From positions 1 through 64,000 of the forward strand of contig CANHVY010000009.1 of the NCBI GenBank assembly GCA_947464185.1: a stretch of DNA of 64,000 bases, given 5' to 3'. The translations under genes were made by a program, and so were the position numbers. Positions within the stretch are counted from its first letter, which is position 1; each line of letters opens with the position of its first letter. The notes under the pieces are model-generated. The model had not been told where the DNA came from and ran no database searches. It worked only from the letters and a program-made list of their open reading frames with translations. Below are positions 1 to 64,000 of the stretch, piece after piece. This DNA is from Burkholderiales bacterium (lineage in GTDB: Bacteria > Pseudomonadota > Gammaproteobacteria > Burkholderiales > Burkholderiaceae_C).

Positions 1-131
1 GAATACGATAGTCATGGACTTCCCCTTCCGAATGAGTTGATGAGAGTTCGCACTTCCCATCGTGGCACTTTGTTGCCGGTTGCCGCAACGCGGCTAAGTC
101 GGGACGGGGAAGTCCCTTTCATTCGTTAGGC
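1..131 (+). repeat. attC site 1, left end cut by window edge
   Basis: The right core GTTAGGC is at 125-131. The bases before it (104-124, including GGGGAAGTCCC and ATTC) are imperfectly complementary to bases 1-30 (GAAT at 1-4, GGACTTCCCC at 17-26). This is the long imperfect stem expected of an attC. The left core (expected GCCTAAC) would lie just before base 1, so the site is about 138 bases long and truncated by the window. Confidence 0.65.
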
Positions 132-145
132 ACCACAACGTCCTC

Positions 146-610
146 ATGCTCACGACCGAGCTGCTTTGCCACCGCCGCGACCTTGTGCCTCTCGTGTCGT
201 CGTGGCTGCTGAGGGAGTGGCCACAGTGGTACGGCGCCGGTGGTCCCGGAGACCTTCAACGCGATGTACAGGAGTTCAGCGCATCATCCAGCGTGCTCCC
301 CATCGGCATCGTCGTGTTCGCGGAAGACACACCCGTCGGGTTTGGTGCGCTGAAGGCCGAGTCCATTCCTTCTCACACGCACCTCTCGCCTTGGGCCGCG
401 GCAGGGGTTGTTCTTCCATCCCATCGTGGCAGGGGCATCGGCGCAACCCTGCTTCAGGCACTTGTCGCGCAAGCGAAGGCGGTTGGGTTTCAAGCCGTCT
501 ACTGCGGCACAAGCACCGCAGCAAACCTGCTCACACGGTCAGGCTGGCAGTTGCTGGAGTCAGTCACTCATGCTGGCCAGCCGCTCAGCATCTACCGCAG
601 TGGGGCCTAA
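146..610 (+). CDS. GNAT-family N-acetyltransferase (gene cassette)
   Basis: A 154-residue acetyltransferase predicted to transfer acetyl from acetyl-CoA to an unknown amine. The acetyl-CoA pyrophosphate-binding motif A is clear at residues 94-99 (RGRGIG), preceded by the beta-4 strand VVLPSH. The length is normal for a stand-alone GNAT domain. The ATG is only 14 bases after the attC core at 125-131, and the TAA stop lies inside the left core (GCCTAAC, 605-611) of the next attC, which is classic cassette packing. GNAT genes are common integron cargo, and some confer aminoglycoside or other small-molecule acetylation, but nothing here identifies the substrate. Expression probably depends on a promoter upstream of the window. 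Confidence 0.85.
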   Translation: MLTTELLCHRRDLVPLVSSWLLREWPQWYGAGGPGDLQRDVQEFSASSSVLPIGIVVFAEDTPVGFGALKAESIPSHTHLSPWAAAGVVLPSHRGRGIGATLLQALVAQAKAVGFQAVYCGTSTAANLLTRSGWQLLESVTHAGQPLSIYRSGA

Positions 611-730
611 CATGTCGTTCAACCGGAGCGCCAACGGTATTGCACCTGGCCCGCTCGGCGCTCGCTGTCTACCATCCGCCGCGCTGGCCAGGCGCCAAGC
701 CGTCGCCGCGCGGTTAACTCCGCGTTAGCC
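605..730 (+). repeat. attC site 2
   Basis: Left core GCCTAAC (605-611) and right core GTTAGCC (724-730) are complementary. Inside them GTTCAACCG (616-624) matches the complement of CGGTTAAC (712-719) except for one unpaired C. That mimics the extrahelical base that directs strand choice by integron integrase. Total length is 126 bases, within the attC range. Confidence 0.78.
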
Positions 731-796
731 GGCGGAGACAAGTCTTCCCAGGCGCGCGACATCAGCACGGCCAAGAAGCTCGCTAGCGAACTGTAG
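731..796 (+). pseudogene. 3' remnant of a HigB/RelE-type toxin gene
   Basis: Reading from the first base after the attC core, 21 codons encode GGDKSSQARDISTAKKLASE followed by Leu and a TAG stop. This matches the usual C-terminus of phage-derived addiction-module toxins of the HigB/HI1419 family (GGDKxxQxxDIxxAKxLAxxL). The roughly 75 preceding residues are missing: the frame begins exactly at the attC boundary. It sits 10 bases upstream of the matching antitoxin frame, the normal toxin-antitoxin order. It has no start codon and cannot be functional. Family assignment rests on a short tail, so it is good but not certain. Confidence 0.68.
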
Positions 797-806
797 GAGC
801 CTGACC

Positions 807-1101
807 ATGGCGAAGACCAAGACCACACCGTGGGATCCAGCCGAACACCTCGAAACTGACGAGGACATCGCGGCGTACTTGGAGGCTGCACTCGAGGAAG
901 GCGACCCCACGCTCGTGGCGGGCCCATGGCGACATCGCCCGCGCCAAAGGCATGACCCAACTCGCTCGCGAGACCGGGCTTGGGCGCGAGAGCCTCTACA
1001 AGGCTTTGTCGCCCTCGGGCAACCCTGAGTTCGCCACCATCATGAAGGTCATCTCCGCGCTGGGTCTCAAGCTTCATGCCGCACCTGCAAGCTCAGCCTA
1101 A
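807..1101 (+). pseudogene. HigA-type antitoxin, frameshifted
   Basis: The gene starts at ATG 807 (MAKTKTTPWDPAEHL) and reads as an addiction-module antidote through GDPTLVA. The frame is then lost at about 921-927. In a shifted frame from 928 the rest of the family pattern continues (GDIARAKGMTQLARE, then GLGRESLYKAL, NPEFATIMKV and ALGLKLH) to a TAA at 1099-1101 inside the next attC core. Two missing bases at 921-927 would explain it, because homologues have about three residues there. The second half is the helix-turn-helix DNA-binding domain. As read, translation from 807 runs in the wrong frame to 1028. It is either a real pseudogene or a sequencing error, and the truncated toxin beside it favours decay. 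Confidence 0.72.
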
Positions 1102-1203
1102 CGCTACCCTCAACCGGACGTCCAACAACGTTCGTCGCCCGGGCTTCACTTGATTGTGGCCAGGCCGCCGCCCGCTGCCGCGCGCCTGTTGGCGTTGTTA
1201 GCC
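1096..1203 (+). repeat. attC site 3
   Basis: Left core GCCTAAC (1096-1102) overlaps the antitoxin stop and right core GTTAGCC is at 1197-1203. Imperfect complementarity continues inside (CAACCGGACG near 1110 against the complement of GGCGTTG near 1191). Length is 108 bases. Confidence 0.72.
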
Positions 1204-1249
1204 ATCACATTCGAGCTGCCAGTCCCTCATTCGCTTTGAGGCATTCAAG

Positions 1250-2140
1250 ATGCGAGTACAAGTAAACGGCCTTCGTCTCTTCTTCGAAACGGAAGGCACC
1301 AAGCTTCGAATAGACGGGAGCTCGATGCGAGAAGTCCCAACTCTTCTCTTGTTGCATGGCGGACCCGGAGCCGATCACTCGATCTATCGGCCAGCATTCT
1401 CAGCTCTTGCCGACATTGCACAGGTCGTCTATCTGGACCACCGCGGTAACGGCAGAAGTGATCGAGGCTCAGTAGAACAATGGAATCTGAGTCAATGGGC
1501 TGATGACGTGAGGGCATTCTGTGATGCCCTTGAAATCAAGAAACCCATCGTCTACGGCGCCTCGTTCGGAGGTATGGTCGCGATGGCCTATGCCACCCGC
1601 CACCCTGCACATCCTCAAGCTCTAGCTCTCGTGAGTACAACAGCACAGGCAACCTCGCACACGGCAGCGAAGGTTGATATGTTCAGTCAGCTCGGTGGCC
1701 AAGAGGCCAAAGAACTTGCGCATCGCCGCTTCGTGCTGGGTGATACAAGTCCCGAGGTGCTGGGTGCTTGGTTGAAAGTCGCAGTACCTCTCTACACACA
1801 GTCGGGCGCAGATCCCGGGACGATGGAACGCATCGTTCTCAATCGAGACACCACAGCATGGTTCAACAGGGTTGGCGGTGAGGGGCGAGATTTCGACATG
1901 CTCGCAGACTTGTCGAGCATTCAGTGCCCTACGCTAGTCTTAGGTGGTCTCCTGGACCCCATGGTGCCAATCGAGTGCCAGCGCGACATAGCTGGCGCAC
2001 TACCCACCGGCCTCCTGACATACCGTGAGTTTGGAAACTGCGGGCACGGTGTCATGGCAGACGTGCCTCAACTCGCGATGCCACTTCTGCGCGAGTTCAT
2101 ACTCAAGCACACATGCCAGCAGCCAGTCGGTGATGCCTAG
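1250..2140 (+). CDS. Alpha/beta hydrolase, proline iminopeptidase-like (cassette)
   Basis: A 296-residue alpha/beta-hydrolase of the proline iminopeptidase/S33 type. The HGGPG oxyanion motif is at residues 36-40. The nucleophile elbow GASFGG places the nucleophile at Ser105, and Asp236 (GGLLDP) and His266 (NCGHG) complete a plausible triad. No signal peptide is seen, so it is probably cytoplasmic. The ATG at 1250 has GAGG nine bases upstream and follows attC 3 by 46 bases. Third codon positions are visibly more A/T-rich than in rsmE downstream, which fits a transferred cassette. It might act on peptides, esters or lactones. The substrate cannot be told from sequence. Confidence 0.85.
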   Translation: MRVQVNGLRLFFETEGTKLRIDGSSMREVPTLLLLHGGPGADHSIYRPAFSALADIAQVVYLDHRGNGRSDRGSVEQWNLSQWADDVRAFCDALEIKKPIVYGASFGGMVAMAYATRHPAHPQALALVSTTAQATSHTAAKVDMFSQLGGQEAKELAHRRFVLGDTSPEVLGAWLKVAVPLYTQSGADPGTMERIVLNRDTTAWFNRVGGEGRDFDMLADLSSIQCPTLVLGGLLDPMVPIECQRDIAGALPTGLLTYREFGNCGHGVMADVPQLAMPLLREFILKHTCQQPVGDA

Positions 2141-2219
2141 AACTGACTTTCGTTTCGAAAGGGTTGGTGATTCGACACCAACCTCAGAGCCAAAGTCTGA
2201 ACTTGCATCAACTCAGTAA

Positions 2220-3053
2220 ATGACCATCCGCCTGCACGTCGATCGCACCCTGGTTGAGCTCGATGAGTTTGGTCTGCCCGAAGGCGCGGCGCGCCATGCG
2301 CAGGTGCGACGGGTGCAGCCCGGTGACGCCTTGCGTCTGTTCGATGGGCGGGGCCACGAGCACACCGCGCAAGTGCTGGAGATGGGCCGCAAGGCGGTGG
2401 TGGTCCGCGTCGGTCCGCCCTGCGCGACCCTGCCCCAGTTGCCGCAGCGCTTGACCTTGGCCCTGGGCATGCCGGCCAACGAGCGCATGGACACCTTGGT
2501 GGAAAAGGCCACCGAGCTGGGCGTGCACGCCATCCAGCCGCTGGAGTGCGAGCGTTCGGTGCTGCGCCTGGCGGGCGAGCGGGCGCAGCGCAAGCGCGAG
2601 CACTGGCAGGCGGTGGCGGTGGCCGCCAGCGAGCAGTGCGGCCGCGCCTGGGTGCCTCAGGTGGGCGAGGTTCAGTCGCTGGCGGGGTGGCTGCAGGGGC
2701 TGGCGCCAGCGGGTGCTGATTCGGCTTCAAGCACGGTGCGCCTGGTGTTGAGCTTCAGTCCGGATGCCTTGTCACCCAGCGCAGCGCTTCGTGGGATGGA
2801 GCCGATGCTCGCCGCAGAAGTGACCCCAGCTGCGGGGTCCGCGGATGTGAATGGTGCGGCAGTCGGTGGCAAGGACCTGTGCATGGGGTTGCAGGCGGCT
2901 TTGGTGCTGTCAGGCCCGGAAGGGGGGCTGTCCCCCGCCGAGGAGGCGGCGGCGCGGGCCGTGGGTTTTCAGCCCGTGACCCTGGGCCCTCGCGTGCTGC
3001 GTGCCGACACGGCACCGCTGGCCTTGCTGGCTTGGTGGGGCTTGCGCGGCTGA
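2220..3053 (+). CDS. rsmE: 16S rRNA m3U1498 methyltransferase RsmE
   Basis: RsmE methylates N3 of U1498 in 16S rRNA of the 30S subunit using S-adenosylmethionine. The protein has an N-terminal PUA-like domain (about 1-70) and a C-terminal SPOUT trefoil-knot domain with the GPEGG loop (232-236) and LGPRVLRADTA (255-265), both diagnostic. At 277 residues it is about 30 longer than usual because of a low-complexity insert at about 180-220. The ATG at 2220 directly follows a TAA in the same frame. It is the first core-chromosome gene after the cassette array, and its stop lies 6 bases from the end of the convergent methyltransferase gene. Confidence 0.95.
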   Translation: MTIRLHVDRTLVELDEFGLPEGAARHAQVRRVQPGDALRLFDGRGHEHTAQVLEMGRKAVVVRVGPPCATLPQLPQRLTLALGMPANERMDTLVEKATELGVHAIQPLECERSVLRLAGERAQRKREHWQAVAVAASEQCGRAWVPQVGEVQSLAGWLQGLAPAGADSASSTVRLVLSFSPDALSPSAALRGMEPMLAAEVTPAAGSADVNGAAVGGKDLCMGLQAALVLSGPEGGLSPAEEAAARAVGFQPVTLGPRVLRADTAPLALLAWWGLRG

Positions 3054-3059
3054 GGCCGC

Positions 3060-4418
3060 TCAACCTCGCGCCGAGCCCGCTACCAGGTCGAAGCGGAACA
3101 TGCGGCACTCGATCGGGCCGTTCCACATCGGCACGCGCCGGCTCTCCTTCAGGCGCATCAGCGTGGGCAGTTTCATGTCCGGGCTGAGCAGCCAGGCGGT
3201 CCAGCCGGGGTAGTGGCGCTTCCAGTGGGAGGCCAGTCCGCTGAAGAACTCGGCGGAACTGCCACCGGCCTCGAAGCTTTCGCGAGCGACCCGTCGGCCC
3301 ATGCCCTCGGAAGCCTCCAACCCCTCAAACCCCTCAAACCCGTTGCGGCTGCCGCCCTGGCCGCCCGGCTGCGCAGGCCCCGCCCGTCGTGCCACACCTT
3401 TGGCCTCAATGCGTTCGCCGTAAGGCGGGTTCAGCAGCATCAACCCCGCAGCAGCCGGCGCGGGGCGCTGCAGGGCGTCGGCGGTCTTGAACTCGATGGC
3501 GTGGTGTACCCCGGCGCGGCGCGCGTTGCGGGCGGCGAAGTCGGTCATGCGAAAGCTCACGTCGCCGGCAAAGATGGGCACCGCCGGAGCGTGTACGCGC
3601 CCCAGCGCGGCCTGGCGCAGGGCCTGCCACTGCGGCAGCAGCGTGTGGAAGGGCCGCATGCGCTCGAAGGCGAAGCGGCGTTGCAGCCCCGGGGCCATGC
3701 CGCAGGCCATCTGCGCGGCCTCGATGGCGATGGTGCCTGCGCCGCAGCAGGGGTCCAGCAGCGGGCCGTCCTGCGCCCGGCCCTGCCAGCCGGCGGCTGC
3801 CAGCATGGCCGCGGCCAAGGTCTCCTTCAGCGGTGCTTCGCCCTTGACCTCCTGGCGCCCGCCCTGGGTGTCGCGCCAGCCGCGCTTGAACAGAGCCTCG
3901 CCCGAGGTGTCGGCAAACAGCGTGGCGTGGTCGGGGCCCACGTACAGCACCAGCGGCAGGTCGGGGTGGCGCGTGTCCACGCTGGGGCGCTCGCCCGTGG
4001 CGTCGCGCATCACGTCACACACGGCGTCCTTGATGCGCAACGCGGCGAAGTTCACGCTGCGCAGCGGGCTGCCCTGGGCGTTCACGTCCACGCGCAGCGT
4101 CTGCGACGGGGTGATCCAGTCAGGCCAGGGCACGCGCCGGGCCAGGTCGTAGAGGTCGTGCTCGTCGCGGTAAGGGCCGTCCACCAGCGGCCACAGCACG
4201 CGCTGGGCGATGCGGCTCTCCAGGTTCAGCCGCAGGGCCTGCACGCCGTCACCCTGGGCCCAGACGCCGCCGCGGCCGGCCTGGGCGGGGCGGCCGGTCA
4301 GGCGCTGCACTTCTTCGGCCAGCAAGGCCTCGGAGCCGCCGGCCGCCGGCAGGAAGAGGTCTACCGTGCGGTTCAGGGGGGCCTGTGTTTCGCCTTGCGG
4401 CAGGCGAGGGAGGGTCAT
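3060..4418 (-). CDS. THUMP-domain class I SAM-dependent RNA methyltransferase
   Basis: Resembles the N-terminal half of RlmKL, the enzyme that methylates 23S rRNA G2445. From the chosen ATG at 4418 (MTLPRLPQG) it has a THUMP RNA-binding region (about 60-170), the SAM-binding motif DPCCGAGT (222-229) and the catalytic NPPYGE (330-335). An upstream in-frame start at 4490 would add 24 unconserved residues and is less likely. A variable insert (about 336-385, rich in Gly, Glu and Phe, coded by short CCTCAAACC tandem units near 3318-3340) interrupts the Rossmann domain just after NPPY. E. coli RlmL carries a second methyltransferase domain that is absent here. The substrate is therefore inferred only to family level. 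Confidence 0.88.
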   Translation of the reverse strand: MTLPRLPQGETQAPLNRTVDLFLPAAGGSEALLAEEVQRLTGRPAQAGRGGVWAQGDGVQALRLNLESRIAQRVLWPLVDGPYRDEHDLYDLARRVPWPDWITPSQTLRVDVNAQGSPLRSVNFAALRIKDAVCDVMRDATGERPSVDTRHPDLPLVLYVGPDHATLFADTSGEALFKRGWRDTQGGRQEVKGEAPLKETLAAAMLAAAGWQGRAQDGPLLDPCCGAGTIAIEAAQMACGMAPGLQRRFAFERMRPFHTLLPQWQALRQAALGRVHAPAVPIFAGDVSFRMTDFAARNARRAGVHHAIEFKTADALQRPAPAAAGLMLLNPPYGERIEAKGVARRAGPAQPGGQGGSRNGFEGFEGLEASEGMGRRVARESFEAGGSSAEFFSGLASHWKRHYPGWTAWLLSPDMKLPTLMRLKESRRVPMWNGPIECRMFRFDLVAGSARG

Positions 4419-4512
4419 GCGGGGCTCAGGGCCGGTGAAGGATGCGGGCGAGCTCGAGTGCCCGAGCGGGTGCGCGAAAGGCCGGTGCAACGAGGGGGCA
4501 GTTCACAGGCCC

Positions 4513-6039
4513 TCAAATCGCCTTGCGCAGGTTGGCGGGAGCGATCTTCAGCGCCTCGCGGTACTTGGCAACCGTACGGCGCGCCACCTGGATGCCCTGC
4601 TCCTCCAGCATCTCGCTCAGGGTGCTGTCGGACAGGGGCTTCTTCGGGTCCTCCGCCGCCACCATCTGGCGGATCAGCGCCCGCACGGCGGTGCTGGAGG
4701 CGTTGCCGCCGGTCTCGGTGTTGAGCGAACTGCCGAAGAAGTACTTCAGCTCGAAGGTGCCTTGCGGCGTGGTCATGTACTTGGCGGTGGTCACGCGCGA
4801 GATGGTGGACTCGTGCAGCCCCAGTTCATCCGCAATCTCGCGCAGCACCAGCGGCTTCATGGCGATCTCGCCGTGGGTGAAGAAGGCCTTTTGCCGCTCG
4901 ACGATGGCCTGGCTGACGCGCAGGATGGTGTCAAAGCGCTGCTGGATGTTCTTCATGAACCAGCGCGCCTCCTGCAGCCGCGCCGACATCGGCCCCCCGC
5001 GCTGGCCGCGAATGGCCGCGGCGTAGAGGTCGTTGATGCGCAGGCGCGGCATCACGTCAGGGTTGAGCAGCACCTTGAAGTTGCGTCCGCTGCGCTGCAC
5101 CACCACATCGGGCACGACGATCTGCGACTGCGCGTCGGCGAAAGGTCGGCCCGGTTTGGGCTCGCAGGCCAGGATCAGCGCCTGGGCCTGGCGCAGCAGG
5201 GCCTCGTCAGCGCCGGTGGCGGCCATCAGCCGCTTCACGTCGCGCCGCGCCAGCAGGTCCAGGTGCTCGGCGCACAGCGCCAGCGCCAGATCGCGGGCCG
5301 GGGTGACCGGGCTTGCGCGCAGCTGGATCGTCAGGCATTCGGACAGCGAGCGCGCGCCCACGCCGGGCGGGTCCAGGCGCTGCAGCCAGTGCAGGGCACA
5401 GCGCAGCCGGCTGCGCAGGTCATCGGCGTCGTCTTCGTCGAGCCCGCCGGACAGGGATTCGGCAATGTCTTCCAGGCCGTCGGCGAGGTAGCCATCCTCG
5501 TTGAGCGACTCGATCAGCACCATCAGCGCGGCGGCGTCCCCGGCCGACAGCCGCAGGCCCGGGATCTGGCCGCGCAGGTGGTCGGCCAGGCTGATGTCCA
5601 GGGCGCGCCGCTCTTGCGGGTCCAGGTCGTCGTCGCCCGCGGGGCCGGCCGCGCCGGGCGAGGAGGGCAGCTCGCGGATGCCGTCGAAGTCATCGGCCTC
5701 GGTGCCGTTGGCCCAGTCTTCGCGCTCCGTGCTGCCGAACTCTGCAGCGTTGAGCTCTCCGCTGGCGTCTTGGCCCTCGGCACCCACCTCGCCCGCCGCG
5801 TCGCCCTGGGACTGCTGCTCCCGCTCGCTGGTGCGGTCGGGGGGCGCGGCACGTTCCAGGGGCGACTCCCACGCCGAGCCCGTGTCGTCCTCCGGCTCCA
5901 GGAAGGGGTTCTGTTCGAGCATCTGCTCGACTTCCTGGTGCAGCTCCAGCGTGGACAGTTGCAGCAGGCGGATGGACTGCTGCAGCTGAGGCGTGAGCGC
6001 CAGGTGCTGGGAAAGCCGGACCTGCAGGGAAGTGCGCAT
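4513..6039 (-). CDS. rpoN: RNA polymerase sigma-54 factor
   Basis: Sigma-54 recruits RNA polymerase to -24/-12 promoters that need enhancer-binding activators. All three parts are visible: the Gln/Leu-rich activator-interaction region I (1-50, LTPQLQQSIRLLQLS), an acidic region II (about 60-165), and the core-binding and DNA-binding region. The RpoN box ARRTVAKYRE lies at residues 486-495, near the C-terminus. Length (508) is typical. It is last in the lptA-lptB-rpoN run, with the start 2 bases after the lptB stop, so it is almost certainly co-transcribed. The usual downstream partners hpf, ptsN and hprK are not here but about 32 kb away (37273-39215). Confidence 0.97.
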   Translation of the reverse strand: MRTSLQVRLSQHLALTPQLQQSIRLLQLSTLELHQEVEQMLEQNPFLEPEDDTGSAWESPLERAAPPDRTSEREQQSQGDAAGEVGAEGQDASGELNAAEFGSTEREDWANGTEADDFDGIRELPSSPGAAGPAGDDDLDPQERRALDISLADHLRGQIPGLRLSAGDAAALMVLIESLNEDGYLADGLEDIAESLSGGLDEDDADDLRSRLRCALHWLQRLDPPGVGARSLSECLTIQLRASPVTPARDLALALCAEHLDLLARRDVKRLMAATGADEALLRQAQALILACEPKPGRPFADAQSQIVVPDVVVQRSGRNFKVLLNPDVMPRLRINDLYAAAIRGQRGGPMSARLQEARWFMKNIQQRFDTILRVSQAIVERQKAFFTHGEIAMKPLVLREIADELGLHESTISRVTTAKYMTTPQGTFELKYFFGSSLNTETGGNASSTAVRALIRQMVAAEDPKKPLSDSTLSEMLEEQGIQVARRTVAKYREALKIAPANLRKAI

Positions 6040-6041
6040 GC

Positions 6042-6794
6042 CTACATCCGGAAGTGCTCGCCCAGGTAGACGCGGCGCACCTGCGGGTTGTCGACGATCT
6101 CCTGTGGGGTGCCTTCGGCCAGCACCAGGCCGTCGCTGATGATGTAGGCGCGGTCGCAGATGCCCAGCGTCTCGCGCACGTTATGGTCGGTGATGAGCAC
6201 GCCGATGCCGCGCGCGCGCAGGAAGCCGATGATGCGCTGGATCTCGATGACGGCGATGGGGTCCACCCCGGCGAAGGGCTCGTCCAGCAGGATGAAGCGC
6301 GGCCGCGTGGCCAGGGCACGGGCGATCTCCACGCGGCGGCGCTCACCGCCGGACAGGGCCGGGGCGGGGACGTCGCGCAGTTTCTCGATGCCCAGCTCGG
6401 CCAGCAACTGCTCGAGCTGCTGCTCCAGGGCGTCGGTCTTGAGCGGCTTGCCGTCGGCGTCTTGCTGCAACTCCAGCACCGCACGCACGTTCTCCTCGAC
6501 CGTGAGCTTGCGGAAGATGGAGGCCTCCTGCGGCAGGTAGGACAAGCCCAGACGGGAGCGCCTGTGGATCGGCAGGCCCTGCACCTCCTGATCGTCGATG
6601 AGGATGCGCCCGGCGTCCGCCCGCACCAGGCCCACCACCATGTAGAAGGTGGTGGTCTTGCCCGCGCCGTTGGGGCCCAGCAGGCCCACCACCTCGCCAC
6701 CGCCCACGGCCAGGTGCACGTCCTTGACCACCTTGCGGGCGCCGAAGCGCTTCTGCAGGCCGGTGGCTTCCAGGCGGCTGGGCCCGGCCATCAC
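6042..6794 (-). CDS. lptB: LPS export ABC transporter ATP-binding protein LptB
   Basis: LptB is the cytoplasmic ATPase of the LptB2FG complex that extracts lipopolysaccharide from the inner membrane and pushes it along the LptC/LptA bridge. Walker A is GPNGAGKTT (40-48), Q-loop around Q89, signature LSGGE (147-151), Walker B FILLDEP (167-173) and the switch His204. Length is 250. Two adjacent Met codons (6794 and 6791) are possible starts; the first overlaps the lptA stop by 4 bases and implies coupled translation. lptF and lptG are not in the window. Confidence 0.97.
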
Positions 6795-7501
6795 TTGCCC
6801 GCCGCACCGGCAGACCGGGGGGCCTTGGAGGTGGTTGCGGGGCTGGCCGCTTTGGGAGGTGAAGAAGCCGCCGCCGCCGGGCCGGAGGCCGCCTGCCGAG
6901 GACTCAACAGCATGCGTACCCGACCGCTGGGGCTGGCCGTGGTGGGCGCCCCGCCGTCCACCGTGAAGAACTCGGTGCGGTTGTCCCAGGTGATCAGCGT
7001 GCCGGTGACTTCGTCGATCATCTTCGCGTCCAGCATGCGACGCACCACGGGGTTGCCCGTCAGGCGCAGCGTGTCGTTCTTCTCGTCGAAGTCGATGCGC
7101 TCGGCCGTGCCCTCTACGGTCTCCTCGGTGCCCTCGCGCTTTTGCTTGAAGAAGGCGGGCCGCTGGGCCGAGCCGAAGGCCACGGCGGTGCGGAACTTGT
7201 CCGCCGATTCCTGGATTTCCACCCGGTCGCCGCGCACCTGCAGCGTGCCCTGGGTGATGACCACGTTGCCGGTGAAGACCGTGATCTGCTTCTGCGTGTC
7301 GACCGTACCGCGCTTGTCAGCCTCCACCACGATGGGCTGGCTGCGGTCGGCCTTCTCTGCCAGCGCCAGACCCGGGTTTGCCGCCCACAGCAGGCCCGCG
7401 AACACGCCCGCGATCAGCGTCACCGCGCGGGCCTGCCTCCAGGAGTGGCCACGCAGGTCCGGGCGGGAAAGAGTTGACGGAGGCGGCAGGAGGCGGGGCA
7501 T
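6791..7501 (-). CDS. lptA: LPS transport periplasmic protein LptA
   Basis: LptA forms the periplasmic beta-jellyroll bridge carrying LPS between inner and outer membranes. The N-terminus is a signal peptide (hydrophobic [16 protein letters not shown], ending at ALA-EK), followed by the OstA-like domain (starting [11 protein letters not shown]) and an Ala/Ser/Pro-rich tail. I chose ATG 7501, giving 236 residues, over ATG 7543. The 7543 codon sits inside a TAGAAT that resembles a -10 element on this strand. Neither start has a good Shine-Dalgarno sequence. The gene normally next upstream, lptC, is absent; dsbA lies there instead. Confidence 0.9.
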
Positions 7502-7554
7502 TGAAGGCGGCGACAGACAGACGGCACAGAACTTGCTGTGCATTCTAGGGGTGC

Positions 7555-7573
7555 TGCCCCACCTCTCGGGGCA
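7555..7573 (-). terminator. Possible dsbA terminator hairpin
   Basis: TGCCCC (7555-7560) and GGGGCA (7568-7573) form a 6-bp GC-rich stem with a 7-base loop between the dsbA stop and the lptA start. There is no U-run after it on either strand, so intrinsic termination is doubtful. Confidence 0.35.
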
Positions 7574-7586
7574 CCCCAGCCCGTCC

Positions 7587-8240
7587 TCAGTTGCCCTTGC
7601 GGGCGCGATCGATCAGGAAGTCGGTCACCGCCAGGGCGCGCTGGTTGTCACCGGCCAGGGAGCCGGCGGTGTAGAAGCGGCCGGCCACGCCCATGGCCGG
7701 TACCCCGTCGATCTTGTAGGCGCTGGACAGCTGCTTGGCCTGGCGCATCTTGGTCTGCACCGAGAACGACTTGGTCATCTCCAGGAACTTCGCTTCGTCC
7801 ACGCCCTGGGTCTTGAGGAAGGCGAGCTGGTCGGCTTCACGGTCCAGGCGTTGCTGCTGCGTGTGGATGGCCGCGAAGATCCTGCGGTGCATGGCGTCCA
7901 GCTGGCCCATGGCCTCCAGGCCGTAGAAGAGTTTCTGGTGCGACTCGTGCGTGGCGCTGAAGGCCACGGGCACGCGGCGAAACGCCACGTCTGCCGGCAG
8001 GCGCTTGATCCAGGCCTCCAGTGCCGGTTCCAGCGCATTGCAGTGCGGGCAGCCGTACCAGAAGAATTCCACCACTTCGATCTTGCCGGTGGGCGCTGAC
8101 ACCGGCGCGGGCTGCGACAACTTGACGTAGTGCACGCCTTCCACGGGGCCGCCTTGAGCGAAGGCGCCCTGAACGGCAGCGCTGCCGCCCAGTACGGCCG
8201 CCCACGCGGCCACCGATTGCGAGAAGTTGCGGCGGTTCAT
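7587..8240 (-). CDS. dsbA: Thiol:disulfide interchange protein DsbA
   Basis: A periplasmic oxidase that introduces disulfide bonds into exported proteins and is reoxidised by DsbB. The protein has a signal peptide (MNRRNFSQSV to AFAQ, about 1-29), the active site CPHC at residues 64-67, an alpha-helical insert, and a cis-proline loop (GVPAM) near the C-terminus. The chosen ATG at 8240 has a strong AAAGGAA 6-10 bases upstream and gives a normal 217 residues. The open frame extends 50 codons further upstream but that part overlaps the SPOR-protein gene. It is read in the same direction as argS and the SPOR gene. Confidence 0.95.
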   Translation of the reverse strand: MNRRNFSQSVAAWAAVLGGSAAVQGAFAQGGPVEGVHYVKLSQPAPVSAPTGKIEVVEFFWYGCPHCNALEPALEAWIKRLPADVAFRRVPVAFSATHESHQKLFYGLEAMGQLDAMHRRIFAAIHTQQQRLDREADQLAFLKTQGVDEAKFLEMTKSFSVQTKMRQAKQLSSAYKIDGVPAMGVAGRFYTAGSLAGDNQRALAVTDFLIDRARKGN

Positions 8241-8295
8241 CTGGTTCCTTTCGTGCGGAGTTCTGTGGGCTTGGAGTCTGCAGATCGCCAGGAGT

Positions 8296-9084
8296 TCACT
8301 GCGGCGGGCGCTCCATGCGCACGAGGGCAGCTTCCATCCCCGTGGCCGCGAGCTTCTCACGCAGGGTCTCGGCGTCGGCTTGCTTGTCAAAGGGCCCCAG
8401 CCGCACCCGGTAGACGGTGCGGCCCGCCTGTTCCCGCTCCAGCACCCGCGGCTCCAGCCCCATCATCGTGAGCCGGGCGCGTTGCGCTTCCGCGTCATCG
8501 GGGCGTTGGAACGCACCAGCCTGCACGAAGTACGTGTACAGCTCAGCGCCTTTGGTGGTCTTGGCAGCGCCCGGTGCCGGCGCGGCGGTTGCCGGCGCGG
8601 CGGCAGGGCTTTGCCCGGCCAGGAGGGCCGCGGGGTTGCGTGCCGGCGCCGCCACGGACCCTGTTGCGTCGGCGGCCGCGGACGCGGGCCCCTTGACTGG
8701 CGCTGCCGCCGCGGCGTCGGATGCCGGTTCCTCGGCAGCCGGGGGCGCCGGACGCGGCACCTTGCTGGCCAGGGGTGCGTTCGGATCCCAGTTCTTGTTG
8801 CGTTGTGCTTCGACGGCGTCCTGATCGGCGCTGCGCTGCGGCACCTTGTTCACAAAGGGCACCGGGGCCTTGGTGATGTAGAGCGCCACGCCCAAGGCCA
8901 GCGCCAGGCCGATGACCAGGCCGACGATCAGGCCCAGGCCGAAACCGCCGCGCTGCTGGTGAGCCCGGGTGACCGAGCGGGCCCGACGGCCTGCGCGGCA
9001 TCTTGACGGGGATGAACGGAAAGAACGGGAAGAAAGGGATGGGCCCGCCATGGGCACCTTCTGGGCAGCGGCGACGTGCTTCAT
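8296..9084 (-). CDS. SPOR-domain membrane protein (FtsN-like)
   Basis: A 262-residue bitopic inner-membrane protein. It has a short basic cytoplasmic tail with many Arg, one transmembrane helix (47-70), a long Ala/Pro-rich periplasmic linker (about 80-180) and a C-terminal SPOR domain (183-260) that binds glycan strands lacking stem peptides at division sites. The architecture is that of FtsN, the divisome activator. In beta-proteobacteria this gene typically follows argS, as here. The start codon at 9084 is 6 bases after the argS stop, so translation is probably coupled. Identification as FtsN itself is likely but not proven, because SPOR proteins are a large family. Confidence 0.88.
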   Translation of the reverse strand: MKHVAAAQKVPMAGPSLSSRSFRSSPSRCRAGRRARSVTRAHQQRGGFGLGLIVGLVIGLALALGVALYITKAPVPFVNKVPQRSADQDAVEAQRNKNWDPNAPLASKVPRPAPPAAEEPASDAAAAAPVKGPASAAADATGSVAAPARNPAALLAGQSPAAAPATAAPAPGAAKTTKGAELYTYFVQAGAFQRPDDAEAQRARLTMMGLEPRVLEREQAGRTVYRVRLGPFDKQADAETLREKLAATGMEAALVRMERPPQ

Positions 9085-9090
9085 GGAGGT

Positions 9091-10836
9091 TCAGGCCTCC
9101 AACTCTTCGCGCTTCATCGCGTCTGGCGCACTCACCCCTAGCACGGCCAGCGCATTGCGAAGCACCTGCCGCGTGGCGCACAGCAGCGCCATGCGGGCGC
9201 GCGCCAAAGCAGCATCGGCCACCAGGAAGCGTTCGGCGGCGTAATAGCTGTGGAAGGCCGAGGCCGTGTCGCGCAGGTAGAAGGCCACATCGTGCGGGGC
9301 GTGTTCGGCGGCCGCGCGCGTGAGCATCAGCGGGTACTCGGCCAGTTTGAGCATCAGCGCGCTCTCGGTGGGGGCGGTCAGCAGCGACAAGTCGGCGTCG
9401 TCCAGGCTGGCGAGGTCCTGGCCGCCCGAAGGTCCTGCGTACTGGGCCAACACCGAGCAGATGCGGGCGTGGGCGTACTGCACGTAGAAGACCGGGTTCT
9501 CGTCGTTCTGCTTCAGCGCCAGGTCCACGTCGAAGGTGAACTCGGTGTCGGCCTTGCGGCTGATCAGGAAGAAGCGCACCGCGTCGCGGCTGGTCCAGTC
9601 GATGAGGTCGCGCAGGGTGACGTAGCCGCCGGCGCGCTTGGAGATCTTGACCTCCTCCCCGCCGCGCATCACCGTCACCATCTTGTGCAGCACGTAGTCT
9701 GGGTAGCCGGGCGGGATGCCCACCCCTGCGGCCTGCAGGCCCGCACGCACGCGGGCGATGGTGCCGTGGTGGTCGCTGCCCTGGATGTTGATGACCTTGA
9801 CGAAGCCCCGCTGCCACTTGTGGATGTGATATGCCACATCGGGCACGAAGTAGGTGTAGGGCGAGGCCGCTGTACCCACAGTCGCGTCCGCACCTTCCGG
9901 CGCCGACTTGCGCATCACGCGGTCCTTGTCATCACCGTAGTCGGTGCTGCGCAGCCACAGCGCGCCGTCCTTCTCGTAGGTCTTGCCGGCGTCCACCAGG
10001 CGCTGCACGGTCTGCGCCACGCGGCCCGTGGCATACAGGCTGGACTCGAGGTAGTAGTGGTCAAAGCGCACGCCGAAGGCGCGCAGGTCCAGGTCCTGCT
10101 CGTGGCGCAGGTAGGCCACGGCGAACTCGCGGATGCCGTCCAGGTCCTGCGGGTCACCGGAGGCGGTGGTGGCGCGGTCGTCGGCCTTGACCGTCTTGAG
10201 TGCGGCGAAGTCGGCAGCGATGTCGGCGATGTATTCGCCGTTGTAGGCGTCCTCCGGCCAGGCAGGGTCGCCCGGCTGGTGGCCCAGCAGGCGCGCCTGG
10301 GTGGAACGGGCCAGGGTGGCGATCTGCACCCCGGCATCGTTGTAATAGAACTCCCGGTGCACCTGCCAGCCCTGGGTCTGCATCAGGTTGCACATCGAGT
10401 CGCCCAGCGCGGCCTGCCGGCCGTGGCCCACGTGCAGGGGGCCGGTGGGGTTGGCCGAGACGAACTCCACCATCACCTGCTGGCCGTTGGCCGGCTGCGA
10501 GCCGAAGGCCTCGCCCGAGCGCAGCACTTCGCGCACCACCGACTGCTTGGCCGCAGCCGACAGGCGCAGGTTGATGAAGCCCGGGCCGGCGATCTCGAAG
10601 GCCTGCACCCAGTGGTCCACCTCGGGTTGGCGGCGCAGCGCGTCCACCAGCGCCTGGGCCACCTCTCGAGGGTTCTTCTTCAACGGCCGCGCCAGGGGCA
10701 TGGCGCAGGTGATGGCCAGGTCGCCATGCGAGGCCTGGCGGGGGGATTCGAACGCGGGTTCGACGGGGGAGTCTGGGGCCACTTCAGCGAGCGCCGAGCG
10801 CAACGCCACGAGCAGCGCCTTGCGGGCCTGTTCCAT
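9091..10836 (-). CDS. argS: Arginine-tRNA ligase
   Basis: Charges tRNA-Arg with arginine. It is a class I synthetase with the N-terminal additional domain (about 1-110), the catalytic core opening with a HIGH-type motif ([13 protein letters not shown]) and a KMSKS-like KISKRAGG, then the anticodon-binding DALR domain near the C-terminus. The chosen start, ATG 10836 (MEQARKALL), gives 581 residues, normal for the family. The frame stays open for another 323 codons upstream, but that stretch is antisense to the M20 peptidase gene and has no synthetase homology. A CTAGAAT, possibly a -10, lies just upstream near 10845. Confidence 0.96.
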
Positions 10837-10974
10837 GAGGGCGATTCTAGAGGTGGGGTGTTTCCACGACGTTGCCGTGGCGCCGGCCGACACGCCGACC
10901 CGCAGGCCCGCACGTAGACTCAGCATCTGCGGGGCGGTGGCCCCACGGTCAGGACCCGACAACCCGAGGACCCC

Positions 10975-12462
<1,488 letters not shown>

Positions 12463-12473
12463 AAGGGGGGCAG

Positions 12474-12535
12474 CGCTGAGGCTCAGGCTCAGCGTTCCCG
12501 GTACTCCTGGAGGCATGCCCCGCTGGCGGCGGGGC
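12474..12535. terminator. Convergent terminator region (two hairpins)
   Basis: Between the convergent M20 and amgK genes lie two perfect GC-rich stems. CGCTGAG/CTCAGCG (12474-12480 and 12488-12494) has a 7-base loop. GCCCCGC/GCGGGGC (12517-12523 and 12529-12535) has a 5-base loop. U-runs are short, so efficiency is uncertain, but the placement suits a two-way terminator. Confidence 0.45.
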
Positions 12536-12543
12536 GGCGCCAC

Positions 12544-13608
12544 CTAGAACGTGAAGCCTGAGGCCACTTGCCGGCCCGAAGGGGGCTCGAGCAGCTTGAG
12601 CAGCGGCGTGAGCTCACGGTAGCGCAGTGCCACCCGGGTGGCGTAGGCGAAGAAGCGCGGCAGGTCCCGCGCGTAGGCGGGCTTGCCGTCGCGGTGCTTG
12701 AGCCGGCAGAAGATGCCCAGCACCTTGAGGTGGCGCTGCAGGCCCATCCACTCCAGTTGGCGCCAGAACTCGCCGAAGTCTTCCCCCACAGGCAGGTCGG
12801 CCTTGCGTGCAGCCTGCCAGCCGCGTACGGCCCAGTCGATTTCCTGCTCTTCCTCCCATGAGATGAAGGCGTCGCGCAGCAAGGAGGCGAAGTCGTAGGT
12901 GATGGGTCCGGCCAGCGCGTCCTGGAAGTCCAGGATCCCCGGGCCGGGTTCGGCGACCATCAAGTTGCGCGGCATCCAGTCCCGGTGCACGGCCACCACA
13001 GGCTGCGCCAGGGCGTTGTCGATGAGCAGCCGGCTCATGCGCTCCCAGTGGCCTTGTTCCGTCGGGGTCCACTCGATCCCGAACTCCTGCTTCACACACC
13101 ACTGGGGGAACAACTCCAGCTCTCGCCGCAGCACCGTCTCGTCGTAGGGCGACAGGGCCGCAGCGGGGACACCGCATTGCAGCCGCACCAGCGCGGTCAG
13201 CGCCGAGCGCATGAGCGTATCGGCCTGGCTGCCGGGACCGACTGCAGGATCAGCCTGCATCGCCTTCAGGTAGAGCGTACTGCCCAGATCCTCCAGCAGC
13301 AGGAAGCCGTGGTCCTCATCGCAGCCCAGCACCTGTGGGGCGCGCAGGCCAGCCTGCCGGATCATCTCGCCGATGCGCACGAAAGGGCGGACATCTTCCT
13401 GCGGCGGCGGCGCGTCCATCACGATGAAGCTGCAGGCCTGCCCGCCCTGCTGGCCTTGAATGCGCAGGTAACGCCTGAAACTCGCGTCGGCGGATGCAGG
13501 GGCCAGGGTGTCGGCGTCCAGATGCCAGGTGCCGGCCAAGCCCGCCAGCCACTGCGCGAAGGCGGTTTGACGTTGCGCGCTGGGCCACTCGATCTTGCAG
13601 GGCGTCAT
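12544..13608 (-). CDS. amgK: N-acetylmuramate/N-acetylglucosamine kinase AmgK
   Basis: AmgK phosphorylates C1 of N-acetylmuramate in the cell-wall recycling bypass that avoids MurA (the fosfomycin target). It has an aminoglycoside-phosphotransferase-like kinase fold: an ATP-lobe Lys-poor start (ASFRRYLRI), Brenner catalytic loop His208-Arg-Asp210 to Asn215, and metal-binding Asp227 (ILDFQD). Length is 354. It is divergent from lptD across 53 bases, an arrangement conserved in many beta-proteobacteria. The usual partner murU (uridylyltransferase) is not downstream; the M20 peptidase gene ends there instead. Confidence 0.88.
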   Translation of the reverse strand: MTPCKIEWPSAQRQTAFAQWLAGLAGTWHLDADTLAPASADASFRRYLRIQGQQGGQACSFIVMDAPPPQEDVRPFVRIGEMIRQAGLRAPQVLGCDEDHGFLLLEDLGSTLYLKAMQADPAVGPGSQADTLMRSALTALVRLQCGVPAAALSPYDETVLRRELELFPQWCVKQEFGIEWTPTEQGHWERMSRLLIDNALAQPVVAVHRDWMPRNLMVAEPGPGILDFQDALAGPITYDFASLLRDAFISWEEEQEIDWAVRGWQAARKADLPVGEDFGEFWRQLEWMGLQRHLKVLGIFCRLKHRDGKPAYARDLPRFFAYATRVALRYRELTPLLKLLEPPSGRQVASGFTF

Positions 13609-13661
13609 GTGAAGTCTGTCAGCTGGGCCAAGTCGATAATCGACAGCATTCTAGGAAGCCG

Positions 13662-16046
13662 ATGCCGGCAGCGAACGTGAAGGATCGCTGCCCTGTCGGC
13701 CCCGCGTCTGGGCTTCTCATTCACTTCCGCCATCCGGTGTCCCTCCCTCGCTTGATCCCGCTGGCCCTGGCTGTCCAGGCGGCTTTGTCGTCCCAGGGCG
13801 CCGGGGCGGCTGGTCGCGATGCGGACCAGCCCGTGAAGATCGAGGCCCGCACCATCAACGGCACGGTGGACGACGAGGCCCGGGCCGAGGGCGATGTTGA
13901 ACTGCGCCGCGGCGGGCTGTTGCTCAAGGCCGATCGCCTGACCTACCGCACGAAATCCGACCGGGCCGTGGCCGAGGGACGGGTGATCGTGAACAACGAC
14001 GGCTCCACGTTCCGTGGACCGCGCCTGGAACTGCAGGTGCAGACCGTGGAAGGCTTCTTTCTTCAGCCCGATTTCGACATCGGCCGCACCAAGACCGCCG
14101 GGCGTGCGCAGCGCATCGACTTCTTGGGCCCGTCGCGCTTCCTCGCCACCCAGCCCATCTACTCCAGTTGTCCGCTGGACGGCACCGGAGACCCCGACTG
14201 GTTGCTGACGGCGCGCAAGCTCAGCGTCGACCTCGATGCCAACGAAGGCGTGGCCGAGGGCGCCCGGTTGTACTTCCTGGGGGTGCCGCTGCTGGCGCTG
14301 CCGTGGTTGACCTTCGCCGTGACGGGTGATCGCAAATCCGGCTGGCTGCCCCCGGAATTCCGGTTGGACAGCCGCAGCGGCGCGTCAGTGACCGCGCCGT
14401 ACTACTGGAACATCGCCCACAACCGGGACGCGACGATCTCGCCCAGGCTCGTGGCGCGCCGCGGCTCTGCCGTGGACGCCGAGTTTCGCTATCTGGAGCC
14501 CGAGTTCCAGGGCTCGGTCTGGGTGGACTGGATGCCGTCAGACCGCCTGGCGGGACGCAGCCGGCACGCCCTGAAGTCCAGTCACAGCGGGGTCTTGCCG
14601 TGGTCTGTGGGTGCTGATCGTGGTCGGTACGACTGGGCCGTCGTCCGGGTGTCGGACGCAGACTGGTGGAAGGACTTTCCCACTGGAGGCCTGTACTGGA
14701 CCCCGCGCCTGCTGCCCCTGGCAGTCGCGGCCGAGCAGCCCCTGTCGATGTTCTCGCTGGAGGTGGATACCTACGTGCGCACCCGCCGCTGGCAGGTGTT
14801 GCAGTCGCTGACCGACCCCCTCGCGAGTCCTTACAACCGTTCCTTGCAGGTCGGGATGCGAAGCGGCGGCGAACTGTCGCCTGGGCTGTTCGGAGACTTC
14901 GAGCTGGAGTTCAACCGCTTCGACTTGCCCAGCGCGACTGCCGGCGCGGGCATGACGGGCACTTCCGCCTCTGCCACCCGGCCGAACGGGTATCGGCTCC
15001 ATTTGCTGGGCCATGTGGAACGTCCTTGGCTCTTTCCTAGCGGCTGGCTGGTGCCGCGCCTGGCGCTGAACGCCGCAGGCTATGACCTGGACCAGGCTTT
15101 GCCCGACGGCCGGCGCCGCTTGTCACGCACCATCCCGACCTTCAGTCTGGACGGGGGCCTGACGTTTGAGCGCCAGACCGCGGCCTTCGGCCGGGCGCTG
15201 CGGCAGACGCTGGAGCCCCGTGTCCTCTACATCAGAACCCCCTGGCGTGAACAGAGCCCCAATCTGAGCTTTGACAGCGCGGGCAAGGACTTCAACTACA
15301 CCTCCATCTTCACGGGTAATGAGTTCAGCGGCGTGGACCGTGTCTCTGACGCCAACCAGTTGAACATTGGCGCCGTCACGCGGCTGTTGGACGCCTCTAC
15401 GGGCGCCGAGTTGATGCGCTTGGGCCTGGTGCAGCGCCTGCTGTTCAGTGACCAGCGCATCACCCCCTCGGGCCAGAAGGTCACGGGTCGGGCGTCGGAC
15501 CTGCTGGCGGTGGGTGCCACGTCGGTCATCCCGCAGTGGAGCCTGGATGGCTCTTTGCGCTGGAGCGCGCAGGAACGCGCCCTCATTCGATCGGTGATCA
15601 CAGCGCAGCACGATGCGGGCCAGGCCCGGCGCGTCAGCGTTTCTCATTACTACACCCGGGGCCAGTCCGACCAGTGGGCTTTCGGCTGGCAATGGCCTTT
15701 GCGCTGGAGCCTGGGCAAGGCGGGCCCCGCGACGCCCGGGACCTCCGCAGGCTGCCAGCGTCAGTGGTACAGCCTGGGCCGCATGAACTACAGCGTGAAC
15801 GATCGTCGCGTCACCAACGCCCTGGTGGGCTTCGAGGTGGACGCCGGGTGCTGGTCAAGTCGCCTGTTCATTGACGTCCAGGCCACGGGCAGCGGCCAGT
15901 CCACGGCCCGCCTGATGTTCCAGCTTGAACTGACGGGCTTGTCCAGCTCGCCGGGCGGTCTGCTGCGGGTGTTGAAGGACAATGCGTCGGCCTTCCGCCC
16001 CATGCGTGAAGAAAGCGTCACGACCCCCACGGCGACCTCTCCATGA
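13662..16046 (+). CDS. lptD: LPS-assembly outer-membrane protein LptD
   Basis: LptD with LptE forms the outer-membrane translocon that inserts LPS into the outer leaflet. It has an N-terminal signal region, a periplasmic OstA-like beta-jellyroll domain (about 55-160, VKIEARTINGTVDDEAR) and a long C-terminal beta-barrel ending in an aromatic-rich region. Start ATG 13662 has AGGAAG 4 bases upstream and gives 794 residues. A GTG at 13737 would give a tighter signal peptide but lacks a ribosome-binding site. A CATTCTAG motif is just upstream. The stop overlaps the surA start (ATGA at 16043-16046), so the two are one operon. lptE is about 15 kb away. Confidence 0.95.
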   Translation: MPAANVKDRCPVGPASGLLIHFRHPVSLPRLIPLALAVQAALSSQGAGAAGRDADQPVKIEARTINGTVDDEARAEGDVELRRGGLLLKADRLTYRTKSDRAVAEGRVIVNNDGSTFRGPRLELQVQTVEGFFLQPDFDIGRTKTAGRAQRIDFLGPSRFLATQPIYSSCPLDGTGDPDWLLTARKLSVDLDANEGVAEGARLYFLGVPLLALPWLTFAVTGDRKSGWLPPEFRLDSRSGASVTAPYYWNIAHNRDATISPRLVARRGSAVDAEFRYLEPEFQGSVWVDWMPSDRLAGRSRHALKSSHSGVLPWSVGADRGRYDWAVVRVSDADWWKDFPTGGLYWTPRLLPLAVAAEQPLSMFSLEVDTYVRTRRWQVLQSLTDPLASPYNRSLQVGMRSGGELSPGLFGDFELEFNRFDLPSATAGAGMTGTSASATRPNGYRLHLLGHVERPWLFPSGWLVPRLALNAAGYDLDQALPDGRRRLSRTIPTFSLDGGLTFERQTAAFGRALRQTLEPRVLYIRTPWREQSPNLSFDSAGKDFNYTSIFTGNEFSGVDRVSDANQLNIGAVTRLLDASTGAELMRLGLVQRLLFSDQRITPSGQKVTGRASDLLAVGATSVIPQWSLDGSLRWSAQERALIRSVITAQHDAGQARRVSVSHYYTRGQSDQWAFGWQWPLRWSLGKAGPATPGTSAGCQRQWYSLGRMNYSVNDRRVTNALVGFEVDAGCWSSRLFIDVQATGSGQSTARLMFQLELTGLSSSPGGLLRVLKDNASAFRPMREESVTTPTATSP

Positions 16047-17419
16047 CTCAACTCGAAGCCCCATTGCGCGGGGCGGCCCTGGCGGCCCTGGCGACCGCTT
16101 GTCTGTGGGCTGTCCACACCCCTGCGACCTGGGCCCAGGGACAGCCGACGGCCACTGACCGCGCGGCCACACGCGCGGCTGACCGGTCGGCGGTGCGCAG
16201 CGGCGACTACATCGTGGCGATCGTGAATCAGGAACTGGTCACGGCCGTGGAGGTGTCACGCCGCTTGGCGAGAGCCCGGGAAGATGCCCAGCGCGCCGGT
16301 GCACGGTTGCCTCCTGAGGAGGAACTGAGGAATCAGGTCGTCGAGGCTCTGATTGAAGAGCGCGTGATCCTCACCTACGCCCGTGAAAGCGGGGGGAAAG
16401 TCGACGACGCGGAGCTTGATCGGGCCGTGCAGACCGTCGCGGCGCAGAACCAGCTCAGCGTCCCGCAGCTGCGCGAGCGTCTGGCCGCCGAAGGCATCGA
16501 CTTGGTGCGTTTCCGGGCCAACCTGCGTGATCAGTTGCTGATGGAGCGCACGCGCGAACGCGAGGTCTACCAGCGCATCCGCATCACCGACAGCGACGTG
16601 GAGGATTACCTGGAGCGCCAGCGCCGCGCAGCCGCAGCCGAGGCCCCGTTGAACCTGGCGCAAATCCTGATCTCCGTGCCCGAGGGCGCGCCGGAGGCCG
16701 TGGTCGCCGAGCGCCGTCGTCTGGCCGAGGCCGCCCTCGCCCGGGTCCGCGCGGGCGAGCCCTTCGAGGCGGTGGCGCGCCAGCTGTCAGAGGATGCTCA
16801 GCGTGAGCAAGGCGGTGAGATCGGCGCACGCCCGGCCTCCCGGTTGCCAGACCTGTTCGTCGAGGCCACGCGCTCGCTCAAGGTCGGCGAGGTGACACCG
16901 GCACTTGTGCGCAGTGGTGCCGCATTTCATGTGCTCAAGGTGCTGTCTCGAGGCGATGTCGGGCCGGTACAGGTGACGCAGACGCGGGCGCGCCACATCC
17001 TGCTGCGCCCCTCAAGTCGCCTCACGTCCGAGGCTGCGCAGGCTCGACTGGCCGGCTACAGGCGCCAGATCGAAAGTGGTGCGCGCACCTTCGAGGACAT
17101 GGCGCGCGAGTTTTCCGAAGACGGCTCAGCCACGCAAGGTGGTGACCTCGGTTGGGCTTCCCCTGGCACCATGGTGCCGGAGTTCGAGGAGGCGATGAAC
17201 GCCCTGCCCCTGGGCGGGCTTTCCCAGCCCGTGGTTTCACGCTTCGGGGTCCACCTGATCCAAGTGCTGGAGCGCCGTGAAGTGACCGTGGATCCCAAGC
17301 AGTTGCGCGAGCAGGCCCGCAATGCCTTGCGGGAGCAGCGCTTCGACGATGCCTACACCGACTGGGCGCGCGACCTGCGGGGCCGCGCGTACGTCGAGAT
17401 GCGCGAGCCGCCGCTTTGA
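16043..17419 (+). CDS. surA: Periplasmic chaperone/peptidyl-prolyl isomerase SurA
   Basis: SurA escorts outer-membrane porins, including LptD, to the BAM complex. It has a signal peptide (1-31, ending TWAQG), a SurA N-terminal chaperone domain (about 52-190) and two parvulin-type rotamase domains (about 195-300 and 305-410) with the repeated patterns EQGGEIGA and TQGGDLGW, plus a C-terminal helix. Length 458 is normal. It overlaps the lptD stop by 4 bases, so translation is coupled. In E. coli and many relatives pdxA stands between surA and rsmA. Here rsmA follows after 49 bases with nothing in between. Confidence 0.96.
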
Positions 17420-17468
17420 GCCAGCCGCTGACCAGCGGGGCAGGTCTGCGGTGTCCGGCGCAGCGCGC

Positions 17469-18254
17469 ATGAAGCACATCCCCCGCAAGCGTTTCGGCCA
17501 GCACTTCCTGACCGACACCGGCTTGATCGAGGCCATCGCCGATACGATCGGCCCGAGGCCGGGCCAGCCCTTGGTGGAGATCGGGCCCGGTCTGGGGGCC
17601 CTGACGCGGCCCGTGCTGCAGCGCTGCGGCCGTCTGACGGTCATTGAACTCGACCGTGACCTCGCCGCCCGACTCAAGGCCTGGCCGGGCCTGCAGGTCA
17701 TCGAAGCTGACGTGCTGGGTGTGGACTGGCATGCCGTGCAGGTTCAGGCCTGCAGTCATGCCGGTGCGTCGCCCGAAACCCCGCTGCGTGTGGTGGGCAA
17801 CCTGCCTTACAACATTTCCACGCCCATCCTGTTCCACCTGCTCGAAGCCGCTGCTCGGGTGCAGGACCAGCACTTCATGCTGCAAAGCGAGGTGGTCGAC
17901 CGTATGGTGGCCGGACCGGGCACCAAGGCCTATGGCCGCCTGAGCGTGATGCTGCAGTGGCGCTACGCCATGGAACGAGTGCTGGATGTGCCGCCGCAAG
18001 CCTTCGACCCCCCGCCCGCGGTGGACTCGGCCGTCGTGCGCATGCTGCCGCTGCCGGTGCCCGCGCTGGAGGACATGAACGCGCTGTCAGAGTTGGTGAC
18101 CGTGGCCTTTTCTCAGCGCCGCAAGTTACTGCGCCACACCCTCGGCCGTTGGCTGGAACAGAAGGACTTCACCGGCACCTTCGACACGCAGCGACGTGCC
18201 GAAGAAGTGCCGGTAAGCGAGTTCGTCGATCTGGCCCTGGCGCTGGGCCGCTGA
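17469..18254 (+). CDS. rsmA: 16S rRNA m6(2)A1518/A1519 dimethyltransferase RsmA (KsgA)
   Basis: Dimethylates two adjacent adenines in the 3' helix of 16S rRNA late in 30S assembly. It begins with the family hallmark [14 protein letters not shown] and carries SAM motif [10 protein letters not shown] and catalytic motif NLPYNIS. 261 residues from ATG 17469. An upstream in-frame ATG inside surA is rejected because it precedes the conserved start. Its TGA stop abuts the TCA (reverse stop) of the barstar gene, making the palindrome TGATCA at 18252-18257 with no space between the convergent genes. Confidence 0.97.
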
Positions 18255-18833
18255 TCAGGCCGCAGCCCGAAGCCAAGCGGCTGTATCGAAGGCGCTGCTC
18301 ATCATCGGCATGTTCATGCCGAAGTTGGGGTTCACGCCCGACTTCGGCACCGTCACCTTGGGTGCTGGCTTGGGCACGATGGGCTGCTCGGCCGGCAGCG
18401 CTTCCAGCGGCTTGTCCGCCTGTTCCTGCCCCCTCGGGACCGCGAAAGAGTAGAAGCAGCGGAATGCAATCTTGCGCTCGGCCCAGAAATCGGCGGCATC
18501 GCGAAAGACGTCCAGCAACTGCTCGCGCGCCTCGCGGTCGAACCGAGGATTGTCGGGCAATTGCTCGAGCACGACCACGAAACCCGGCTGTGCGCCGGCC
18601 TTGTGCACGATGTCGGTCATGCAATCGTACAGCGCGTCCAGGTTCTTGCCGAAGTGGGCGGGAAACGTGAAGGCCTGGGCGATGGTGTCCAGGACGTCCT
18701 GCTTGGTCTGGGCCGAAGCGACGTTGGCGTAGAGAAAGTGCTGTCCCGCCGCCTGCGCGGCGGCCATCAGGTCTTCGACCCGATAAGCGCGGATCGACTG
18801 CACGATATTGGATCGGATGGTCTGCAACTGCAT
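18255..18833 (-). CDS. Barstar-family ribonuclease inhibitor
   Basis: Predicted cytoplasmic inhibitor that protects the cell from the barnase-type RNase encoded just upstream on the same strand. The barstar fold covers about residues 32-130, with the signature helix FPAHFGKNLDALYDCMTD at 57-74, which in barstar supplies the acidic residues that plug the RNase active site. At 192 residues it is about twice the length of Bacillus barstar. The extra part is a Pro/Lys- and Met/Asn-rich tail (about 135-192) of unknown role. Start ATG 18833 (MQLQTI) is preferred over one 34 codons earlier, which has no conserved sequence. It starts 50 bases after the RNase stop. Confidence 0.85.
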   Translation of the reverse strand: MQLQTIRSNIVQSIRAYRVEDLMAAAQAAGQHFLYANVASAQTKQDVLDTIAQAFTFPAHFGKNLDALYDCMTDIVHKAGAQPGFVVVLEQLPDNPRFDREAREQLLDVFRDAADFWAERKIAFRCFYSFAVPRGQEQADKPLEALPAEQPIVPKPAPKVTVPKSGVNPNFGMNMPMMSSAFDTAAWLRAAA

Positions 18834-18883
18834 GGTCGCTGTCCCCCTTGGGTTCAAAAAATTCAAGCACTCACACCTGCTGC

Positions 18884-19300
18884 TCACTCCACGATCCGGC
18901 GAAAGCTCGCGTAGTGGTCGGCGGTGTAAAAACAATTCACAGGCCTGCTCGGCTCGCGGCCGCCGCAGACGATTCTTCTGGCTCCGCGATGCTTCAGCCC
19001 GGGCGTCTTCACGGTGTACTCCCGGTAGAAGCCGCGGGCTTCTGCGGGCAGCAACCGCTCACGGTTGCCAAACACCGTCCCGTCCTTTTCGTAAGGAAAC
19101 GGGCCGCCTGTGCCGATCAATCGGCGGGTTTCCCGAGCCTCAGGTGGCAAGGCAGCCAAGGCCACGATGCCCACACTCTCTGCCGGGCTCTCTGTTCTTG
19201 CCAAGACTGGGGAGGACCCCAGAAAATGCAGACCAAGAACGAGAGCAAGCCCTAACTTCGAGATAGAAGATCCCACCTTTGACCTACCCAGCCTGAGCAC
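18884..19300 (-). CDS. Secreted guanyl-type ribonuclease (barnase/RNase Sa family)
   Basis: A small exported RNase of the N1/T1/barnase superfamily, 138 residues. It has a signal peptide (about 1-35, hydrophobic LGLALVLGLHFLG) and the catalytic domain LPPEARETRRLI, GGPFPYEKDGTVFGNRE. The likely catalytic residues are Glu94 (FYREYTV), Arg108 (GARRIV) and His129 (ADHYASF), in the order of barnase Glu73-Arg87-His102. Two Cys (112 and 123) may form a disulfide. The start is a GTG at 19300 with GAGGG 8 bases upstream; a second GTG 8 codons on is also possible. The barstar gene follows. The role may be nutrient scavenging or competition with neighbours. Confidence 0.87.
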   Translation of the reverse strand: MLRLGRSKVGSSISKLGLALVLGLHFLGSSPVLARTESPAESVGIVALAALPPEARETRRLIGTGGPFPYEKDGTVFGNRERLLPAEARGFYREYTVKTPGLKHRGARRIVCGGREPSRPVNCFYTADHYASFRRIVE

Positions 19301-19546
19301 GGGAAAACCCTCAAAACCAGGGGCATGATGTTACCGGAGACCCACGAAAACCTCAAGCCGCCAGAAGAGTTCCGGGCCGATTGCGCAGGTTAATTAGTGT
19401 TTACTCACCTTTCCCACCTTGGGAACGTGCACCCGAGGGCCGTCATCGCGTACAAAAGGGCCTGACGGATCCCCAAGGGCCGCAAGGGATGTCACGGGCC
19501 TGGAAGGACAGCAAAGATCGCACAGGCTGCCTGGGTCCAAAAGGGT

Positions 19547-21841
19547 TCAGCGGGCCGCGCTGGCGTCCGCCACCGTCAGGGCTGTCATGTTCACCACCCG
19601 GCGCACGGTGGCCGAAGCGGTGAGGATGTGCACCGGCTTGGCCGCCCCCAGCAACACCGGCCCGATGGCGATGCCCCCGCCCGCGGCTGTCTTCAGCAGG
19701 TTGTAGCTGATGTTGGCAGCGTCAATGTTGGGCAGTATCAGCAGATTGGCCTCGCCCGTGAGGGTGCTGCGCGGCATCAATTGCTGCCGGTAGGCGGCGT
19801 CCAGCGCCGTGTCACCGTGCATCTCGCCGTCCACGGTCAGCCACGGCGCCTGCTCGCGCACCAGGGCCAGCGCTTCGCGCATCTTCACGGCCGAAGGCAA
19901 CTCGCTGGAGCCGAAATTGCTGTGCGACAGCAGGGCGGCCTTGGGCTCGATGCCGAAGCGCTTGAGTTCCTCGGCGGCCATGACCGTGATCTCGGCCAGT
20001 TGCGCCGCGCTGGGGTCGGCGTTCACATGGGTGTCCACCAGGAAGACCTGACGTCCGGGCAGCAGCAACCCGTTCATGCAGGCGAAGGTCTTGACCCCGG
20101 CACGCTTGCCGATGACCTGGTCCACGAACCCCAGGTGCCAGGCGGTGGTGCCCCAGGTGCCGCAGATCATGCCGTCCACCTCGCCCTTGTGCAGCAGCAT
20201 GGCACCAATGAGGGTGAGCCGGCGTCGCATCTCGATCTTGGCCAACTGCTCCGTGACCCCGCGCCGCTCCATCATCTGGTGGTAGGTCTGCCAATAGTCG
20301 CGGTAGCGATGGTCGTCCTCGGTGTTGACGACTTCGTAGTCGCGGCCCTGCACCAGGCGCAGGCCGAACTTCTCCACCCGCTGTGCGATGACCGCCGGCC
20401 GCCCGATCAGGGTGGGCCTGGCCAGGTTCTCGTCCACCACCACCTGCACCGCTCGCAGCACCCGCTCTTCCTCGCCTTCCGCGTAGGCCACGCGCTTTTG
20501 CGCGGCACGCTTGGCCAGGGTGAAGATCGGCTTCATGATGGTGCCCGAGGCGTAGACGAAGCTCTGAAGCTTCTCGCGGTAGGCATCGAAATCGCGCACT
20601 GGGCGCAACGCGACGCCGGAATCCGCAGCGGCCTTGGCCACCGCGGGCGCGATCTTCATCATCAGCCGGGGGTCGAAGGGCTTGGGGATCAGGTACTCCG
20701 GCCCGAAGCTCAGGTTGGCGCCGGCGTAGGCTGCCGCCACCACCTCACTTTGCTCGGCTTGCGCCAGCTCCGCGATCGCGTGCACGGCCGCCACTTCCAT
20801 CTCATCGGTGATGGTGGTGGCGCCGCTGTCCAGCGCGCCGCGGAAGATGTAAGGGAAACACAGGACGTTGTTGACCTGGTTGGGATAGTCGGTACGGCCG
20901 GTGGCCATGATGGCGTCGTCCCGGACCGAACGAACTTCCTCAGGCATGATCTCCGGCGTGGGGTTGGCCAGCGCGAAGATCAGCGGTCGCGCGGCCATGC
21001 GCGCCACCATCGCGGGCTTGAGCACGCCCGCGGCTGACAGACCCAGGAACACATCGGCGCCTTCGATCACCTCGGCCAGCGTGCGCAGCGGGGTGTCCTG
21101 GGCGAATTCGGCCTTGTCCGGGTCCATCAGCTCGGTACGGCCCTTCCAGACCACGCCCGCCAGGTCGGTCACCCAGATGTTCTTGCGCGGCACGCCCAGC
21201 TTGACCAGCAGGTTCAGGCAGGCCAGGGCTGCCGCGCCGGCGCCCGAGGTGACGAGCTTGATCTGCTTGATGTCCTTGCCGCTGACCTTCAGCCCGTTGA
21301 TCAGCGCCGCCCCCACCACGATGGCCGTGCCGTGCTGGTCGTCATGAAAGACCGGGATCTTCATGCGCTCGCGCAGCTTGCGCTCGACGTAGAAGCAATC
21401 CGGCGCCTTGATGTCCTCCAGGTTCACGCCGCCGAAGGTGGGCTCCAGGGCGGCAATGATGTCCACCAGCTTGTCCAGGTTCTTCTCATTGACCTCGAGG
21501 TCGAAGACGTCAATGCCGGCGAACTTCTTGAACAGCACCCCTTTGCCTTCCATCACCGGCTTGGAGGCCAGCGGGCCAATGTCACCCAGGCCGAGCACGG
21601 CGGTGCCGTTGCTGATCACCGCCACCAGGTTGCCCTTGGATGTGTAGCGGTAGGCGTTGGCAGGGTCCTTGACGATCTCCTCGCAGGCCGCGGCCACGCC
21701 AGGGGAATAAGCCAACGCCAGGTCGCGCTGGTTGACCAACTGTTTGGTGGCGGCGATGGCCACTTTGCCTGGCGTGGGGAACTCGTGGTACTCCAACGCG
21801 GCACGACGCAGTTGGGCACGCTTTTCTTCGGGTGTGGACAT
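19547..21841 (-). CDS. maeB: NADP-dependent malic enzyme (MaeB type, with phosphotransacetylase-like domain)
   Basis: Converts malate to pyruvate and CO2, yielding NADPH. The 764-residue protein has the multidomain MaeB layout: malic enzyme N domain (about 18-150, [14 protein letters not shown]), NAD(P)-binding domain (about 160-425, [14 protein letters not shown]) and a C-terminal phosphate-acetyltransferase-like domain (about 430-764). In characterised relatives that last domain is regulatory, binding acetyl-CoA, and not catalytic. Start ATG 21841. The 246 bases beyond its end, up to the RNase gene start at 19300, contain no recognisable gene. It faces away from the lipoprotein hydrolase gene across a 425-base gap. 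Confidence 0.95.
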
Positions 21842-22266
21842 GGTGCGCGAGGCGGAGGGGCCAGAGGGCGGGAGGGGCGACGGCAGACGTCAGACGGCGC
21901 CCTGGCCGCTCGTGACGCATCCCGAGGCAGGGCGAGTCCAAATTGTAGGTGGCTGGGTGTTTCCAGCCTGGGCTGTGGCTGGGGGCCTGCACTCGATGCG
22001 CCCCACGCAGGCGGCACTCACGCGCTCGATGACCACCTGTCGAGTGGGTTGAAGTATTGAAAATGAGGACTGACTGTGCCTTATATGGGTACTTTGTGTT
22101 GGCAGATGGACCTTGTCCGGCGAACTCCCGAAACTGCCGAGCTACCGGGTGCCCCGATGCAGAGGCGCTTGGAAACCCGAGCCCATGGCCTGCCCGTCGC
22201 ACCGAGAAATGTGCGCCGGCAGGGGCCGTGGGGGAACTTCACTCCTGGACCCGGAGGTCACTCAAG
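21842..22266. other. Divergent intergenic region between maeB and the hydrolase gene
   Basis: 425 bases without a credible gene. Short open frames here lack conserved sequence or starts with ribosome-binding sites. The middle (about 22030-22110) is noticeably A/T-richer than the surroundings (TTGAAGTATTGAAAATGAGG and TTATATGGG) and is the likely site of the outward promoters. I see no strong inverted repeat. Confidence 0.5.
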
Positions 22267-23823
22267 ATGAACACTTTCCCTGCAGCCGGGCTTGTCCGGC
22301 GTGCCGCCGTTTGGGCCATTGCATGCCCAATGGCTGCGGCCCTCATAGCCTGCGGCGGCGGCAGCGGTGCCGATGCGCCGGCCACAGGGGCCACCCTGAG
22401 CGCCAGCCACCTGGACGAGTCCTCGTGTGCTTACACGTTCCACCCGAGCCTGGACACCGCCGGGCAGGTGCGCTGTGGGCTGCTGGTGGTGCCGCAGGAT
22501 CGCCGGGACCCTACCGGCCCCGTGGTCCGTGTGCCCTATGCCGTGTTCAAGTCGCCGCAGCCGTCCGCGCTCGCTCCCGTGGTGTATCTCACCGGAGGTC
22601 CAGGTCAGACCTGGAAGGAGTCCGTGCCCGATGTGGTCGCAAGCCAAAGTCCGGGGTTTGCGGGCGGCGCCAAGCTGCTGCGCGACGAGATCGTGATCGA
22701 GCAGCGCGGGTCTGCCGCCACGACGCCGGCGCTGGACCAGTGCGAAGGCCCGACCTGGTTCCCGTCGGAACATGCCGACTGGCGCGACGTGCTGGGCGCC
22801 GCCGTGGCGGACGTCCGCACCTGTGCGGCGAGCGTGGAGGCGGCAGGCATTCGAGCAGCAGGCTTCAATTCCGACGAATTGGCTACCGATGTGGCGGATC
22901 TGGTGCGCTTGCTGGGCTACGACAAGGTGGTACTCAACGGCGTGTCCTACGGCACCCTGTGGGCCTCCGCGGTCTTGCGCGATCACCCCGAGCGGGTCGA
23001 GTCGGCCATCCTGGACTCGGTGGTGCAGCAATCACAGCCGGCCATCGCGTCCCAGATGCTGGGCTTCCAGACCGCCTTGCAGGGCGCCGACGAGGCTTGC
23101 GCCAAGGAACCCACCCTGTGCGGACCGGTGGGCTTGGGCCTGCTGGCGCGTACCGAAGCGCTGGTGCAAGACCTCGAGGCCCGGCCGGTGGCGTGGAGCG
23201 CGGGGCCTGGTGGCCGCTTCACCTCAGGCGCGGCCGTGTCCATCCTGACGACGCTCCTGGCCTTTTACCCGTTGTCTGAGTTGCCGGCCTTTGTCGACTT
23301 CGCCGAGCTCCTGGTGGAGGGCGGGTTGGTGCTGGATGTGGCGCCACCGTCCTTGACCCGTTCATTGCTGGAGGTGGTGGCCCTGGCCCGGCCCGGCGAC
23401 AGTCTGGCGCAGTACCTGTCGATCACCTGCGCCGACAACGCGGCGGTCAAGCAAACCAAGATACAGGCCCAATTGTCGAAGGTGCGGCCGGCCTTCCAGG
23501 CCCTGGCGCAGGCCCAGCTGCAAGAGGCCTACGACACCTGCGCTGCATGGCCTGCCAGGCAAGACCTGCCCGCCAGCAGCTTCGCGCCTGTGCGCAGCAG
23601 CATTCCGGTGCTCATCCTGTCGGGTGCCACCGACCCCCTGACGCCCCGTGCGTGGGCCGAGGAGGCGGCGCGCACCTTGAGTGGCGCCACGGTGGTGCGG
23701 TTCCCGCTGCGTGGACATTCGTTGCAATCGGGGTCTGGGGGTTGCGCGCCCGGCATCGTGGCCGCGTTTCTGGAGCGCCGTCAGCCCGACCTGAGCTGTG
23801 CCGCGACCGACCGCGGGACATGA
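22267..23823 (+). CDS. Alpha/beta hydrolase lipoprotein (tripeptidyl-aminopeptidase-like, S33)
   Basis: A 518-residue putative outer-membrane or periplasmic lipoprotein: signal peptide with lipobox LIAC, lipidated Cys29, then GGGSG. It has an alpha/beta-hydrolase fold with VVYLTGGPGQ (oxyanion, about 106-114), nucleophile Ser227 in GVSYGT, and a TAP-like C-terminal domain with the acid in SGATDPLTP and the His in RGHSLQ. Proteins of this type release N-terminal peptides or hydrolyse esters. Start ATG 22267 is chosen because the signal peptide begins there; the frame extends 70 codons upstream without conservation. Even number of Cys residues suggests periplasmic disulfides. Confidence 0.85.
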   Translation: MNTFPAAGLVRRAAVWAIACPMAAALIACGGGSGADAPATGATLSASHLDESSCAYTFHPSLDTAGQVRCGLLVVPQDRRDPTGPVVRVPYAVFKSPQPSALAPVVYLTGGPGQTWKESVPDVVASQSPGFAGGAKLLRDEIVIEQRGSAATTPALDQCEGPTWFPSEHADWRDVLGAAVADVRTCAASVEAAGIRAAGFNSDELATDVADLVRLLGYDKVVLNGVSYGTLWASAVLRDHPERVESAILDSVVQQSQPAIASQMLGFQTALQGADEACAKEPTLCGPVGLGLLARTEALVQDLEARPVAWSAGPGGRFTSGAAVSILTTLLAFYPLSELPAFVDFAELLVEGGLVLDVAPPSLTRSLLEVVALARPGDSLAQYLSITCADNAAVKQTKIQAQLSKVRPAFQALAQAQLQEAYDTCAAWPARQDLPASSFAPVRSSIPVLILSGATDPLTPRAWAEEAARTLSGATVVRFPLRGHSLQSGSGGCAPGIVAAFLERRQPDLSCAATDRGT

Positions 23824-23874
23824 GCGCGGGGCCGCCAGCGAGGGCGGCGGCCCGTTGTCGACCATACTGCGGCC

Positions 23875-25941
23875 ATGACGCCAGTGAACCCCCGATGGGT
23901 CCTGCCGCTGCGCGGCCGCTGGCGCCGCACCTTGTTGTGGGCCTCGCTGCTGCTGTTGCTGGCTGTGGCGCAGGGCCTGCTGGTGCTGCTGACCGTGTCC
24001 TACGAGGCCTCGCGCGCGCAGGACCAGGCAGAGGCCATGGCGCTGGAGGCCGGGGCCGAGGTCAAGCGCCAGGTCACGCGCGTCATGCAGGACCTGCAGC
24101 CCCTGACATCGCCGGCCATCAGCGGCCCGGAATGGGAGCTGCGCGCCCAGCAACTGCTGCAGGGCCGGCGGGAGTTGCTGCGCCTGGAGACCCGCAGCCT
24201 GCAGGGCGTCATCGAGCGGGTGTCCGACACGCTCTTCGGGCCCCCACCCTTTGCCTGGTTCAAGCGCAGCGACGGCGGCCCCGAGATCGACACCGCCTGC
24301 GCCGTGGCGCGGCGTACCGCCGCCCCGGCCTTCACCCGCTCGTACTACGTGCCCTTCGAGGGCGGCACGGGCGTGGAGGTGATGGACCTGTGCGTGCCGC
24401 TGCAGTCGGCGGGCCAGCTGGCGGGCTTCCTGGTCTCCACCTGGTCACTGTCCCAACTGCTGGAGGCGGCACTGGGTGCGGTCTCGTCCGGCCGGCATGA
24501 ACTGTCTTTCGTCGAAAGCGACGGCTCGCGCCTGGCGCGCGCAGGGGTTCCGCGCGGCGTGGGCGTCTACGTGGCCGAGCGCATCGTCGACTTGCCTGGC
24601 AGGTCGCTGTTGCTGAGGTTGGACAGTGCCGCCGGCCGCCCCAGCCTGATTCCCAATCTGGCCGTGGCCCTGGTGCTGGGCTTGTCGCTGGCGCTCACGG
24701 TGCTGGTGCTGCTGCTGGCCCGGGATGCCCGCCGCCGCGCCCAGGCCGAGGCGGCCCTGGCCGAGGCACTGGCCTTTCGCAAGGCCATGGAGGACTCCTT
24801 GTCCACGGGTTTGCGCGCGCGCGATCTGGCCGGCCGCATCACTTATGTGAACCCGGCCTTTTGCGCGATGGTGGGCTTTTCTGCGGAGGAGTTGCTGGGC
24901 AGCTCCAGACCGCCGTACTGGCCGGCCGAGCAGGTGCAGGTCTATGCCCAGCGCCAGGCCTTGCGATTGGCGCCGGACGCGGCGCAAGAGGCGGTCACTG
25001 GGCGTATGGGGCCTGCCGGGCGCGAGGGCTTCGAAACCCTGTTCATGCGGCGCAACGGCGAGCGCTTCCCGGTCATGATCTACGAGGCGCCGCTGGTGGA
25101 TGGCGGCGGCAAACACACCGGATGGATGAGCGCGGTGCTGGACGTGACCGAGCAGCGCCGCGTGGAAGACCTCTCCCGCCAGCAGCAGGAGCGGTTGCAG
25201 GCCTCGGCCCGCCTGGCTACCGTGGGTGAAATGGCGTCCTTGCTGAGCCACGAGTTGAACCAGCCCTTGGCGGCCATTGCCAGTTACGCCAGCGCCTGTC
25301 TGAACCTGGCCGAGCAGCCCGAGCATGCGCAGCCACCCGGGCACGCGGGCGCCCCCGGCATGCTGCAGGAGGCCCTGCAGCGCATCGCCGAGCAGGCCGA
25401 GCGCGCGGGCCGGGTGATCCGCAGCGTGCATGACTTCGTGCGCCGGCGGGACCAGCAGCGCGAAGTCGTGGGCTGTGCGCAGTTGCTGGAGGCGGTGCTG
25501 CCCCTGGTACGGCTGCAGGCACGCAAGAGTGGTGCGCGCATCGATGTCGAGCTGCCCGATCCCGTGCCGCATGTGCGCTGTGATCGCACCATGGTCGAGC
25601 AGGTGTTGTTGAACCTGGCGCGCAACGGCATCCAGGCGATGGAGACCGACACGCCCCTGCCCTGCCGGGTCCTGCGCATCATGGTGCTTCAGCGCCATCC
25701 ACGGTGGGTCGAGTTCGGCATCATCGATGCAGGCATCGGCATGGCCCCCGAGGTGGCGGCCCGCTTGTTCACGCCGTTCTTTTCCACCCGGCCCGAGGGC
25801 ATGGGATTGGGGTTGAGCCTGTGCCGCACGGTGGTGGAACAGCACGGCGGCGCCCTGGACTTCGACTCGCCCGCGCCTGGTGGCTCGGCGCAGGCCGGGT
25901 GCCCCGGCACCCGGTTCCGGTTTACCCTTCCGGCTGCCTGA
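23875..25941 (+). CDS. PAS sensor histidine kinase, DctS/DctB-like
   Basis: A 688-residue membrane sensor kinase. TM1 is at about 20-42, followed by a periplasmic sensing region of about 220 residues, TM2 at about 262-286, a PAS domain (about 300-420, RITYVNPAFCAMVGFSAEE), the HisKA helix with the phosphorylated His459 (LSHELNQPLAAI), and an HATPase domain with N-box (NLARNGIQAM), G1 (DAGIGM) and G2 (GMGLGL). The layout and wording of the PAS domain resemble the DctS kinases that sense C4-dicarboxylates. The partner response regulator follows after 18 bases. No dicarboxylate transporter is in the window, so the ligand is an inference. Confidence 0.88.
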   Translation: MTPVNPRWVLPLRGRWRRTLLWASLLLLLAVAQGLLVLLTVSYEASRAQDQAEAMALEAGAEVKRQVTRVMQDLQPLTSPAISGPEWELRAQQLLQGRRELLRLETRSLQGVIERVSDTLFGPPPFAWFKRSDGGPEIDTACAVARRTAAPAFTRSYYVPFEGGTGVEVMDLCVPLQSAGQLAGFLVSTWSLSQLLEAALGAVSSGRHELSFVESDGSRLARAGVPRGVGVYVAERIVDLPGRSLLLRLDSAAGRPSLIPNLAVALVLGLSLALTVLVLLLARDARRRAQAEAALAEALAFRKAMEDSLSTGLRARDLAGRITYVNPAFCAMVGFSAEELLGSSRPPYWPAEQVQVYAQRQALRLAPDAAQEAVTGRMGPAGREGFETLFMRRNGERFPVMIYEAPLVDGGGKHTGWMSAVLDVTEQRRVEDLSRQQQERLQASARLATVGEMASLLSHELNQPLAAIASYASACLNLAEQPEHAQPPGHAGAPGMLQEALQRIAEQAERAGRVIRSVHDFVRRRDQQREVVGCAQLLEAVLPLVRLQARKSGARIDVELPDPVPHVRCDRTMVEQVLLNLARNGIQAMETDTPLPCRVLRIMVLQRHPRWVEFGIIDAGIGMAPEVAARLFTPFFSTRPEGMGLGLSLCRTVVEQHGGALDFDSPAPGGSAQAGCPGTRFRFTLPAA

Positions 25942-25959
25942 AAACCTGAACTGCTGCTG

Positions 25960-26631
25960 ATGCTTGCCCCCGACCCCTGCGCCGGCCTGCCGGTCGTCTA
26001 CATCGTCGATGATGAGGAGGTGGTGCGCGACGCACTGGCCTGGCTGCTGCGTTCGCGGTGCCTGCTGTCGGAAGGGTTTGCCAGTGCCGAAGCCTTTGAC
26101 GCGGTCATGGCGCAGCGTGCTGGGTCATCGGGCCCGGACTGGCCCGATGCACCGTGCTGCCTGTTGCTGGACGTGCGCATGCCCGGAATGAGCGGGCTGG
26201 CATTGTTCGAGTGCCTGGTTGAGCGCGGGTGCCTGCCCGTGCTGCCGGTCATCTTCCTGACGGGTCACGGGGACGTGCCCACCGCGGTGGCGGCCGTCAA
26301 GCAAGGTGCCTTCGACTTCGTGGAGAAGCCCTTTTCCAACAACGCCCTGGTGGACCGTGTGGAGCAGGCGCTGGCCGCCAGCGCGCAGGCTTTGCTGCAG
26401 CGCCGGCAGCATCGGGAACGGGCCCTTCGCCTGGCCGAGTTGACCGAGCGCGAGCGCGGCGTCATGGCGCTGGTGATCGAAGGCCGGCCGAACAAGTTGA
26501 TTGCCGATGCGCTGCACATCAGCGTGCGGACCGTGGAAGTGCACCGCGCCCACATCTTCGAGAAGATGGGGGTGAAGTCCGCGATTGAGCTGGCCAACCG
26601 GCTGCGGGATCACGATGGGGTGGCCGCATGA
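25960..26631 (+). CDS. FixJ/NarL-family response regulator, DctR-like
   Basis: Partner of the adjacent kinase. It has a receiver domain (about 10-135) with acidic pocket (IVDDEE), phospho-acceptor Asp71 (LLLDVRMPG), Thr in FLTGHGD and Lys in VEKPF. It is followed by a LuxR-type helix-turn-helix (about 160-215, LTERERGVMALVIEG, IADALHISVRTVEVHRAHI). 223 residues. The stop overlaps the thiL start by 4 bases (ATGA at 26628-26631), so thiL, pgpA and cinA may be in the same transcript. Its targets are expected to be dicarboxylate uptake genes if it is a true DctR. Confidence 0.9.
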   Translation: MLAPDPCAGLPVVYIVDDEEVVRDALAWLLRSRCLLSEGFASAEAFDAVMAQRAGSSGPDWPDAPCCLLLDVRMPGMSGLALFECLVERGCLPVLPVIFLTGHGDVPTAVAAVKQGAFDFVEKPFSNNALVDRVEQALAASAQALLQRRQHRERALRLAELTERERGVMALVIEGRPNKLIADALHISVRTVEVHRAHIFEKMGVKSAIELANRLRDHDGVAA

Positions 26632-27659
26632 CCCGGCATCGCCCTCAGGTGCGAGAACCGTCGCCGCCACGCGCGCAGGGCGATGCACCCGGCAGTGCGG
26701 GCCCTGGCGAGTTCGACCTGATCCGGCGCTATTTCGACCGCCAGGTGCGCCGGGCTGCGCTCGGTGTGGGTGACGATTGCGCCCTGCTCGGCGTAGCGCC
26801 GGGCATGCAGCTGGCGGTGTCCACCGACATGCTGGTCGAAGGGCGACACTTCCTGTCCACGGTGGAGCCCCGACGTCTGGGGCACAAGGCCCTGGCCGTG
26901 AACCTGAGCGACCTCGCCGCCTGTGGTGCGCGGCCCCTGGCCTTCACGCTCGCCCTGTCTTTGCCGCGGGTTGACGAGGCCTTCGTCGCCGGCCTGGCCG
27001 AGGGCTTGTTTGCGCTGGCGCAGGCCCACGACATTGAACTGGTGGGCGGCGACACGACGGCCGGCCCGCTGAACCTGTGCATCACGGTCCTGGGCGAGGT
27101 GCCTGCGGGGCAGGCCCTGCTGCGCAGTGGTGCACGCCCCGATGACGAACTCTGGGTCAGCGGGTGGCTCGGCGACGCGCGCCTGGCGCTGGAGGTCTTC
27201 CGCGGACGGGTGACTCTGGGCGGGGCCGAGTTCGAGCAGGTGCGCGCCGCGATGGAGTGGCCCCAGCCCCGCGTGGGCCTGGGCCTGGCGCTGCGCGGGG
27301 TGGCCACGGCGGCCATCGACCTCAGCGACGGGCTGATGGGCGACCTGGGGCACCTCCTGCAGCGCAGCGGCGTGGGGGCTCAGGTGGAGCTTCATCGGCT
27401 GCCGCACAGTCAGGTGCTGGCGGGCCAGCCGCCCGCGCTGCGCCAGGAATGCCTGCTGGCCGGGGGCGATGACTACGAACTGCTGTTCTGTGCACCACCG
27501 GCGCGCCATGCTGCGGTGCTGCAGGCCGCTGCTGCTGCACAGGTGCCTGTGCAGTGCATCGGCCGCATCACGGCAGAGCCCGGCTTGCGGGTGCTGGACG
27601 AGGCAGGCCGGCCACTGGACCTGAGCCGGCTGCAGGCGTTCGATCACTTCAAGTCATGA
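26628..27659 (+). CDS. thiL: Thiamine-monophosphate kinase
   Basis: Last step of thiamine pyrophosphate synthesis: ATP-dependent phosphorylation of thiamine monophosphate. It belongs to the PurM-like ATP-binding family, with EFDLIRRYF near residue 26, the metal-binding VGDDCALL motif, the core STDMLVEGRHF, NLSDLAACGA and VGGDTT, and the C-terminal AIDLSDGLMGDL. 343 residues, slightly long because of an N-terminal extension rich in Arg and Pro before residue 24. Overlaps the regulator gene upstream and pgpA downstream, each by 4 bases. Confidence 0.95.
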   Translation: MTRHRPQVREPSPPRAQGDAPGSAGPGEFDLIRRYFDRQVRRAALGVGDDCALLGVAPGMQLAVSTDMLVEGRHFLSTVEPRRLGHKALAVNLSDLAACGARPLAFTLALSLPRVDEAFVAGLAEGLFALAQAHDIELVGGDTTAGPLNLCITVLGEVPAGQALLRSGARPDDELWVSGWLGDARLALEVFRGRVTLGGAEFEQVRAAMEWPQPRVGLGLALRGVATAAIDLSDGLMGDLGHLLQRSGVGAQVELHRLPHSQVLAGQPPALRQECLLAGGDDYELLFCAPPARHAAVLQAAAAAQVPVQCIGRITAEPGLRVLDEAGRPLDLSRLQAFDHFKS

Positions 27660-28222
27660 CGGCGCCACCAAAGGCTGCGGGCCGCGCGAGCGTGCGCTTC
27701 ATGCTGGGCCACCCGGCGCGCTGGCTTGCGCTGGGCCTGGGCAGCGGCCTGTCGCCCAAGGCCCCGGGAACGGTGGGCACGCTCTGGGCGTGGGCTTCGT
27801 TCCTGGTGCTGGCCCCCTGGCTGCAGGCCGCCGACTGGGCTGTCCTCATCCTCGCGGCGTTCGGGGTAGGCGTGTGGGCCTGCACCCGCACGGCGCGTGA
27901 TCTCGGCATGTCCGACCCTGGGGCCATCGTCTGGGACGAGATCGTGGCCTTCTGGCTGGTACTGTGGCTGGTGACGCCGTCAGACTGGTGGACGCAATGC
28001 CTGGCCTTCGCGCTGTTCCGCTTTTTCGATGCCGTCAAGCCCGGGCCTGTTGGCTGGGCGGACGGCCTGTTCAAGTTGCGGCCTGGCCAGCCCATCGGGT
28101 GGGTTCAAGGCTTTGGCATCCTGTTCGATGACCTGGTGGCGGCGGGCTGCACCTTGCTGGTGCTGGCCCTGGGCCTGCAGGCGGCACCCGTGCTGCAGTC
28201 CTGGTGGTGGGGAGGGTCCTGA
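27656..28222 (+). CDS. pgpA: Phosphatidylglycerophosphatase A
   Basis: Inner-membrane phosphatase that removes the phosphate from phosphatidylglycerol phosphate, giving phosphatidylglycerol. The 188-residue protein has the family sequence GLSPKAPGTVGTL, DPGAIVWDEIVAFW (catalytic acidic residues) and RFFDAVKPGPVGW, with three or four hydrophobic helices. Start ATG 27656 overlaps the thiL TGA (ATGA). The thiL-pgpA-cinA order is widely conserved in proteobacteria and supports the call. Confidence 0.95.
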   Translation: MTAPPKAAGRASVRFMLGHPARWLALGLGSGLSPKAPGTVGTLWAWASFLVLAPWLQAADWAVLILAAFGVGVWACTRTARDLGMSDPGAIVWDEIVAFWLVLWLVTPSDWWTQCLAFALFRFFDAVKPGPVGWADGLFKLRPGQPIGWVQGFGILFDDLVAAGCTLLVLALGLQAAPVLQSWWWGGS

Positions 28223-28224
28223 AG

Positions 28225-28728
28225 GTGACGAACGACGTGAGCGCTCTCGCGCAGGCCCTGCGTGAACGCGGCTGGCGCCTGGCCACGGCCGAGAGTTGCA
28301 CCGGGGGGCTCATCGCGGCAGCCTGCACGGCGCTGGCCGGCTCCAGCGACTGGTTCGACCGCGGGTTCGTCACCTACAGCAACGACGCCAAGGTGCAGAT
28401 GCTGGGGGTGGACGCCGCGCTCATTGCCCAGCATGGCGCCGTCAGCCCTGAGGTGGCTTGCGCCATGGCCGCTGGCGCGCTGCGGCACTCTGCGGCCGAC
28501 CTGGCCGTGGCTGTCACCGGCATCGCCGGGCCGGGCGGCGCGGTGCCGGGCAAGCCCGTGGGCACGGTGTGGCTGGCCACGGCCCTCAAGGGACGCAAGC
28601 CCGAGCCGCTGCTGCTGCACTGCCCGGGCGACCGTTGCGCCGTGCGCGAGGCCACCGTCCGCGAGGCGATTCGTCGCCTCATCATCTGCACGCAGGGCAG
28701 TGCCGACCTGCCGAGCCCGGAATCCTGA
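28225..28728 (+). CDS. pncC: CinA-family nicotinamide-nucleotide amidohydrolase (PncC)
   Basis: Deamidates nicotinamide mononucleotide to nicotinate mononucleotide in pyridine nucleotide salvage. It is a single CinA C-terminal domain with the active-site motif AESCTGGL, the sequence YSNDAKVQMLGV and VTGIAGPGG. I choose GTG 28225, which follows the pgpA stop by 2 bases and has GGGAGGG 8-10 bases upstream (167 residues). A GTG at 28204 inside pgpA would place the ribosome-binding site within the coding region. Confidence 0.92.
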   Translation: MTNDVSALAQALRERGWRLATAESCTGGLIAAACTALAGSSDWFDRGFVTYSNDAKVQMLGVDAALIAQHGAVSPEVACAMAAGALRHSAADLAVAVTGIAGPGGAVPGKPVGTVWLATALKGRKPEPLLLHCPGDRCAVREATVREAIRRLIICTQGSADLPSPES

Positions 28729-28733
28729 ACCCT

Positions 28734-29684
28734 ATGCGCATCTTCTTCGCCGCTCAACTGGAACCCGCGGAAGCTCAGGCCTGGCAGGAGGCCTTGCGGT
28801 CCGCAGCGCCTGGCCATGAATGGATCGTCTACGCGGCAGGCCGCCGCGATGACGACATCGTTCAAGCCGACGTGGCCGTCGTGGCCAATCCGCAGCCGGG
28901 CTCGCTGTCCCGGGTGCGGGGCCTGCGGCTGATCCAGTCCCTCTGGGCGGGCGTGGACCGCCTGATGGCCGATGCCACGGTGCCTGCGCAGGTGCCGCTG
29001 GCCCGCATGGTGGACCCGGCCATGACGGCGGCCATGGTCCAGTCTGCGCTGTGGGCGGTGACGGCGCTGCACCGCGGCTTCTTCACCTACGCGCAGCAGC
29101 AGCAGCAGGCACAGTGGGTTCAGCACCCGCAGCGCCGGGCTGATGCAGTGAAGGTTCTGGTGCTGGGCCTGGGCACCATGGGCGCGGCGGTGTCGGCCGC
29201 GCTGGCGGCGCAGGGCTATGGGGTGACGGCCTGGCGGCGCGGTGAAGGACCTCCGGGGTCTTCAGGCGTGCCGATCCTGCACGGTGCGCAAGGCCTGGAG
29301 GCAGGGCTGGCGTCTGCCGAGGTCGTGCTCAACCTGCTGCCCCTGACGCCGCACACGCGCGGCCTGATCGACGCCGGCTTCCTGGGCCGCATGAAGTCTG
29401 GCGCCGCGCTCGTGAATTTCGGTCGCGGAGGCCATGTGGTGGAAACAGACCTGCTGGCCGCGCTGGCTGCAGGCAGGCTGGCCCACGCCGTGCTGGACGT
29501 CTTCGCCGGCGAACCCCTGCCTCCTGACCACCCGTTCTGGCAACACCCTCGCGTGACGGTGCTGCCGCATGTGGCAGCGTTGACCGACCTGCGCAGCGCC
29601 GCCGACGTGGTGGCCTCGAACCTGGCCCGTCTCCAGGCGGGCCATCCCCTGTTGCACCTGGTGGACCGTGCGCGCGGGTACTGA
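28734..29684 (+). CDS. ghrA: Glyoxylate/hydroxypyruvate reductase A-like 2-hydroxyacid dehydrogenase
   Basis: NAD(P)H-dependent reductase predicted to turn glyoxylate into glycolate and hydroxypyruvate into glycerate. 316 residues. It has the dinucleotide-binding motif GLGTMG (Rossmann) and the catalytic set Arg (NFGRGGHV), Glu (FAGEPLP) and His (LPHVAAL) in the order of the D-2-hydroxyacid dehydrogenase family. Start ATG 28734 is 5 bases after the pncC stop, suggesting the same transcript. GhrA-type enzymes match in length and in the lack of an N-terminal extension; exact substrate preference is inferred. Confidence 0.85.
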   Translation: MRIFFAAQLEPAEAQAWQEALRSAAPGHEWIVYAAGRRDDDIVQADVAVVANPQPGSLSRVRGLRLIQSLWAGVDRLMADATVPAQVPLARMVDPAMTAAMVQSALWAVTALHRGFFTYAQQQQQAQWVQHPQRRADAVKVLVLGLGTMGAAVSAALAAQGYGVTAWRRGEGPPGSSGVPILHGAQGLEAGLASAEVVLNLLPLTPHTRGLIDAGFLGRMKSGAALVNFGRGGHVVETDLLAALAAGRLAHAVLDVFAGEPLPPDHPFWQHPRVTVLPHVAALTDLRSAADVVASNLARLQAGHPLLHLVDRARGY

Positions 29685-29730
29685 AGGGTCCTCTGACCGG
29701 CGCTGAGCGATCGCTGGCTGAAGGCTGAGC

Positions 29731-29749
29731 GGGGGCATGGCGAGCCCCC
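29731..29749. terminator. Convergent terminator hairpin
   Basis: GGGGGC (29731-29736) and GCCCCC (29744-29749) form a perfect 6-bp stem with a 7-base loop between the convergent ghrA and holA genes. A longer arm, TCTGACC (29692-29698) with GGTCAGA (29753-29759), could enclose it. There is no strong U-run. Confidence 0.42.
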
Positions 29750-29754
29750 TGTGG

Positions 29755-30891
29755 TCAGACGCTCAGCACCAGTGAGGCCGGCCGGCCGCCTTTGGATGTG
29801 CCGCCTGTGCCGGTGGTGGCGCGGCCGGCAGTCTGGCGCGGTGCGGTGAAGTGCTGCGTCATCAGGATCAGCCGCCGCAAGGCCTCCCAGGGGTCATCGG
29901 GCCAGTCGGGTTGCCGCAACCCCTTGGTGATGCCATCGCACAGGCTGGCCGCGCCCACCAGGCGGGTGAGGGCGCGCTGGCTCAACAGCGCCGCCGCGCG
30001 TTCGATCGAGCGCTGCCGTGGCCCCCACACCCGGGCGGCATTCAGGGCCATGGGCATGGGCTGGCCCAGGTCCAGCGCCGCGCGCACGCGCTGCAGGGCG
30101 CGCAGATCGTCAGCCAACGGCCAGAGCACCGCCACGGGCGATTCGCCCTCGGCCTTCAGCCCGTCCAGGATGCGCCAGGCCCGGCCCACCTGGCCGGCCA
30201 GCACCGCCTCACAAAGCTGGCGCACGTCGTAGCGCGCCACGTTCAGCACGGCTGATTCCACCTGCTCCGCCGTCAGTTCCCCCGGGGGGTACAGCAGGGC
30301 CAGCTTGCTGATCTCCTGGTGCGCGGCCAGCAGGTGGCCTTCCACGCGGTCTGCGAAGAAGGCGAGCGTGCGTTGGCCCTCCTCACCCTCTCGCACGCGC
30401 TGGCCTTGCACGGCCAGACGACGCGCAATCCACGCGGGCAGGGCAGGGCGCTCCACGGGTTCCACCTTGACCATCACGCCTTGCGCTTGCAGGGCGGTGA
30501 ACCATGCGCTCTTGAGTTGTGCGTACTCCACGGTGGGCAGCAGCACCAGGGTCACCACGCCTTCGGGCAACTGCTCGACGTAGCGCTGAAGGGCCTCGCT
30601 GCCCTCCTTGCCCGGCTTGCCTGAAGGGATGCGGATCTCGATGATCTTGGCCTCGGCAAACAGGCTGCGCTCCTGCGCTGCGCCCAGCACACCGCTCCAG
30701 TCGAAGTGCGCCCCGCTGACGTTGAAGACCTCGCGTTCGCTGCAGCCGGACGCGCGCGCCGCGGCCCGGAGGGCATCGGCGACTTCCTGCTGCAGCAGGG
30801 GTTCGTCGCCGACCACGGTGTACAGCGGCTTCAGGCCGTCCTGCGCGGCGTTGGCGAGGTGGGCGCTGAGCTGGTCGGGCCGCAGTTGCAT
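29755..30891 (-). CDS. holA: DNA polymerase III delta subunit
   Basis: HolA is the clamp-opening wrench of the gamma-complex clamp loader. The 378-residue protein has the N-terminal domain with YTVVGDEPLLQQE (a degenerate P-loop region), the middle domain (EIRIPSGKPGKEGSEALQRY) and the C-terminal collar helices (FADRVEGHLLAAHQEISKLALL). A short Thr/Gly/Arg-rich tail ends it. The start is 1 base after the lptE stop; lptE-holA directly after leuS is the standard beta/gamma-proteobacterial order. Confidence 0.95.
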   Translation of the reverse strand: MQLRPDQLSAHLANAAQDGLKPLYTVVGDEPLLQQEVADALRAAARASGCSEREVFNVSGAHFDWSGVLGAAQERSLFAEAKIIEIRIPSGKPGKEGSEALQRYVEQLPEGVVTLVLLPTVEYAQLKSAWFTALQAQGVMVKVEPVERPALPAWIARRLAVQGQRVREGEEGQRTLAFFADRVEGHLLAAHQEISKLALLYPPGELTAEQVESAVLNVARYDVRQLCEAVLAGQVGRAWRILDGLKAEGESPVAVLWPLADDLRALQRVRAALDLGQPMPMALNAARVWGPRQRSIERAAALLSQRALTRLVGAASLCDGITKGLRQPDWPDDPWEALRRLILMTQHFTAPRQTAGRATTGTGGTSKGGRPASLVLSV

Positions 30892-30892
30892 G

Positions 30893-31399
30893 TCAGGGCC
30901 GCCGCAGGGTGGACAACTGAAGCACCACCTGTCGGGCGATGTCGGCCTCCATGTCGCGCACCAGTTGCCGCTCCTCCAGCTCCTTGGCCAGGGCGTCGGT
31001 CTCGTTGTAGGTCATGTCGCGGTACTGGTTCAGCACGGTGGGCCCCAGCCATTCCCGGCCGTCGCTTCCCAGCACCCGGTACTGCAGCGTCACTGCCAGG
31101 CGCAGATCCCGCACCTGGCCAGCGCCGGTCAGGCCGGCAACGCCGCGTTGCCTGTTCTCTGCCATCGCCACGACCACCACCTCGGCCTGCGCGGGTGCGC
31201 TCACGAACTCCACCTCAGTGCCCGCGGCGCGGCGCAGGGCAGCGGCCTGGCTGGAGCGTGCGCCAAACCCCGACAAGGCGATGCGCTTGAAGGGCAGCGT
31301 GGGGTCGCGCCGCAACTGGAAGCCGCAGCCCGTCAGCGCCAGGACCAGGGCGCCAAAGGCAACTCTCCGCCCGGTCCGTAGTCGCCCCCGTCTGGACAT
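30893..31399 (-). CDS. lptE: LPS-assembly lipoprotein LptE
   Basis: Outer-membrane lipoprotein that plugs the LptD barrel and helps LPS insertion. Start ATG 31399 has an AGGAGG 5 bases upstream. The signal peptide ends in the lipobox LTGC with lipidated Cys25, followed by GFQLRRD, the usual start of mature LptE. 168 residues. The frame stays open 26 codons upstream without conserved sequence. The gene lies between leuS and holA as in most proteobacteria, while its partner lptD is at 13662. Confidence 0.94.
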   Translation of the reverse strand: MSRRGRLRTGRRVAFGALVLALTGCGFQLRRDPTLPFKRIALSGFGARSSQAAALRRAAGTEVEFVSAPAQAEVVVVAMAENRQRGVAGLTGAGQVRDLRLAVTLQYRVLGSDGREWLGPTVLNQYRDMTYNETDALAKELEERQLVRDMEADIARQVVLQLSTLRRP

Positions 31400-31483
31400 C
31401 TCCTCCTGACGCGGTCCGTCAGCCGGTCCACCGGGTGCCGCGCCGTGGCCTACCTCATCCGGGCGCCGGTGTTCCATGTCGCG

Positions 31484-34165
31484 TCAGGCCACCACGTTGA
31501 CCAGACGGCCTGGCACGACGATCACCTTCCTGACCGGACGCCCTTCGGTGAAGCGCGCGGTCTCTGGGCTGGCGGCGGCCAGGGCCTCGATGGCTGCCCG
31601 GTCGGCGCTGGCCGGGACGCGGATCGCCCCGCGGGTCTTGCCGTTGACCTGCAGCACGAGCTCGATTTCGTCCTGCACCAGCGCGGCTTCGTCCACTTCG
31701 GGCCACGGCGCGTCGAGCAGGTCGCCTGCGGCCTTTTCCAGGCCGAGGTCACGCCACAGCACCGAGGTCAGGTGGGGGCAGGCCGGATACAGCGCGCGCA
31801 GCAGCACCGAGGCGCCCTCGCACAGCACGGCGGCGTCGCCGTCGCTGCTGTCAGGCTTGAAAGCCTCCAGCGCGTTCAGCAGCTTCATGCAGCCCGACAC
31901 CACGGTGTTGTACTGCATGCGCTCGTAGTCGTAGCTCACCTGGCGCAGCACCAGGTGCACCTCGCGCCGAAGCGCCTTGGCCTCGGAACGCAGACCGGCC
32001 TGGCTCAAGCCGCCGGCAGTGGCGCGCTGCAGCGTGGCCGCGTGGCCCGCCGCAAAGGCCCACACGCGCTTCAGGAAGCGGTGCGCGCCTTCCACGCCGG
32101 CGTCGTTCCACTCCAGCGTCTGTTCCGGTGGTGAGGCGAACATCACGAACAGGCGCGCCGTGTCGGCGCCGTAGCGGTCGATCAGGTCCTGCGGATCCAC
32201 GCCGTTGTTCTTGGACTTGGACATGGTGCCCACGCCCTCGTAGGTGATGGCGGTGCCGGCGGGCAGCTCGCCCTTGGCCTCCTTCAGCCGCGCGCCGTTG
32301 ATCTTGCCGCCCTCATCAAAGGTGTTCTCCACCTCGTGCGGCCAGAAGTACTCGATGCCGCCCTTGTCGCCGCGCCGCGAGTAGATGTGGTTCAGCACCA
32401 TGCCCTGGGTCAGCAGCTTGGTGAAGGGCTCGTCCACTTTCACCAGTTTCAGGTCGCGCATCACCTTGGTCCAGAAGCGCGCGTACAGCAGGTGGAGGAT
32501 GGCGTGCTCGATGCCGCCGATGTACTGGTCCATCGGCATCCAGTAATCGACCCGGGCGTCGGTCATGCGGTCAGCATCGCCCGCGCTGCCGGTCGGCTGC
32601 GCGTTGCAATACCGCATGAAATACCACGATGAGTCCACGAAGGTGTCCATCGTGTCGGTCTCGCGCCGCGCGGGCTTGCCGCACACCGGGCAGGTCACGC
32701 CGGCGTGGAAGCCGGCATGCTTGTTCAGCGGGTTGCCGCTGCCGTCGGGGATGCAGTCCTCGGGCAGCACCACCGGGAGGTCCTTCTCCGGTACCGGCAC
32801 CGCGCCGTGTTCGTCGCAGTGGATGATGGGGATCGGCGTGCCCCAGTAGCGCTGGCGGCTGATACCCCAGTCGCGCAGGCGCCAGGTCGTCTTCTTTTCG
32901 CCCAGGCCCTGGGCGGCCAGGTCGCGCGCCACCGCGTCCACTGCGGCCTTGTGGTCCAGCCCGTCGTAGGCGCCTGAGGCCATGACGCGCGCTCGCTGCT
33001 TGTCGGCGTACCACTCGTGCCAGCGCGTTGTGTCGTACGGGCCCTCGCCATCGACTGCGATGACCTGCCGAATGGGGATGTCGTACTTCAGCGCAAAGGC
33101 GAAGTCGCGCTCGTCATGTGCGGGTACGCCCATCACCGCGCCGTCGCCATAGCTCATCAGCACGTAGTTGCCCACCCACACATCGACGGGTGCGGCGGTC
33201 AGCGGGTGCGTCACGGTCAACCCGGTGCGCACACCCTTCTTGTCCTGCGTGGCGAGTTCGGCCTCGGTGGTGCCGCCGGCCTTGCATTCCTCGATGAAGG
33301 CGGCGACTTCGGCGCTTGTGCCTGCGGCGTGCAGGGCCAGCGGATGTTCAGGCGCCACGGCGCAGAAGGTGACGCCCATCACCGTGTCGGCGCGGGTGGT
33401 GAAGACGTACATCCTGCCGCCCTGCAGCGGCTGTCCGTCCTCCCCCTGGATGTCATGCGTGAAGGCGAAGCGCACGCCCTCGCTCTTGCCGATCCAGTTT
33501 TCCTGCATCAGCTTGACGCGCTCGGGCCAGCCCGGCAGGTGGTGCTGCACGTGCTCCAGCAATTCGGGCGCGTACTGCGTGATCTTCAGGTAGTAGCCGG
33601 GGATCTCGCGCTTTTCCACCAGGGCGCCGGAACGCCAGCCGCGCCCGTCGATCACCTGCTCGTTGGCCAGCACCGTCTGGTCCACCGGGTCCCAGTTCAC
33701 CACCTGGGTGCGGCGTTCGGCAATGCCGGCTTCCAGCATCTTCAGGAACAGCCACTGGTTCCACTTGTAGTACTCGGGCGTGCAGGTCGCGACCTCGCGG
33801 CTCCAGTCGATGGCCAGGCCCATGGCCAGCATCTGGCCCTTCATGTGGGCGATGTTGTCGTAGGTCCACTTCGCGGGCGGCACCTTGTTCTTCATCGCCG
33901 CGTTCTCCGCGGGCAGGCCGAAGGCGTCCCAGCCCATGGGCATGAGCACGTTGTAGCCCTTCATCCGCAGATGACGGGTCAGCATGTCGTTGATGGTGTA
34001 GTTGCGCACATGCCCCATGTGCAGCTTGCCGCTGGGGTAGGGCAGCATCGAGCAGGCGTAGAACTTTTGCTTGCTCGCGTCTTCGGTCACGCGGTAGGCG
34101 TCGCGTGCGTTCCAGTCGGCATGAGCCGCAGCTTCCACCTCGGCGGGGACGTACTTTTCATTCAT
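31484..34165 (-). CDS. leuS: Leucine-tRNA ligase
   Basis: Charges tRNA-Leu. A large class I synthetase (893 residues) with the HIGH-type motif in [17 protein letters not shown], an editing (CP1) domain inserted at about 220-420, zinc-type Cys residues ([13 protein letters not shown]), the KMSKS motif TMSKSKNNG and a C-terminal anticodon-binding region. ATG 34165 (MNEKYVP) is the conserved start; the frame stays open 21 more codons. lptE follows after 84 bases. Confidence 0.97.
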
Positions 34166-34246
34166 CCCGGGATTGTAGGAGCCGGGGTCCTGCGCATGGG
34201 TCTTGCGGGCAGCCGAGCCGCCCCGCATCCCGCCCCACCACCAGGC

Positions 34247-34678
<432 letters not shown>

Positions 34679-34688
34679 GGGGTGGGTC

Positions 34689-35366
34689 TCAGTCAGCCTG
34701 TCGCCGCAGCGTGGCCGGGCCCGCGCCCTCCAGCATCAGCTCGCGCAGGTCGTGCGCAAAGCCCTCGAGCTGGGCTTCGCACTGGCCGATCCACTTGCCG
34801 AACAGGTTGTAGGCCAGCACGGCGGGAATGGCCACGGCCAGGCCGGCGGCGGTCATCACCAGGGCTTCGCCCACGGGGCCCGCCACCTTGTCGATGGAGA
34901 AGGCTCCGCCCGTGCCGATGGCCACCAGGGCGTGGTAGATGCCCCACACGGTGCCGAACAGGCCGATGAAGGGCGAGGTGCTGCCGATGGAAGCAAGCAC
35001 CACCTGGCCGAACTGCAGATGGCCCAGGCCCTGCTGCAGCGCGTCGCGCAGGCGCCGGGTGCGCTGGGAGTCTGCAGCGCCCTGGGTGGCCAGGCTGGCC
35101 CCTGCCGGTGCCTGGCGGGCCGCATCGACCAGCAGGCTCAGCAGGCGTTCGCGGTCCAGCCCGCCCAGCCGGGCACGGCCTTCGTCCAGCGAGGCCGCAT
35201 CCCAGAAGGCGGGGATGGCGCGGTTCAGGTCGCCCATCGCGCGGCGCAGCACCAGCGTCTTCCAGATGATGAGCGCCCAGGCGCTGATCGACATCAACAG
35301 CAGCAGCAAGGCCACCGAGCCGCCCACGGCGTCGCTCTGCTGCAGGAAGTGCATCAACCCTTCCAT
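34689..35366 (-). CDS. MotA/TolQ/ExbB proton channel family protein
   Basis: A 225-residue inner-membrane channel subunit: an N-terminal periplasmic and TM1 segment (about 15-37, SVALLLLLMSISAWALIIW), a cytoplasmic loop and two further TM helices at about 125-145 and 155-185 (STSPFIGLFGTVWGIYHAL, AVAIPAVLAYNLF). It assembles with the ExbD/TolR protein to turn proton flow into force on a periplasmic partner. It lies 7 bases after dapB, and bamE-dapB-tolQ-tolR are tightly packed as one operon. Confidence 0.93.
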   Translation of the reverse strand: MEGLMHFLQQSDAVGGSVALLLLLMSISAWALIIWKTLVLRRAMGDLNRAIPAFWDAASLDEGRARLGGLDRERLLSLLVDAARQAPAGASLATQGAADSQRTRRLRDALQQGLGHLQFGQVVLASIGSTSPFIGLFGTVWGIYHALVAIGTGGAFSIDKVAGPVGEALVMTAAGLAVAIPAVLAYNLFGKWIGQCEAQLEGFAHDLRELMLEGAGPATLRRQAD

Positions 35367-35373
35367 CGAAACC

Positions 35374-36168
35374 TCACATGCCCAGCACGTCGTTCATGCC
35401 GAACAGGCCCGTGCGGTGAGGGGCCAGAAAGCGGGCAGCGCGCAGGCTGCCCTGCGCGTAGCCGGCACGGCTGCTGCTGCGGTGGCTGATCTCGATGCGC
35501 TCACCCGTGCCCGCGAACAGCACCGTGTGGTCCCCCACGATATCGCCGCCGCGGATGGTGGAAAAGCCGATCGTGGAGGGATCGCGCTCGCCCATGACGC
35601 CTTCGCGGGCGAAAACGCCGCAGGTCTTGAGGTCGCGTCCCAGCGCCTGCGCCAGCACCTCGCCCATCTTCAGTGCCGTGCCACTGGGCGCGTCCACCTT
35701 GTGGCGATGGTGGGCCTCGATGACCTCGATGTCGTAGCCTTCGCTCAAGGCCCGGGCGGCCACATCCAGCAGCCTGAGCACGACGTTCACACCCACGCTC
35801 ATGTTGGGTGCCATGACGATGGCCACGGACTGGGCGATGACGCCAATCTCGGCCTTCTGTGCGTCGCTGAACCCGGTGGTGCCCACCACGGCGTTCACGC
35901 CCAGGCGGGCACAGGCGCTCAGGTGTGCCAGCGTGCCCTCGGGGCGGGTGAAGTCGATGAGCACATCCGCACCGGCCAGGGCGCCGTCCAGGTCTGCCCG
36001 GATGGTCACGCCCGTGGTGCGGCCCAGAAAGGCCCCGGCGTCCTGGCCGAGCGCCGGGCTGCCGGCCACGTCCAATGCGCCATGCATTTGCAGGTCGCCG
36101 GTGGCGAGCACGGCTTCGATGAGCATCCGGCCCATGCGGCCGGAACTGCCGGCAATGGCGATCCTCAC
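35374..36168 (-). CDS. dapB: 4-hydroxy-tetrahydrodipicolinate reductase
   Basis: NAD(P)H-dependent second committed step of diaminopimelate and lysine synthesis. The N-terminal dinucleotide fold has GSSGRMGRM. The central motif [14 protein letters not shown] supplies the catalytic His and Lys, and VDAPSGT binds substrate. 264 residues, normal length. Its ATG overlaps the bamE stop by 4 bases. Confidence 0.97.
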
Positions 36169-36725
36169 CTCGGCTCCAGGGGCGGGTAGGGGCGGGTGGC
36201 GCCCGTGGGAGCCTCGGGCGCAGCCTCACGCCGCTGTGGCACGGGCAGCGCCTTGCGCTGGGCCTCGGTGAGTTCCAGCACACGGGGCTCGATCTTGCGC
36301 TTGACCGGATCGATGGAGGCGACGAACTCCTCCTCCGTGGGCAGCGGGCCCTGCGGCAGTTCGATCGTCTTCAGCACGTCGCCGTCGAACACGGCCACGA
36401 TGCTGCGGCGCTGCGGCTCGGTGCCGGGGCGCCGGATCGTGAACAGGTAGTCCCAGCGCTCGGCGCGGAAGGGGTCGGTCAGCAAGGGCGTGCCCAGGAT
36501 GTCACGCACCTGGGCGCGGGACATGCCAGGCTTGATGGCTGCGATCTGTTCGCGCGAGACGGCATTGCCCTGCACGATGTCGATCCGGTAGGGGGTGACC
36601 AGGCCCAGAAGGCTGCCGTCCGAGGCGATCTGCCGGATGCCGCAGCCGCTGACCATCAGGGCCAGCCCGAGGCAGACCGGCGCCATGGCCCTGGGCCACG
36701 CGGACGTGAAGGAGGTCGATATCAT
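36165..36725 (-). CDS. bamE: Outer-membrane assembly lipoprotein BamE (OmlA/SmpA)
   Basis: A small lipoprotein of the BAM complex that inserts outer-membrane proteins. It has a signal peptide with lipobox VSGC (Cys28), then the SmpA/OmlA domain with [27 protein letters not shown] and a conserved C-terminal strand (AVFDGDVL). A Pro-rich tail brings it to 186 residues. It is first in the bamE-dapB-tolQR operon and divergent from fur, as in many proteobacteria, across a 61-base region containing a 10-bp inverted repeat. Confidence 0.95.
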
Positions 36726-36740
36726 CTGAAGATTCTAGTG

Positions 36741-36768
36741 TGGCAAAGGGTCGAAAGGCCCTTTGCCA
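36741..36768. promoter_or_regulatory. Inverted repeat in the bamE-fur divergent promoter
   Basis: TGGCAAAGGG (36741-36750) and CCCTTTGCCA (36759-36768) are perfect 10-base complements around an 8-base spacer, midway between the bamE and fur starts. It does not resemble a Fur box. It could be an operator for the divergent pair or form an mRNA hairpin in the fur leader. Confidence 0.5.
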
Positions 36769-36786
36769 AGCCCTGAAAGCCAGCCG

Positions 36787-37215
36787 ATGAACCGTGCGGA
36801 AGAACTCAAGAGCAGCGGCTTGAAGGCCACCCTGCCCCGGCTGAAGATCCTGGGCGTGTTCGAGCGTGCGCAGCGCCGCCACCTGACGGCCGAGGATGTC
36901 TACCGGGCCTTGATGCTGGACGGTGCCGACATAGGCCTGGCAACGGTGTACCGCGTCTTGATGCAGTTCGAGCAGGCCGGGCTGCTCACGCGCAGCAACT
37001 TCGAGTCCGGCAAGTCGGTGTTCGAGCTCAACGAGGGCCAGCATCATGACCACCTGGTCTGCCTGACCTGCGGCCGCGTGGAAGAGTTCTTCGACCCCGA
37101 CATCGAGCAGCGCCAGCGTGCCGTGGCGCAGGCCCGCGGGTTCGAACTGCAGGAACACTCCCTGGCCCTGTACGCCACCTGCGCACGCACCGACTGCGAG
37201 CACCGCAACCGCTGA
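36787..37215 (+). CDS. fur: Ferric uptake regulator Fur
   Basis: Fe(II)-dependent repressor of iron acquisition genes. 142 residues from ATG 36787 ([19 protein letters not shown]). It has a winged-helix DNA-binding domain with recognition helix around residues 49-64 ([14 protein letters not shown]), the metal-site segment [11 protein letters not shown] (86-96), and Cys residues at 92, 95, 133 and 138. A TTG at 36763 would add 8 residues but lies inside the inverted repeat. The hprK gene converges on it. Confidence 0.97.
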
Positions 37216-37272
37216 AGGACGACATCTTCGCCGGGCAGCGCCTGGCGGCAGCGGCGGGCCCGGGGTGCGGGA

Positions 37273-38235
37273 TCAGTCCTGGCTTGCGCTCGGGTGCTCC
37301 AGGGCCCGCTGGTGGCGGTCTATGAACTCCTGGTAGGTGTCGATACCGCGCAGCTGGAGGATGGTGTTGCGCACCGCCGCCTCCACCAGCACCGCCAGGT
37401 TGCGCCCGGCGTCCACCGCGATGACCACCTTGCGCACGGGCACGCCCAGCACATCCTCGTACAGAGGTTCATGAGGCAGGCGCTCGAAGTCACGCTCCAT
37501 GGTCTCCTTGCGCACCAGGTGGACGATGAGCTTCAGGCGCATCTTGCGGCGTACGGCGGTCTCGCCAAAGATGGCCTTGATGTCCAGCAGGCCGATGCCG
37601 CGCACCTCCAGCAGGTTCATCAGCAACTCGGGGCAGCGGCCCTCGATGGCGGTTTGGGACGTGCGGAAGAAGTCCACGGCATCGTCGGCCACCAGCCCGT
37701 GGCCGCGCGACACCAACTCCAGCCCCAGCTCACTCTTGCCGAGCCCTGATTCGCCCGTCAGCAGCACGCCCAGCCCCAGGATGTCCATGAACACGCCGTG
37801 ACGGGTGGTGCGCTCGGCAAAGCGCTGGCCCAAGTAGGCGCGCATCACGTCAATCACCTGGCCGGCAGACTCGCGCGTGACGAACAGCGGAATCTCCGCG
37901 CGGTCGCACATCGCCACCAGACGGTCAGGTGGCACCTGGTCGTCAGCCACGATCAGGAAGGGCGGCTCCAGGGTGACGATGCGGGAGATGCGCCGCTCCA
38001 GATCTTCCGCGCTGGAGGCCTTGAGGTACGCCACCTCCCGCTGGCCCACGATCTGCACCCGGTATGGGTGGATGTAGTTGAGGTAGCCCACCAGGTCCGC
38101 TGCCGAGCGGGCGTCGCGTACCGCGGCCTCGGCGAACTGCCGCTCGGGGTGGGCGTGGCCGGCCACCCACTGCCAGCGCAGCGTCTGGCGGTGCGCCTCG
38201 AACAGCGTCTCGGCGCTGATCGAGGTCGGCTTCAC
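37273..38235 (-). CDS. hprK: HPr kinase/phosphorylase
   Basis: Phosphorylates and dephosphorylates HPr (or NPr) on a serine, linking metabolism to PTS regulation. The C-terminal kinase domain has the Walker A motif GESGLGKS (161-168), [10 protein letters not shown], and the HprK signature [15 protein letters not shown]. 320 residues. Its start overlaps the ptsN stop by 4 bases. In Gram-negative bacteria this gene belongs to the PTS-Ntr regulatory branch and not to sugar uptake. Confidence 0.96.
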
Positions 38236-38702
38236 GCCACGGTCTTCACGGGTTGCCAGTCGGCGATCAACTGGTGCACGGCGCCGGCTTCGGCCTGGGT
38301 CTTCAGGTTCTCGCGCAGCGCGCGGTCCGAAAGCATCTCCGCGATCTCCGACAGGATCTCCAGATGCCGCTGCGTGGCCGCCTCCGGCACCAGCAGGAAG
38401 ATCAGCAGCGACACCGGCTCATCATCCGGAGCGTCGAAGGCAATGGGTTGCTGCAGGCGCAGCACGGCCGCCAGCGGACTCTTCAGGCCCTTGATGCGGC
38501 CGTGGGGAATGGCCACGCCGTGTCCCAGGCCCGTGGAGCCCAGGCGCTCGCGCGCGAACAGGTTGTCGGTGACGGTGCTGCGCGCAATGGCGTGCTGGTT
38601 TTCGAACAGCAGGCCCACCTGCTCGAAAACACGCTTCTTGCTGGAAGCGTCCACATTCACCAGCACGTTGCTGGCGTTCAGGATGGCGGCGAGACGGTTC
38701 AT
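38232..38702 (-). CDS. ptsN: PTS nitrogen-regulatory protein IIA(Ntr)
   Basis: Phosphoacceptor of the PTS-Ntr chain (PtsP-NPr-PtsN), which modulates potassium transport and sigma-54-linked functions. 156 residues with phospho-His67 in [16 protein letters not shown] 38702 (MNRLAAIL) is chosen; the frame continues 21 codons upstream but that part is Pro-rich and unconserved. It is coupled to hprK and 171 bases from hpf. Confidence 0.95.
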
Positions 38703-38873
38703 GGGTTCGACCGGGCCCGGCACGTGGGAATTCGGGCCGGGTGGCGGGGAACGATCAAGGGACACGGATTATGGAGGGTTCCGCCCGTGACCTTGACCGT
38801 TTCATGACATTGCCAGGTGGCGTTGTTGCCTGCGTGTCACAGCAGGTCGTGCCCGCGCGGCCCGACGGGGGCC

Positions 38874-39215
38874 TCAGGCGGCACTCATGTCCATGCGCTT
38901 GCCGGCCTGGTGGTGGTGGTCCTGCACCTTGTCCTTGTGGCGCACCACCTGCCGATCCAGCTTGTCCATCAACTGGTCGATGGCGGCATACAAGTCTTCG
39001 TGGGATTGCTCGACGAAGATATCGCGGCCCTTGACGTGCAGGGTGACCTCGGCCTTCTGCCGCCGCTCCTTTTCCTTCATGTTCTCCACTGTCAGCAGCA
39101 CGCTGACATCTACCACCTGGTCGAAGTGGCGCGTGACCCGCTCCAACTTTGTGAGCACATACTCTCTCAGAGACGGCGTGATTTCAAGATGATGGCCGCT
39201 GATCGTGAGATTCAT
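38874..39215 (-). CDS. hpf: Ribosome hibernation promoting factor HPF (short form)
   Basis: Binds the 30S decoding site and silences ribosomes in stationary phase. 113 residues with a single S30Ae/YfiA domain ([36 protein letters not shown]) and a basic His-rich tail. The length places it between short HPF and YfiA; the long-form dimerisation domain is missing. Start ATG 39215 has AGGAGG 6-7 bases upstream. The group hpf-ptsN-hprK normally follows rpoN, but here rpoN is at 4513-6039. Confidence 0.95.
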
Positions 39216-39388
39216 CCAGTCCTCCTGGGGTCTAGGGAAGTGGCAACACAGTCCCCCGGCGGCCAACACGATCCCGGCGGCCGGGCAGATTGAGTTTGCG
39301 CCTGTTCAGGCCCGCAGGCAAGATGGTCCCCCGTCCAGGGTGTTGCTTTGCCGGATCGGGCCGTGCGCCACCGGACCCTGGCCGACTG

Positions 39389-39429
39389 ACGTACCGGCGA
39401 GAACCGCGGTACGTGGCCCCTGCTATATT
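39389..39429 (+). promoter_or_regulatory. Predicted trp promoter with upstream dyad
   Basis: A TATATT (39424-39429) matches the sigma-70 -10 element and lies 7 bases before the trpL ATG, so transcription would begin at or within a base or two of that ATG. No good -35 is visible. Instead a perfect dyad, ACGTACC (39389-39395) and GGTACGT (39408-39414), covers the -35 zone and may bind a regulator. Confidence 0.5.
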
Positions 39430-39436
39430 GATCCCC

Positions 39437-39511
39437 ATGTCCTCGGTCACACCCTCGCCAGTTGCCGTCCCGGGCCCTCAGGGCCGGGGAGCCTGGCCCT
39501 GGCGACGCTGA
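39437..39511 (+). CDS. trpL: trp leader peptide TrpL (predicted, leaderless)
   Basis: A 24-codon open frame ending in TGA at 39509-39511, 140 bases upstream of trpE. It begins MSSVTPSPVAV and ends GAWPWRR, with Trp codons 20 and 22 (39494-39496 and 39500-39502). Tryptophan is otherwise rare, so two Trp at the end of a small frame directly before trpE is the signature of an attenuator peptide. There is no Shine-Dalgarno sequence. The -10 TATATT lies 7 bases upstream, so the mRNA probably starts at AUG. This matches what is known of Sinorhizobium meliloti trpL, whose mRNA also starts at the AUG. The Trp codons lie inside competing RNA pairings. It is not detected by ordinary gene finders because of its size. 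Confidence 0.65.
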   Translation: MSSVTPSPVAVPGPQGRGAWPWRR

Positions 39512-39624
39512 ACGCGCCGACCTGGGACGCCTGACGGTGTCCTTGCGCATCGGCTGCTCCTGTCCCGCCAGGGCTGCGAAGTGGCCTGATTTCCCCACGC
39601 ACCCACGCTGCGCTTGTGCAGCCC
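39479..39624 (+). promoter_or_regulatory. Candidate trp attenuator with competing hairpins
   Basis: Segments that exclude one another are visible in the trpE leader. (a) CAGGGCC (39479-39485) pairs with GGCCCTG (39495-39501). (b) GCCCTGGCG (39496-39504, spanning the second Trp codon) pairs with CGCCAGGGC (39566-39574). (c) GGGCTGC (39571-39577) pairs with GCAGCCC (39618-39624). (d) A weak stem around 39569-39588 is followed by ATTTCC and might terminate. All of a, b and c are perfect. No classic U-run terminator is evident, so the outcome might be Rho-dependent termination or control of trpE translation. The rest of the 436-base hpf-trpE gap shows no other gene. Confidence 0.5.
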
Positions 39625-39651
39625 GTTGTGGTGCCTGCCAGGACTGAACCC

Positions 39652-41169
39652 GTGATCACCGAACTCGAATTCAAGAGCCTTGCCGCCGAAGGCTTCAACC
39701 GCATTCCCCTCATCGCCGAGGCCTTTGCCGACCTCGAAACCCCGCTGTCGCTGTACCTGAAGCTCGCCGGCGGCAGCCGCCACAGTTTCCTGCTGGAGTC
39801 GGTGGTGGGCGGCGAGCGCTTCGGGCGCTACTCCTTCATCGGGTTGCCGGCCCGCACGCTGCTGCGCGCCACGGGGCAGCGCAGCGAGATCGTCACCGAC
39901 GGCCGTGTGGTGGAGACGCACGAGGGCAACCCGCTGGACTTCATCGCCGAGGTCCAGGCCCGCTTCAAGCCGGCCCTGCGGCCGGGGCTGCCGCGGTTCT
40001 GTGGCGGCCTGGCCGGCTACTTCGGCTACGAGACCGTGCGCTTCATCGAGAAGAAGCTGGACGGCGTGCGCAAGCCGGGGGGCATCGGCACGCCCGACAT
40101 CCAGCTGCTGCAGACCGAGGAGCTGGCCGTCATCGACAACCTGTCCGGGCGCCTGTACCTCATCGTCTGGGCCGATCCGCGTACGCCCGACGCCTGGTTC
40201 AACGGCAAGAAGCGCCTGGCCGAGCTGATCGACAAGCTGCGCTTTTCCGTCACCGCCCCGCAGGTCAAGCGCGGGCCCAGCTACGCCGTGGAGCGCGAGT
40301 TCTCCAAGGCCGCGTTCGAGGCCGCAGTGGAGCGGGGCAAGGCCTACATCGCCGCGGGCGACTGCATGCAGATCGTGCTGGGCCAGCGCCTGAAGAAGCG
40401 CTACACCGAGAGCCCGCTGTCGCTGTACCGGGCACTGCGCTCGCTCAACCCCAGCCCCTACATGTACTACTACGACATGGGGGACTTCCAGATCGTGGGC
40501 TCCTCGCCTGAGATCCTGGTGCGCCAGGAGTTGGCGGCCACCATTCCCGGCGCGGCCAGCTCGGCCGGCGCGGGTGAGAAGCCCGGCCAGATCATCACCG
40601 TGCGGCCCATCGCCGGCACGCGTCCGCGCGGGGCCACGCCTGAGCAGGACAAGGCCCTGGAGGCCGAACTCCTGGCCGACCCCAAGGAGCGCGCCGAGCA
40701 CGTGATGCTGATCGACCTGGCGCGCAACGACATCGGCCGCATCGCCCAGACCGGCAGCGTCAAGGTCACCGAGGCCTTCGGTATCGAGCGCTACTCGCAT
40801 GTGATGCACATCGTCAGCAACGTCGAGGGCCGCTTGAAGCCCGGCCTGTCGGCGCTGGACGTGCTGCGCGCCAGCTTCCCGGCGGGCACGCTCAGCGGCG
40901 CGCCCAAGATCCGCGCCATGCAGATCATCGACGAGCTCGAGCCCGTGGAGCGCGGCATCTACGGCGGCGCCGTGGGCTACCTCAGCTTTGCCGGCGACAT
41001 GGACGTGGCCATCGCCATCCGCACCGGCGTGGTGAAGAACCAGACCCTGTACGTGCAGGCCGGCGCCGGCGTGGTGGCCGACTCGGTGCCTGAGCTCGAG
41101 TGGAAGGAAACCGAAGCCAAGGCGCGCGCGGTGCTGCGCGCGGCGGAGCTGGTGGAAGAGGGGTTCTGA
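39652..41169 (+). CDS. trpE: Anthranilate synthase component I
   Basis: Converts chorismate to anthranilate, the first step of tryptophan synthesis, with ammonia supplied by TrpG. 505 residues from GTG 39652 (ITELEFKSLAAEG), which has AGGA about 8 bases upstream; a GTG at 39616 is less likely. The N-terminal feedback-inhibition domain includes LLES (Trp site), and the chorismate-binding domain has the conserved motifs RPIAGTRPRG, DLARNDIGR, SNVEGRL and LSGAPKIRAMQIIDELE. trpG, trpD and trpC do not follow, unlike many Burkholderiales. Regulation by attenuation is predicted from the leader. Confidence 0.96.
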   Translation: MITELEFKSLAAEGFNRIPLIAEAFADLETPLSLYLKLAGGSRHSFLLESVVGGERFGRYSFIGLPARTLLRATGQRSEIVTDGRVVETHEGNPLDFIAEVQARFKPALRPGLPRFCGGLAGYFGYETVRFIEKKLDGVRKPGGIGTPDIQLLQTEELAVIDNLSGRLYLIVWADPRTPDAWFNGKKRLAELIDKLRFSVTAPQVKRGPSYAVEREFSKAAFEAAVERGKAYIAAGDCMQIVLGQRLKKRYTESPLSLYRALRSLNPSPYMYYYDMGDFQIVGSSPEILVRQELAATIPGAASSAGAGEKPGQIITVRPIAGTRPRGATPEQDKALEAELLADPKERAEHVMLIDLARNDIGRIAQTGSVKVTEAFGIERYSHVMHIVSNVEGRLKPGLSALDVLRASFPAGTLSGAPKIRAMQIIDELEPVERGIYGGAVGYLSFAGDMDVAIAIRTGVVKNQTLYVQAGAGVVADSVPELEWKETEAKARAVLRAAELVEEGF

Positions 41170-41281
41170 GTGCCCCCAGGGTCCGAGAGGTGCCCGGCCC
41201 GGCCCCCCGCGGGGGCGAAAGAGAACTTGGGGCGGCCCGGCGTTTTCTTGAGAGCGTTGAAGCCGGGTTGGGCGGCGTCCT

Positions 41282-41467
41282 TCAAGCCGCTCTGATCCAG
41301 TTCTCCGTCAGCAACCCCGGCACCCTCTCGAACTCGCCGAGGTTGTTGGTCACGAGCGCGAGCCCTTCGCTGCGAGCATGGGCGGCGATGTGCAGGTCGT
41401 TGACGCCAATCGGCCGGCGCTTGATAACGTAGACGACGAAGTGGGTGTCGAGCAGGTACTTCAGCAT
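41282..41467 (-). pseudogene. VapC-type PIN-domain toxin with internal deletion
   Basis: A 61-residue remnant. It starts as a normal VapC (MLKYLLDTHFVVYVIKRRP) and jumps directly to the normal C-terminal third (IGVNDLHIAAHARSEGLAL, VTNNLGEFERVPGLLTENW). Family members have about 130 residues, so about 70 central residues, including the second catalytic Glu, are missing in frame. First-strand Asp (LDT) and the C-terminal Asp (NDLH) and TNN remain. It has probably lost RNase activity, although it could still bind VapB. Located 13 bases after vapB on the same strand. Confidence 0.8.
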
Positions 41468-41480
41468 CGCATGCACCCTG

Positions 41481-41714
41481 TCAGAGGGCTTCGCGTGCAG
41501 GCTGTTGCTGAGAGGCGCGCTCCGCCAAGAAGTCCTCGGACGCCTTCGGCCCGTTCAGAAAGAACTCGTCCCAGGTGTGACCCACTCGCGAGATGATGCG
41601 GTCCACGCTGCGGGCGCGCACCTGGACCTTCTTCACGCCTTCTGGCAGCCGCACATCAGCCGGTAGACGGACTGCCTGGGAGCGGTTGATCGTGAAGACG
41701 GAGGTGATGCTCAT
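41481..41714 (-). CDS. vapB: VapB-type antitoxin
   Basis: 77-residue antitoxin. The N-terminal AbrB/SpoVT-like swapped-hairpin DNA-binding domain (TSVFTINRSQAVRLPADVRLP) is followed by a C-terminal toxin-neutralising tail (WDEFFLNGPKASEDFLAER). Start ATG 41714; the frame continues 22 codons upstream through its own promoter region. It appears intact although its toxin is deleted. VapB usually represses its own operon; two exact 10-base direct repeats lie 19 bases upstream. Confidence 0.85.
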   Translation of the reverse strand: MSITSVFTINRSQAVRLPADVRLPEGVKKVQVRARSVDRIISRVGHTWDEFFLNGPKASEDFLAERASQQQPAREAL

Positions 41715-41732
41715 GGGCAAACTTCTGCTGGA

Positions 41733-41755
41733 ATATGGCGGGAGCATATGGCGGG
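41733..41755. promoter_or_regulatory. Direct repeats upstream of vapB (candidate operator)
   Basis: ATATGGCGGG occurs at 41733-41742 and again at 41746-41755, 13 bases apart, in the expected promoter of vapB. Paired repeats next to a vapB start are typical VapB autoregulation sites; this is inferred from position. Confidence 0.5.
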
Positions 41756-41937
41756 CGCGAAATCGGGTGGACTGGTTCACTTTGAACTGGGTGAAGGCAG
41801 CGCCGAGGCCTGAGGGATGTCCCGCTCGGGCTGTTCAGGCTCGTGCCTGCCCTTCGTAACATCGCCTCTCGCGCATCACCCATGGTCCATGGGCGAGTTG
41901 CATCCTACTAAGGCTCCCGGTGTTGGCCGGATCGATC

Positions 41938-42876
41938 ATGAACTCATTTGCCTTTCTCTCCCAAAACACCTTCCTGAAGGTGCCACCGGCCAACGTCGAA
42001 ACGCCGTTTGCCATCGCCGGCATCGCCTGGGACGGTGCCGTCACGAACCGGCCGGGTGCCCGCTTCGGCCCGCGCGCGATCCGAGAAGCCAGCCACATGT
42101 TCTGCGACGCGCTGCATCCGCACTTCGATGTGTCGCCCGTGGGCTTGCTGGGTGATGCCGGCGATCTGCCATTGCACAACACCAGCCTGGAGGGTATGAG
42201 AGCCGCGGTGGCGCCGCACGTCGCCAGGTTGATTCGCGACCACCACGTGTGTTGGCTGGGTGGCGATCACTCCGTGACGCTTGGCCTTCTGCGCGCCTAT
42301 CGCGAGGACCTGGGCAGGCCGCTGGCAGTCGTCCACTTCGACGCGCACTGCGACACCTGGTCCACCCACTTCGACGAACCCAGCGGACATGGCACCTGGG
42401 TCTACGAGGCCCTGCAGGAAGGACTGGTGATCGATGCTTGCTTCACGCAGATCGGCATCCGGTCCTCCGCCAGCCGAGAAGAGCGTGAATTCGTGTCCGA
42501 CCGCGGCGGCCAGGTGTTCCCCGCACGCGTGCTGCGGGGGTTGGAGAGCCCACACCAGCTGGCCGGCGTCATCGGTGCGATTCGCCAGCGCCTGGCCGCA
42601 CATGGCAACCCGCCCGTGTACTTGAGCCTGGATATCGACTGCCTGGACCCGGCCTTCGCCCCCGGCACCGGCACGCCCGAGCCGGGCGGTCTCAGCACCA
42701 ACCAGGTGCTCACCCTGCTGGAAGAGTTGGCTGACCTGCCGTTCGTCGGCATGGACTGCGTGGAGGTCTCACCCCCTTACGATCATGCCGAACTCACCAG
42801 CCAAGCGGCAGCGGCGTTCGTGTGGACCTATCTGTGCGGGCGTATCGCGGCACCTGCACAACCCTCCAGCCGTTGA
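41938..42876 (+). CDS. Agmatinase/arginase-family ureohydrolase
   Basis: Binuclear-manganese hydrolase that removes urea from a guanidino compound (agmatine, guanidinobutyrate or similar). Metal ligands are His111 (GGDHS), Asp135, His137 and Asp139 (FDAHCD), and the two Asp of SLDIDCLDPAF. 312 residues from ATG 41938. The N-terminus (PFAIAGIAWDGAVTNRPGARFGPRAIR) is of agmatinase type. It lies alone on the forward strand, facing the convergent MBL-hydrolase gene, and is close to a glutamine-synthetase-like and a PuuB-like gene, which suggests it feeds an amine to that pathway. Specificity is not decidable from motifs. Confidence 0.87.
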   Translation: MNSFAFLSQNTFLKVPPANVETPFAIAGIAWDGAVTNRPGARFGPRAIREASHMFCDALHPHFDVSPVGLLGDAGDLPLHNTSLEGMRAAVAPHVARLIRDHHVCWLGGDHSVTLGLLRAYREDLGRPLAVVHFDAHCDTWSTHFDEPSGHGTWVYEALQEGLVIDACFTQIGIRSSASREEREFVSDRGGQVFPARVLRGLESPHQLAGVIGAIRQRLAAHGNPPVYLSLDIDCLDPAFAPGTGTPEPGGLSTNQVLTLLEELADLPFVGMDCVEVSPPYDHAELTSQAAAAFVWTYLCGRIAAPAQPSSR

Positions 42877-42934
42877 CCCACCTCCCGCGCCGCGGTCAGC
42901 CAATCAACCAGCGTGCGGTACAGGGTTCGGACGG

Positions 42935-43690
42935 TCATTCCAGTCCGGGGCAGCCGGACTCGCGCCGGCCGGCGAGGTAGTCGATGATCAGTGCCTGCAT
43001 CCGTTGGGTGTCGAAGGAGTGGTAGTGGCCCGGGTGCACCAGCCTTGGCGCCAGGCGCGCCAGCCGCTCCATGCTGGTGGCGTACTCCTCGGGCACGCAG
43101 CCCAGGGCCTTGTCGATCAGTTCGCCGTCGTACACCACGTCGCCTGAGTACAGCGTGTCCTGCGCGCGGTCGAAGAGGGCGATGGAGCCAGGCGAGTGGC
43201 CGGGAAGGTGCAGCACCTCGAGCGCGCGGTCGCCCAGGTCGATGACGTCGCCTTCGTTCAACGCACGCTGCACCACGCAGGGACGGAATCGGTAGTTCGC
43301 TGCGCTGAAACCGGGGTAGGGCAGTTCGCTGAAGTAGGCGTCGACATTGAAGCCTTGCTCGGGCCGGGCCAGCGCCGCAGTGGCGTCGCCGCGGCGCATC
43401 AGATCGATCTCGTGGCAATGCAGGCAGGTGGACTTGAAGTCGGCCAGGCCGCCGGCATGGTCGAAGTGCGCGTGCGTGCAGACCACGGTCAGCGGCTTGT
43501 CCAGCATCGGGGCCAGGTAGCGAGCGAGGTCAGACACACCCAGGCCCGTGTCGATCAAGAGATGCGCGTCGCGTCCGCTCAGCAGCCAGAGGTTGGCCCG
43601 CGCGATGGGGTCGAAGTGCTTTTCGGTGATGCGGATCAGCTCAGGTGCCACTTGCTCGCGCTGGAACCAGTCCATGGCCACCGGCTTCAT
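42935..43690 (-). CDS. MBL-fold metallohydrolase
   Basis: 251-residue metallo-beta-lactamase-fold protein with the zinc motif His73-x-His75-x-Asp77-His78 (THAHFDHAGG), a later HLPGHSPGS His, the bridging Asp (LYSGDVVYDG) and a C-terminal His (VHPGHYHSF). This is a glyoxalase-II or thioesterase/lactonase-like arrangement. No signal peptide. ATG 43690 overlaps the stop of the upstream dehalogenase-like gene by 4 bases, so the two are translated together. Substrate unknown; hydrolysis of a thioester, lactone or ester in the local catabolic pathway is plausible. Confidence 0.85.
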   Translation of the reverse strand: MKPVAMDWFQREQVAPELIRITEKHFDPIARANLWLLSGRDAHLLIDTGLGVSDLARYLAPMLDKPLTVVCTHAHFDHAGGLADFKSTCLHCHEIDLMRRGDATAALARPEQGFNVDAYFSELPYPGFSAANYRFRPCVVQRALNEGDVIDLGDRALEVLHLPGHSPGSIALFDRAQDTLYSGDVVYDGELIDKALGCVPEEYATSMERLARLAPRLVHPGHYHSFDTQRMQALIIDYLAGRRESGCPGLE

Positions 43691-44619
43691 GCGTGGGCTT
43701 CGTCGGGGGAAAGGAAGGGCGATATGCGCGCCAGAAGCAGTTCGGGCACCTCTTCTGCGATGTAGTGCCCACACGCAAGCGGTTCGCCCTGCACGTTGCT
43801 GGCGACGCGCTGCCACTCCGTCATTGGCTCAAAGCAGGTGTGCACCACGCCCTGAGCCCCCCACAGCACGAGCGTGGGCGTGGCCATGCGACGCCCGGCC
43901 TCGCGGTCGGCGCGGTCGTGGTCCAGGTCGACCCCGGCCGCGGCGCGGTAGTCCTCGCAGATGCCGTGCGCGGTTCCGGGCAGGGCGGCCGCTCGTTCGT
44001 AGGCCGCCAGCGCTGCGGGCGTGAAGGGCGCCAGGCCCGCGCTGCGCCGGCCGATCACCTCGCGCACATAGGCCGCTGGGTCGGCCTGGATCAAGCGCTC
44101 GGGCAGCGGCGCCGGCTGGATCAGCAGGAACCAGTGCCAATAGGCCGTGGCAAAGGCCTGCGTGGTCCGCTCATACATCGCCAGCGTCGGTGCCACGTCC
44201 AGCAGCACCATGCGGCCGACCCGCTCCGGGTGGTCCACCGCCAGCCGGTGGGCCACGCGGGCGCCGCGGTCGTGCGCCAGCACGTCGAAGCGCGCAAAGC
44301 CCAGGGCCTGCATCAATGCCACCTGGTCACGTGCCAGTGTGCGCTTGGCGTAGTTCGAATGGTCGGGCAGGCCAGTCGGCTTGGACGAGTCGCCGTAGCC
44401 GCGCAGGTCGGCCAGCACCAGCGTGTGCCGACGCGCCAGTGCGGGGGCCACCTTGTGCCACATCGCGCGTGTCTGCGGATGGCCGTGCAGCAGCAACAGC
44501 GGCGGTCCGCTGCCGCCCACCAAAGCGTCGATTTCCACGCCATCGTCCACGGCGACGCGGCGGGCGCTCACCCTCTCGAAAAGGGCCTGGTCGTGGGGCG
44601 CAAGCGCGTGCGGGGTCAT
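43687..44619 (-). CDS. Haloacetate (fluoroacetate) dehalogenase-like alpha/beta hydrolase
   Basis: 310 residues with every residue known to matter in fluoroacetate dehalogenase (FAcD of Rhodopseudomonas palustris) in the expected spacing. Nucleophile Asp117 with Arg118 and Arg121 (AHDRGAR) correspond to Asp110, Arg111, Arg114. Asp141 corresponds to Asp134. The halide pocket His162, Trp163 and Tyr224 corresponds to His155, Trp156, Tyr219. Catalytic His285 (CGHYI) corresponds to His280. HGHPQT (45-50) forms the oxyanion region. It could act on haloacids or have been recruited for another ester. Start ATG 44619 overlaps the DUF2817 gene stop by 4 bases. Confidence 0.82.
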   Translation of the reverse strand: MTPHALAPHDQALFERVSARRVAVDDGVEIDALVGGSGPPLLLLHGHPQTRAMWHKVAPALARRHTLVLADLRGYGDSSKPTGLPDHSNYAKRTLARDQVALMQALGFARFDVLAHDRGARVAHRLAVDHPERVGRMVLLDVAPTLAMYERTTQAFATAYWHWFLLIQPAPLPERLIQADPAAYVREVIGRRSAGLAPFTPAALAAYERAAALPGTAHGICEDYRAAAGVDLDHDRADREAGRRMATPTLVLWGAQGVVHTCFEPMTEWQRVASNVQGEPLACGHYIAEEVPELLLARISPFLSPDEAHA

Positions 44620-45719
44620 CCGGCTTCGGTCACCAAGGCGTCGCGTCCGCGCTGGCACAGCGCCACCCCTTTGCGCAGGACGGAAGCGCGCCACATGAGG
44701 TCCGACGGGATGAAGGCTTCGCGGTACTCCGCTGCCGCCCGTTCGAAGGCGTCGCTCACCGTGCATTGGCGCCGCATCCACGCCAGCGCCAGATGCGCGC
44801 GCTGCATGCGCCGTCGTTCATGGGTGCCGAACTCGATGACCACGGGCGACATCGCACAGCCGGACATCATGGCGCTCAGCGCGTCGATCATCAGCCCCTG
44901 GTATGTCGCGAACGCGTTGTGGGTGGCCCCTTTGCCGTTGAAGGCCTCCTCACCCCAGATCTCAAGCGCGCGCTGCCGGCCCCAAGAGCCCGGCGCGTCG
45001 AAGTTGAAGAAGAAGGGCAGGCCATACGGGCCGATGCCGGTGTGCAGATCCACCCACACGCAGCGGCGGGCCGGGCCCAGTGCCTGGGGCACGCACCGCG
45101 CCAACGCCCGGTTCGACCACTCGGGTTGCCGTCCTCCATAGAAGAGGCCTTCCGGGCTTTGGTACTGGCCGCCATTGAATGCGTCCGAGAAGGCCTGCTC
45201 ACCCGCCCGCTCGCGGTAGGCATCCATGACGGCAAAGGCGCGGTCGATGTCGGCTTCGTCCCAGCGCTCCAGCATCAGGTGCGGGTGCAGTTCCGCGTAA
45301 CCGGCGTGGGGCGCCGGCGTCGACGCGAAGTCGATGAAGTTCCGGTTCAGGTCGACGTTGTTCTCGGTCACGCGCTGGCCATGGGCAAAGCCCCAGGGGT
45401 TGATGGCGTGCACCAGCACCACGGCCGTGCCGGCGGGCAGCTCACCGGGCCCACCAGCGTTCATCCAGGCCGTCTGCACCGCGGACCCGGCATAGCCTTC
45501 GATGCCGTGCGTGCCGCACGACACGACGAAGGCGCTGCCGGCCTTCGGGTCGCCGAAGCGTGCCACGTCCAGCCACAGGGGTTCGCCCCGCGGGCCGGCG
45601 TCGGGGTGCTGCAGGCTCGACACCTGTCCGTCACACGCTGCCACGGCCCCCAGCCAGGCGCTGCGGGCTTCCGAGTAGGTTCCGGCAAAGCCGTCGATGT
45701 CGTTCGGCAAGGTGCTCAT
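44616..45719 (-). CDS. DUF2817 (M14-like) metallopeptidase
   Basis: 367-residue protein of the DUF2817 family, related to M14 carboxypeptidases. Zinc ligands His71 and Glu74 (GTHGIEGY), substrate Arg126 in the NVDLNRNFIDF motif, third ligand His226 (VDLHTGIG) and C-terminal catalytic Glu in IEFGTHE. Without a signal peptide it should be cytoplasmic. First of a three-gene run with the dehalogenase-like and MBL genes, all joined by 4-base overlaps. It may cleave an amide or C-terminal amino acid from the imported substrate. The family is poorly characterised. Confidence 0.85.
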   Translation of the reverse strand: MSTLPNDIDGFAGTYSEARSAWLGAVAACDGQVSSLQHPDAGPRGEPLWLDVARFGDPKAGSAFVVSCGTHGIEGYAGSAVQTAWMNAGGPGELPAGTAVVLVHAINPWGFAHGQRVTENNVDLNRNFIDFASTPAPHAGYAELHPHLMLERWDEADIDRAFAVMDAYRERAGEQAFSDAFNGGQYQSPEGLFYGGRQPEWSNRALARCVPQALGPARRCVWVDLHTGIGPYGLPFFFNFDAPGSWGRQRALEIWGEEAFNGKGATHNAFATYQGLMIDALSAMMSGCAMSPVVIEFGTHERRRMQRAHLALAWMRRQCTVSDAFERAAAEYREAFIPSDLMWRASVLRKGVALCQRGRDALVTEAG

Positions 45720-45775
45720 GCTGCTGGGAATGCTAGGAGCGCCGCTGCGGGTCGACCATGTCCGTCAAGGCATAA

Positions 45776-45800
45776 GGACTGACCCTGAGGTAGTCAGTCC
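45776..45800 (-). terminator. Hairpin after the LuxR-type regulator gene
   Basis: GGACTGAC (45776-45783) and GTCAGTCC (45793-45800) form a perfect 8-bp stem with a 9-base loop. The regulator stop codon lies inside it. On the minus strand it is followed by TTATG, only a short U-run. It probably separates the regulator from the DUF2817 operon. Confidence 0.5.
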
Positions 45801-46708
45801 GATTCGCGCGGCGACGGTCCTTGGCAGCGCACCAGCGGGTCCTCGCCACTGTCGGGGTCGGCGAAGGGAATGCACTGGATGAACAGTGAGAACAACTCGG
45901 CCTGGGACCCCGTCTCCAACTTGCGGTGGATGCTCTTGCGCTGGTTGCGGACAGTGCCTTCGGCGGAGTGCAGACGCTCCGCAGTCTGCTCCGACGAGTA
46001 ACCGCTGAGCATGTAGAAGACCACCTCGCGCTCGCGCTTCGTGAGCAGAGAGGCGCCGAAGTTCAGCATCGTGGCTTGCACCTTGCGGTGAACCAGTCGG
46101 TCAGCTTCATCGGGCTTGGGCGGTGCCGCCAACTGGTGATGTCGCTTCATCAGCGCGAACAGCAAGGGCAGGATGTGCTGGACCAACGCGACGTCGGCGT
46201 CACCGAATGGCGGCGTGCCCTCCTCGCGCCCGAGGCAGAAGGCGATGGCGCTGCCCCCGTCGATGCGCCACAGCACGTCGACGGTGTCGACCAGGTGCGT
46301 GTTGCGGAAGAAGCATCGGTAGAACTCGCTGTCGTAGAAGTCGCCCGGCAGGTATGACGCCATGGGGTAGGCGCCATCGGCCTGGCCACGCTGGAACATC
46401 TGGTAGACCGGATCAAGTACATAGGGCCCGTCGAGGTAGGCCGTGTCGCGCGCACCGCGGCGCACTGCGGCTTCGGCCTTCACGGCCAGGTAGCGGGGCC
46501 GCTCATCGACCGAATAGAGGAAAGCCACGCTGGCGTCCGCATCGATCAGCGATGCCAGAAACGCCACCGCAGCGGGATAGAACCCCGCCAGGCCGACCTG
46601 GGCCGCCAGCGCGCTGAGCTGCACCACGCCCTCGGTGTCCAGCGCCAGCGCGAAACGGGTCTTGCGGTTGGAGACAAGCTTCTGGGCGGAAGCGTGCGGC
46701 TTGGGCAT
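45794..46708 (-). CDS. LuxR-type transcriptional regulator
   Basis: 304 residues from ATG 46708 (MPKPHASAQ). The C-terminal LuxR helix-turn-helix spans about 222-275 (LTKREREVVFYMLSGYSSEQ, EGTVRNQRKSIHRKL). The N-terminal two thirds (a possible ligand-binding or GAF-like domain with a conserved D-rich centre) is not recognised. An upstream TTG at 46750 would add 14 residues, but it would overlap a perfect palindrome that looks like an operator. The gene is divergent from the TonB-dependent receptor gene and so is the best candidate regulator for the catabolic cluster on both sides. Confidence 0.82.
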   Translation of the reverse strand: MPKPHASAQKLVSNRKTRFALALDTEGVVQLSALAAQVGLAGFYPAAVAFLASLIDADASVAFLYSVDERPRYLAVKAEAAVRRGARDTAYLDGPYVLDPVYQMFQRGQADGAYPMASYLPGDFYDSEFYRCFFRNTHLVDTVDVLWRIDGGSAIAFCLGREEGTPPFGDADVALVQHILPLLFALMKRHHQLAAPPKPDEADRLVHRKVQATMLNFGASLLTKREREVVFYMLSGYSSEQTAERLHSAEGTVRNQRKSIHRKLETGSQAELFSLFIQCIPFADPDSGEDPLVRCQGPSPRESD

Positions 46709-46736
46709 TCGGCAGTCTGGCTGAGTGCGATGGTGC

Positions 46737-46748
46737 GGGACATGTCCC
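46737..46748. promoter_or_regulatory. Palindrome in the divergent regulator/receptor promoter
   Basis: GGGACATGTCCC is a perfect 12-base palindrome 29 bases upstream of the regulator start and 111 bases upstream of the receptor start. A second imperfect dyad, CCCAAGTGGG (46746-46755), overlaps it. Likely operator for the LuxR-type regulator, by position only. Confidence 0.45.
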
Positions 46749-46858
46749 AAGTGGGCTATTCAAGTCCCGTCGTGCGCTGGCTACCATGAAAGAGTGAATC
46801 GACGATGACGGTTTCGTCGCGCTGGACGCTTTGTCTTTGTAACAGCATGGAGAGCCGC

Positions 46859-49111
46859 ATGGCAATCAACTCGTCAATCCGCCCACCGATGTCCATCGCA
46901 GCGGGGCGTCGCGTGCATCGCTGGTCCATCCTGACGGCGAGCATCACGCTGGGCCTGTCGGCGATGGCACAAACCCCACCCGCCCCGCCCACCGCGGCTG
47001 CAGGGGGTGGCGCCACCAGCAAGGCGGCAGCTGACGAGCCGCAGCGTGTGGAGGTGACGGCCAGCAAGCGCAAGCAGTTGCAGAGCGACGTGGCCGGTAC
47101 CGTGACCGCGGTGGACGGTGCAAAGCTCGAGCGTCTGGGCAGCACCGACAACGAAGACGTCATGAAGCTCACGCCCGGTGTTCAGTTCAGCAAGGGGGCG
47201 GCCGACGCTTCACTGTTGTCCATCCGCGGCATCGGCACCAACACCAACGCGGGCAATCAGGGCTTCACGCAGGCGCCGACCGGTGTCTACATTGAGGACG
47301 TGCCGTTCACCGACCCTTTTGCGTTCGTCTCGGTCCCGGACCTTGCCCCGTTCGACCTGGAGCGCGTGGAAGTGCTGCGTGGTCCGCAAGGGGCGTTGTA
47401 CGGCTCTTCTTCCCTGGGTGGAGCCATCCGCTACCAGCTCAACAAGCCCAACACCCGGCAAACGGAAGGCTCGGTGCTCGCCAGCTTCAGCAGCATGAGC
47501 GGCGGCGGTAGCGGGTGGTCCACGGCGGCCATGGCGAACCTGCCATTGGCCGATGGCAAGGCCGGGCTGCGCGTGGTGCTGAACGCCCGCAAGGACCCCG
47601 GCTTCATCGACAACATCGGCACCGGCGTCAAGGACAGTAACAGCAACCGCGTGGAGGGTGGGCGGGCCATCTTCACCTGGCGCCCGAGCGCCGAGTTCGA
47701 CGTGACGGCGATCTACCTCAGTCAGCAAAGCCGTCAGGCCGATGGATCGGGCATCTCCCCCTTCGACTACGCGACCGGCGCCGGGTACAGCCTCACGCCA
47801 CCCGATCGCAACGAGGTCAAGACCGCGTTCCCACAGACCGTCAACTCGACCTTCGATCTGGGAACCGTGCAGGTCAACGCCAAGCTCGGCGAACTGAGGC
47901 TGACTTCCCTGACGGGCTACCAGTCCAAGAAGCGCATCCAGCGCGACGACTTCACCCGGGATTTCTTCGATCCGGCCTTCCTCGGCGACCAGTGGACAAG
48001 CGATGTGGACCTGCACACGCGCACCCTGTCGCAGGAGGTCCGGCTGGCACCGGTGAGAGCGGGCGCCGTCAACTGGCTCGTCGGTGCGTTCTGGATGGAC
48101 GCCGACGTCAGGCGCGACCAGAAGGTGTACTACGAGCCGCGCGGATCGGTGCCGGACATTCGCTTCCGCCGCAACGGCAACGCCACCGAAGCCGCCCTGT
48201 TCGCCGATGCCGAAGTCAAGCTGACCGAGCGACTCACCGCGGCCGCGGGGGCTCGCTATTACAAGACCAAGCTCGACTACGACCGCATCACGGGCGTCGA
48301 TGATCCCGGCACCGCCATTCCCTATGGCACCAGCGACAGTGGCACGACGCCCAAGGTGTCCCTGCGCTACGCGGTCGACCCGCAGCTCTCGGCCTATGTG
48401 CTGGCCTCGCGGGGTTATCGGTTCGGCGGCATCTCCAACGTCGGTTTCGGTACGCTGGCGTTCCCCTACAAGACCGACACGTTGTGGAACTACGAGGCCG
48501 GCCTGCGCTGGACGCCGAGCGCCCGGACCAGCCTGGACGTGAGCGTGTTCCGCATCGACTGGAAGGACGTGCAGCTGGCCACGCTTGCCAACGATCCTGT
48601 CAGTGGGCAGGACTTCCTGGTCACCGGCAACATCGGCCAGGCCCGGTCGCAAGGCATCGAACTGGCCGGCGGGTGGAAGCCCAACTCGAACTTCTCGCTG
48701 CGTGGCGCCATCGCCTACACCGACGCCTCCACCTCGGGTGGCATCACGGTCGGCGGTGCGTCCATCGCCGCAGGTACGCCTTTGCCAGGCACCGCCAAGC
48801 TGCAGGGCACCCTGGACGCGACGGGGTACTTTGCCGGTCCCCTGGACAGCAGCGGCCGCGTCTCGGCGGTGCTGGCACATACCGGCAAGCGCCGGGCCCA
48901 AATCGACTCACCCATGACCCTGGCGGCCTATTCGACGCTGGATCTGCGCATGACCTTCTCATGGTCGAAGTTGGAAGTTTCGGCTTTCCTCAACAACGCG
49001 ACCAATGCTCGAGGCATCTCGGGCGGTGTCGACTTCACCAGTGCCCTCTACACGGAGTTCTACCCGATTCGCCCCCGCACAGCCGGCGTCGCCGTCCGCT
49101 ACGACTTCTGA
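46859..49111 (+). CDS. TonB-dependent receptor
   Basis: 750-residue outer-membrane receptor for active uptake of a large or scarce substrate. It has a signal peptide (about 1-38, ending SAMAQ), an Ala/Gly/Pro linker, a TonB-box-like VEVTASKRK, a plug domain (about 62-180, LERVEVLRGPQGALYG) and a 22-strand barrel ending in Phe. ATG 46859 has GGAG 7 bases upstream; in-frame ATGs at 46805 and 46847 are less favoured. The receptor is of the type often seen in sphingomonads and other oligotrophs for plant or organic substrates, not siderophores specifically. It heads a seven-gene forward run ending near 57417. Confidence 0.93.
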   Translation: MAINSSIRPPMSIAAGRRVHRWSILTASITLGLSAMAQTPPAPPTAAAGGGATSKAAADEPQRVEVTASKRKQLQSDVAGTVTAVDGAKLERLGSTDNEDVMKLTPGVQFSKGAADASLLSIRGIGTNTNAGNQGFTQAPTGVYIEDVPFTDPFAFVSVPDLAPFDLERVEVLRGPQGALYGSSSLGGAIRYQLNKPNTRQTEGSVLASFSSMSGGGSGWSTAAMANLPLADGKAGLRVVLNARKDPGFIDNIGTGVKDSNSNRVEGGRAIFTWRPSAEFDVTAIYLSQQSRQADGSGISPFDYATGAGYSLTPPDRNEVKTAFPQTVNSTFDLGTVQVNAKLGELRLTSLTGYQSKKRIQRDDFTRDFFDPAFLGDQWTSDVDLHTRTLSQEVRLAPVRAGAVNWLVGAFWMDADVRRDQKVYYEPRGSVPDIRFRRNGNATEAALFADAEVKLTERLTAAAGARYYKTKLDYDRITGVDDPGTAIPYGTSDSGTTPKVSLRYAVDPQLSAYVLASRGYRFGGISNVGFGTLAFPYKTDTLWNYEAGLRWTPSARTSLDVSVFRIDWKDVQLATLANDPVSGQDFLVTGNIGQARSQGIELAGGWKPNSNFSLRGAIAYTDASTSGGITVGGASIAAGTPLPGTAKLQGTLDATGYFAGPLDSSGRVSAVLAHTGKRRAQIDSPMTLAAYSTLDLRMTFSWSKLEVSAFLNNATNARGISGGVDFTSALYTEFYPIRPRTAGVAVRYDF

Positions 49112-49113
49112 CC

Positions 49114-50403
49114 TTGGCCGCCGACCACTCCGAGGGCCTCCCCAGCGACAGCACGCAGCGCAGGCCGGTCGTGATCGTCCTGGTGCTGGCCCTGGCCAGT
49201 GCAGTGGCCAACGCCGGGGCCTCGCTGCTGTCGGCATGCCTGCCCCTGATCAAGACGGAGTTCGGCTTCAGCGACACGCAACTGGGCCTGCTGACCGGCT
49301 ATGCGTCGGCGGTGACGATCGCGGCCCTGGCCTTCCCCATCACGGTCTGGGCGGCGCGCTGGGGCAACTCGCGGGTGTTCGGCGCCTGCATGGCGATCTA
49401 CGGCGCGGCCCTGGCGGCGTTTGCTGCCTGTGGGGCCTTCTGGCAGTTCGTCGTCGCCCAGCTCGCCTCGGGCTTCGGGCCTGCGGCTGAGATGCCTTTG
49501 GGCCAGGCCATCGTCAGCGACCATTACCCGCCCGAGCGCCGGTCAGGGGCGCTGGCGCTGTACAGCGCGGGCTATTTCGTCGGCGTCAGCGGGGGCTTGA
49601 CGGTCGGGGGCTACCTGGCCGCGCAGTTGGGCTGGCGGCAGGCCTTCATCGTGTTCGGCCTGGCCGCCGTGGCGGTGGCGGTTCTGCAGATGCGGGTGGC
49701 GCCTGACCAAGGCACGTTGAATACAGCCACAGAGCCGCCGCCTGCAGCCCATGGGCAGCGGCAGGCCTTTCTCGACCTCGTCCGCAACCCCACGTATCTG
49801 CACATCACGCTGGGGTATGCCTGGGCCTCGTTTGCCACCTTCGGCCTGACGCAATGGATGCCCAGCTTCTACAACCGGCAGTTCGGCCTGGCCCCCGAAC
49901 ACGCGGCGGCCTTCTTCGGCGGCGCCTACCTCGCAGGATCCTTGCTGGGCCTTCTGGCGGGGGGCGTCATCGGAAACCGTCTGGGGGGTGCCCGGGCAGA
50001 ACGACTGCTGGCCTTCTGCATGGTCAGTTACGCACTGACCTTTCCCTTGATTGCGGCCGTGCTGTTCGCGCCCAACCTTCAGGTGGCGTTCGTTGCTCAC
50101 GTCGCGGCCACCTTCGTGGGGGCCATGCCCAACGGGCCCGTGTTCGCCATGATCAGCAACACCTTGCCGCGCGAGCGGCGGGTGCTGGGCGTGTCGGTGC
50201 TGTTGCTGGCGCTGACGCTGTTCGGTGCAGGCGGTGGGCCGCTGCTCGTCGGCATGTTCAGCGACGCGCTGGCGGCGGAGTACGGACAAGCCTCCCTGCG
50301 CTGGGCGATGCTGGCGGTCAAGCTGCTGGCAGCGGTGTTCTTCCTGCACCTCGGCTATGCCTGGATCAAGGCCCGCCGGGCCCCGCAAGCGTCGACAGCG
50401 TGA
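49114..50403 (+). CDS. MFS transporter
   Basis: 429-residue major facilitator with about 12 hydrophobic helices, the first starting at residue 21 (VVIVLVLALASAVANAGASL). It carries MFS motif-A-like stretches (GYASAVTIAALAFPITVWAARWG, YPPERRSGALALYSAGYFVG). The start is inferred as TTG 49114, two bases after the receptor stop. No ATG is available before the first helix. Presumably moves the substrate, or its periplasmic product, across the inner membrane after TonB-dependent uptake. Confidence 0.88.
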   Translation: MAADHSEGLPSDSTQRRPVVIVLVLALASAVANAGASLLSACLPLIKTEFGFSDTQLGLLTGYASAVTIAALAFPITVWAARWGNSRVFGACMAIYGAALAAFAACGAFWQFVVAQLASGFGPAAEMPLGQAIVSDHYPPERRSGALALYSAGYFVGVSGGLTVGGYLAAQLGWRQAFIVFGLAAVAVAVLQMRVAPDQGTLNTATEPPPAAHGQRQAFLDLVRNPTYLHITLGYAWASFATFGLTQWMPSFYNRQFGLAPEHAAAFFGGAYLAGSLLGLLAGGVIGNRLGGARAERLLAFCMVSYALTFPLIAAVLFAPNLQVAFVAHVAATFVGAMPNGPVFAMISNTLPRERRVLGVSVLLLALTLFGAGGGPLLVGMFSDALAAEYGQASLRWAMLAVKLLAAVFFLHLGYAWIKARRAPQASTA

Positions 50404-50419
50404 TGCCGGGAGCAAAGCC

Positions 50420-52462
50420 TTGAGCCTGCCGCTTCGCGCTGCGTTCCGTGCTGAGGATCACTTCGAGCTGCGGCTGCCGAGTGACCCGCAGATTTCACCC
50501 GACGGCCGACACCTGGCCTACGTGCGTGCGCGGGCCGATGTACAGGCGGATGGATGGATCAACGAACTCTGCGTGGTGGACCGCAGCACGGGCCGGCGTC
50601 ACGAGCTGGGCCCGGGCAGCCAGCCGCGCTGGGCTCCCGATGACAACAGCCTGACTTTCGTGTGCGCGCAGACCGCCCACCCTGCAATCGTGCGTTGGCA
50701 CGCCGGGAACGGCGAACGCCAGACGTTGACCACGCTCGCGCAGGCGCCCAGTGGCCTGACCTGGTCACCTGATGGCAGGAGCCTGGCCTTTGTCATGCGC
50801 GTGCCTGCGCCGGCCGCGGCCGATCCAGGTCCAGTGCCCGATTGGGAGCGGCTGCGCACGCCGCAGTGGGCGGCACCAGGGGTCTACACCGAGCAGCTCG
50901 TCCGCCGGGCGGAGGGCCTGCCCGGAGACCTGCCGGCAGGGCAGCACCATATCTTCGTGCTGGACATCGCCAGCGGCGCGCTGCGCCAGCTGACCGAAGG
51001 GCCGCACGACCACGGCGGCCCGCGCACCTGGATCACCAAGCTGGCGCTGGCCGGGCACATCTCGTGGGCCCCGGATGGCCGTCACCTCATCATGTCGATG
51101 CCGCGCAGCGCGGCGCAAAAGGGCCCTCACGACCCGCTGGCGGTGTTGCAGTCCGACGTCTGCGAGTTCGACCTGTCCGATGGCGCCGTGCGGCAACTGA
51201 CGCACTTCGGCGGGGCAGCCTGCCAGGCCACCGTGTCGCCGGACGGCCAGTGGATCGCCTTCGTCGGCTTCCGCAATGAGCGCAAGTCCTTCCACACGAA
51301 CGTGGTGCATGTGATGCCGAGGGCCGGCGGCCCTGTGCGGGCCCTGCCGCACCCCGAGCGCATGGAGGTGCACCAGCAGCTGCACTGGCTGCCCGACAGC
51401 ACGGGGCTGTTGCTGTTGATGCCGCAGGCCGGCGACGGCTGCCTGGTACGCCTGGGCCTGGACGGCCAGTGGACGACGCTGGCGCGTGATGTCGGCGGTT
51501 CGGCGGCCACAGGCTACGGGCTGTACCAGAAGGGCCTGTCCGTCTCGCGCGACGGCACGGTCGCCTACCTGCGCGGCAGCGTCTCGCGCACGGACGAAGT
51601 GGCGCTGTTGCTGCCGGACGGGCAGCCCGGCGAGGTGTTGACCGAGGAGTCTGGATGGATCGACCGACGCGAGGTGGCGCCCATCGAGACCCTGTGGCTG
51701 CCGACCCGCCGGGCCGGCAGCACGGCGCCCGCCTGGCAAGCCTGGCTGGTGCGTCCAGCCGGCGTGCCGGCAGACCAACCCGTGCCGATGATCCTGTGGC
51801 TGCACGGCGGCCCGTATCTGGCCTGGTGCCCGCAGCTGGCCATCCTGCCGCAGATCTGGGCCGCCCGTGGTTACGCCGTGCTGATGGTGAACCCACGCGG
51901 ATCGTTGGGCTATGGCGAGGCGTTCATCGACGAGCTGCAGCACGACTTTCCGGGCCCTGACGACTTGCAGTTGGTCGACATGGTCGACGCCGTCGTGGCC
52001 CGTGGCGGCATCGACCCGCAGCGCGTTCACGTGGCCGGCGAGTCCGGCGGCGGGGTGATGACGGCATGGCTGATCAGCCACAGTACGCGCTTCGCTTCGG
52101 CGGCAGCCATCTATGGGGTGATGGACTGGGCCAGTATGGCCTTGATGGTGGACCGGCCCGACTACTATGGCTACTACTGGCTGCCCGCACCGCCTTGGGC
52201 GCCGGCCATGGACAAGCACTACCGGCGCCGCTCGCCGCTTTCACTGGTGCACCAGGTGCGCACGCCCACGCTGCTGCTGTGCGGAGAGTGCGACTGGCGA
52301 ACGCCGATCTCGCAATCGGAGATGTACTTCACGGCGCTCAAGCTGTGTGGCGTGCCAGCGGCGCTGGTGCGCTACCCCGACAACAACCACAGCCTCGATT
52401 GGCACCCTAGCCATTGGCTGGACCTGATCGAACAGGTCGATCGGTGGTTTCGCAGACACTGA
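50420..52462 (+). CDS. S9 family serine peptidase (prolyl oligopeptidase/acylaminoacyl-peptidase type)
   Basis: 680 residues: an N-terminal beta-propeller with repeated WSPDGRSL-type blades (DPQISPDGRHLAYV, WAPDGRHLIM) and a C-terminal alpha/beta-hydrolase domain. Nucleophile Ser542 is in GESGGGV, with Asp in GECDWRTP and His in NNHSLD. There is no signal peptide, so a cytoplasmic role is likely. The start is TTG 50420 with GGGAG 7-8 bases upstream and 16 bases after the MFS stop; no ATG fits. It would release N-terminal acyl amino acids or cleave short peptides from the imported compound. Confidence 0.88.
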   Translation: MSLPLRAAFRAEDHFELRLPSDPQISPDGRHLAYVRARADVQADGWINELCVVDRSTGRRHELGPGSQPRWAPDDNSLTFVCAQTAHPAIVRWHAGNGERQTLTTLAQAPSGLTWSPDGRSLAFVMRVPAPAAADPGPVPDWERLRTPQWAAPGVYTEQLVRRAEGLPGDLPAGQHHIFVLDIASGALRQLTEGPHDHGGPRTWITKLALAGHISWAPDGRHLIMSMPRSAAQKGPHDPLAVLQSDVCEFDLSDGAVRQLTHFGGAACQATVSPDGQWIAFVGFRNERKSFHTNVVHVMPRAGGPVRALPHPERMEVHQQLHWLPDSTGLLLLMPQAGDGCLVRLGLDGQWTTLARDVGGSAATGYGLYQKGLSVSRDGTVAYLRGSVSRTDEVALLLPDGQPGEVLTEESGWIDRREVAPIETLWLPTRRAGSTAPAWQAWLVRPAGVPADQPVPMILWLHGGPYLAWCPQLAILPQIWAARGYAVLMVNPRGSLGYGEAFIDELQHDFPGPDDLQLVDMVDAVVARGGIDPQRVHVAGESGGGVMTAWLISHSTRFASAAAIYGVMDWASMALMVDRPDYYGYYWLPAPPWAPAMDKHYRRRSPLSLVHQVRTPTLLLCGECDWRTPISQSEMYFTALKLCGVPAALVRYPDNNHSLDWHPSHWLDLIEQVDRWFRRH

Positions 52463-52529
52463 CCGCGCGCAGACCGCGCCGCGGCAAGACGCAAGGACAG
52501 CCGGACCGCTGGCGCAGCGGCGCACGGCG

Positions 52530-54119
52530 ATGACATCCACACACAAAGGTGGCTTGGTGGCGCATGACAGCGTGGACCTGTCGACCGGATGGATTCGGGT
52601 CGAGACCCGTAGCGGCCCAGTCCTGGGACGCTGCGGTGACACGGTACAGACCTTCCTCGGCTTGCCGTTCGCGGCACCCCCGGTGGGACCGCTGAGGTTC
52701 AAGCCGCCCGCACCTGTGCAGCCCTGGACAAGCCCACGTCGCGCGGACGACTTCGCGCCAGCTTGCCCGCATCTTCACTACTTCGACCCCACCGAGCGCG
52801 GTGCCGACGTGATGGACGAGGACTGTCTGGCGTTGAACGTGTGGACACCCGCGGCCGACCGAAGCCGCCGACCGGTGATGGTGTGGATCCACGGCGGCGG
52901 CAACGTCGGCGGCAGCGCGCGCAACAGCCAGTACGACGGTGCAAGACTGGCGCGACGCGGCGATGTCGTGGTTGTGACGATCCAGTACCGCCTGGGTGTG
53001 TTGGGGTTCCTCGATTTCTCCGACATCGGCGGCGAGGACTTCGCCGGTGGCGGCAACGCGGCCCTGCTGGACGTCATCCAGGCACTCGAATGGGTGCGCG
53101 ACAACGTCCTGGCCTTTGGCGGAGATCCTGGCAACGTCACGGTCTTCGGCGAGTCGGCTGGCGCAGACCATGTGCAGCGCCTCATGGTCGCGCCGCGAGC
53201 CCAAGGCCTCTTCCACCGGGCGCTCATCCAGAGCGGCATCCTGACGGACCTCCACCCGCGGGAGCGGTCGGCACACAACGCAGCGCTGCTGCTCCAGACC
53301 AGCGGCATGAGTCTGCGAGAGTTGCAAGATCTCCCGTGGCCGGCACTCCTGGCGCTGGCCGAGCGAACCGGTTTCGTCTTTCCCTGGTGCAAGCCCAACC
53401 TCGACGGGGTCGTCCTGCACGAGCAACCGCGGCATGGCCTCGCGCATGGGCGCTGCGCACCCGTGCCCGTCCTGATCGGAACGACACTTGAGGAGACCCG
53501 GTACTTCTCGGCCGTGTGCGCCGATCCCGATGACCCCGGGATGACACCCGAGGCCTTCAGTGACGGCATCCTGGCCGATCCGGCCAGTCTCGTGCCCTTC
53601 TTCGGGGATGATGCGCAGCGCGTCATTAACCTGTACCTGAAGACCTACCCGAACCGCCATGAGGCGGCGGTCGCCTTGTCGACGGACGGGCTGATCCGCG
53701 CCATGTCCACGCGGTTCGCGGCAGCCTGCAGCGAGCGTCAGCCCACCTGGATGTACCTGTTCGGTTTCCGCTCACCGGTCAAGGGGCGCACCGGGCAGGA
53801 CTATGGCGCCTACCACTCGGTCGAGATTCCGTTCGTGTTCGGCAACGATGGCCCCGAAGCCCAGGCCGTGACGGCGCCGCGGGCCCAGTGGGGCTCGCTG
53901 TCGGATCAGATGATGGACGCCTGGACGGCCTTTGCCCGAAGCGGTGACCCCAACACGCCTTCGTTGCCGCACTGGCCGCGATATGACACCGCGCGTCGAG
54001 CGACCATGGCGCTCGACTTGCCATGTGCCGTGGTTGACGACCCGCGCGGCGACGAACGCGCGGCGTGGGATGGGGTTCCGCTGGAGACCAGGCGCTATTG
54101 GCCGTCGTGCCTTCGGTGA
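52530..54119 (+). CDS. Type B carboxylesterase
   Basis: 529-residue serine hydrolase of the carboxylesterase/lipase family: LGLPFAAPPVGPLRF start, oxyanion hole HGGGN (121-125), nucleophile Ser209 in FGESAGADH, Glu-containing acid region and a C-terminal His (AYHSVEIPFVF). Cys99 in EDCLALNVW is a typical disulfide residue, although no signal peptide is seen. ATG 52530 follows the S9 gene by 67 bases. It likely hydrolyses an ester or amide bond of the cluster's substrate. Confidence 0.9.
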   Translation: MTSTHKGGLVAHDSVDLSTGWIRVETRSGPVLGRCGDTVQTFLGLPFAAPPVGPLRFKPPAPVQPWTSPRRADDFAPACPHLHYFDPTERGADVMDEDCLALNVWTPAADRSRRPVMVWIHGGGNVGGSARNSQYDGARLARRGDVVVVTIQYRLGVLGFLDFSDIGGEDFAGGGNAALLDVIQALEWVRDNVLAFGGDPGNVTVFGESAGADHVQRLMVAPRAQGLFHRALIQSGILTDLHPRERSAHNAALLLQTSGMSLRELQDLPWPALLALAERTGFVFPWCKPNLDGVVLHEQPRHGLAHGRCAPVPVLIGTTLEETRYFSAVCADPDDPGMTPEAFSDGILADPASLVPFFGDDAQRVINLYLKTYPNRHEAAVALSTDGLIRAMSTRFAAACSERQPTWMYLFGFRSPVKGRTGQDYGAYHSVEIPFVFGNDGPEAQAVTAPRAQWGSLSDQMMDAWTAFARSGDPNTPSLPHWPRYDTARRATMALDLPCAVVDDPRGDERAAWDGVPLETRRYWPSCLR

Positions 54120-54217
54120 GTCGACGCCTGCCTCCGCACCGCGACTGGCCCGCCGGGGCTATGGCGACCGGCGTTCGCCGCCTCTAGCATGAACCCGTCG
54201 CGTCCGAGGCACTCACC

Positions 54218-55585
54218 ATGTCGACTCCCAAGAACTTCAGCTTCAACGACCTTGAGCAGTGGCTCGACCAGCATCGTGTCACCGAGGTCGAGTGCCTGGT
54301 TCCCGATCTCACTGGCGTGGCCCGCGGGAAGATCCTGCCGCGCCAGAAGTTCACCGAGGACCGCGGCATGCGCCTGCCGCAGGCGATCGTGGCCATGGGC
54401 GTCACGGGCGAGTTTCCGGAAGCAGGCCCGTACTACGACGTCATCCACCCCACCGACCGTGACATGCACCTGCGGCCCGATCCGTCCACCGTGCGCATCG
54501 TGCCCTGGGCCACGGACCCCACGGCGCAGGTGATCCACGACTGCTACGACCGCGACGGGCAGCTTGTGCCCTTCGCGCCGCGCTCTGTGCTGCGCCGCGT
54601 GTGCGACCTGTTCGCAGCCGAAGATTGGGAGCCCGTGGTGGCGCCCGAGCTGGAGTTCTATCTGGTGGCCCGCAACACCGACCCCGACATGCCGCTGAAG
54701 CCACCTGTAGGCCGCAGCGGCCGCAGAGAAACCAGCCGCCAGGCCTACAGCATCGACGCCGTCAACGAGTTCGACCCGCTGTTCGAAGACGTGTACGGGT
54801 ACTGCGAAAAGATGGAACTCAACGTCGACACGCTGATCCACGAGATGGGTGCCGGCCAGATGGAGATCAACTTCTTCCATGCTCATCCGCTGGGCCTGGC
54901 TGACGAGGTGTTCTTCTTCAAGCGCACGGTGCGTGAGTGCGCGTTGCGCCACGACATGTATGCGACCTTCATGGCCAAGCCCATCGCGGGAGAGCCTGGC
55001 AGCGCCATGCACGTGCACCAGAGCCTCGTCAGCAGACGCACCGGCAAGAATCTCTTCAGCCACGAAGACGGCAGCGCGAGCGATGAGTTCCGCTGGTACA
55101 TCGGGGGGCTGCAGACGTACATCCCTGCCGCGATGGCCTTGTTCGCGCCGTACGTCAACAGCTACCGCCGCCTGTCACGTCACACTGCCGCGCCGATCAA
55201 CATTCAATGGGGTACCGACAACCGTACCGTGGGCATTCGCTCCCCCGTGGCCTCTGCGCAAGCGCGTCGTATCGAGAACCGGGTGATTGGCGCCGACGCC
55301 AACCCCTACATCGCCCTGGCGGCGACGCTGGCCTGCGGCTACCTGGGTATCAAGCACCGCATTGAGCCACGGCCGGAGTGCGTGGGTGACGCCTACCTGG
55401 GTGACCATGAGCTGCCCGGCAGCCTGGGCGAAGCCCTGGCCTTGTTGCGCGAGGAGAAGGCCTTGGCTTCCGTGCTCGGCGAAGACTTCGTCACGGTCTA
55501 CACCGAGGTCAAGGAGATCGAGCATGCGGAGTTCATGAAGGTCATCTCGCCCTGGGAGCGTGAGCACCTGCTGCTGCATGTCTGA
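54218..55585 (+). CDS. Glutamine-synthetase-like gamma-glutamyl-amine ligase (PuuA-type)
   Basis: 455 residues of glutamine synthetase type III/GlnT-PuuA subgroup. It has an N-terminal beta-grasp domain with VTEVECLVPDLTGVARGK and a catalytic barrel with ELEFYLV (metal Glu), GAGQMEINF, HVHQSL, the nucleotide region and NPYIALAATLACG. PuuA-like enzymes join glutamate to putrescine or another amine using ATP; relatives handle isopropylamine or aniline. The PuuB-like oxidase gene follows within 8 bases. ATG 54218 is 98 bases after the esterase. Amine specificity is unknown. Confidence 0.88.
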   Translation: MSTPKNFSFNDLEQWLDQHRVTEVECLVPDLTGVARGKILPRQKFTEDRGMRLPQAIVAMGVTGEFPEAGPYYDVIHPTDRDMHLRPDPSTVRIVPWATDPTAQVIHDCYDRDGQLVPFAPRSVLRRVCDLFAAEDWEPVVAPELEFYLVARNTDPDMPLKPPVGRSGRRETSRQAYSIDAVNEFDPLFEDVYGYCEKMELNVDTLIHEMGAGQMEINFFHAHPLGLADEVFFFKRTVRECALRHDMYATFMAKPIAGEPGSAMHVHQSLVSRRTGKNLFSHEDGSASDEFRWYIGGLQTYIPAAMALFAPYVNSYRRLSRHTAAPINIQWGTDNRTVGIRSPVASAQARRIENRVIGADANPYIALAATLACGYLGIKHRIEPRPECVGDAYLGDHELPGSLGEALALLREEKALASVLGEDFVTVYTEVKEIEHAEFMKVISPWEREHLLLHV

Positions 55586-55592
55586 GGCCAGC

Positions 55593-56888
55593 ATGACGCC
55601 GGCTTCTGTCGACCCCGTTGCGCATGCGCCGTCCTACTACGCTGCGACGGCTGGGCCGATTCCTGAACGACCGCCGCTGCAAGGCCATGCCGACGCAGAT
55701 GTCTGCATCGTGGGCGCCGGCTACACCGGCCTGTCGACGGCTCTTCATCTGGCCGAAGCTGGGCTGCGCGTCGTCGTGCTCGAGGCTGCACGGGTGGGCT
55801 GGGGGGCCTCGGGCCGCAACGGCGGCCAGATCGTGCACAGCTATTCACGCGACCTCGACGTCATCGAGCAGCGGCACGGCGCGGCGCAGGCCAAGGCGCT
55901 GGGTGCGATGGCCTTTGAGGGCGGCGCCATCATCCGCGAACGCGTGGCCCGCTACGGCATCGACTGTGACCTGAAGAACGGCTTGCTCTTTGCGGCGCTG
56001 ACGGGCAAGCAGGTGAAGGAACTCGAGGCTCACAAGACCCTGTGGGAGCGGTACGGCCATCAGCAGCTTGAGCTGTTGGACGCAGCGGCCACACGTGCGG
56101 CGGTCGCCAGTGGTCGTTATCAGGGTGCACTGCTCGACCGTTCAGGCGGCCACTTTCACCCGCTGAAGCTGGCACTGGGCGAGGCGGCGGCTTTCGAATC
56201 CCTTGGCGGTGTCATCCACGAGCGCTCCAAGGTCACGGCTATTGAACGCGGCGCCAAGCCCACGGTACGCACGGTCACAGGTGAAGTGTCGGCCAGCTAC
56301 GTGGTTGTCGCTGGAAATGCCTACTTGGGCGATCTTGAGCCGCGTCTGGCCGCAAAGTCCATGCCCTGCGGCACGCAGATCATCGCCACTGAGCCGTTGG
56401 GCGAGCGATGGAAGGACGTCATCCCAGCCGACTTCTGTGTCGAGGACTGCAACTTCCTGCTGGACTACTTTCGTCTGTCGGCAGACCGGCGTCTGCTCTT
56501 CGGCGGTGGTGTGGTCTACGGTGCGCGCGACCTCTCCGACATCACAGCCAGCCTTCTCCCAAGCTTGTTACGGGTGTTTCCCCAACTGGCAGGCGTGCGC
56601 ATCGACTACGCCTGGACCGGGAACTTCCTGCTGACGCTGTCCAGGCTGCCCGAAGTCGGCCGCCTCGACCACAACATCTTCTATTCGCAGGGTTGCTCGG
56701 GGCATGGTGTCACGTTCACACACCTGATCGGCCGCCTGTTGGGCGAGTTGATCCAGGGCCAAGCCGAGCGGTTCAGTGCGTTCGAGCAGCTCCCCCACCT
56801 GCCCTTCCCGGGGGGGCGGCTCCTGCGGGTGCCGATGGCAGCGATGGGGGCCTGGTACTACGGTTTGCGTGATCGGCTGGGGTTCTGA
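55593..56888 (+). CDS. FAD-dependent oxidoreductase, gamma-glutamylputrescine oxidase-like (PuuB)
   Basis: 431-residue DAO/GlyOx-type flavoenzyme with the FAD-binding motif GAGYTG (41-46), DVCIVGAGYTGLSTALHLAEAGL, GRNGGQIVHSYSRD, and a C-terminal GxxxHG segment (YSQGCSGHGVTFTHLIG). In the Puu pathway PuuB oxidises gamma-glutamylated amines to aldehydes. The start is chosen as ATG 55593 with GAGG upstream; ATG 55578 overlapping the ligase stop is possible. The following pathway enzymes (aldehyde dehydrogenase PuuC and gamma-glutamyl hydrolase PuuD) are not in this window. Confidence 0.88.
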   Translation: MTPASVDPVAHAPSYYAATAGPIPERPPLQGHADADVCIVGAGYTGLSTALHLAEAGLRVVVLEAARVGWGASGRNGGQIVHSYSRDLDVIEQRHGAAQAKALGAMAFEGGAIIRERVARYGIDCDLKNGLLFAALTGKQVKELEAHKTLWERYGHQQLELLDAAATRAAVASGRYQGALLDRSGGHFHPLKLALGEAAAFESLGGVIHERSKVTAIERGAKPTVRTVTGEVSASYVVVAGNAYLGDLEPRLAAKSMPCGTQIIATEPLGERWKDVIPADFCVEDCNFLLDYFRLSADRRLLFGGGVVYGARDLSDITASLLPSLLRVFPQLAGVRIDYAWTGNFLLTLSRLPEVGRLDHNIFYSQGCSGHGVTFTHLIGRLLGELIQGQAERFSAFEQLPHLPFPGGRLLRVPMAAMGAWYYGLRDRLGF

Positions 56889-57033
56889 GATCTCAACCTT
56901 CGACCTATGGAGTTGGGTGTCTGCCGCGCAAGCCGGCGCGCAAGAGGTCATGGCCGGTACCAGCAGTCATCTGTATCCTGGCCGGTACCGATCGGCGGCA
57001 CACCCTTGAACGAGTCTTGTGAACTGACATGCC

Positions 57034-57417
57034 ATGAACGACGAACTGCCCCTGCTGAAGCTGCAAGCTTTGATGCCAGCCCTGCCCGATTCAGACAGCC
57101 CGGCGCCAGAGCGTCTGATCGCTGGCAACCCGCGCCGAGATACCTGGAATCAGGTCGACGTGGAATTGACCAAGTGCCGCCTCTACTGTGGCGTCTGGCG
57201 CAGTGAGCCTGGTCATTGGCGGATCGAGATGGCGGCCGGCGAGCATGAACTGTTCACCGTGCTGCAGGGGCGCTGCCGTGTGCACCGTGACGATGGCTCG
57301 TTCCAGGAAGCAGGTGCTGGAGAGGCACTCTTCATTCCGGCGGGATTTCGCGGCTCTTTCGAAGTGCTTGAGGCGGTGACCAAGACATACGCCATCACCG
57401 TGTCACAGCCCGGTTGA
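57034..57417 (+). CDS. Cupin-domain protein
   Basis: 127-residue small cupin of the EutQ/cupin_3 type. A beta-barrel core with GHWRIEMAAGEHELFTVLQGR and the second cupin motif EAGAGEALFIPAGFRGSFE. Cupin proteins of this kind next to amine-catabolism genes are often of unknown role; some bind small acids or act as regulators or isomerases. It is 145 bases downstream of the oxidase gene and may be the last gene of the run. There are no recognisable catalytic residues that would fix a function. Confidence 0.78.
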   Translation: MNDELPLLKLQALMPALPDSDSPAPERLIAGNPRRDTWNQVDVELTKCRLYCGVWRSEPGHWRIEMAAGEHELFTVLQGRCRVHRDDGSFQEAGAGEALFIPAGFRGSFEVLEAVTKTYAITVSQPG

Positions 57418-57539
57418 ACGCCTACCTTTGGGGCAAGGGCGGAAGCCCGGGCGTGCGTTCGAGCTGAGAGCACAACGCGTCGATGCTTCAGTCCGGCCTG
57501 ACCATGGTGGCCTGCACATGTCCAGGCGATGCCGAGGAC

Positions 57540-57573
57540 TTGTCAAAAGACTTTCACACTTGGGCGGTTTACT
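57540..57573 (+). promoter_or_regulatory. PHO box and -10 of phoX
   Basis: TTGTCAA-AAGA-CTTTCAC (57540-57557) matches the PhoB consensus CTGTCAT-AWAW-CTGTCAY at 14 of 18 positions, with the required 11-base repeat spacing. TTTACT (57568-57573) lies 10 bases after it, the normal position of the -10 in PhoB-dependent promoters. The phoX ATG follows at 57604. Confidence 0.62.
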
Positions 57574-57603
57574 CGGGGAAGCTGTCAACTCCCTGGCCCA
57601 AAC

Positions 57604-59829
57604 ATGTCCTCCCACACCCCTGAAGCCGATGCCATCTGCAACGAATCCGACAACCCGCACTTCCAGGATGTCCTGAAGCAGGCGCTGGCCCAGCCCAGCC
57701 GCCGGGCGCTGCTTCGTGGGGGCCTGGGGTTGGCCGGTCTGGCCGTGCTGCCGGGCTGCGCCACCGTGATGGGTGGCGCAGGCTCCAGTCCGGCCAAGGC
57801 CTTGGGATTTTCCAGTGTCGCCAAGACGCTGGTGGACGACGTAACCTTGCCCCCGGGCTACCGCTACGCCGTGCTGCACGCCACCGGTGATGCCCTGAGG
57901 CCTGCGGTCTCGCCTTACTCCAACGCCGGCCTGGAGGCTGACGACTGGTCCATGCGCGTGGGTGACCACCACGACGGCATGGACCTGTACTTCATCGACG
58001 ACAAGGGCCGCTACACCGAGCGCGACACCGGCCGCGCTGTGCTCGCGGTCAATCATGAGAGCTCGGCCGACGCTTTCTTCATGCACCCGAATGGCCAGAC
58101 CTCCAACGGTGTGTCCGGCAGGAAGTTCTCCCAGTTCGGTGACTGGGACCTGGGCACCCGCCCCGCTGCCGAGGTGCTCAAGGAGATCAACCACCACGGC
58201 GTGTCGCTGGTGGAGATCGTCAAGACGCCGCAGGGCTGGCGCATCAAGCCCGACTCGCCCCTGAACCGGCGTGTCACGGCGCAGACGCCCATGCGCGTGG
58301 CCGGGCCGCGTGCACACATCGACGCCATCCGTGCCCAGATGGTCACCCGCTGGGACACCGCCGGTGGCATGGCCCGCGGCACGCTGAACAACTGCGGCCA
58401 CGGCAAGACGCCCTGGGGCACCTACCTGGGCTGCGAAGAGAACTGGGCCTTCTATTTCGGGATGACGCCTGGCGGGGCCGCCCTTTCTCCCCGTGATCTG
58501 GCGTCGCGCCGGCGCTATGGCGTGGTCAGCGCACCGCCCGCTGCGAACGTCCAGCGGACGATCAGCCAGGGCTGGCACACGGTTTCCGCCACCGACGACC
58601 GCTTTTCGCGCTGGAACCTTGCAGCGCCTGGCCGCAACGCTGAAGCCGACTTCCGCAACGAGGCCCACACTTTTGGCTACAACGTCGAGATCGACCCGCT
58701 GGACGTCAATGCCACTCCCGCCAAGCGCGTGATCATGGGCCGCTTGGCCCATGAGGCTGCCGTGTGCAGCCTGCCCGAGGCCGGCAAGCCCCTGGCCTTC
58801 TACATGGGCTGCGATGCGCGCAACGAGTACATCTACAAGTTCGTCAGCACCGCCGCCTGGGACTCGAAGGACATCGGCGGCGGCATCGCAGCCGGTGACA
58901 AGTACCTAAACGAAGGCAAGCTTTACGTTGCTCGCTTCGACGCCACTGGCCGCGGCGAGTGGGTCGAACTCACTTTCTCAGACCCCCGTATCGCGAACTT
59001 CGCGAGCTTCAAGTTCGAGAACCAGGCCGACATCTACGTTCACACCCGCCTGGCGGCCGACGCCGTGGGCGCCACCAAGATGGACCGTCCCGAGTGGGGT
59101 GCCGTCAACTACCGCAACGGCGAGGTCTACTTCACGCTGACCAACAACAATGCGGCCAACCGCACACCAGGGCGTGTGGATGCCGCCAACCCGCGCGCCT
59201 ACATGGACCTGGACGGCAAGAAGGGCATGGGCAACCCCAACGGGCACATCATCCGCTTCCGTGAGGACGGGGTTGCTGCTGCGGCGACGACCTTCACCTG
59301 GGACATCTTCCTCTTCGGTGCCGAGGAAGACGCCGGCCAGGCCAATCTGTCGAAGTTGACGGCGGCCAATGACTTCTCTTCGCCCGATGGCCTGTGGTTC
59401 AGCAAGGCCACCGGCATCTGCTGGATCCAGACCGACGACGGCGCCATGACGGACGAGTCGGGGTGCATGCTGCTCGCTGCCATTCCGGGCCAGGTGGGCG
59501 ACGGCGGCAAGGTCACGGTGAACAACCGCATGTTGGTCAACGGGGTGGAGCAGACGGGTACGCAGGAGACCTTCATCGGCGCCGCGTTGGGCGAGGCCAA
59601 GTTGCGCCGCTTCCTGGTGGCTCCTCCGGGTGCCGAGGTCACTGGCATCACCGAGACGCCGGACGGCCGCACGCTGTTTGTCAACATCCAGCATCCGGGC
59701 GAGAACACCAAGCCTGGCGAAGCGCCGGAAAGCCTCTGGCCCGGCAACAAGGGCTACGGCCGCCCGGGCCGTCCGCGCTCGGCCACCATCGTTATCACGC
59801 GTGACGACGGCGGGGTGATTGGGGTCTGA
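57604..59829 (+). CDS. phoX: PhoX-family alkaline phosphatase
   Basis: 741-residue secreted phosphomonoesterase (DUF839 family), typically with Ca and Fe cofactors. The N-terminus has the twin-arginine signal SRRALLRGGLGL (32-43) and a possible lipobox LPGC (Cys52), so export is by Tat and the protein may be lipid-anchored. The body contains VNHESS, WGTYLGCEENW and NNCGHGKTPWGTYL, characteristic of PhoX. Start ATG 57604, 31 bases after the predicted PhoB-controlled -10. Induction by phosphate starvation is predicted. Confidence 0.93.
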   Translation: MSSHTPEADAICNESDNPHFQDVLKQALAQPSRRALLRGGLGLAGLAVLPGCATVMGGAGSSPAKALGFSSVAKTLVDDVTLPPGYRYAVLHATGDALRPAVSPYSNAGLEADDWSMRVGDHHDGMDLYFIDDKGRYTERDTGRAVLAVNHESSADAFFMHPNGQTSNGVSGRKFSQFGDWDLGTRPAAEVLKEINHHGVSLVEIVKTPQGWRIKPDSPLNRRVTAQTPMRVAGPRAHIDAIRAQMVTRWDTAGGMARGTLNNCGHGKTPWGTYLGCEENWAFYFGMTPGGAALSPRDLASRRRYGVVSAPPAANVQRTISQGWHTVSATDDRFSRWNLAAPGRNAEADFRNEAHTFGYNVEIDPLDVNATPAKRVIMGRLAHEAAVCSLPEAGKPLAFYMGCDARNEYIYKFVSTAAWDSKDIGGGIAAGDKYLNEGKLYVARFDATGRGEWVELTFSDPRIANFASFKFENQADIYVHTRLAADAVGATKMDRPEWGAVNYRNGEVYFTLTNNNAANRTPGRVDAANPRAYMDLDGKKGMGNPNGHIIRFREDGVAAAATTFTWDIFLFGAEEDAGQANLSKLTAANDFSSPDGLWFSKATGICWIQTDDGAMTDESGCMLLAAIPGQVGDGGKVTVNNRMLVNGVEQTGTQETFIGAALGEAKLRRFLVAPPGAEVTGITETPDGRTLFVNIQHPGENTKPGEAPESLWPGNKGYGRPGRPRSATIVITRDDGGVIGV

Positions 59830-59947
59830 GCCAGGCTGCCGGGGGCTGCGCGCCTGAGCGCAAAGCTCTCGCGGCCCTTCGGGGGCGGGTCGGGAGCGGG
59901 CCGGGGTCAGCCAATCCCGCATCATGGGCTCGTACCCCGCTGCGGCG

Positions 59948-61132
59948 TCAGCTTGTCGGGGCCTGCGGTACCAGGTCTTCTGCCAAGACCTGTTGCAGGA
60001 TGCCAGGGACTTCGGAGAGTGCGCGGTTGTCGATCTGCGCGGCGCGCGCGCGCCAGCGGGGCAGGTCGGTCAGGATGGCTTCGACCCCGGCGCGCACCTG
60101 TGAGAAGGCGGACAGCACGACACCCACCTGCTGCTGCCGGATCCACTCGGTGTTCCACCGCTCCTGCGGCATCGTCCACGCGTTGCGGGTGACGACCGCC
60201 GGCAGGCCGCAGTGCAAGGCCTCGCTGATAGAGCCCGGTCCGGGCTTACCGATGAAGTAGTCGGCCAGGCGCATCCACTGCACGACCCCGTCGGTGAATC
60301 CCAGCACGTGGCGGGGTGCGCTGGCGCGCTGCGCTGCCAGCGAGCGTCGAAGTGACTCGTTGTGGCCGCACAGCAGGATCAGCGGCAGATGGTCCAGTTC
60401 TTCGGCGATCCGCAGCATGGCGCGTGCACCATGGCCGCCGAACATCACGATGCCCACTGGCGCCTGCGGGTCCAGGCCCAGCTGACGCCGCCGTGCCGCG
60501 CGGTCATCGACGGCGGGCCGGTGAAAGTCCGGCGCCAGCATCATGCCCTGCACCCGGTGAACCCGCTGCGCCGGGATGCCCTGCGAGAGGGCCTGTTCGA
60601 CGGCATGGCCGGTGCCGCAGATCAGGTGTTCCGTGAAGCCGGGCTCCACCCAGAAGTGCGGCGGGAGGTCGGCCAGATCGGTCATCACCGTGACAAAGGG
60701 CGTTCGGGTCGGCAGGGCCTGCAGGCTTGCTCCCAGGGCCCGGTTGAAGTTGGGCACCAGCGAGACCACCAGATCGGGGCGGGTCTGCTCCCAATGCCGC
60801 GCCAGACGGTCCACCATCTTCTCGTGGCCCAGACGGATCATGGCCTGCAGCACCCGCAGCTCTGCGGCCAGGCCAACCGTGAAGCCGGTTGCCAGGCGCT
60901 TGTTGTAGTAAGCCTCGGGGGCAAATCCCGTCAGGCGCAGAAACCGCTGATCCGGATCCAGCACCTGGAAGAGATCGACGAGACGAACCGTCCAATGGGG
61001 GTGGGTGACCGCCAACTGGGCCTGCAGCGCCCGAGCGGCCGCGCGATGGCCACCACCGGCGCGGAAGTAGATCAGGTCCAAGGTCGCCGGGATGTCTCCC
61101 GTCGCGGTGGTGTTCAGGGCAGGCGACCGCAT
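59948..61132 (-). CDS. MGDG-synthase-like glycosyltransferase (GT28 type)
   Basis: 394 residues from ATG 61132. The N-terminal domain has LDLIYFRAGGGHRAAARAL, the GGGH loop of MurG and diacylglycerol galactosyltransferases. The C-terminal GT-B domain has GIVMFGGHGA and the nucleotide-sugar motif IGKPGPGSISEAL. Together these fit enzymes that add a sugar to diacylglycerol, making glycolipids. The gene is read toward phoX (convergent). Because phosphate-starved bacteria swap phospholipids for glycolipids, a Pho-linked role is attractive. An 11-base-spaced GTCACG repeat lies upstream. Substrate assignment is inference; other GT28 activities are possible. Confidence 0.8.
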   Translation of the reverse strand: MRSPALNTTATGDIPATLDLIYFRAGGGHRAAARALQAQLAVTHPHWTVRLVDLFQVLDPDQRFLRLTGFAPEAYYNKRLATGFTVGLAAELRVLQAMIRLGHEKMVDRLARHWEQTRPDLVVSLVPNFNRALGASLQALPTRTPFVTVMTDLADLPPHFWVEPGFTEHLICGTGHAVEQALSQGIPAQRVHRVQGMMLAPDFHRPAVDDRAARRRQLGLDPQAPVGIVMFGGHGARAMLRIAEELDHLPLILLCGHNESLRRSLAAQRASAPRHVLGFTDGVVQWMRLADYFIGKPGPGSISEALHCGLPAVVTRNAWTMPQERWNTEWIRQQQVGVVLSAFSQVRAGVEAILTDLPRWRARAAQIDNRALSEVPGILQQVLAEDLVPQAPTS

Positions 61133-61234
61133 TCCCTTGTGACTGCTCGCTTCAAGCCGATGTCCCGAAAAAGACAGGGAGCAGCGCACCGCGCGCCACC
61201 CTGCCGTTCAAGACAGAAGATCGTCAATGCGGTA

Positions 61235-61253
61235 CGTGACGGGCCCGTGACAT
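61235..61253 (-). promoter_or_regulatory. Possible PHO-like direct repeat upstream of the glycosyltransferase
   Basis: On the minus strand TGTCACG (from 61252) and CGTCACG (from 61241) repeat with 11-base spacing, giving partial PHO-box matches (5 and 6 of 7 per half) but with a GC-only spacer. The -10 downstream is poor. It sits 103 bases before the glycosyltransferase ATG. Weak candidate. Confidence 0.28.
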
Positions 61254-61302
61254 GCCGCAGCAGGTGCGGGGTCTTGCGTCCTCAGGTCGGACCGCCGGGC
61301 CC

Positions 61303-61794
61303 TCACCAGCGGGGCTTGGGGCGGGCCTGCGGCTTGGCGTCAAGCGCGCGACGCAGCTCCTGGTACTCCTCGCATTGCAGGCCGCACAGGCGCTCCAGCG
61401 CCTGCAGGTGGACGAGGGCCTGGTCGCGCCGGCCGAGGATCAGCATGAGCTCACCCCGATACTCGTGGGCACCCAGGTGAGCCGGGTCGATGGCGAGCGC
61501 TCGGTCGTAGGCGGCCTCTGACTCGGCGTGCCGACCGAGCTTGCGCAGGCTGAAGCCCAGCAGGTTGTGGCCATCGGCGTCCTGCGGTTGCGCCCGCAGG
61601 TAGGGCTGCAGCACCGCGACGGCCCGCTCCCACTGGCTGCTCTTCACCGCCTCACGGCCCTCCCGGATGGCCCGGTCCTCCATGGGAGGGTTGCGGTTGG
61701 GTACATCGACGGCGTGAGCTCTCCCGAAGGCACAGACACCGATCAGCAGGGCTGCCGCCAGGCACAGCGCAGGGGACTTCTTGTTCATGGCCAT
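61303..61794 (-). CDS. Exported TPR-repeat protein
   Basis: 163-residue small protein with an N-terminal signal peptide (MAMNKKSPALCLAAALLIGV to RAHA) and three or four tetratricopeptide helices (about 50-150, LGFSLRKLGRHAESEAAYDRAL). It ends with a basic Pro-Lys-Arg tail. Probably periplasmic, with a scaffold or interaction role. ATG 61794 is chosen (GGA 8 bases upstream), though the ATG 6 bases later is also possible. Same strand as the glycosyltransferase, 170 bases ahead of it, so could be co-transcribed. Function unknown. Confidence 0.72.
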   Translation of the reverse strand: MAMNKKSPALCLAAALLIGVCAFGRAHAVDVPNRNPPMEDRAIREGREAVKSSQWERAVAVLQPYLRAQPQDADGHNLLGFSLRKLGRHAESEAAYDRALAIDPAHLGAHEYRGELMLILGRRDQALVHLQALERLCGLQCEEYQELRRALDAKPQARPKPRW

Positions 61795-61976
61795 AAGCGT
61801 AGTCCGACTGCGAAGCGACACCCACGGATTGATCAATGCCCACGCGGCGTGCAGAGGATTGACACAGAAGCGTCAAGAGAAAGATGTCTGCTCAACGATC
61901 ACTGCATTCCACCATGCCCCCTGCCCTGCCAGCGTTGAAGTGTGGCCCTGGAACTGATTTCTGAGTGAGCGCAATC

Positions 61977-62951
61977 ATGCATGGACGTCTCGCAACCTGG
62001 TCGGTCTCGACCAAGAAGCTCGCGACATTGATCACCTTCGTCGTGCTGGCCACTCTGCCGGTGCAGGCGCAGAGCTTCCACTTCGTCGCGCTGGGTGACT
62101 TGCCCTATGGCCCCCCAGCCCAGTCCTATCCCCCCTACCGAAAGCTCATTGACCGAATCAACGTGGAAGCCGGTGCCTTCAGCATCCACGTCGGCGACAT
62201 CAAGTCTGGCTCCACGCTTTGCAACGACGAGGAGTTCGCCCAACAGCTTGAGCATTTCCGGCGCTTCAAGGGCGCCGTGGTGTACACCCCCGGTGACAAC
62301 GAGTGGACAGACTGTCACCGTATCAACAACGGGGGGTTCGACCCGCTTGAGCGGCTGGCCGCCTTGCGCCAGCGCTTCTTCCAGGCCGGCCAGTCGCTAG
62401 GCCAGGCCCCCATCGCCTTGGAGAACCAGTCGGCCGTCACGCGCGCCCGCGGGAAGTTCATCGAGAACCAGCGCTGGCACCATCAGGGCGTGACCTTCGC
62501 CACGCTTCATGTCGTCGGCAGCAACAACAATCTCGAGGCCAGGACCCTGTCGGCCGCCTCGGAGTTCTTCGAGCGAGACGAGGCCAATGTCGAGTGGCTG
62601 CAGTCCACTTTCGATGGGGCGAGCCAGAAGGGTTCACGTGCGGTGGTGATCGCGTTCCAGGCCGACGTCTTTGATTCGCGCACGCCGTTCGAGGACTTTC
62701 CCGGTTGGTCAGGGTTCAAGAGGTCCATCGAAGGCACCCTGCTGCCGCTGGCAGAGCGCTGGGGCAAGCCGGTCCTTGTGATCCACGGTGACAGCCACCA
62801 GTTCCGCATCGACCAACCCTTTTCCCTGCAAAAGCGCCCCTTGCGAAACATCACGCGCCTCATCGTTCCGGGAGCCTCCGATGTGCGCGCGGTACGGGTC
62901 GATGTCCGACCCTCGGGGGGTTTCGGGTTCGAGTTGATCGAGACGCGCTGA
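61977..62951 (+). CDS. Secreted metallophosphoesterase-like protein
   Basis: 324-residue protein with a signal peptide (about 1-31, LITFVVLATLPVQAQS) and a calcineurin-like core: FVALGDLPYG, VGDIKSGS, YTPGDNEWTD and the C-terminal VIHGDSHQFRI. The Asp and His positions resemble the metal ligands of metallophosphatases, although the first motif has GDLPYG in place of GDxH. Probably periplasmic. ATG 61977 is chosen over GTG 61965. Its place beside phoX supports a role in releasing phosphate, but substrate and activity are unproven. Confidence 0.75.
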   Translation: MHGRLATWSVSTKKLATLITFVVLATLPVQAQSFHFVALGDLPYGPPAQSYPPYRKLIDRINVEAGAFSIHVGDIKSGSTLCNDEEFAQQLEHFRRFKGAVVYTPGDNEWTDCHRINNGGFDPLERLAALRQRFFQAGQSLGQAPIALENQSAVTRARGKFIENQRWHHQGVTFATLHVVGSNNNLEARTLSAASEFFERDEANVEWLQSTFDGASQKGSRAVVIAFQADVFDSRTPFEDFPGWSGFKRSIEGTLLPLAERWGKPVLVIHGDSHQFRIDQPFSLQKRPLRNITRLIVPGASDVRAVRVDVRPSGGFGFELIETR

Positions 62952-62989
62952 TGGCGCGCTGCCATCATGGCCGTCGTCGATCCGACATC

Positions 62990-64000
62990 TCAATGGCCTG
63001 TCAAGACCAGACGCCAGGCCTGCCAGCGCCCTGCATCACCGGCCTGCATGTCCTGGATCTGCAACCGCCATGGTCCGGTGGCCGCCTCCCCCATGTGGGC
63101 CACTGAATGAAAGGTCCAGCCGCGGCTGAGATCACCGCAAGGCCCTTGCACGTCCGCACTGCAGAAATGAGAGCGGCCGAGCACGCTGACGCGGTTGGCT
63201 GGCGAAGCCAGCTCGATTTGCAGATCTGCTGCGTAGGCATGCTCGGCGTACACCGTGACCTGTACCGACTCCACCGCGCGGACGCCGCAGTCCGCGAACT
63301 GATGTGCGGCTTGAACGGGCGGTGCGGGTGCGTCGCGAATCAGTGCTTCAACGGAAAGGAGACCGCTGTCACAACGCAGCTCCCCAGGCAGCCCCCCAAA
63401 CGAAACGCTGGCAGCGACCGCATCGCCGGCATGCACGCGGCCAAAGCCCACCAGCGGATGAAAGCCGTGCGCGTTCATGGGCGACGCCTGGGCTTGCAGG
63501 GTGCCCAGATCTGCGGGACGCGCTGTCTTTGCAAGCAACCACCGCACATCACGCCAGGACAAGGCCTGATTGGCTTGGAGCATCAGCGCGACGACGCCTG
63601 ACACCATCGGAGCCGACGCGGACGTTCCCGCAGGAAAGGCCACGTAATCGGCTGTAGGAGCTGACATCCCACCCGACAGCCCACGGGGCCCGGCAATATC
63701 GGTGGTCCAGATGCCGGTGACGCCATCGGCCGCGCCCAGCAAAGGGCCGGAAGGGGCACTCACCAGCACATTGCTCCCAGGTTCCGCATAGGCCGGCGGC
63801 CGCCCCGAGGCGTCGACCGCCGCCACTGCCAGCACACCGGGGTGGTTGGCGTACCCGTCGCGGTTGCTGTCGTCCTGCCGACCACCGTTTCCCGCGGCGA
63901 ACACGACCACCGCTCCCTTCCCCTGGCGGCCCGATGCCAGCCCCTCATCCAGCGCCTGTCGCCATGCGGGGTCGGCCGGGCTGTAGCTGGCCCCTTGACC
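62990..64000 (-). CDS. S8 subtilisin-like peptidase with P domain, 5' end outside window
   Basis: Partial: the frame is open through base 64000, so the N-terminus and the catalytic Asp and His lie beyond. The 336 visible codons include the oxyanion Asn in VVFAAGNGGRQ, the catalytic Ser in GTSASAPMVSGVVAL, and a C-terminal P (proprotein convertase) domain at about the last 130 residues (VTVYAEHAYAADLQIELASP, MGEAATGPWRLQIQDMQAGD). That is the kexin-like S8B architecture of secreted bacterial proteases. It may be exported. The stop is near the metallophosphoesterase gene end (convergent, 38 bases apart). Confidence 0.88.
   Translation of the reverse strand, partial: GQGASYSPADPAWRQALDEGLASGRQGKGAVVVFAAGNGGRQDDSNRDGYANHPGVLAVAAVDASGRPPAYAEPGSNVLVSAPSGPLLGAADGVTGIWTTDIAGPRGLSGGMSAPTADYVAFPAGTSASAPMVSGVVALMLQANQALSWRDVRWLLAKTARPADLGTLQAQASPMNAHGFHPLVGFGRVHAGDAVAASVSFGGLPGELRCDSGLLSVEALIRDAPAPPVQAAHQFADCGVRAVESVQVTVYAEHAYAADLQIELASPANRVSVLGRSHFCSADVQGPCGDLSRGWTFHSVAHMGEAATGPWRLQIQDMQAGDAGRWQAWRLVLTGH

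Follow-up and report, generated by a model that had tools for sequence, protein, structure and literature searches.

The trpE locus and its putative leader

The DNA analysed here (the window) is a stretch of 64,000 nucleotides on contig C9 of the 4.17 Mb genome of a Rubrivivax-like bacterium, of which Rubrivivax gelatinosus IM 151 is a close relative. It carries trpE, encoding anthranilate synthase component I, on the plus strand at 39652..41169; the gene starts with GTG, its product matches Pfam families PF00425 and PF04715, and a Shine-Dalgarno (SD)-like AGGA is located at 39640..39643 (plus strand). The trpG and trpD genes of the source genome lie away from trpE on a separate contig (C74). 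Upstream of trpE, on the opposite strand, are genes for an S30AE (HPF-like) protein, a PTS EIIA protein and HPr kinase. Two short ORFs at 41282-41780 on the minus strand, between trpE and an arginase-family gene, resemble by eye an antitoxin/PIN-domain pair.

A leader ORF of 24 codons, trpL (MSSVTPSPVAVPGPQGRGAWPWRR), occupies 39437..39511 of the plus strand and ends 140 nt before the start of trpE. Its two Trp codons, at 39494-39496 and 39500-39502, form a Trp-Pro-Trp motif shortly before the stop codon (39509-39511). A putative extended −10 element of the trpL-trpE transcript, TGCTATATT (39421..39429, plus strand), with its TG at 39421-39422 and TATATT at 39424-39429, is followed after 7 nt by the ATG at 39437, and no SD-like sequence precedes this start in the window. 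This arrangement, a 24-codon frame with Trp-Pro-Trp near its end and no ribosome-binding site 7 nt after TATATT, was described in the initial annotation, and all of its coordinates proved correct. A scan of 39200-39700 for a TTGACA/TATAAT consensus promoter gave none and no good −35 box; extended −10 promoters can work without a −35 box. The mRNA probably starts at or next to the trpL ATG, with its predicted 5′ end at or adjoining the A. A perfect 8-bp palindrome, ACGTACCG-N10-CGGTACGT, lies just 5′ of the −10 box at 39389-39414 and could be an operator, although it was not found by eye in the upstream sequences of the relatives inspected.

No counterpart of the trpE leaders of this lineage was found in Rfam, Pfam or NCBIfam. 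Rfam release 15 gave no match in the window at the gathering threshold, and a search of 11 leaders from relatives at E values up to 1 returned a single, unrelated microRNA match. No family was found when four leader peptides were searched against each of the Pfam and NCBIfam libraries, a weak test with queries so short.

Conservation of the leader ORF

TrpE was sought in 61 genomes and matched in 59. Among the 37 same-genus genomes, the trpE leader could be read in 32; in the others TrpE had no match (G015, G034) or a weak match only (G036), the locus began within trpE (L003 of G011), or trpE was split across contigs, with the Trp-codon element just above it (G020). All 32 readable leaders contain the pattern AW.W in frame, as AWPW in 29, AWRW in two (L009, L018) and AWCW in one (L057). 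A 20-base Trp-codon element, CGGGGAGCNTGGCNCTGGCG, was found in 40 of 60 same-genus genomes, one copy in each, with no match to the reversed pattern as control; the positions of the 40 matches were compared with trpE for part of them. Some of the other 20 genomes, part of which were read, carry one-base variants (e.g. L009, L011, L029).

The leader is also present outside the genus. Among the best 80 of at least 591 named betaproteobacterial trpE loci, which include two duplicates of same-genus loci (L063 = L028, L065 = L056), 64 have a Trp leader ORF (AW.W or W[RG].WR), 57 of them with AW.W, and no such leader was found in the remaining 16 (L094, L105, L109, L111, L118, L121-L123, L125-L127, L129, L131-L134). 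Six of these 16 are labelled Polynucleobacter, and there trpE, as judged by eye, closely follows another gene; for L109 the upstream sequence is just 116 bases long. L094 does contain the Trp-codon element, one base short, so that the Trp codons are off the leader frame, by natural loss or sequence error. The common leader type is MFIHxxxxTGxxDRGAWPWRK, and 40 leaders start with MF[IVMLF][HQ]. A strict script run on 24 loci, one for each of 24 further families of the order, found W.WR or terminal W.W leaders in seven, against 0.06 expected by shuffling; four further related forms (L042, L043, L048, L053) and single W-R leaders (L040, L050) were recognized by eye. The untranslated part of the leader varies widely in length and sequence among relatives.

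On these counts the trpL ORF is not a chance frame, since all 32 readable same-genus leaders keep AW.W in frame and 64 of the 80 named loci have a Trp leader. The unannotated trpL proposed before trpE is thus borne out. Absence of Trp codons from homologous leaders had been named in advance as grounds for rejecting it; the codons are present.

Promoter geometry of relatives' leaders

Leaders were found in 96 of 112 loci. Of these, 89 are of the AW.W type and all passed the promoter filter, giving 87 distinct leaders; the remaining seven (L119, L124, L128, L130, L136-L138) carry W motifs of other types and failed it. The 87 leaders start with ATG (84) or GTG (3). In 86 of 87 a TAnnnT-type box ends 6-11 nt 5′ of the start codon, compared with 2 of 87 for shuffled upstream sequence, a count that is partly so by construction because the filter used a similar pattern; a fairer statement is that none of the 89 AW.W leaders failed the filter. 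The distance from box to start is 6 nt in 20 leaders, 7 in 25, 8 in 8, 9 in 19, 10 in 13 and 11 in one. The one leader without a TAnnnT-type box, L006, has TAACAT; a TG extension is present in 67 of 87. SD-like tetramers precede 1 of the 87 leader ORFs versus 65 of the 87 trpE genes. The leaderless character attributed to trpL is therefore upheld as promoter geometry, the 5′ ends themselves being predicted.

Constraint on the Trp-codon element

The conserved element of the window, CCGGGGAGCCTGGCCCTGGCGA (39484..39505, plus strand), contains both Trp codons and consists of nearly invariant bases. Codon choice in the 87 leaders was compared with that in the trpE genes of the named loci. The Arg codon near the Trp codons is CGG in 79 of 80 (background 11.8%); the Gly codon is GGA in 78 and GGG in 7 of 85 (background 2.8% and 8%); and the Pro codon is CCC or CCT in 76 of 76, CCG having a background of 49.5%. 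The Ala codon uses all four third bases, with GCG once only against a background of 31.6%. Since these choices are far from background, the element seems to be under a constraint beyond the need of the peptide, on RNA structure or on ribosome pace.

A 6-bp hairpin between 39484-39489 and 39497-39502 would account for part of this codon bias (position +5 is only C or T, and −7 is G in 86 of 87). It is not favoured in folding, with a mean pair probability of 0.19, a value above 0.5 in 16 of 87 leaders and 0.0 in the window leader, and is retained only as a possible structure. Folds of some Comamonadaceae subgroups, and of these only, showed a nested stem ACAGGUU/AGCCUGU enclosing the element, and an anchored covariation scan of the leaders gave no clear helix.

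A second Trp leader at detached trpG genes

In the source genome, a second Trp ORF, MSAIPPITAARSGWRWRKPSV, precedes trpG on contig C74 (L139), 7 nt after CATAAT. Thirty same-genus trpG loci were collected, and two (L144, L151) were set aside because their upstream sequence was too short. As read by eye, all 11 detached trpG genes have their own leaderless Trp leader of the MSAIRPITAARSGWRWRKPSA type, with CATAAT 6-7 nt before its start (GATAAT in L165, a leader with only one Trp that the script did not detect). In contrast, none of the 17 trpG genes within 109 bp 3′ of trpE has one, the lone script match (L149) lying inside trpE. The 28 loci are not independent events, since the genomes are related. 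trpE was not found in the genome that holds L163. The trpG leader element, TGGCRTTGGCGCAAGCCA, occurs in 19 of 60 genomes, one copy in each; intrinsic terminators were found in none of the 10 trpG leaders scanned, and no Trp leader was seen 5′ of trpB. The trpG comparison offers independent support for a putative Trp leader on trpE.

Structures between trpL and trpE

The initial annotation also described three perfect alternative pairings involving the Trp-codon region. Perfect inverted repeats do exist in 39437-39665, four of them, of 7, 7, 9 and 7 nt, but they are near chance and private to the window sequence: six 7-mers find a complement further downstream, where shuffled sequences give 2.6 (sd 2.0), and 9 of 100 shuffles reach 6. 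The sole standout is the 9-bp pairing of 39496..39504 (GCCCTGGCG, region 1 of the initial annotation) with 39566..39574 (CGCCAGGGC, region 2), both on the plus strand; 39571-39577 is also complementary to 39618-39624, and region 2 is not conserved. A mutually exclusive antiterminator pairing conserved in the 87 leaders was not found, the mean z of pairing between the motif and downstream sequence being −0.46.

No terminator was found in a scan of 39200-39700, and intrinsic terminators in the 87 trpE leaders (8, against 5.4 expected by shuffling) are not above chance. Because the pairings are private and near chance and a terminator is not seen, the pairing switch as originally drawn is unsupported.

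Structure prediction had been proposed as a check. The fold of the whole leader has a z of −1.42, with 11 of 200 shuffles as stable, and a 7-bp hairpin, GGACGCC-UGAC-GGUGUCC, was predicted 3′ of the leader ORF at 39525..39542 (plus strand). In relatives, local structure is mildly enriched around the leader stop, either at it or directly 3′ of it, with a mean z of −0.8 to −1.1. In 13 hand-picked leaders (12 distinct rows) showing a GCAC/GCGC-type hairpin, out of 49 numbered L067 or higher, all cells of the post-stop hairpin are paired and one pair is changed on both sides, a score matched by 18 of 500 shuffles; the covariation in this predicted hairpin is suggestive. Another short ORF, which overlaps the start of trpE, was considered and rejected, being open in some relatives only and having no conserved start.

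The untranslated trpE leader has a C-over-G skew that is significant against the DNA upstream of the promoter. However, the skew is larger in aroG leaders with intrinsic terminators (0.27, in 17 of 21) than in trpE leaders (0.12), so that it is no pointer to Rho. Rho termination of the trpE leader is possible.

Terminator-bearing leaders in the lineage

A near-identical scan found intrinsic terminators in all 21 same-genus aroG leaders and in five of nine from other families. Thus the scan is effective on the GC-rich sequence of this lineage, which is itself able to use intrinsic terminators. The same-genus aroG leaders are leaderless and abound in F and Y; almost every one also contains W, and TGCTACATT-like boxes stand 6-8 nt before their start. 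In the source genome, the leaderless aromatic leader MRLPASFCFAYFWISHRPAVGEASA and a strong intrinsic terminator lie 5′ of aroG (DAHP synthase) on contig C31 (L177:1225-1360), a layout common to all 21 same-genus loci. The aroG leader offers a built-in comparison, within the same genus, for a trpE control that would do without a terminator.

Terminators were also seen in front of some betaproteobacterial trpE genes. The leaders of the WWRWWR/WRGWR kind (L119, L124, L128, labelled Alcaligenaceae, L130, and L136, labelled Paenalcaligenes) resemble trpL in being W-rich ORFs before trpE, but an intrinsic terminator follows them and no promoter box was found at leaderless distance. For L119, L128 and L130 the script detected a hairpin and T6 in terminators of the form GCCCG..CGGGCTTTTTT, and these are apparently classical attenuators; the terminators of L124 and L136 were found by eye. 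Such leaders and the trpL of the window possibly descend from a common ancestral leader.

Possible mechanisms of trpE control

We consider it likely that a leaderless trpL regulates trpE by ribosome stalling and that its output is not a U-tract terminator. RNA polymerase would start at or adjoining the A of the trpL ATG, and the 5′-terminal AUG would be translated without a ribosome-binding site; leaderless translation is inferred from the conserved promoter geometry. With charged tRNA-Trp in short supply, the ribosome would slow at the two Trp codons and trpE would be expressed; when Trp is plentiful, it would complete the short ORF and most transcripts would give no TrpE. These Trp-sensing steps are drawn from the codon content, the target gene, the conservation and the trpG comparison, and it counts against them that the Trp codons are only two and non-adjacent and that 16 of the 80 named loci have no such leader in view. 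The output would be an early end of transcription that needs no U-tract, brought about by Rho or by a U-less hairpin near the leader stop. This is the weakest step of the scheme, and the case for it falls slightly short of the case against.

Three other readings differ in the output. A classical attenuator, in which 39496-39504, 39566-39574 and 39618-39624 form the switch, with termination at the hairpin 39607-39622 and the CCGTTGT after it, would draw on 9-bp and 7-bp perfect complements in the right order, on a motif-downstream duplex of z −2.86 in the window leader and on the U-run hairpins of L119, L128 and L130; as the window leader lacks a terminator-like site, the pairings are unconserved and terminators among the 87 leaders stay near expectation, we hold it to be quite unlikely. 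Translational control, in which the Trp-codon element would pair with the trpE ribosome-binding site whenever no stalled ribosome covers that element, is improbable too, if a little less so. Complementarity is good in some relatives (z −1.6 in L068, −2.7 in L084, −2.2 in L110) and local hairpins surround the trpE SD in Ramlibacter-like leaders, but over all 87 the mean z is −0.46, and the mean energy is weaker than that of other windows of the same leaders (−24.2 vs −25.7), for which reason such pairing was rejected as a general mechanism. Nor did the predicted accessibility of the trpE SD change with the ribosome at three positions (unpaired probability 0.397 released vs 0.398 stalled). Finally, the nascent peptide, the freed peptide or the RNA might be the effector, on the model of ribosome-arrest leaders or S. 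meliloti peTrpL/rnTrpL. The 40 MFIH-type leaders do keep their N-terminal residues while the codons vary (Phe TTC 30, TTT 10; His CAC 25, CAT 14), and 38 of the 40 have their first Trp at codon 17; the N-terminal half is variable within the window's own genus, however, the window peptide included, and we rate direct action as low as the classical switch.

The conserved ORF might also sense no Trp at all and merely aid translation initiation or mRNA stability, as the wide variation of the untranslated part would allow. This is very improbable, because both Trp codons are invariant in the 87 leaders (a set so selected) and in 32 of 32 same-genus leaders, and because a different second Trp leader stands at detached trpG genes only.

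Stalling on a leaderless trpL with a U-tract-free output thus remains our preferred reading, and the comparisons suggest that trpE control in this lineage is old, leaderless and without a classical terminator. We put forward, as a speculation and with some doubt, that the Rubrivivax/Comamonadaceae branch may have a distinct leaderless Trp leader built around an almost invariant RNA element, CCGGGGAGCNUGGCCYUGGCG, whose distance from the 5′ end is often fixed. Such a leader would control trpE and separately the detached trpG without an intrinsic terminator (by Rho, U-less termination or nascent peptide), despite the terminator-based leaderless attenuator on aroG. In any case the locus is a clean, cheap system for studying control of a downstream gene by ribosome stalling on a leaderless ORF.

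Relation to known Trp leaders

As in trpL-type leaders, a conserved Trp-codon ORF is found just 5′ of a trp biosynthetic gene; two other marks of the type, intrinsic terminators above chance frequency and a conserved antiterminator pairing, were not found in the trpE leaders. The trpL of E. coli has an SD-led ORF with adjacent Trp codons and an intrinsic terminator. The window trpL shares with it the Trp codons in a leader ORF before trp genes (PMC7298713) but is leaderless by geometry, and no terminator was found.

Leaderless transcripts have been reported in Burkholderia cenocepacia and Cupriavidus metallidurans, and the words trp and tryptophan are absent from the main texts of those studies. 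Trp attenuation is textbook knowledge, yet among the open-access papers listed none described it for this large betaproteobacterial group. The leaderless Trp leader as a kind is already known; what appears new is the lineage, the wide conservation, the link to detached trpG, the fixation at the RNA level and the missing terminator.

The initial annotation had named Sinorhizobium meliloti trpL, which reportedly has three Trp codons, as a parallel. That leader is described as a short Trp ORF before trpE with a transcript starting at the AUG, consecutive Trp codons and a transcription attenuator (PMC7298713). The layout is indeed alike, a short Trp ORF before trpE with an AUG-start transcript, the latter predicted here; but no counterpart of the run of Trp codons and the attenuator-terminated small RNA (rnTrpL, beside the peptide peTrpL) was found in the window leader, which comes from another lineage, has W-P-W and showed no U-run terminator, and the likeness is one of layout only.

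Leaderless Trp leaders, TrpL1 and TrpL2, are also described before the monocistronic trpE and trpS of Streptomyces lividans (PMC8079986). These belong to Actinobacteria, and TrpL1 differs in having WWW and a U-enriched stretch; here too the likeness is one of layout. TrpL2, with one Trp and hairpins described as lacking a U-rich stretch (PMC8079986), resembles the window leader in that respect.
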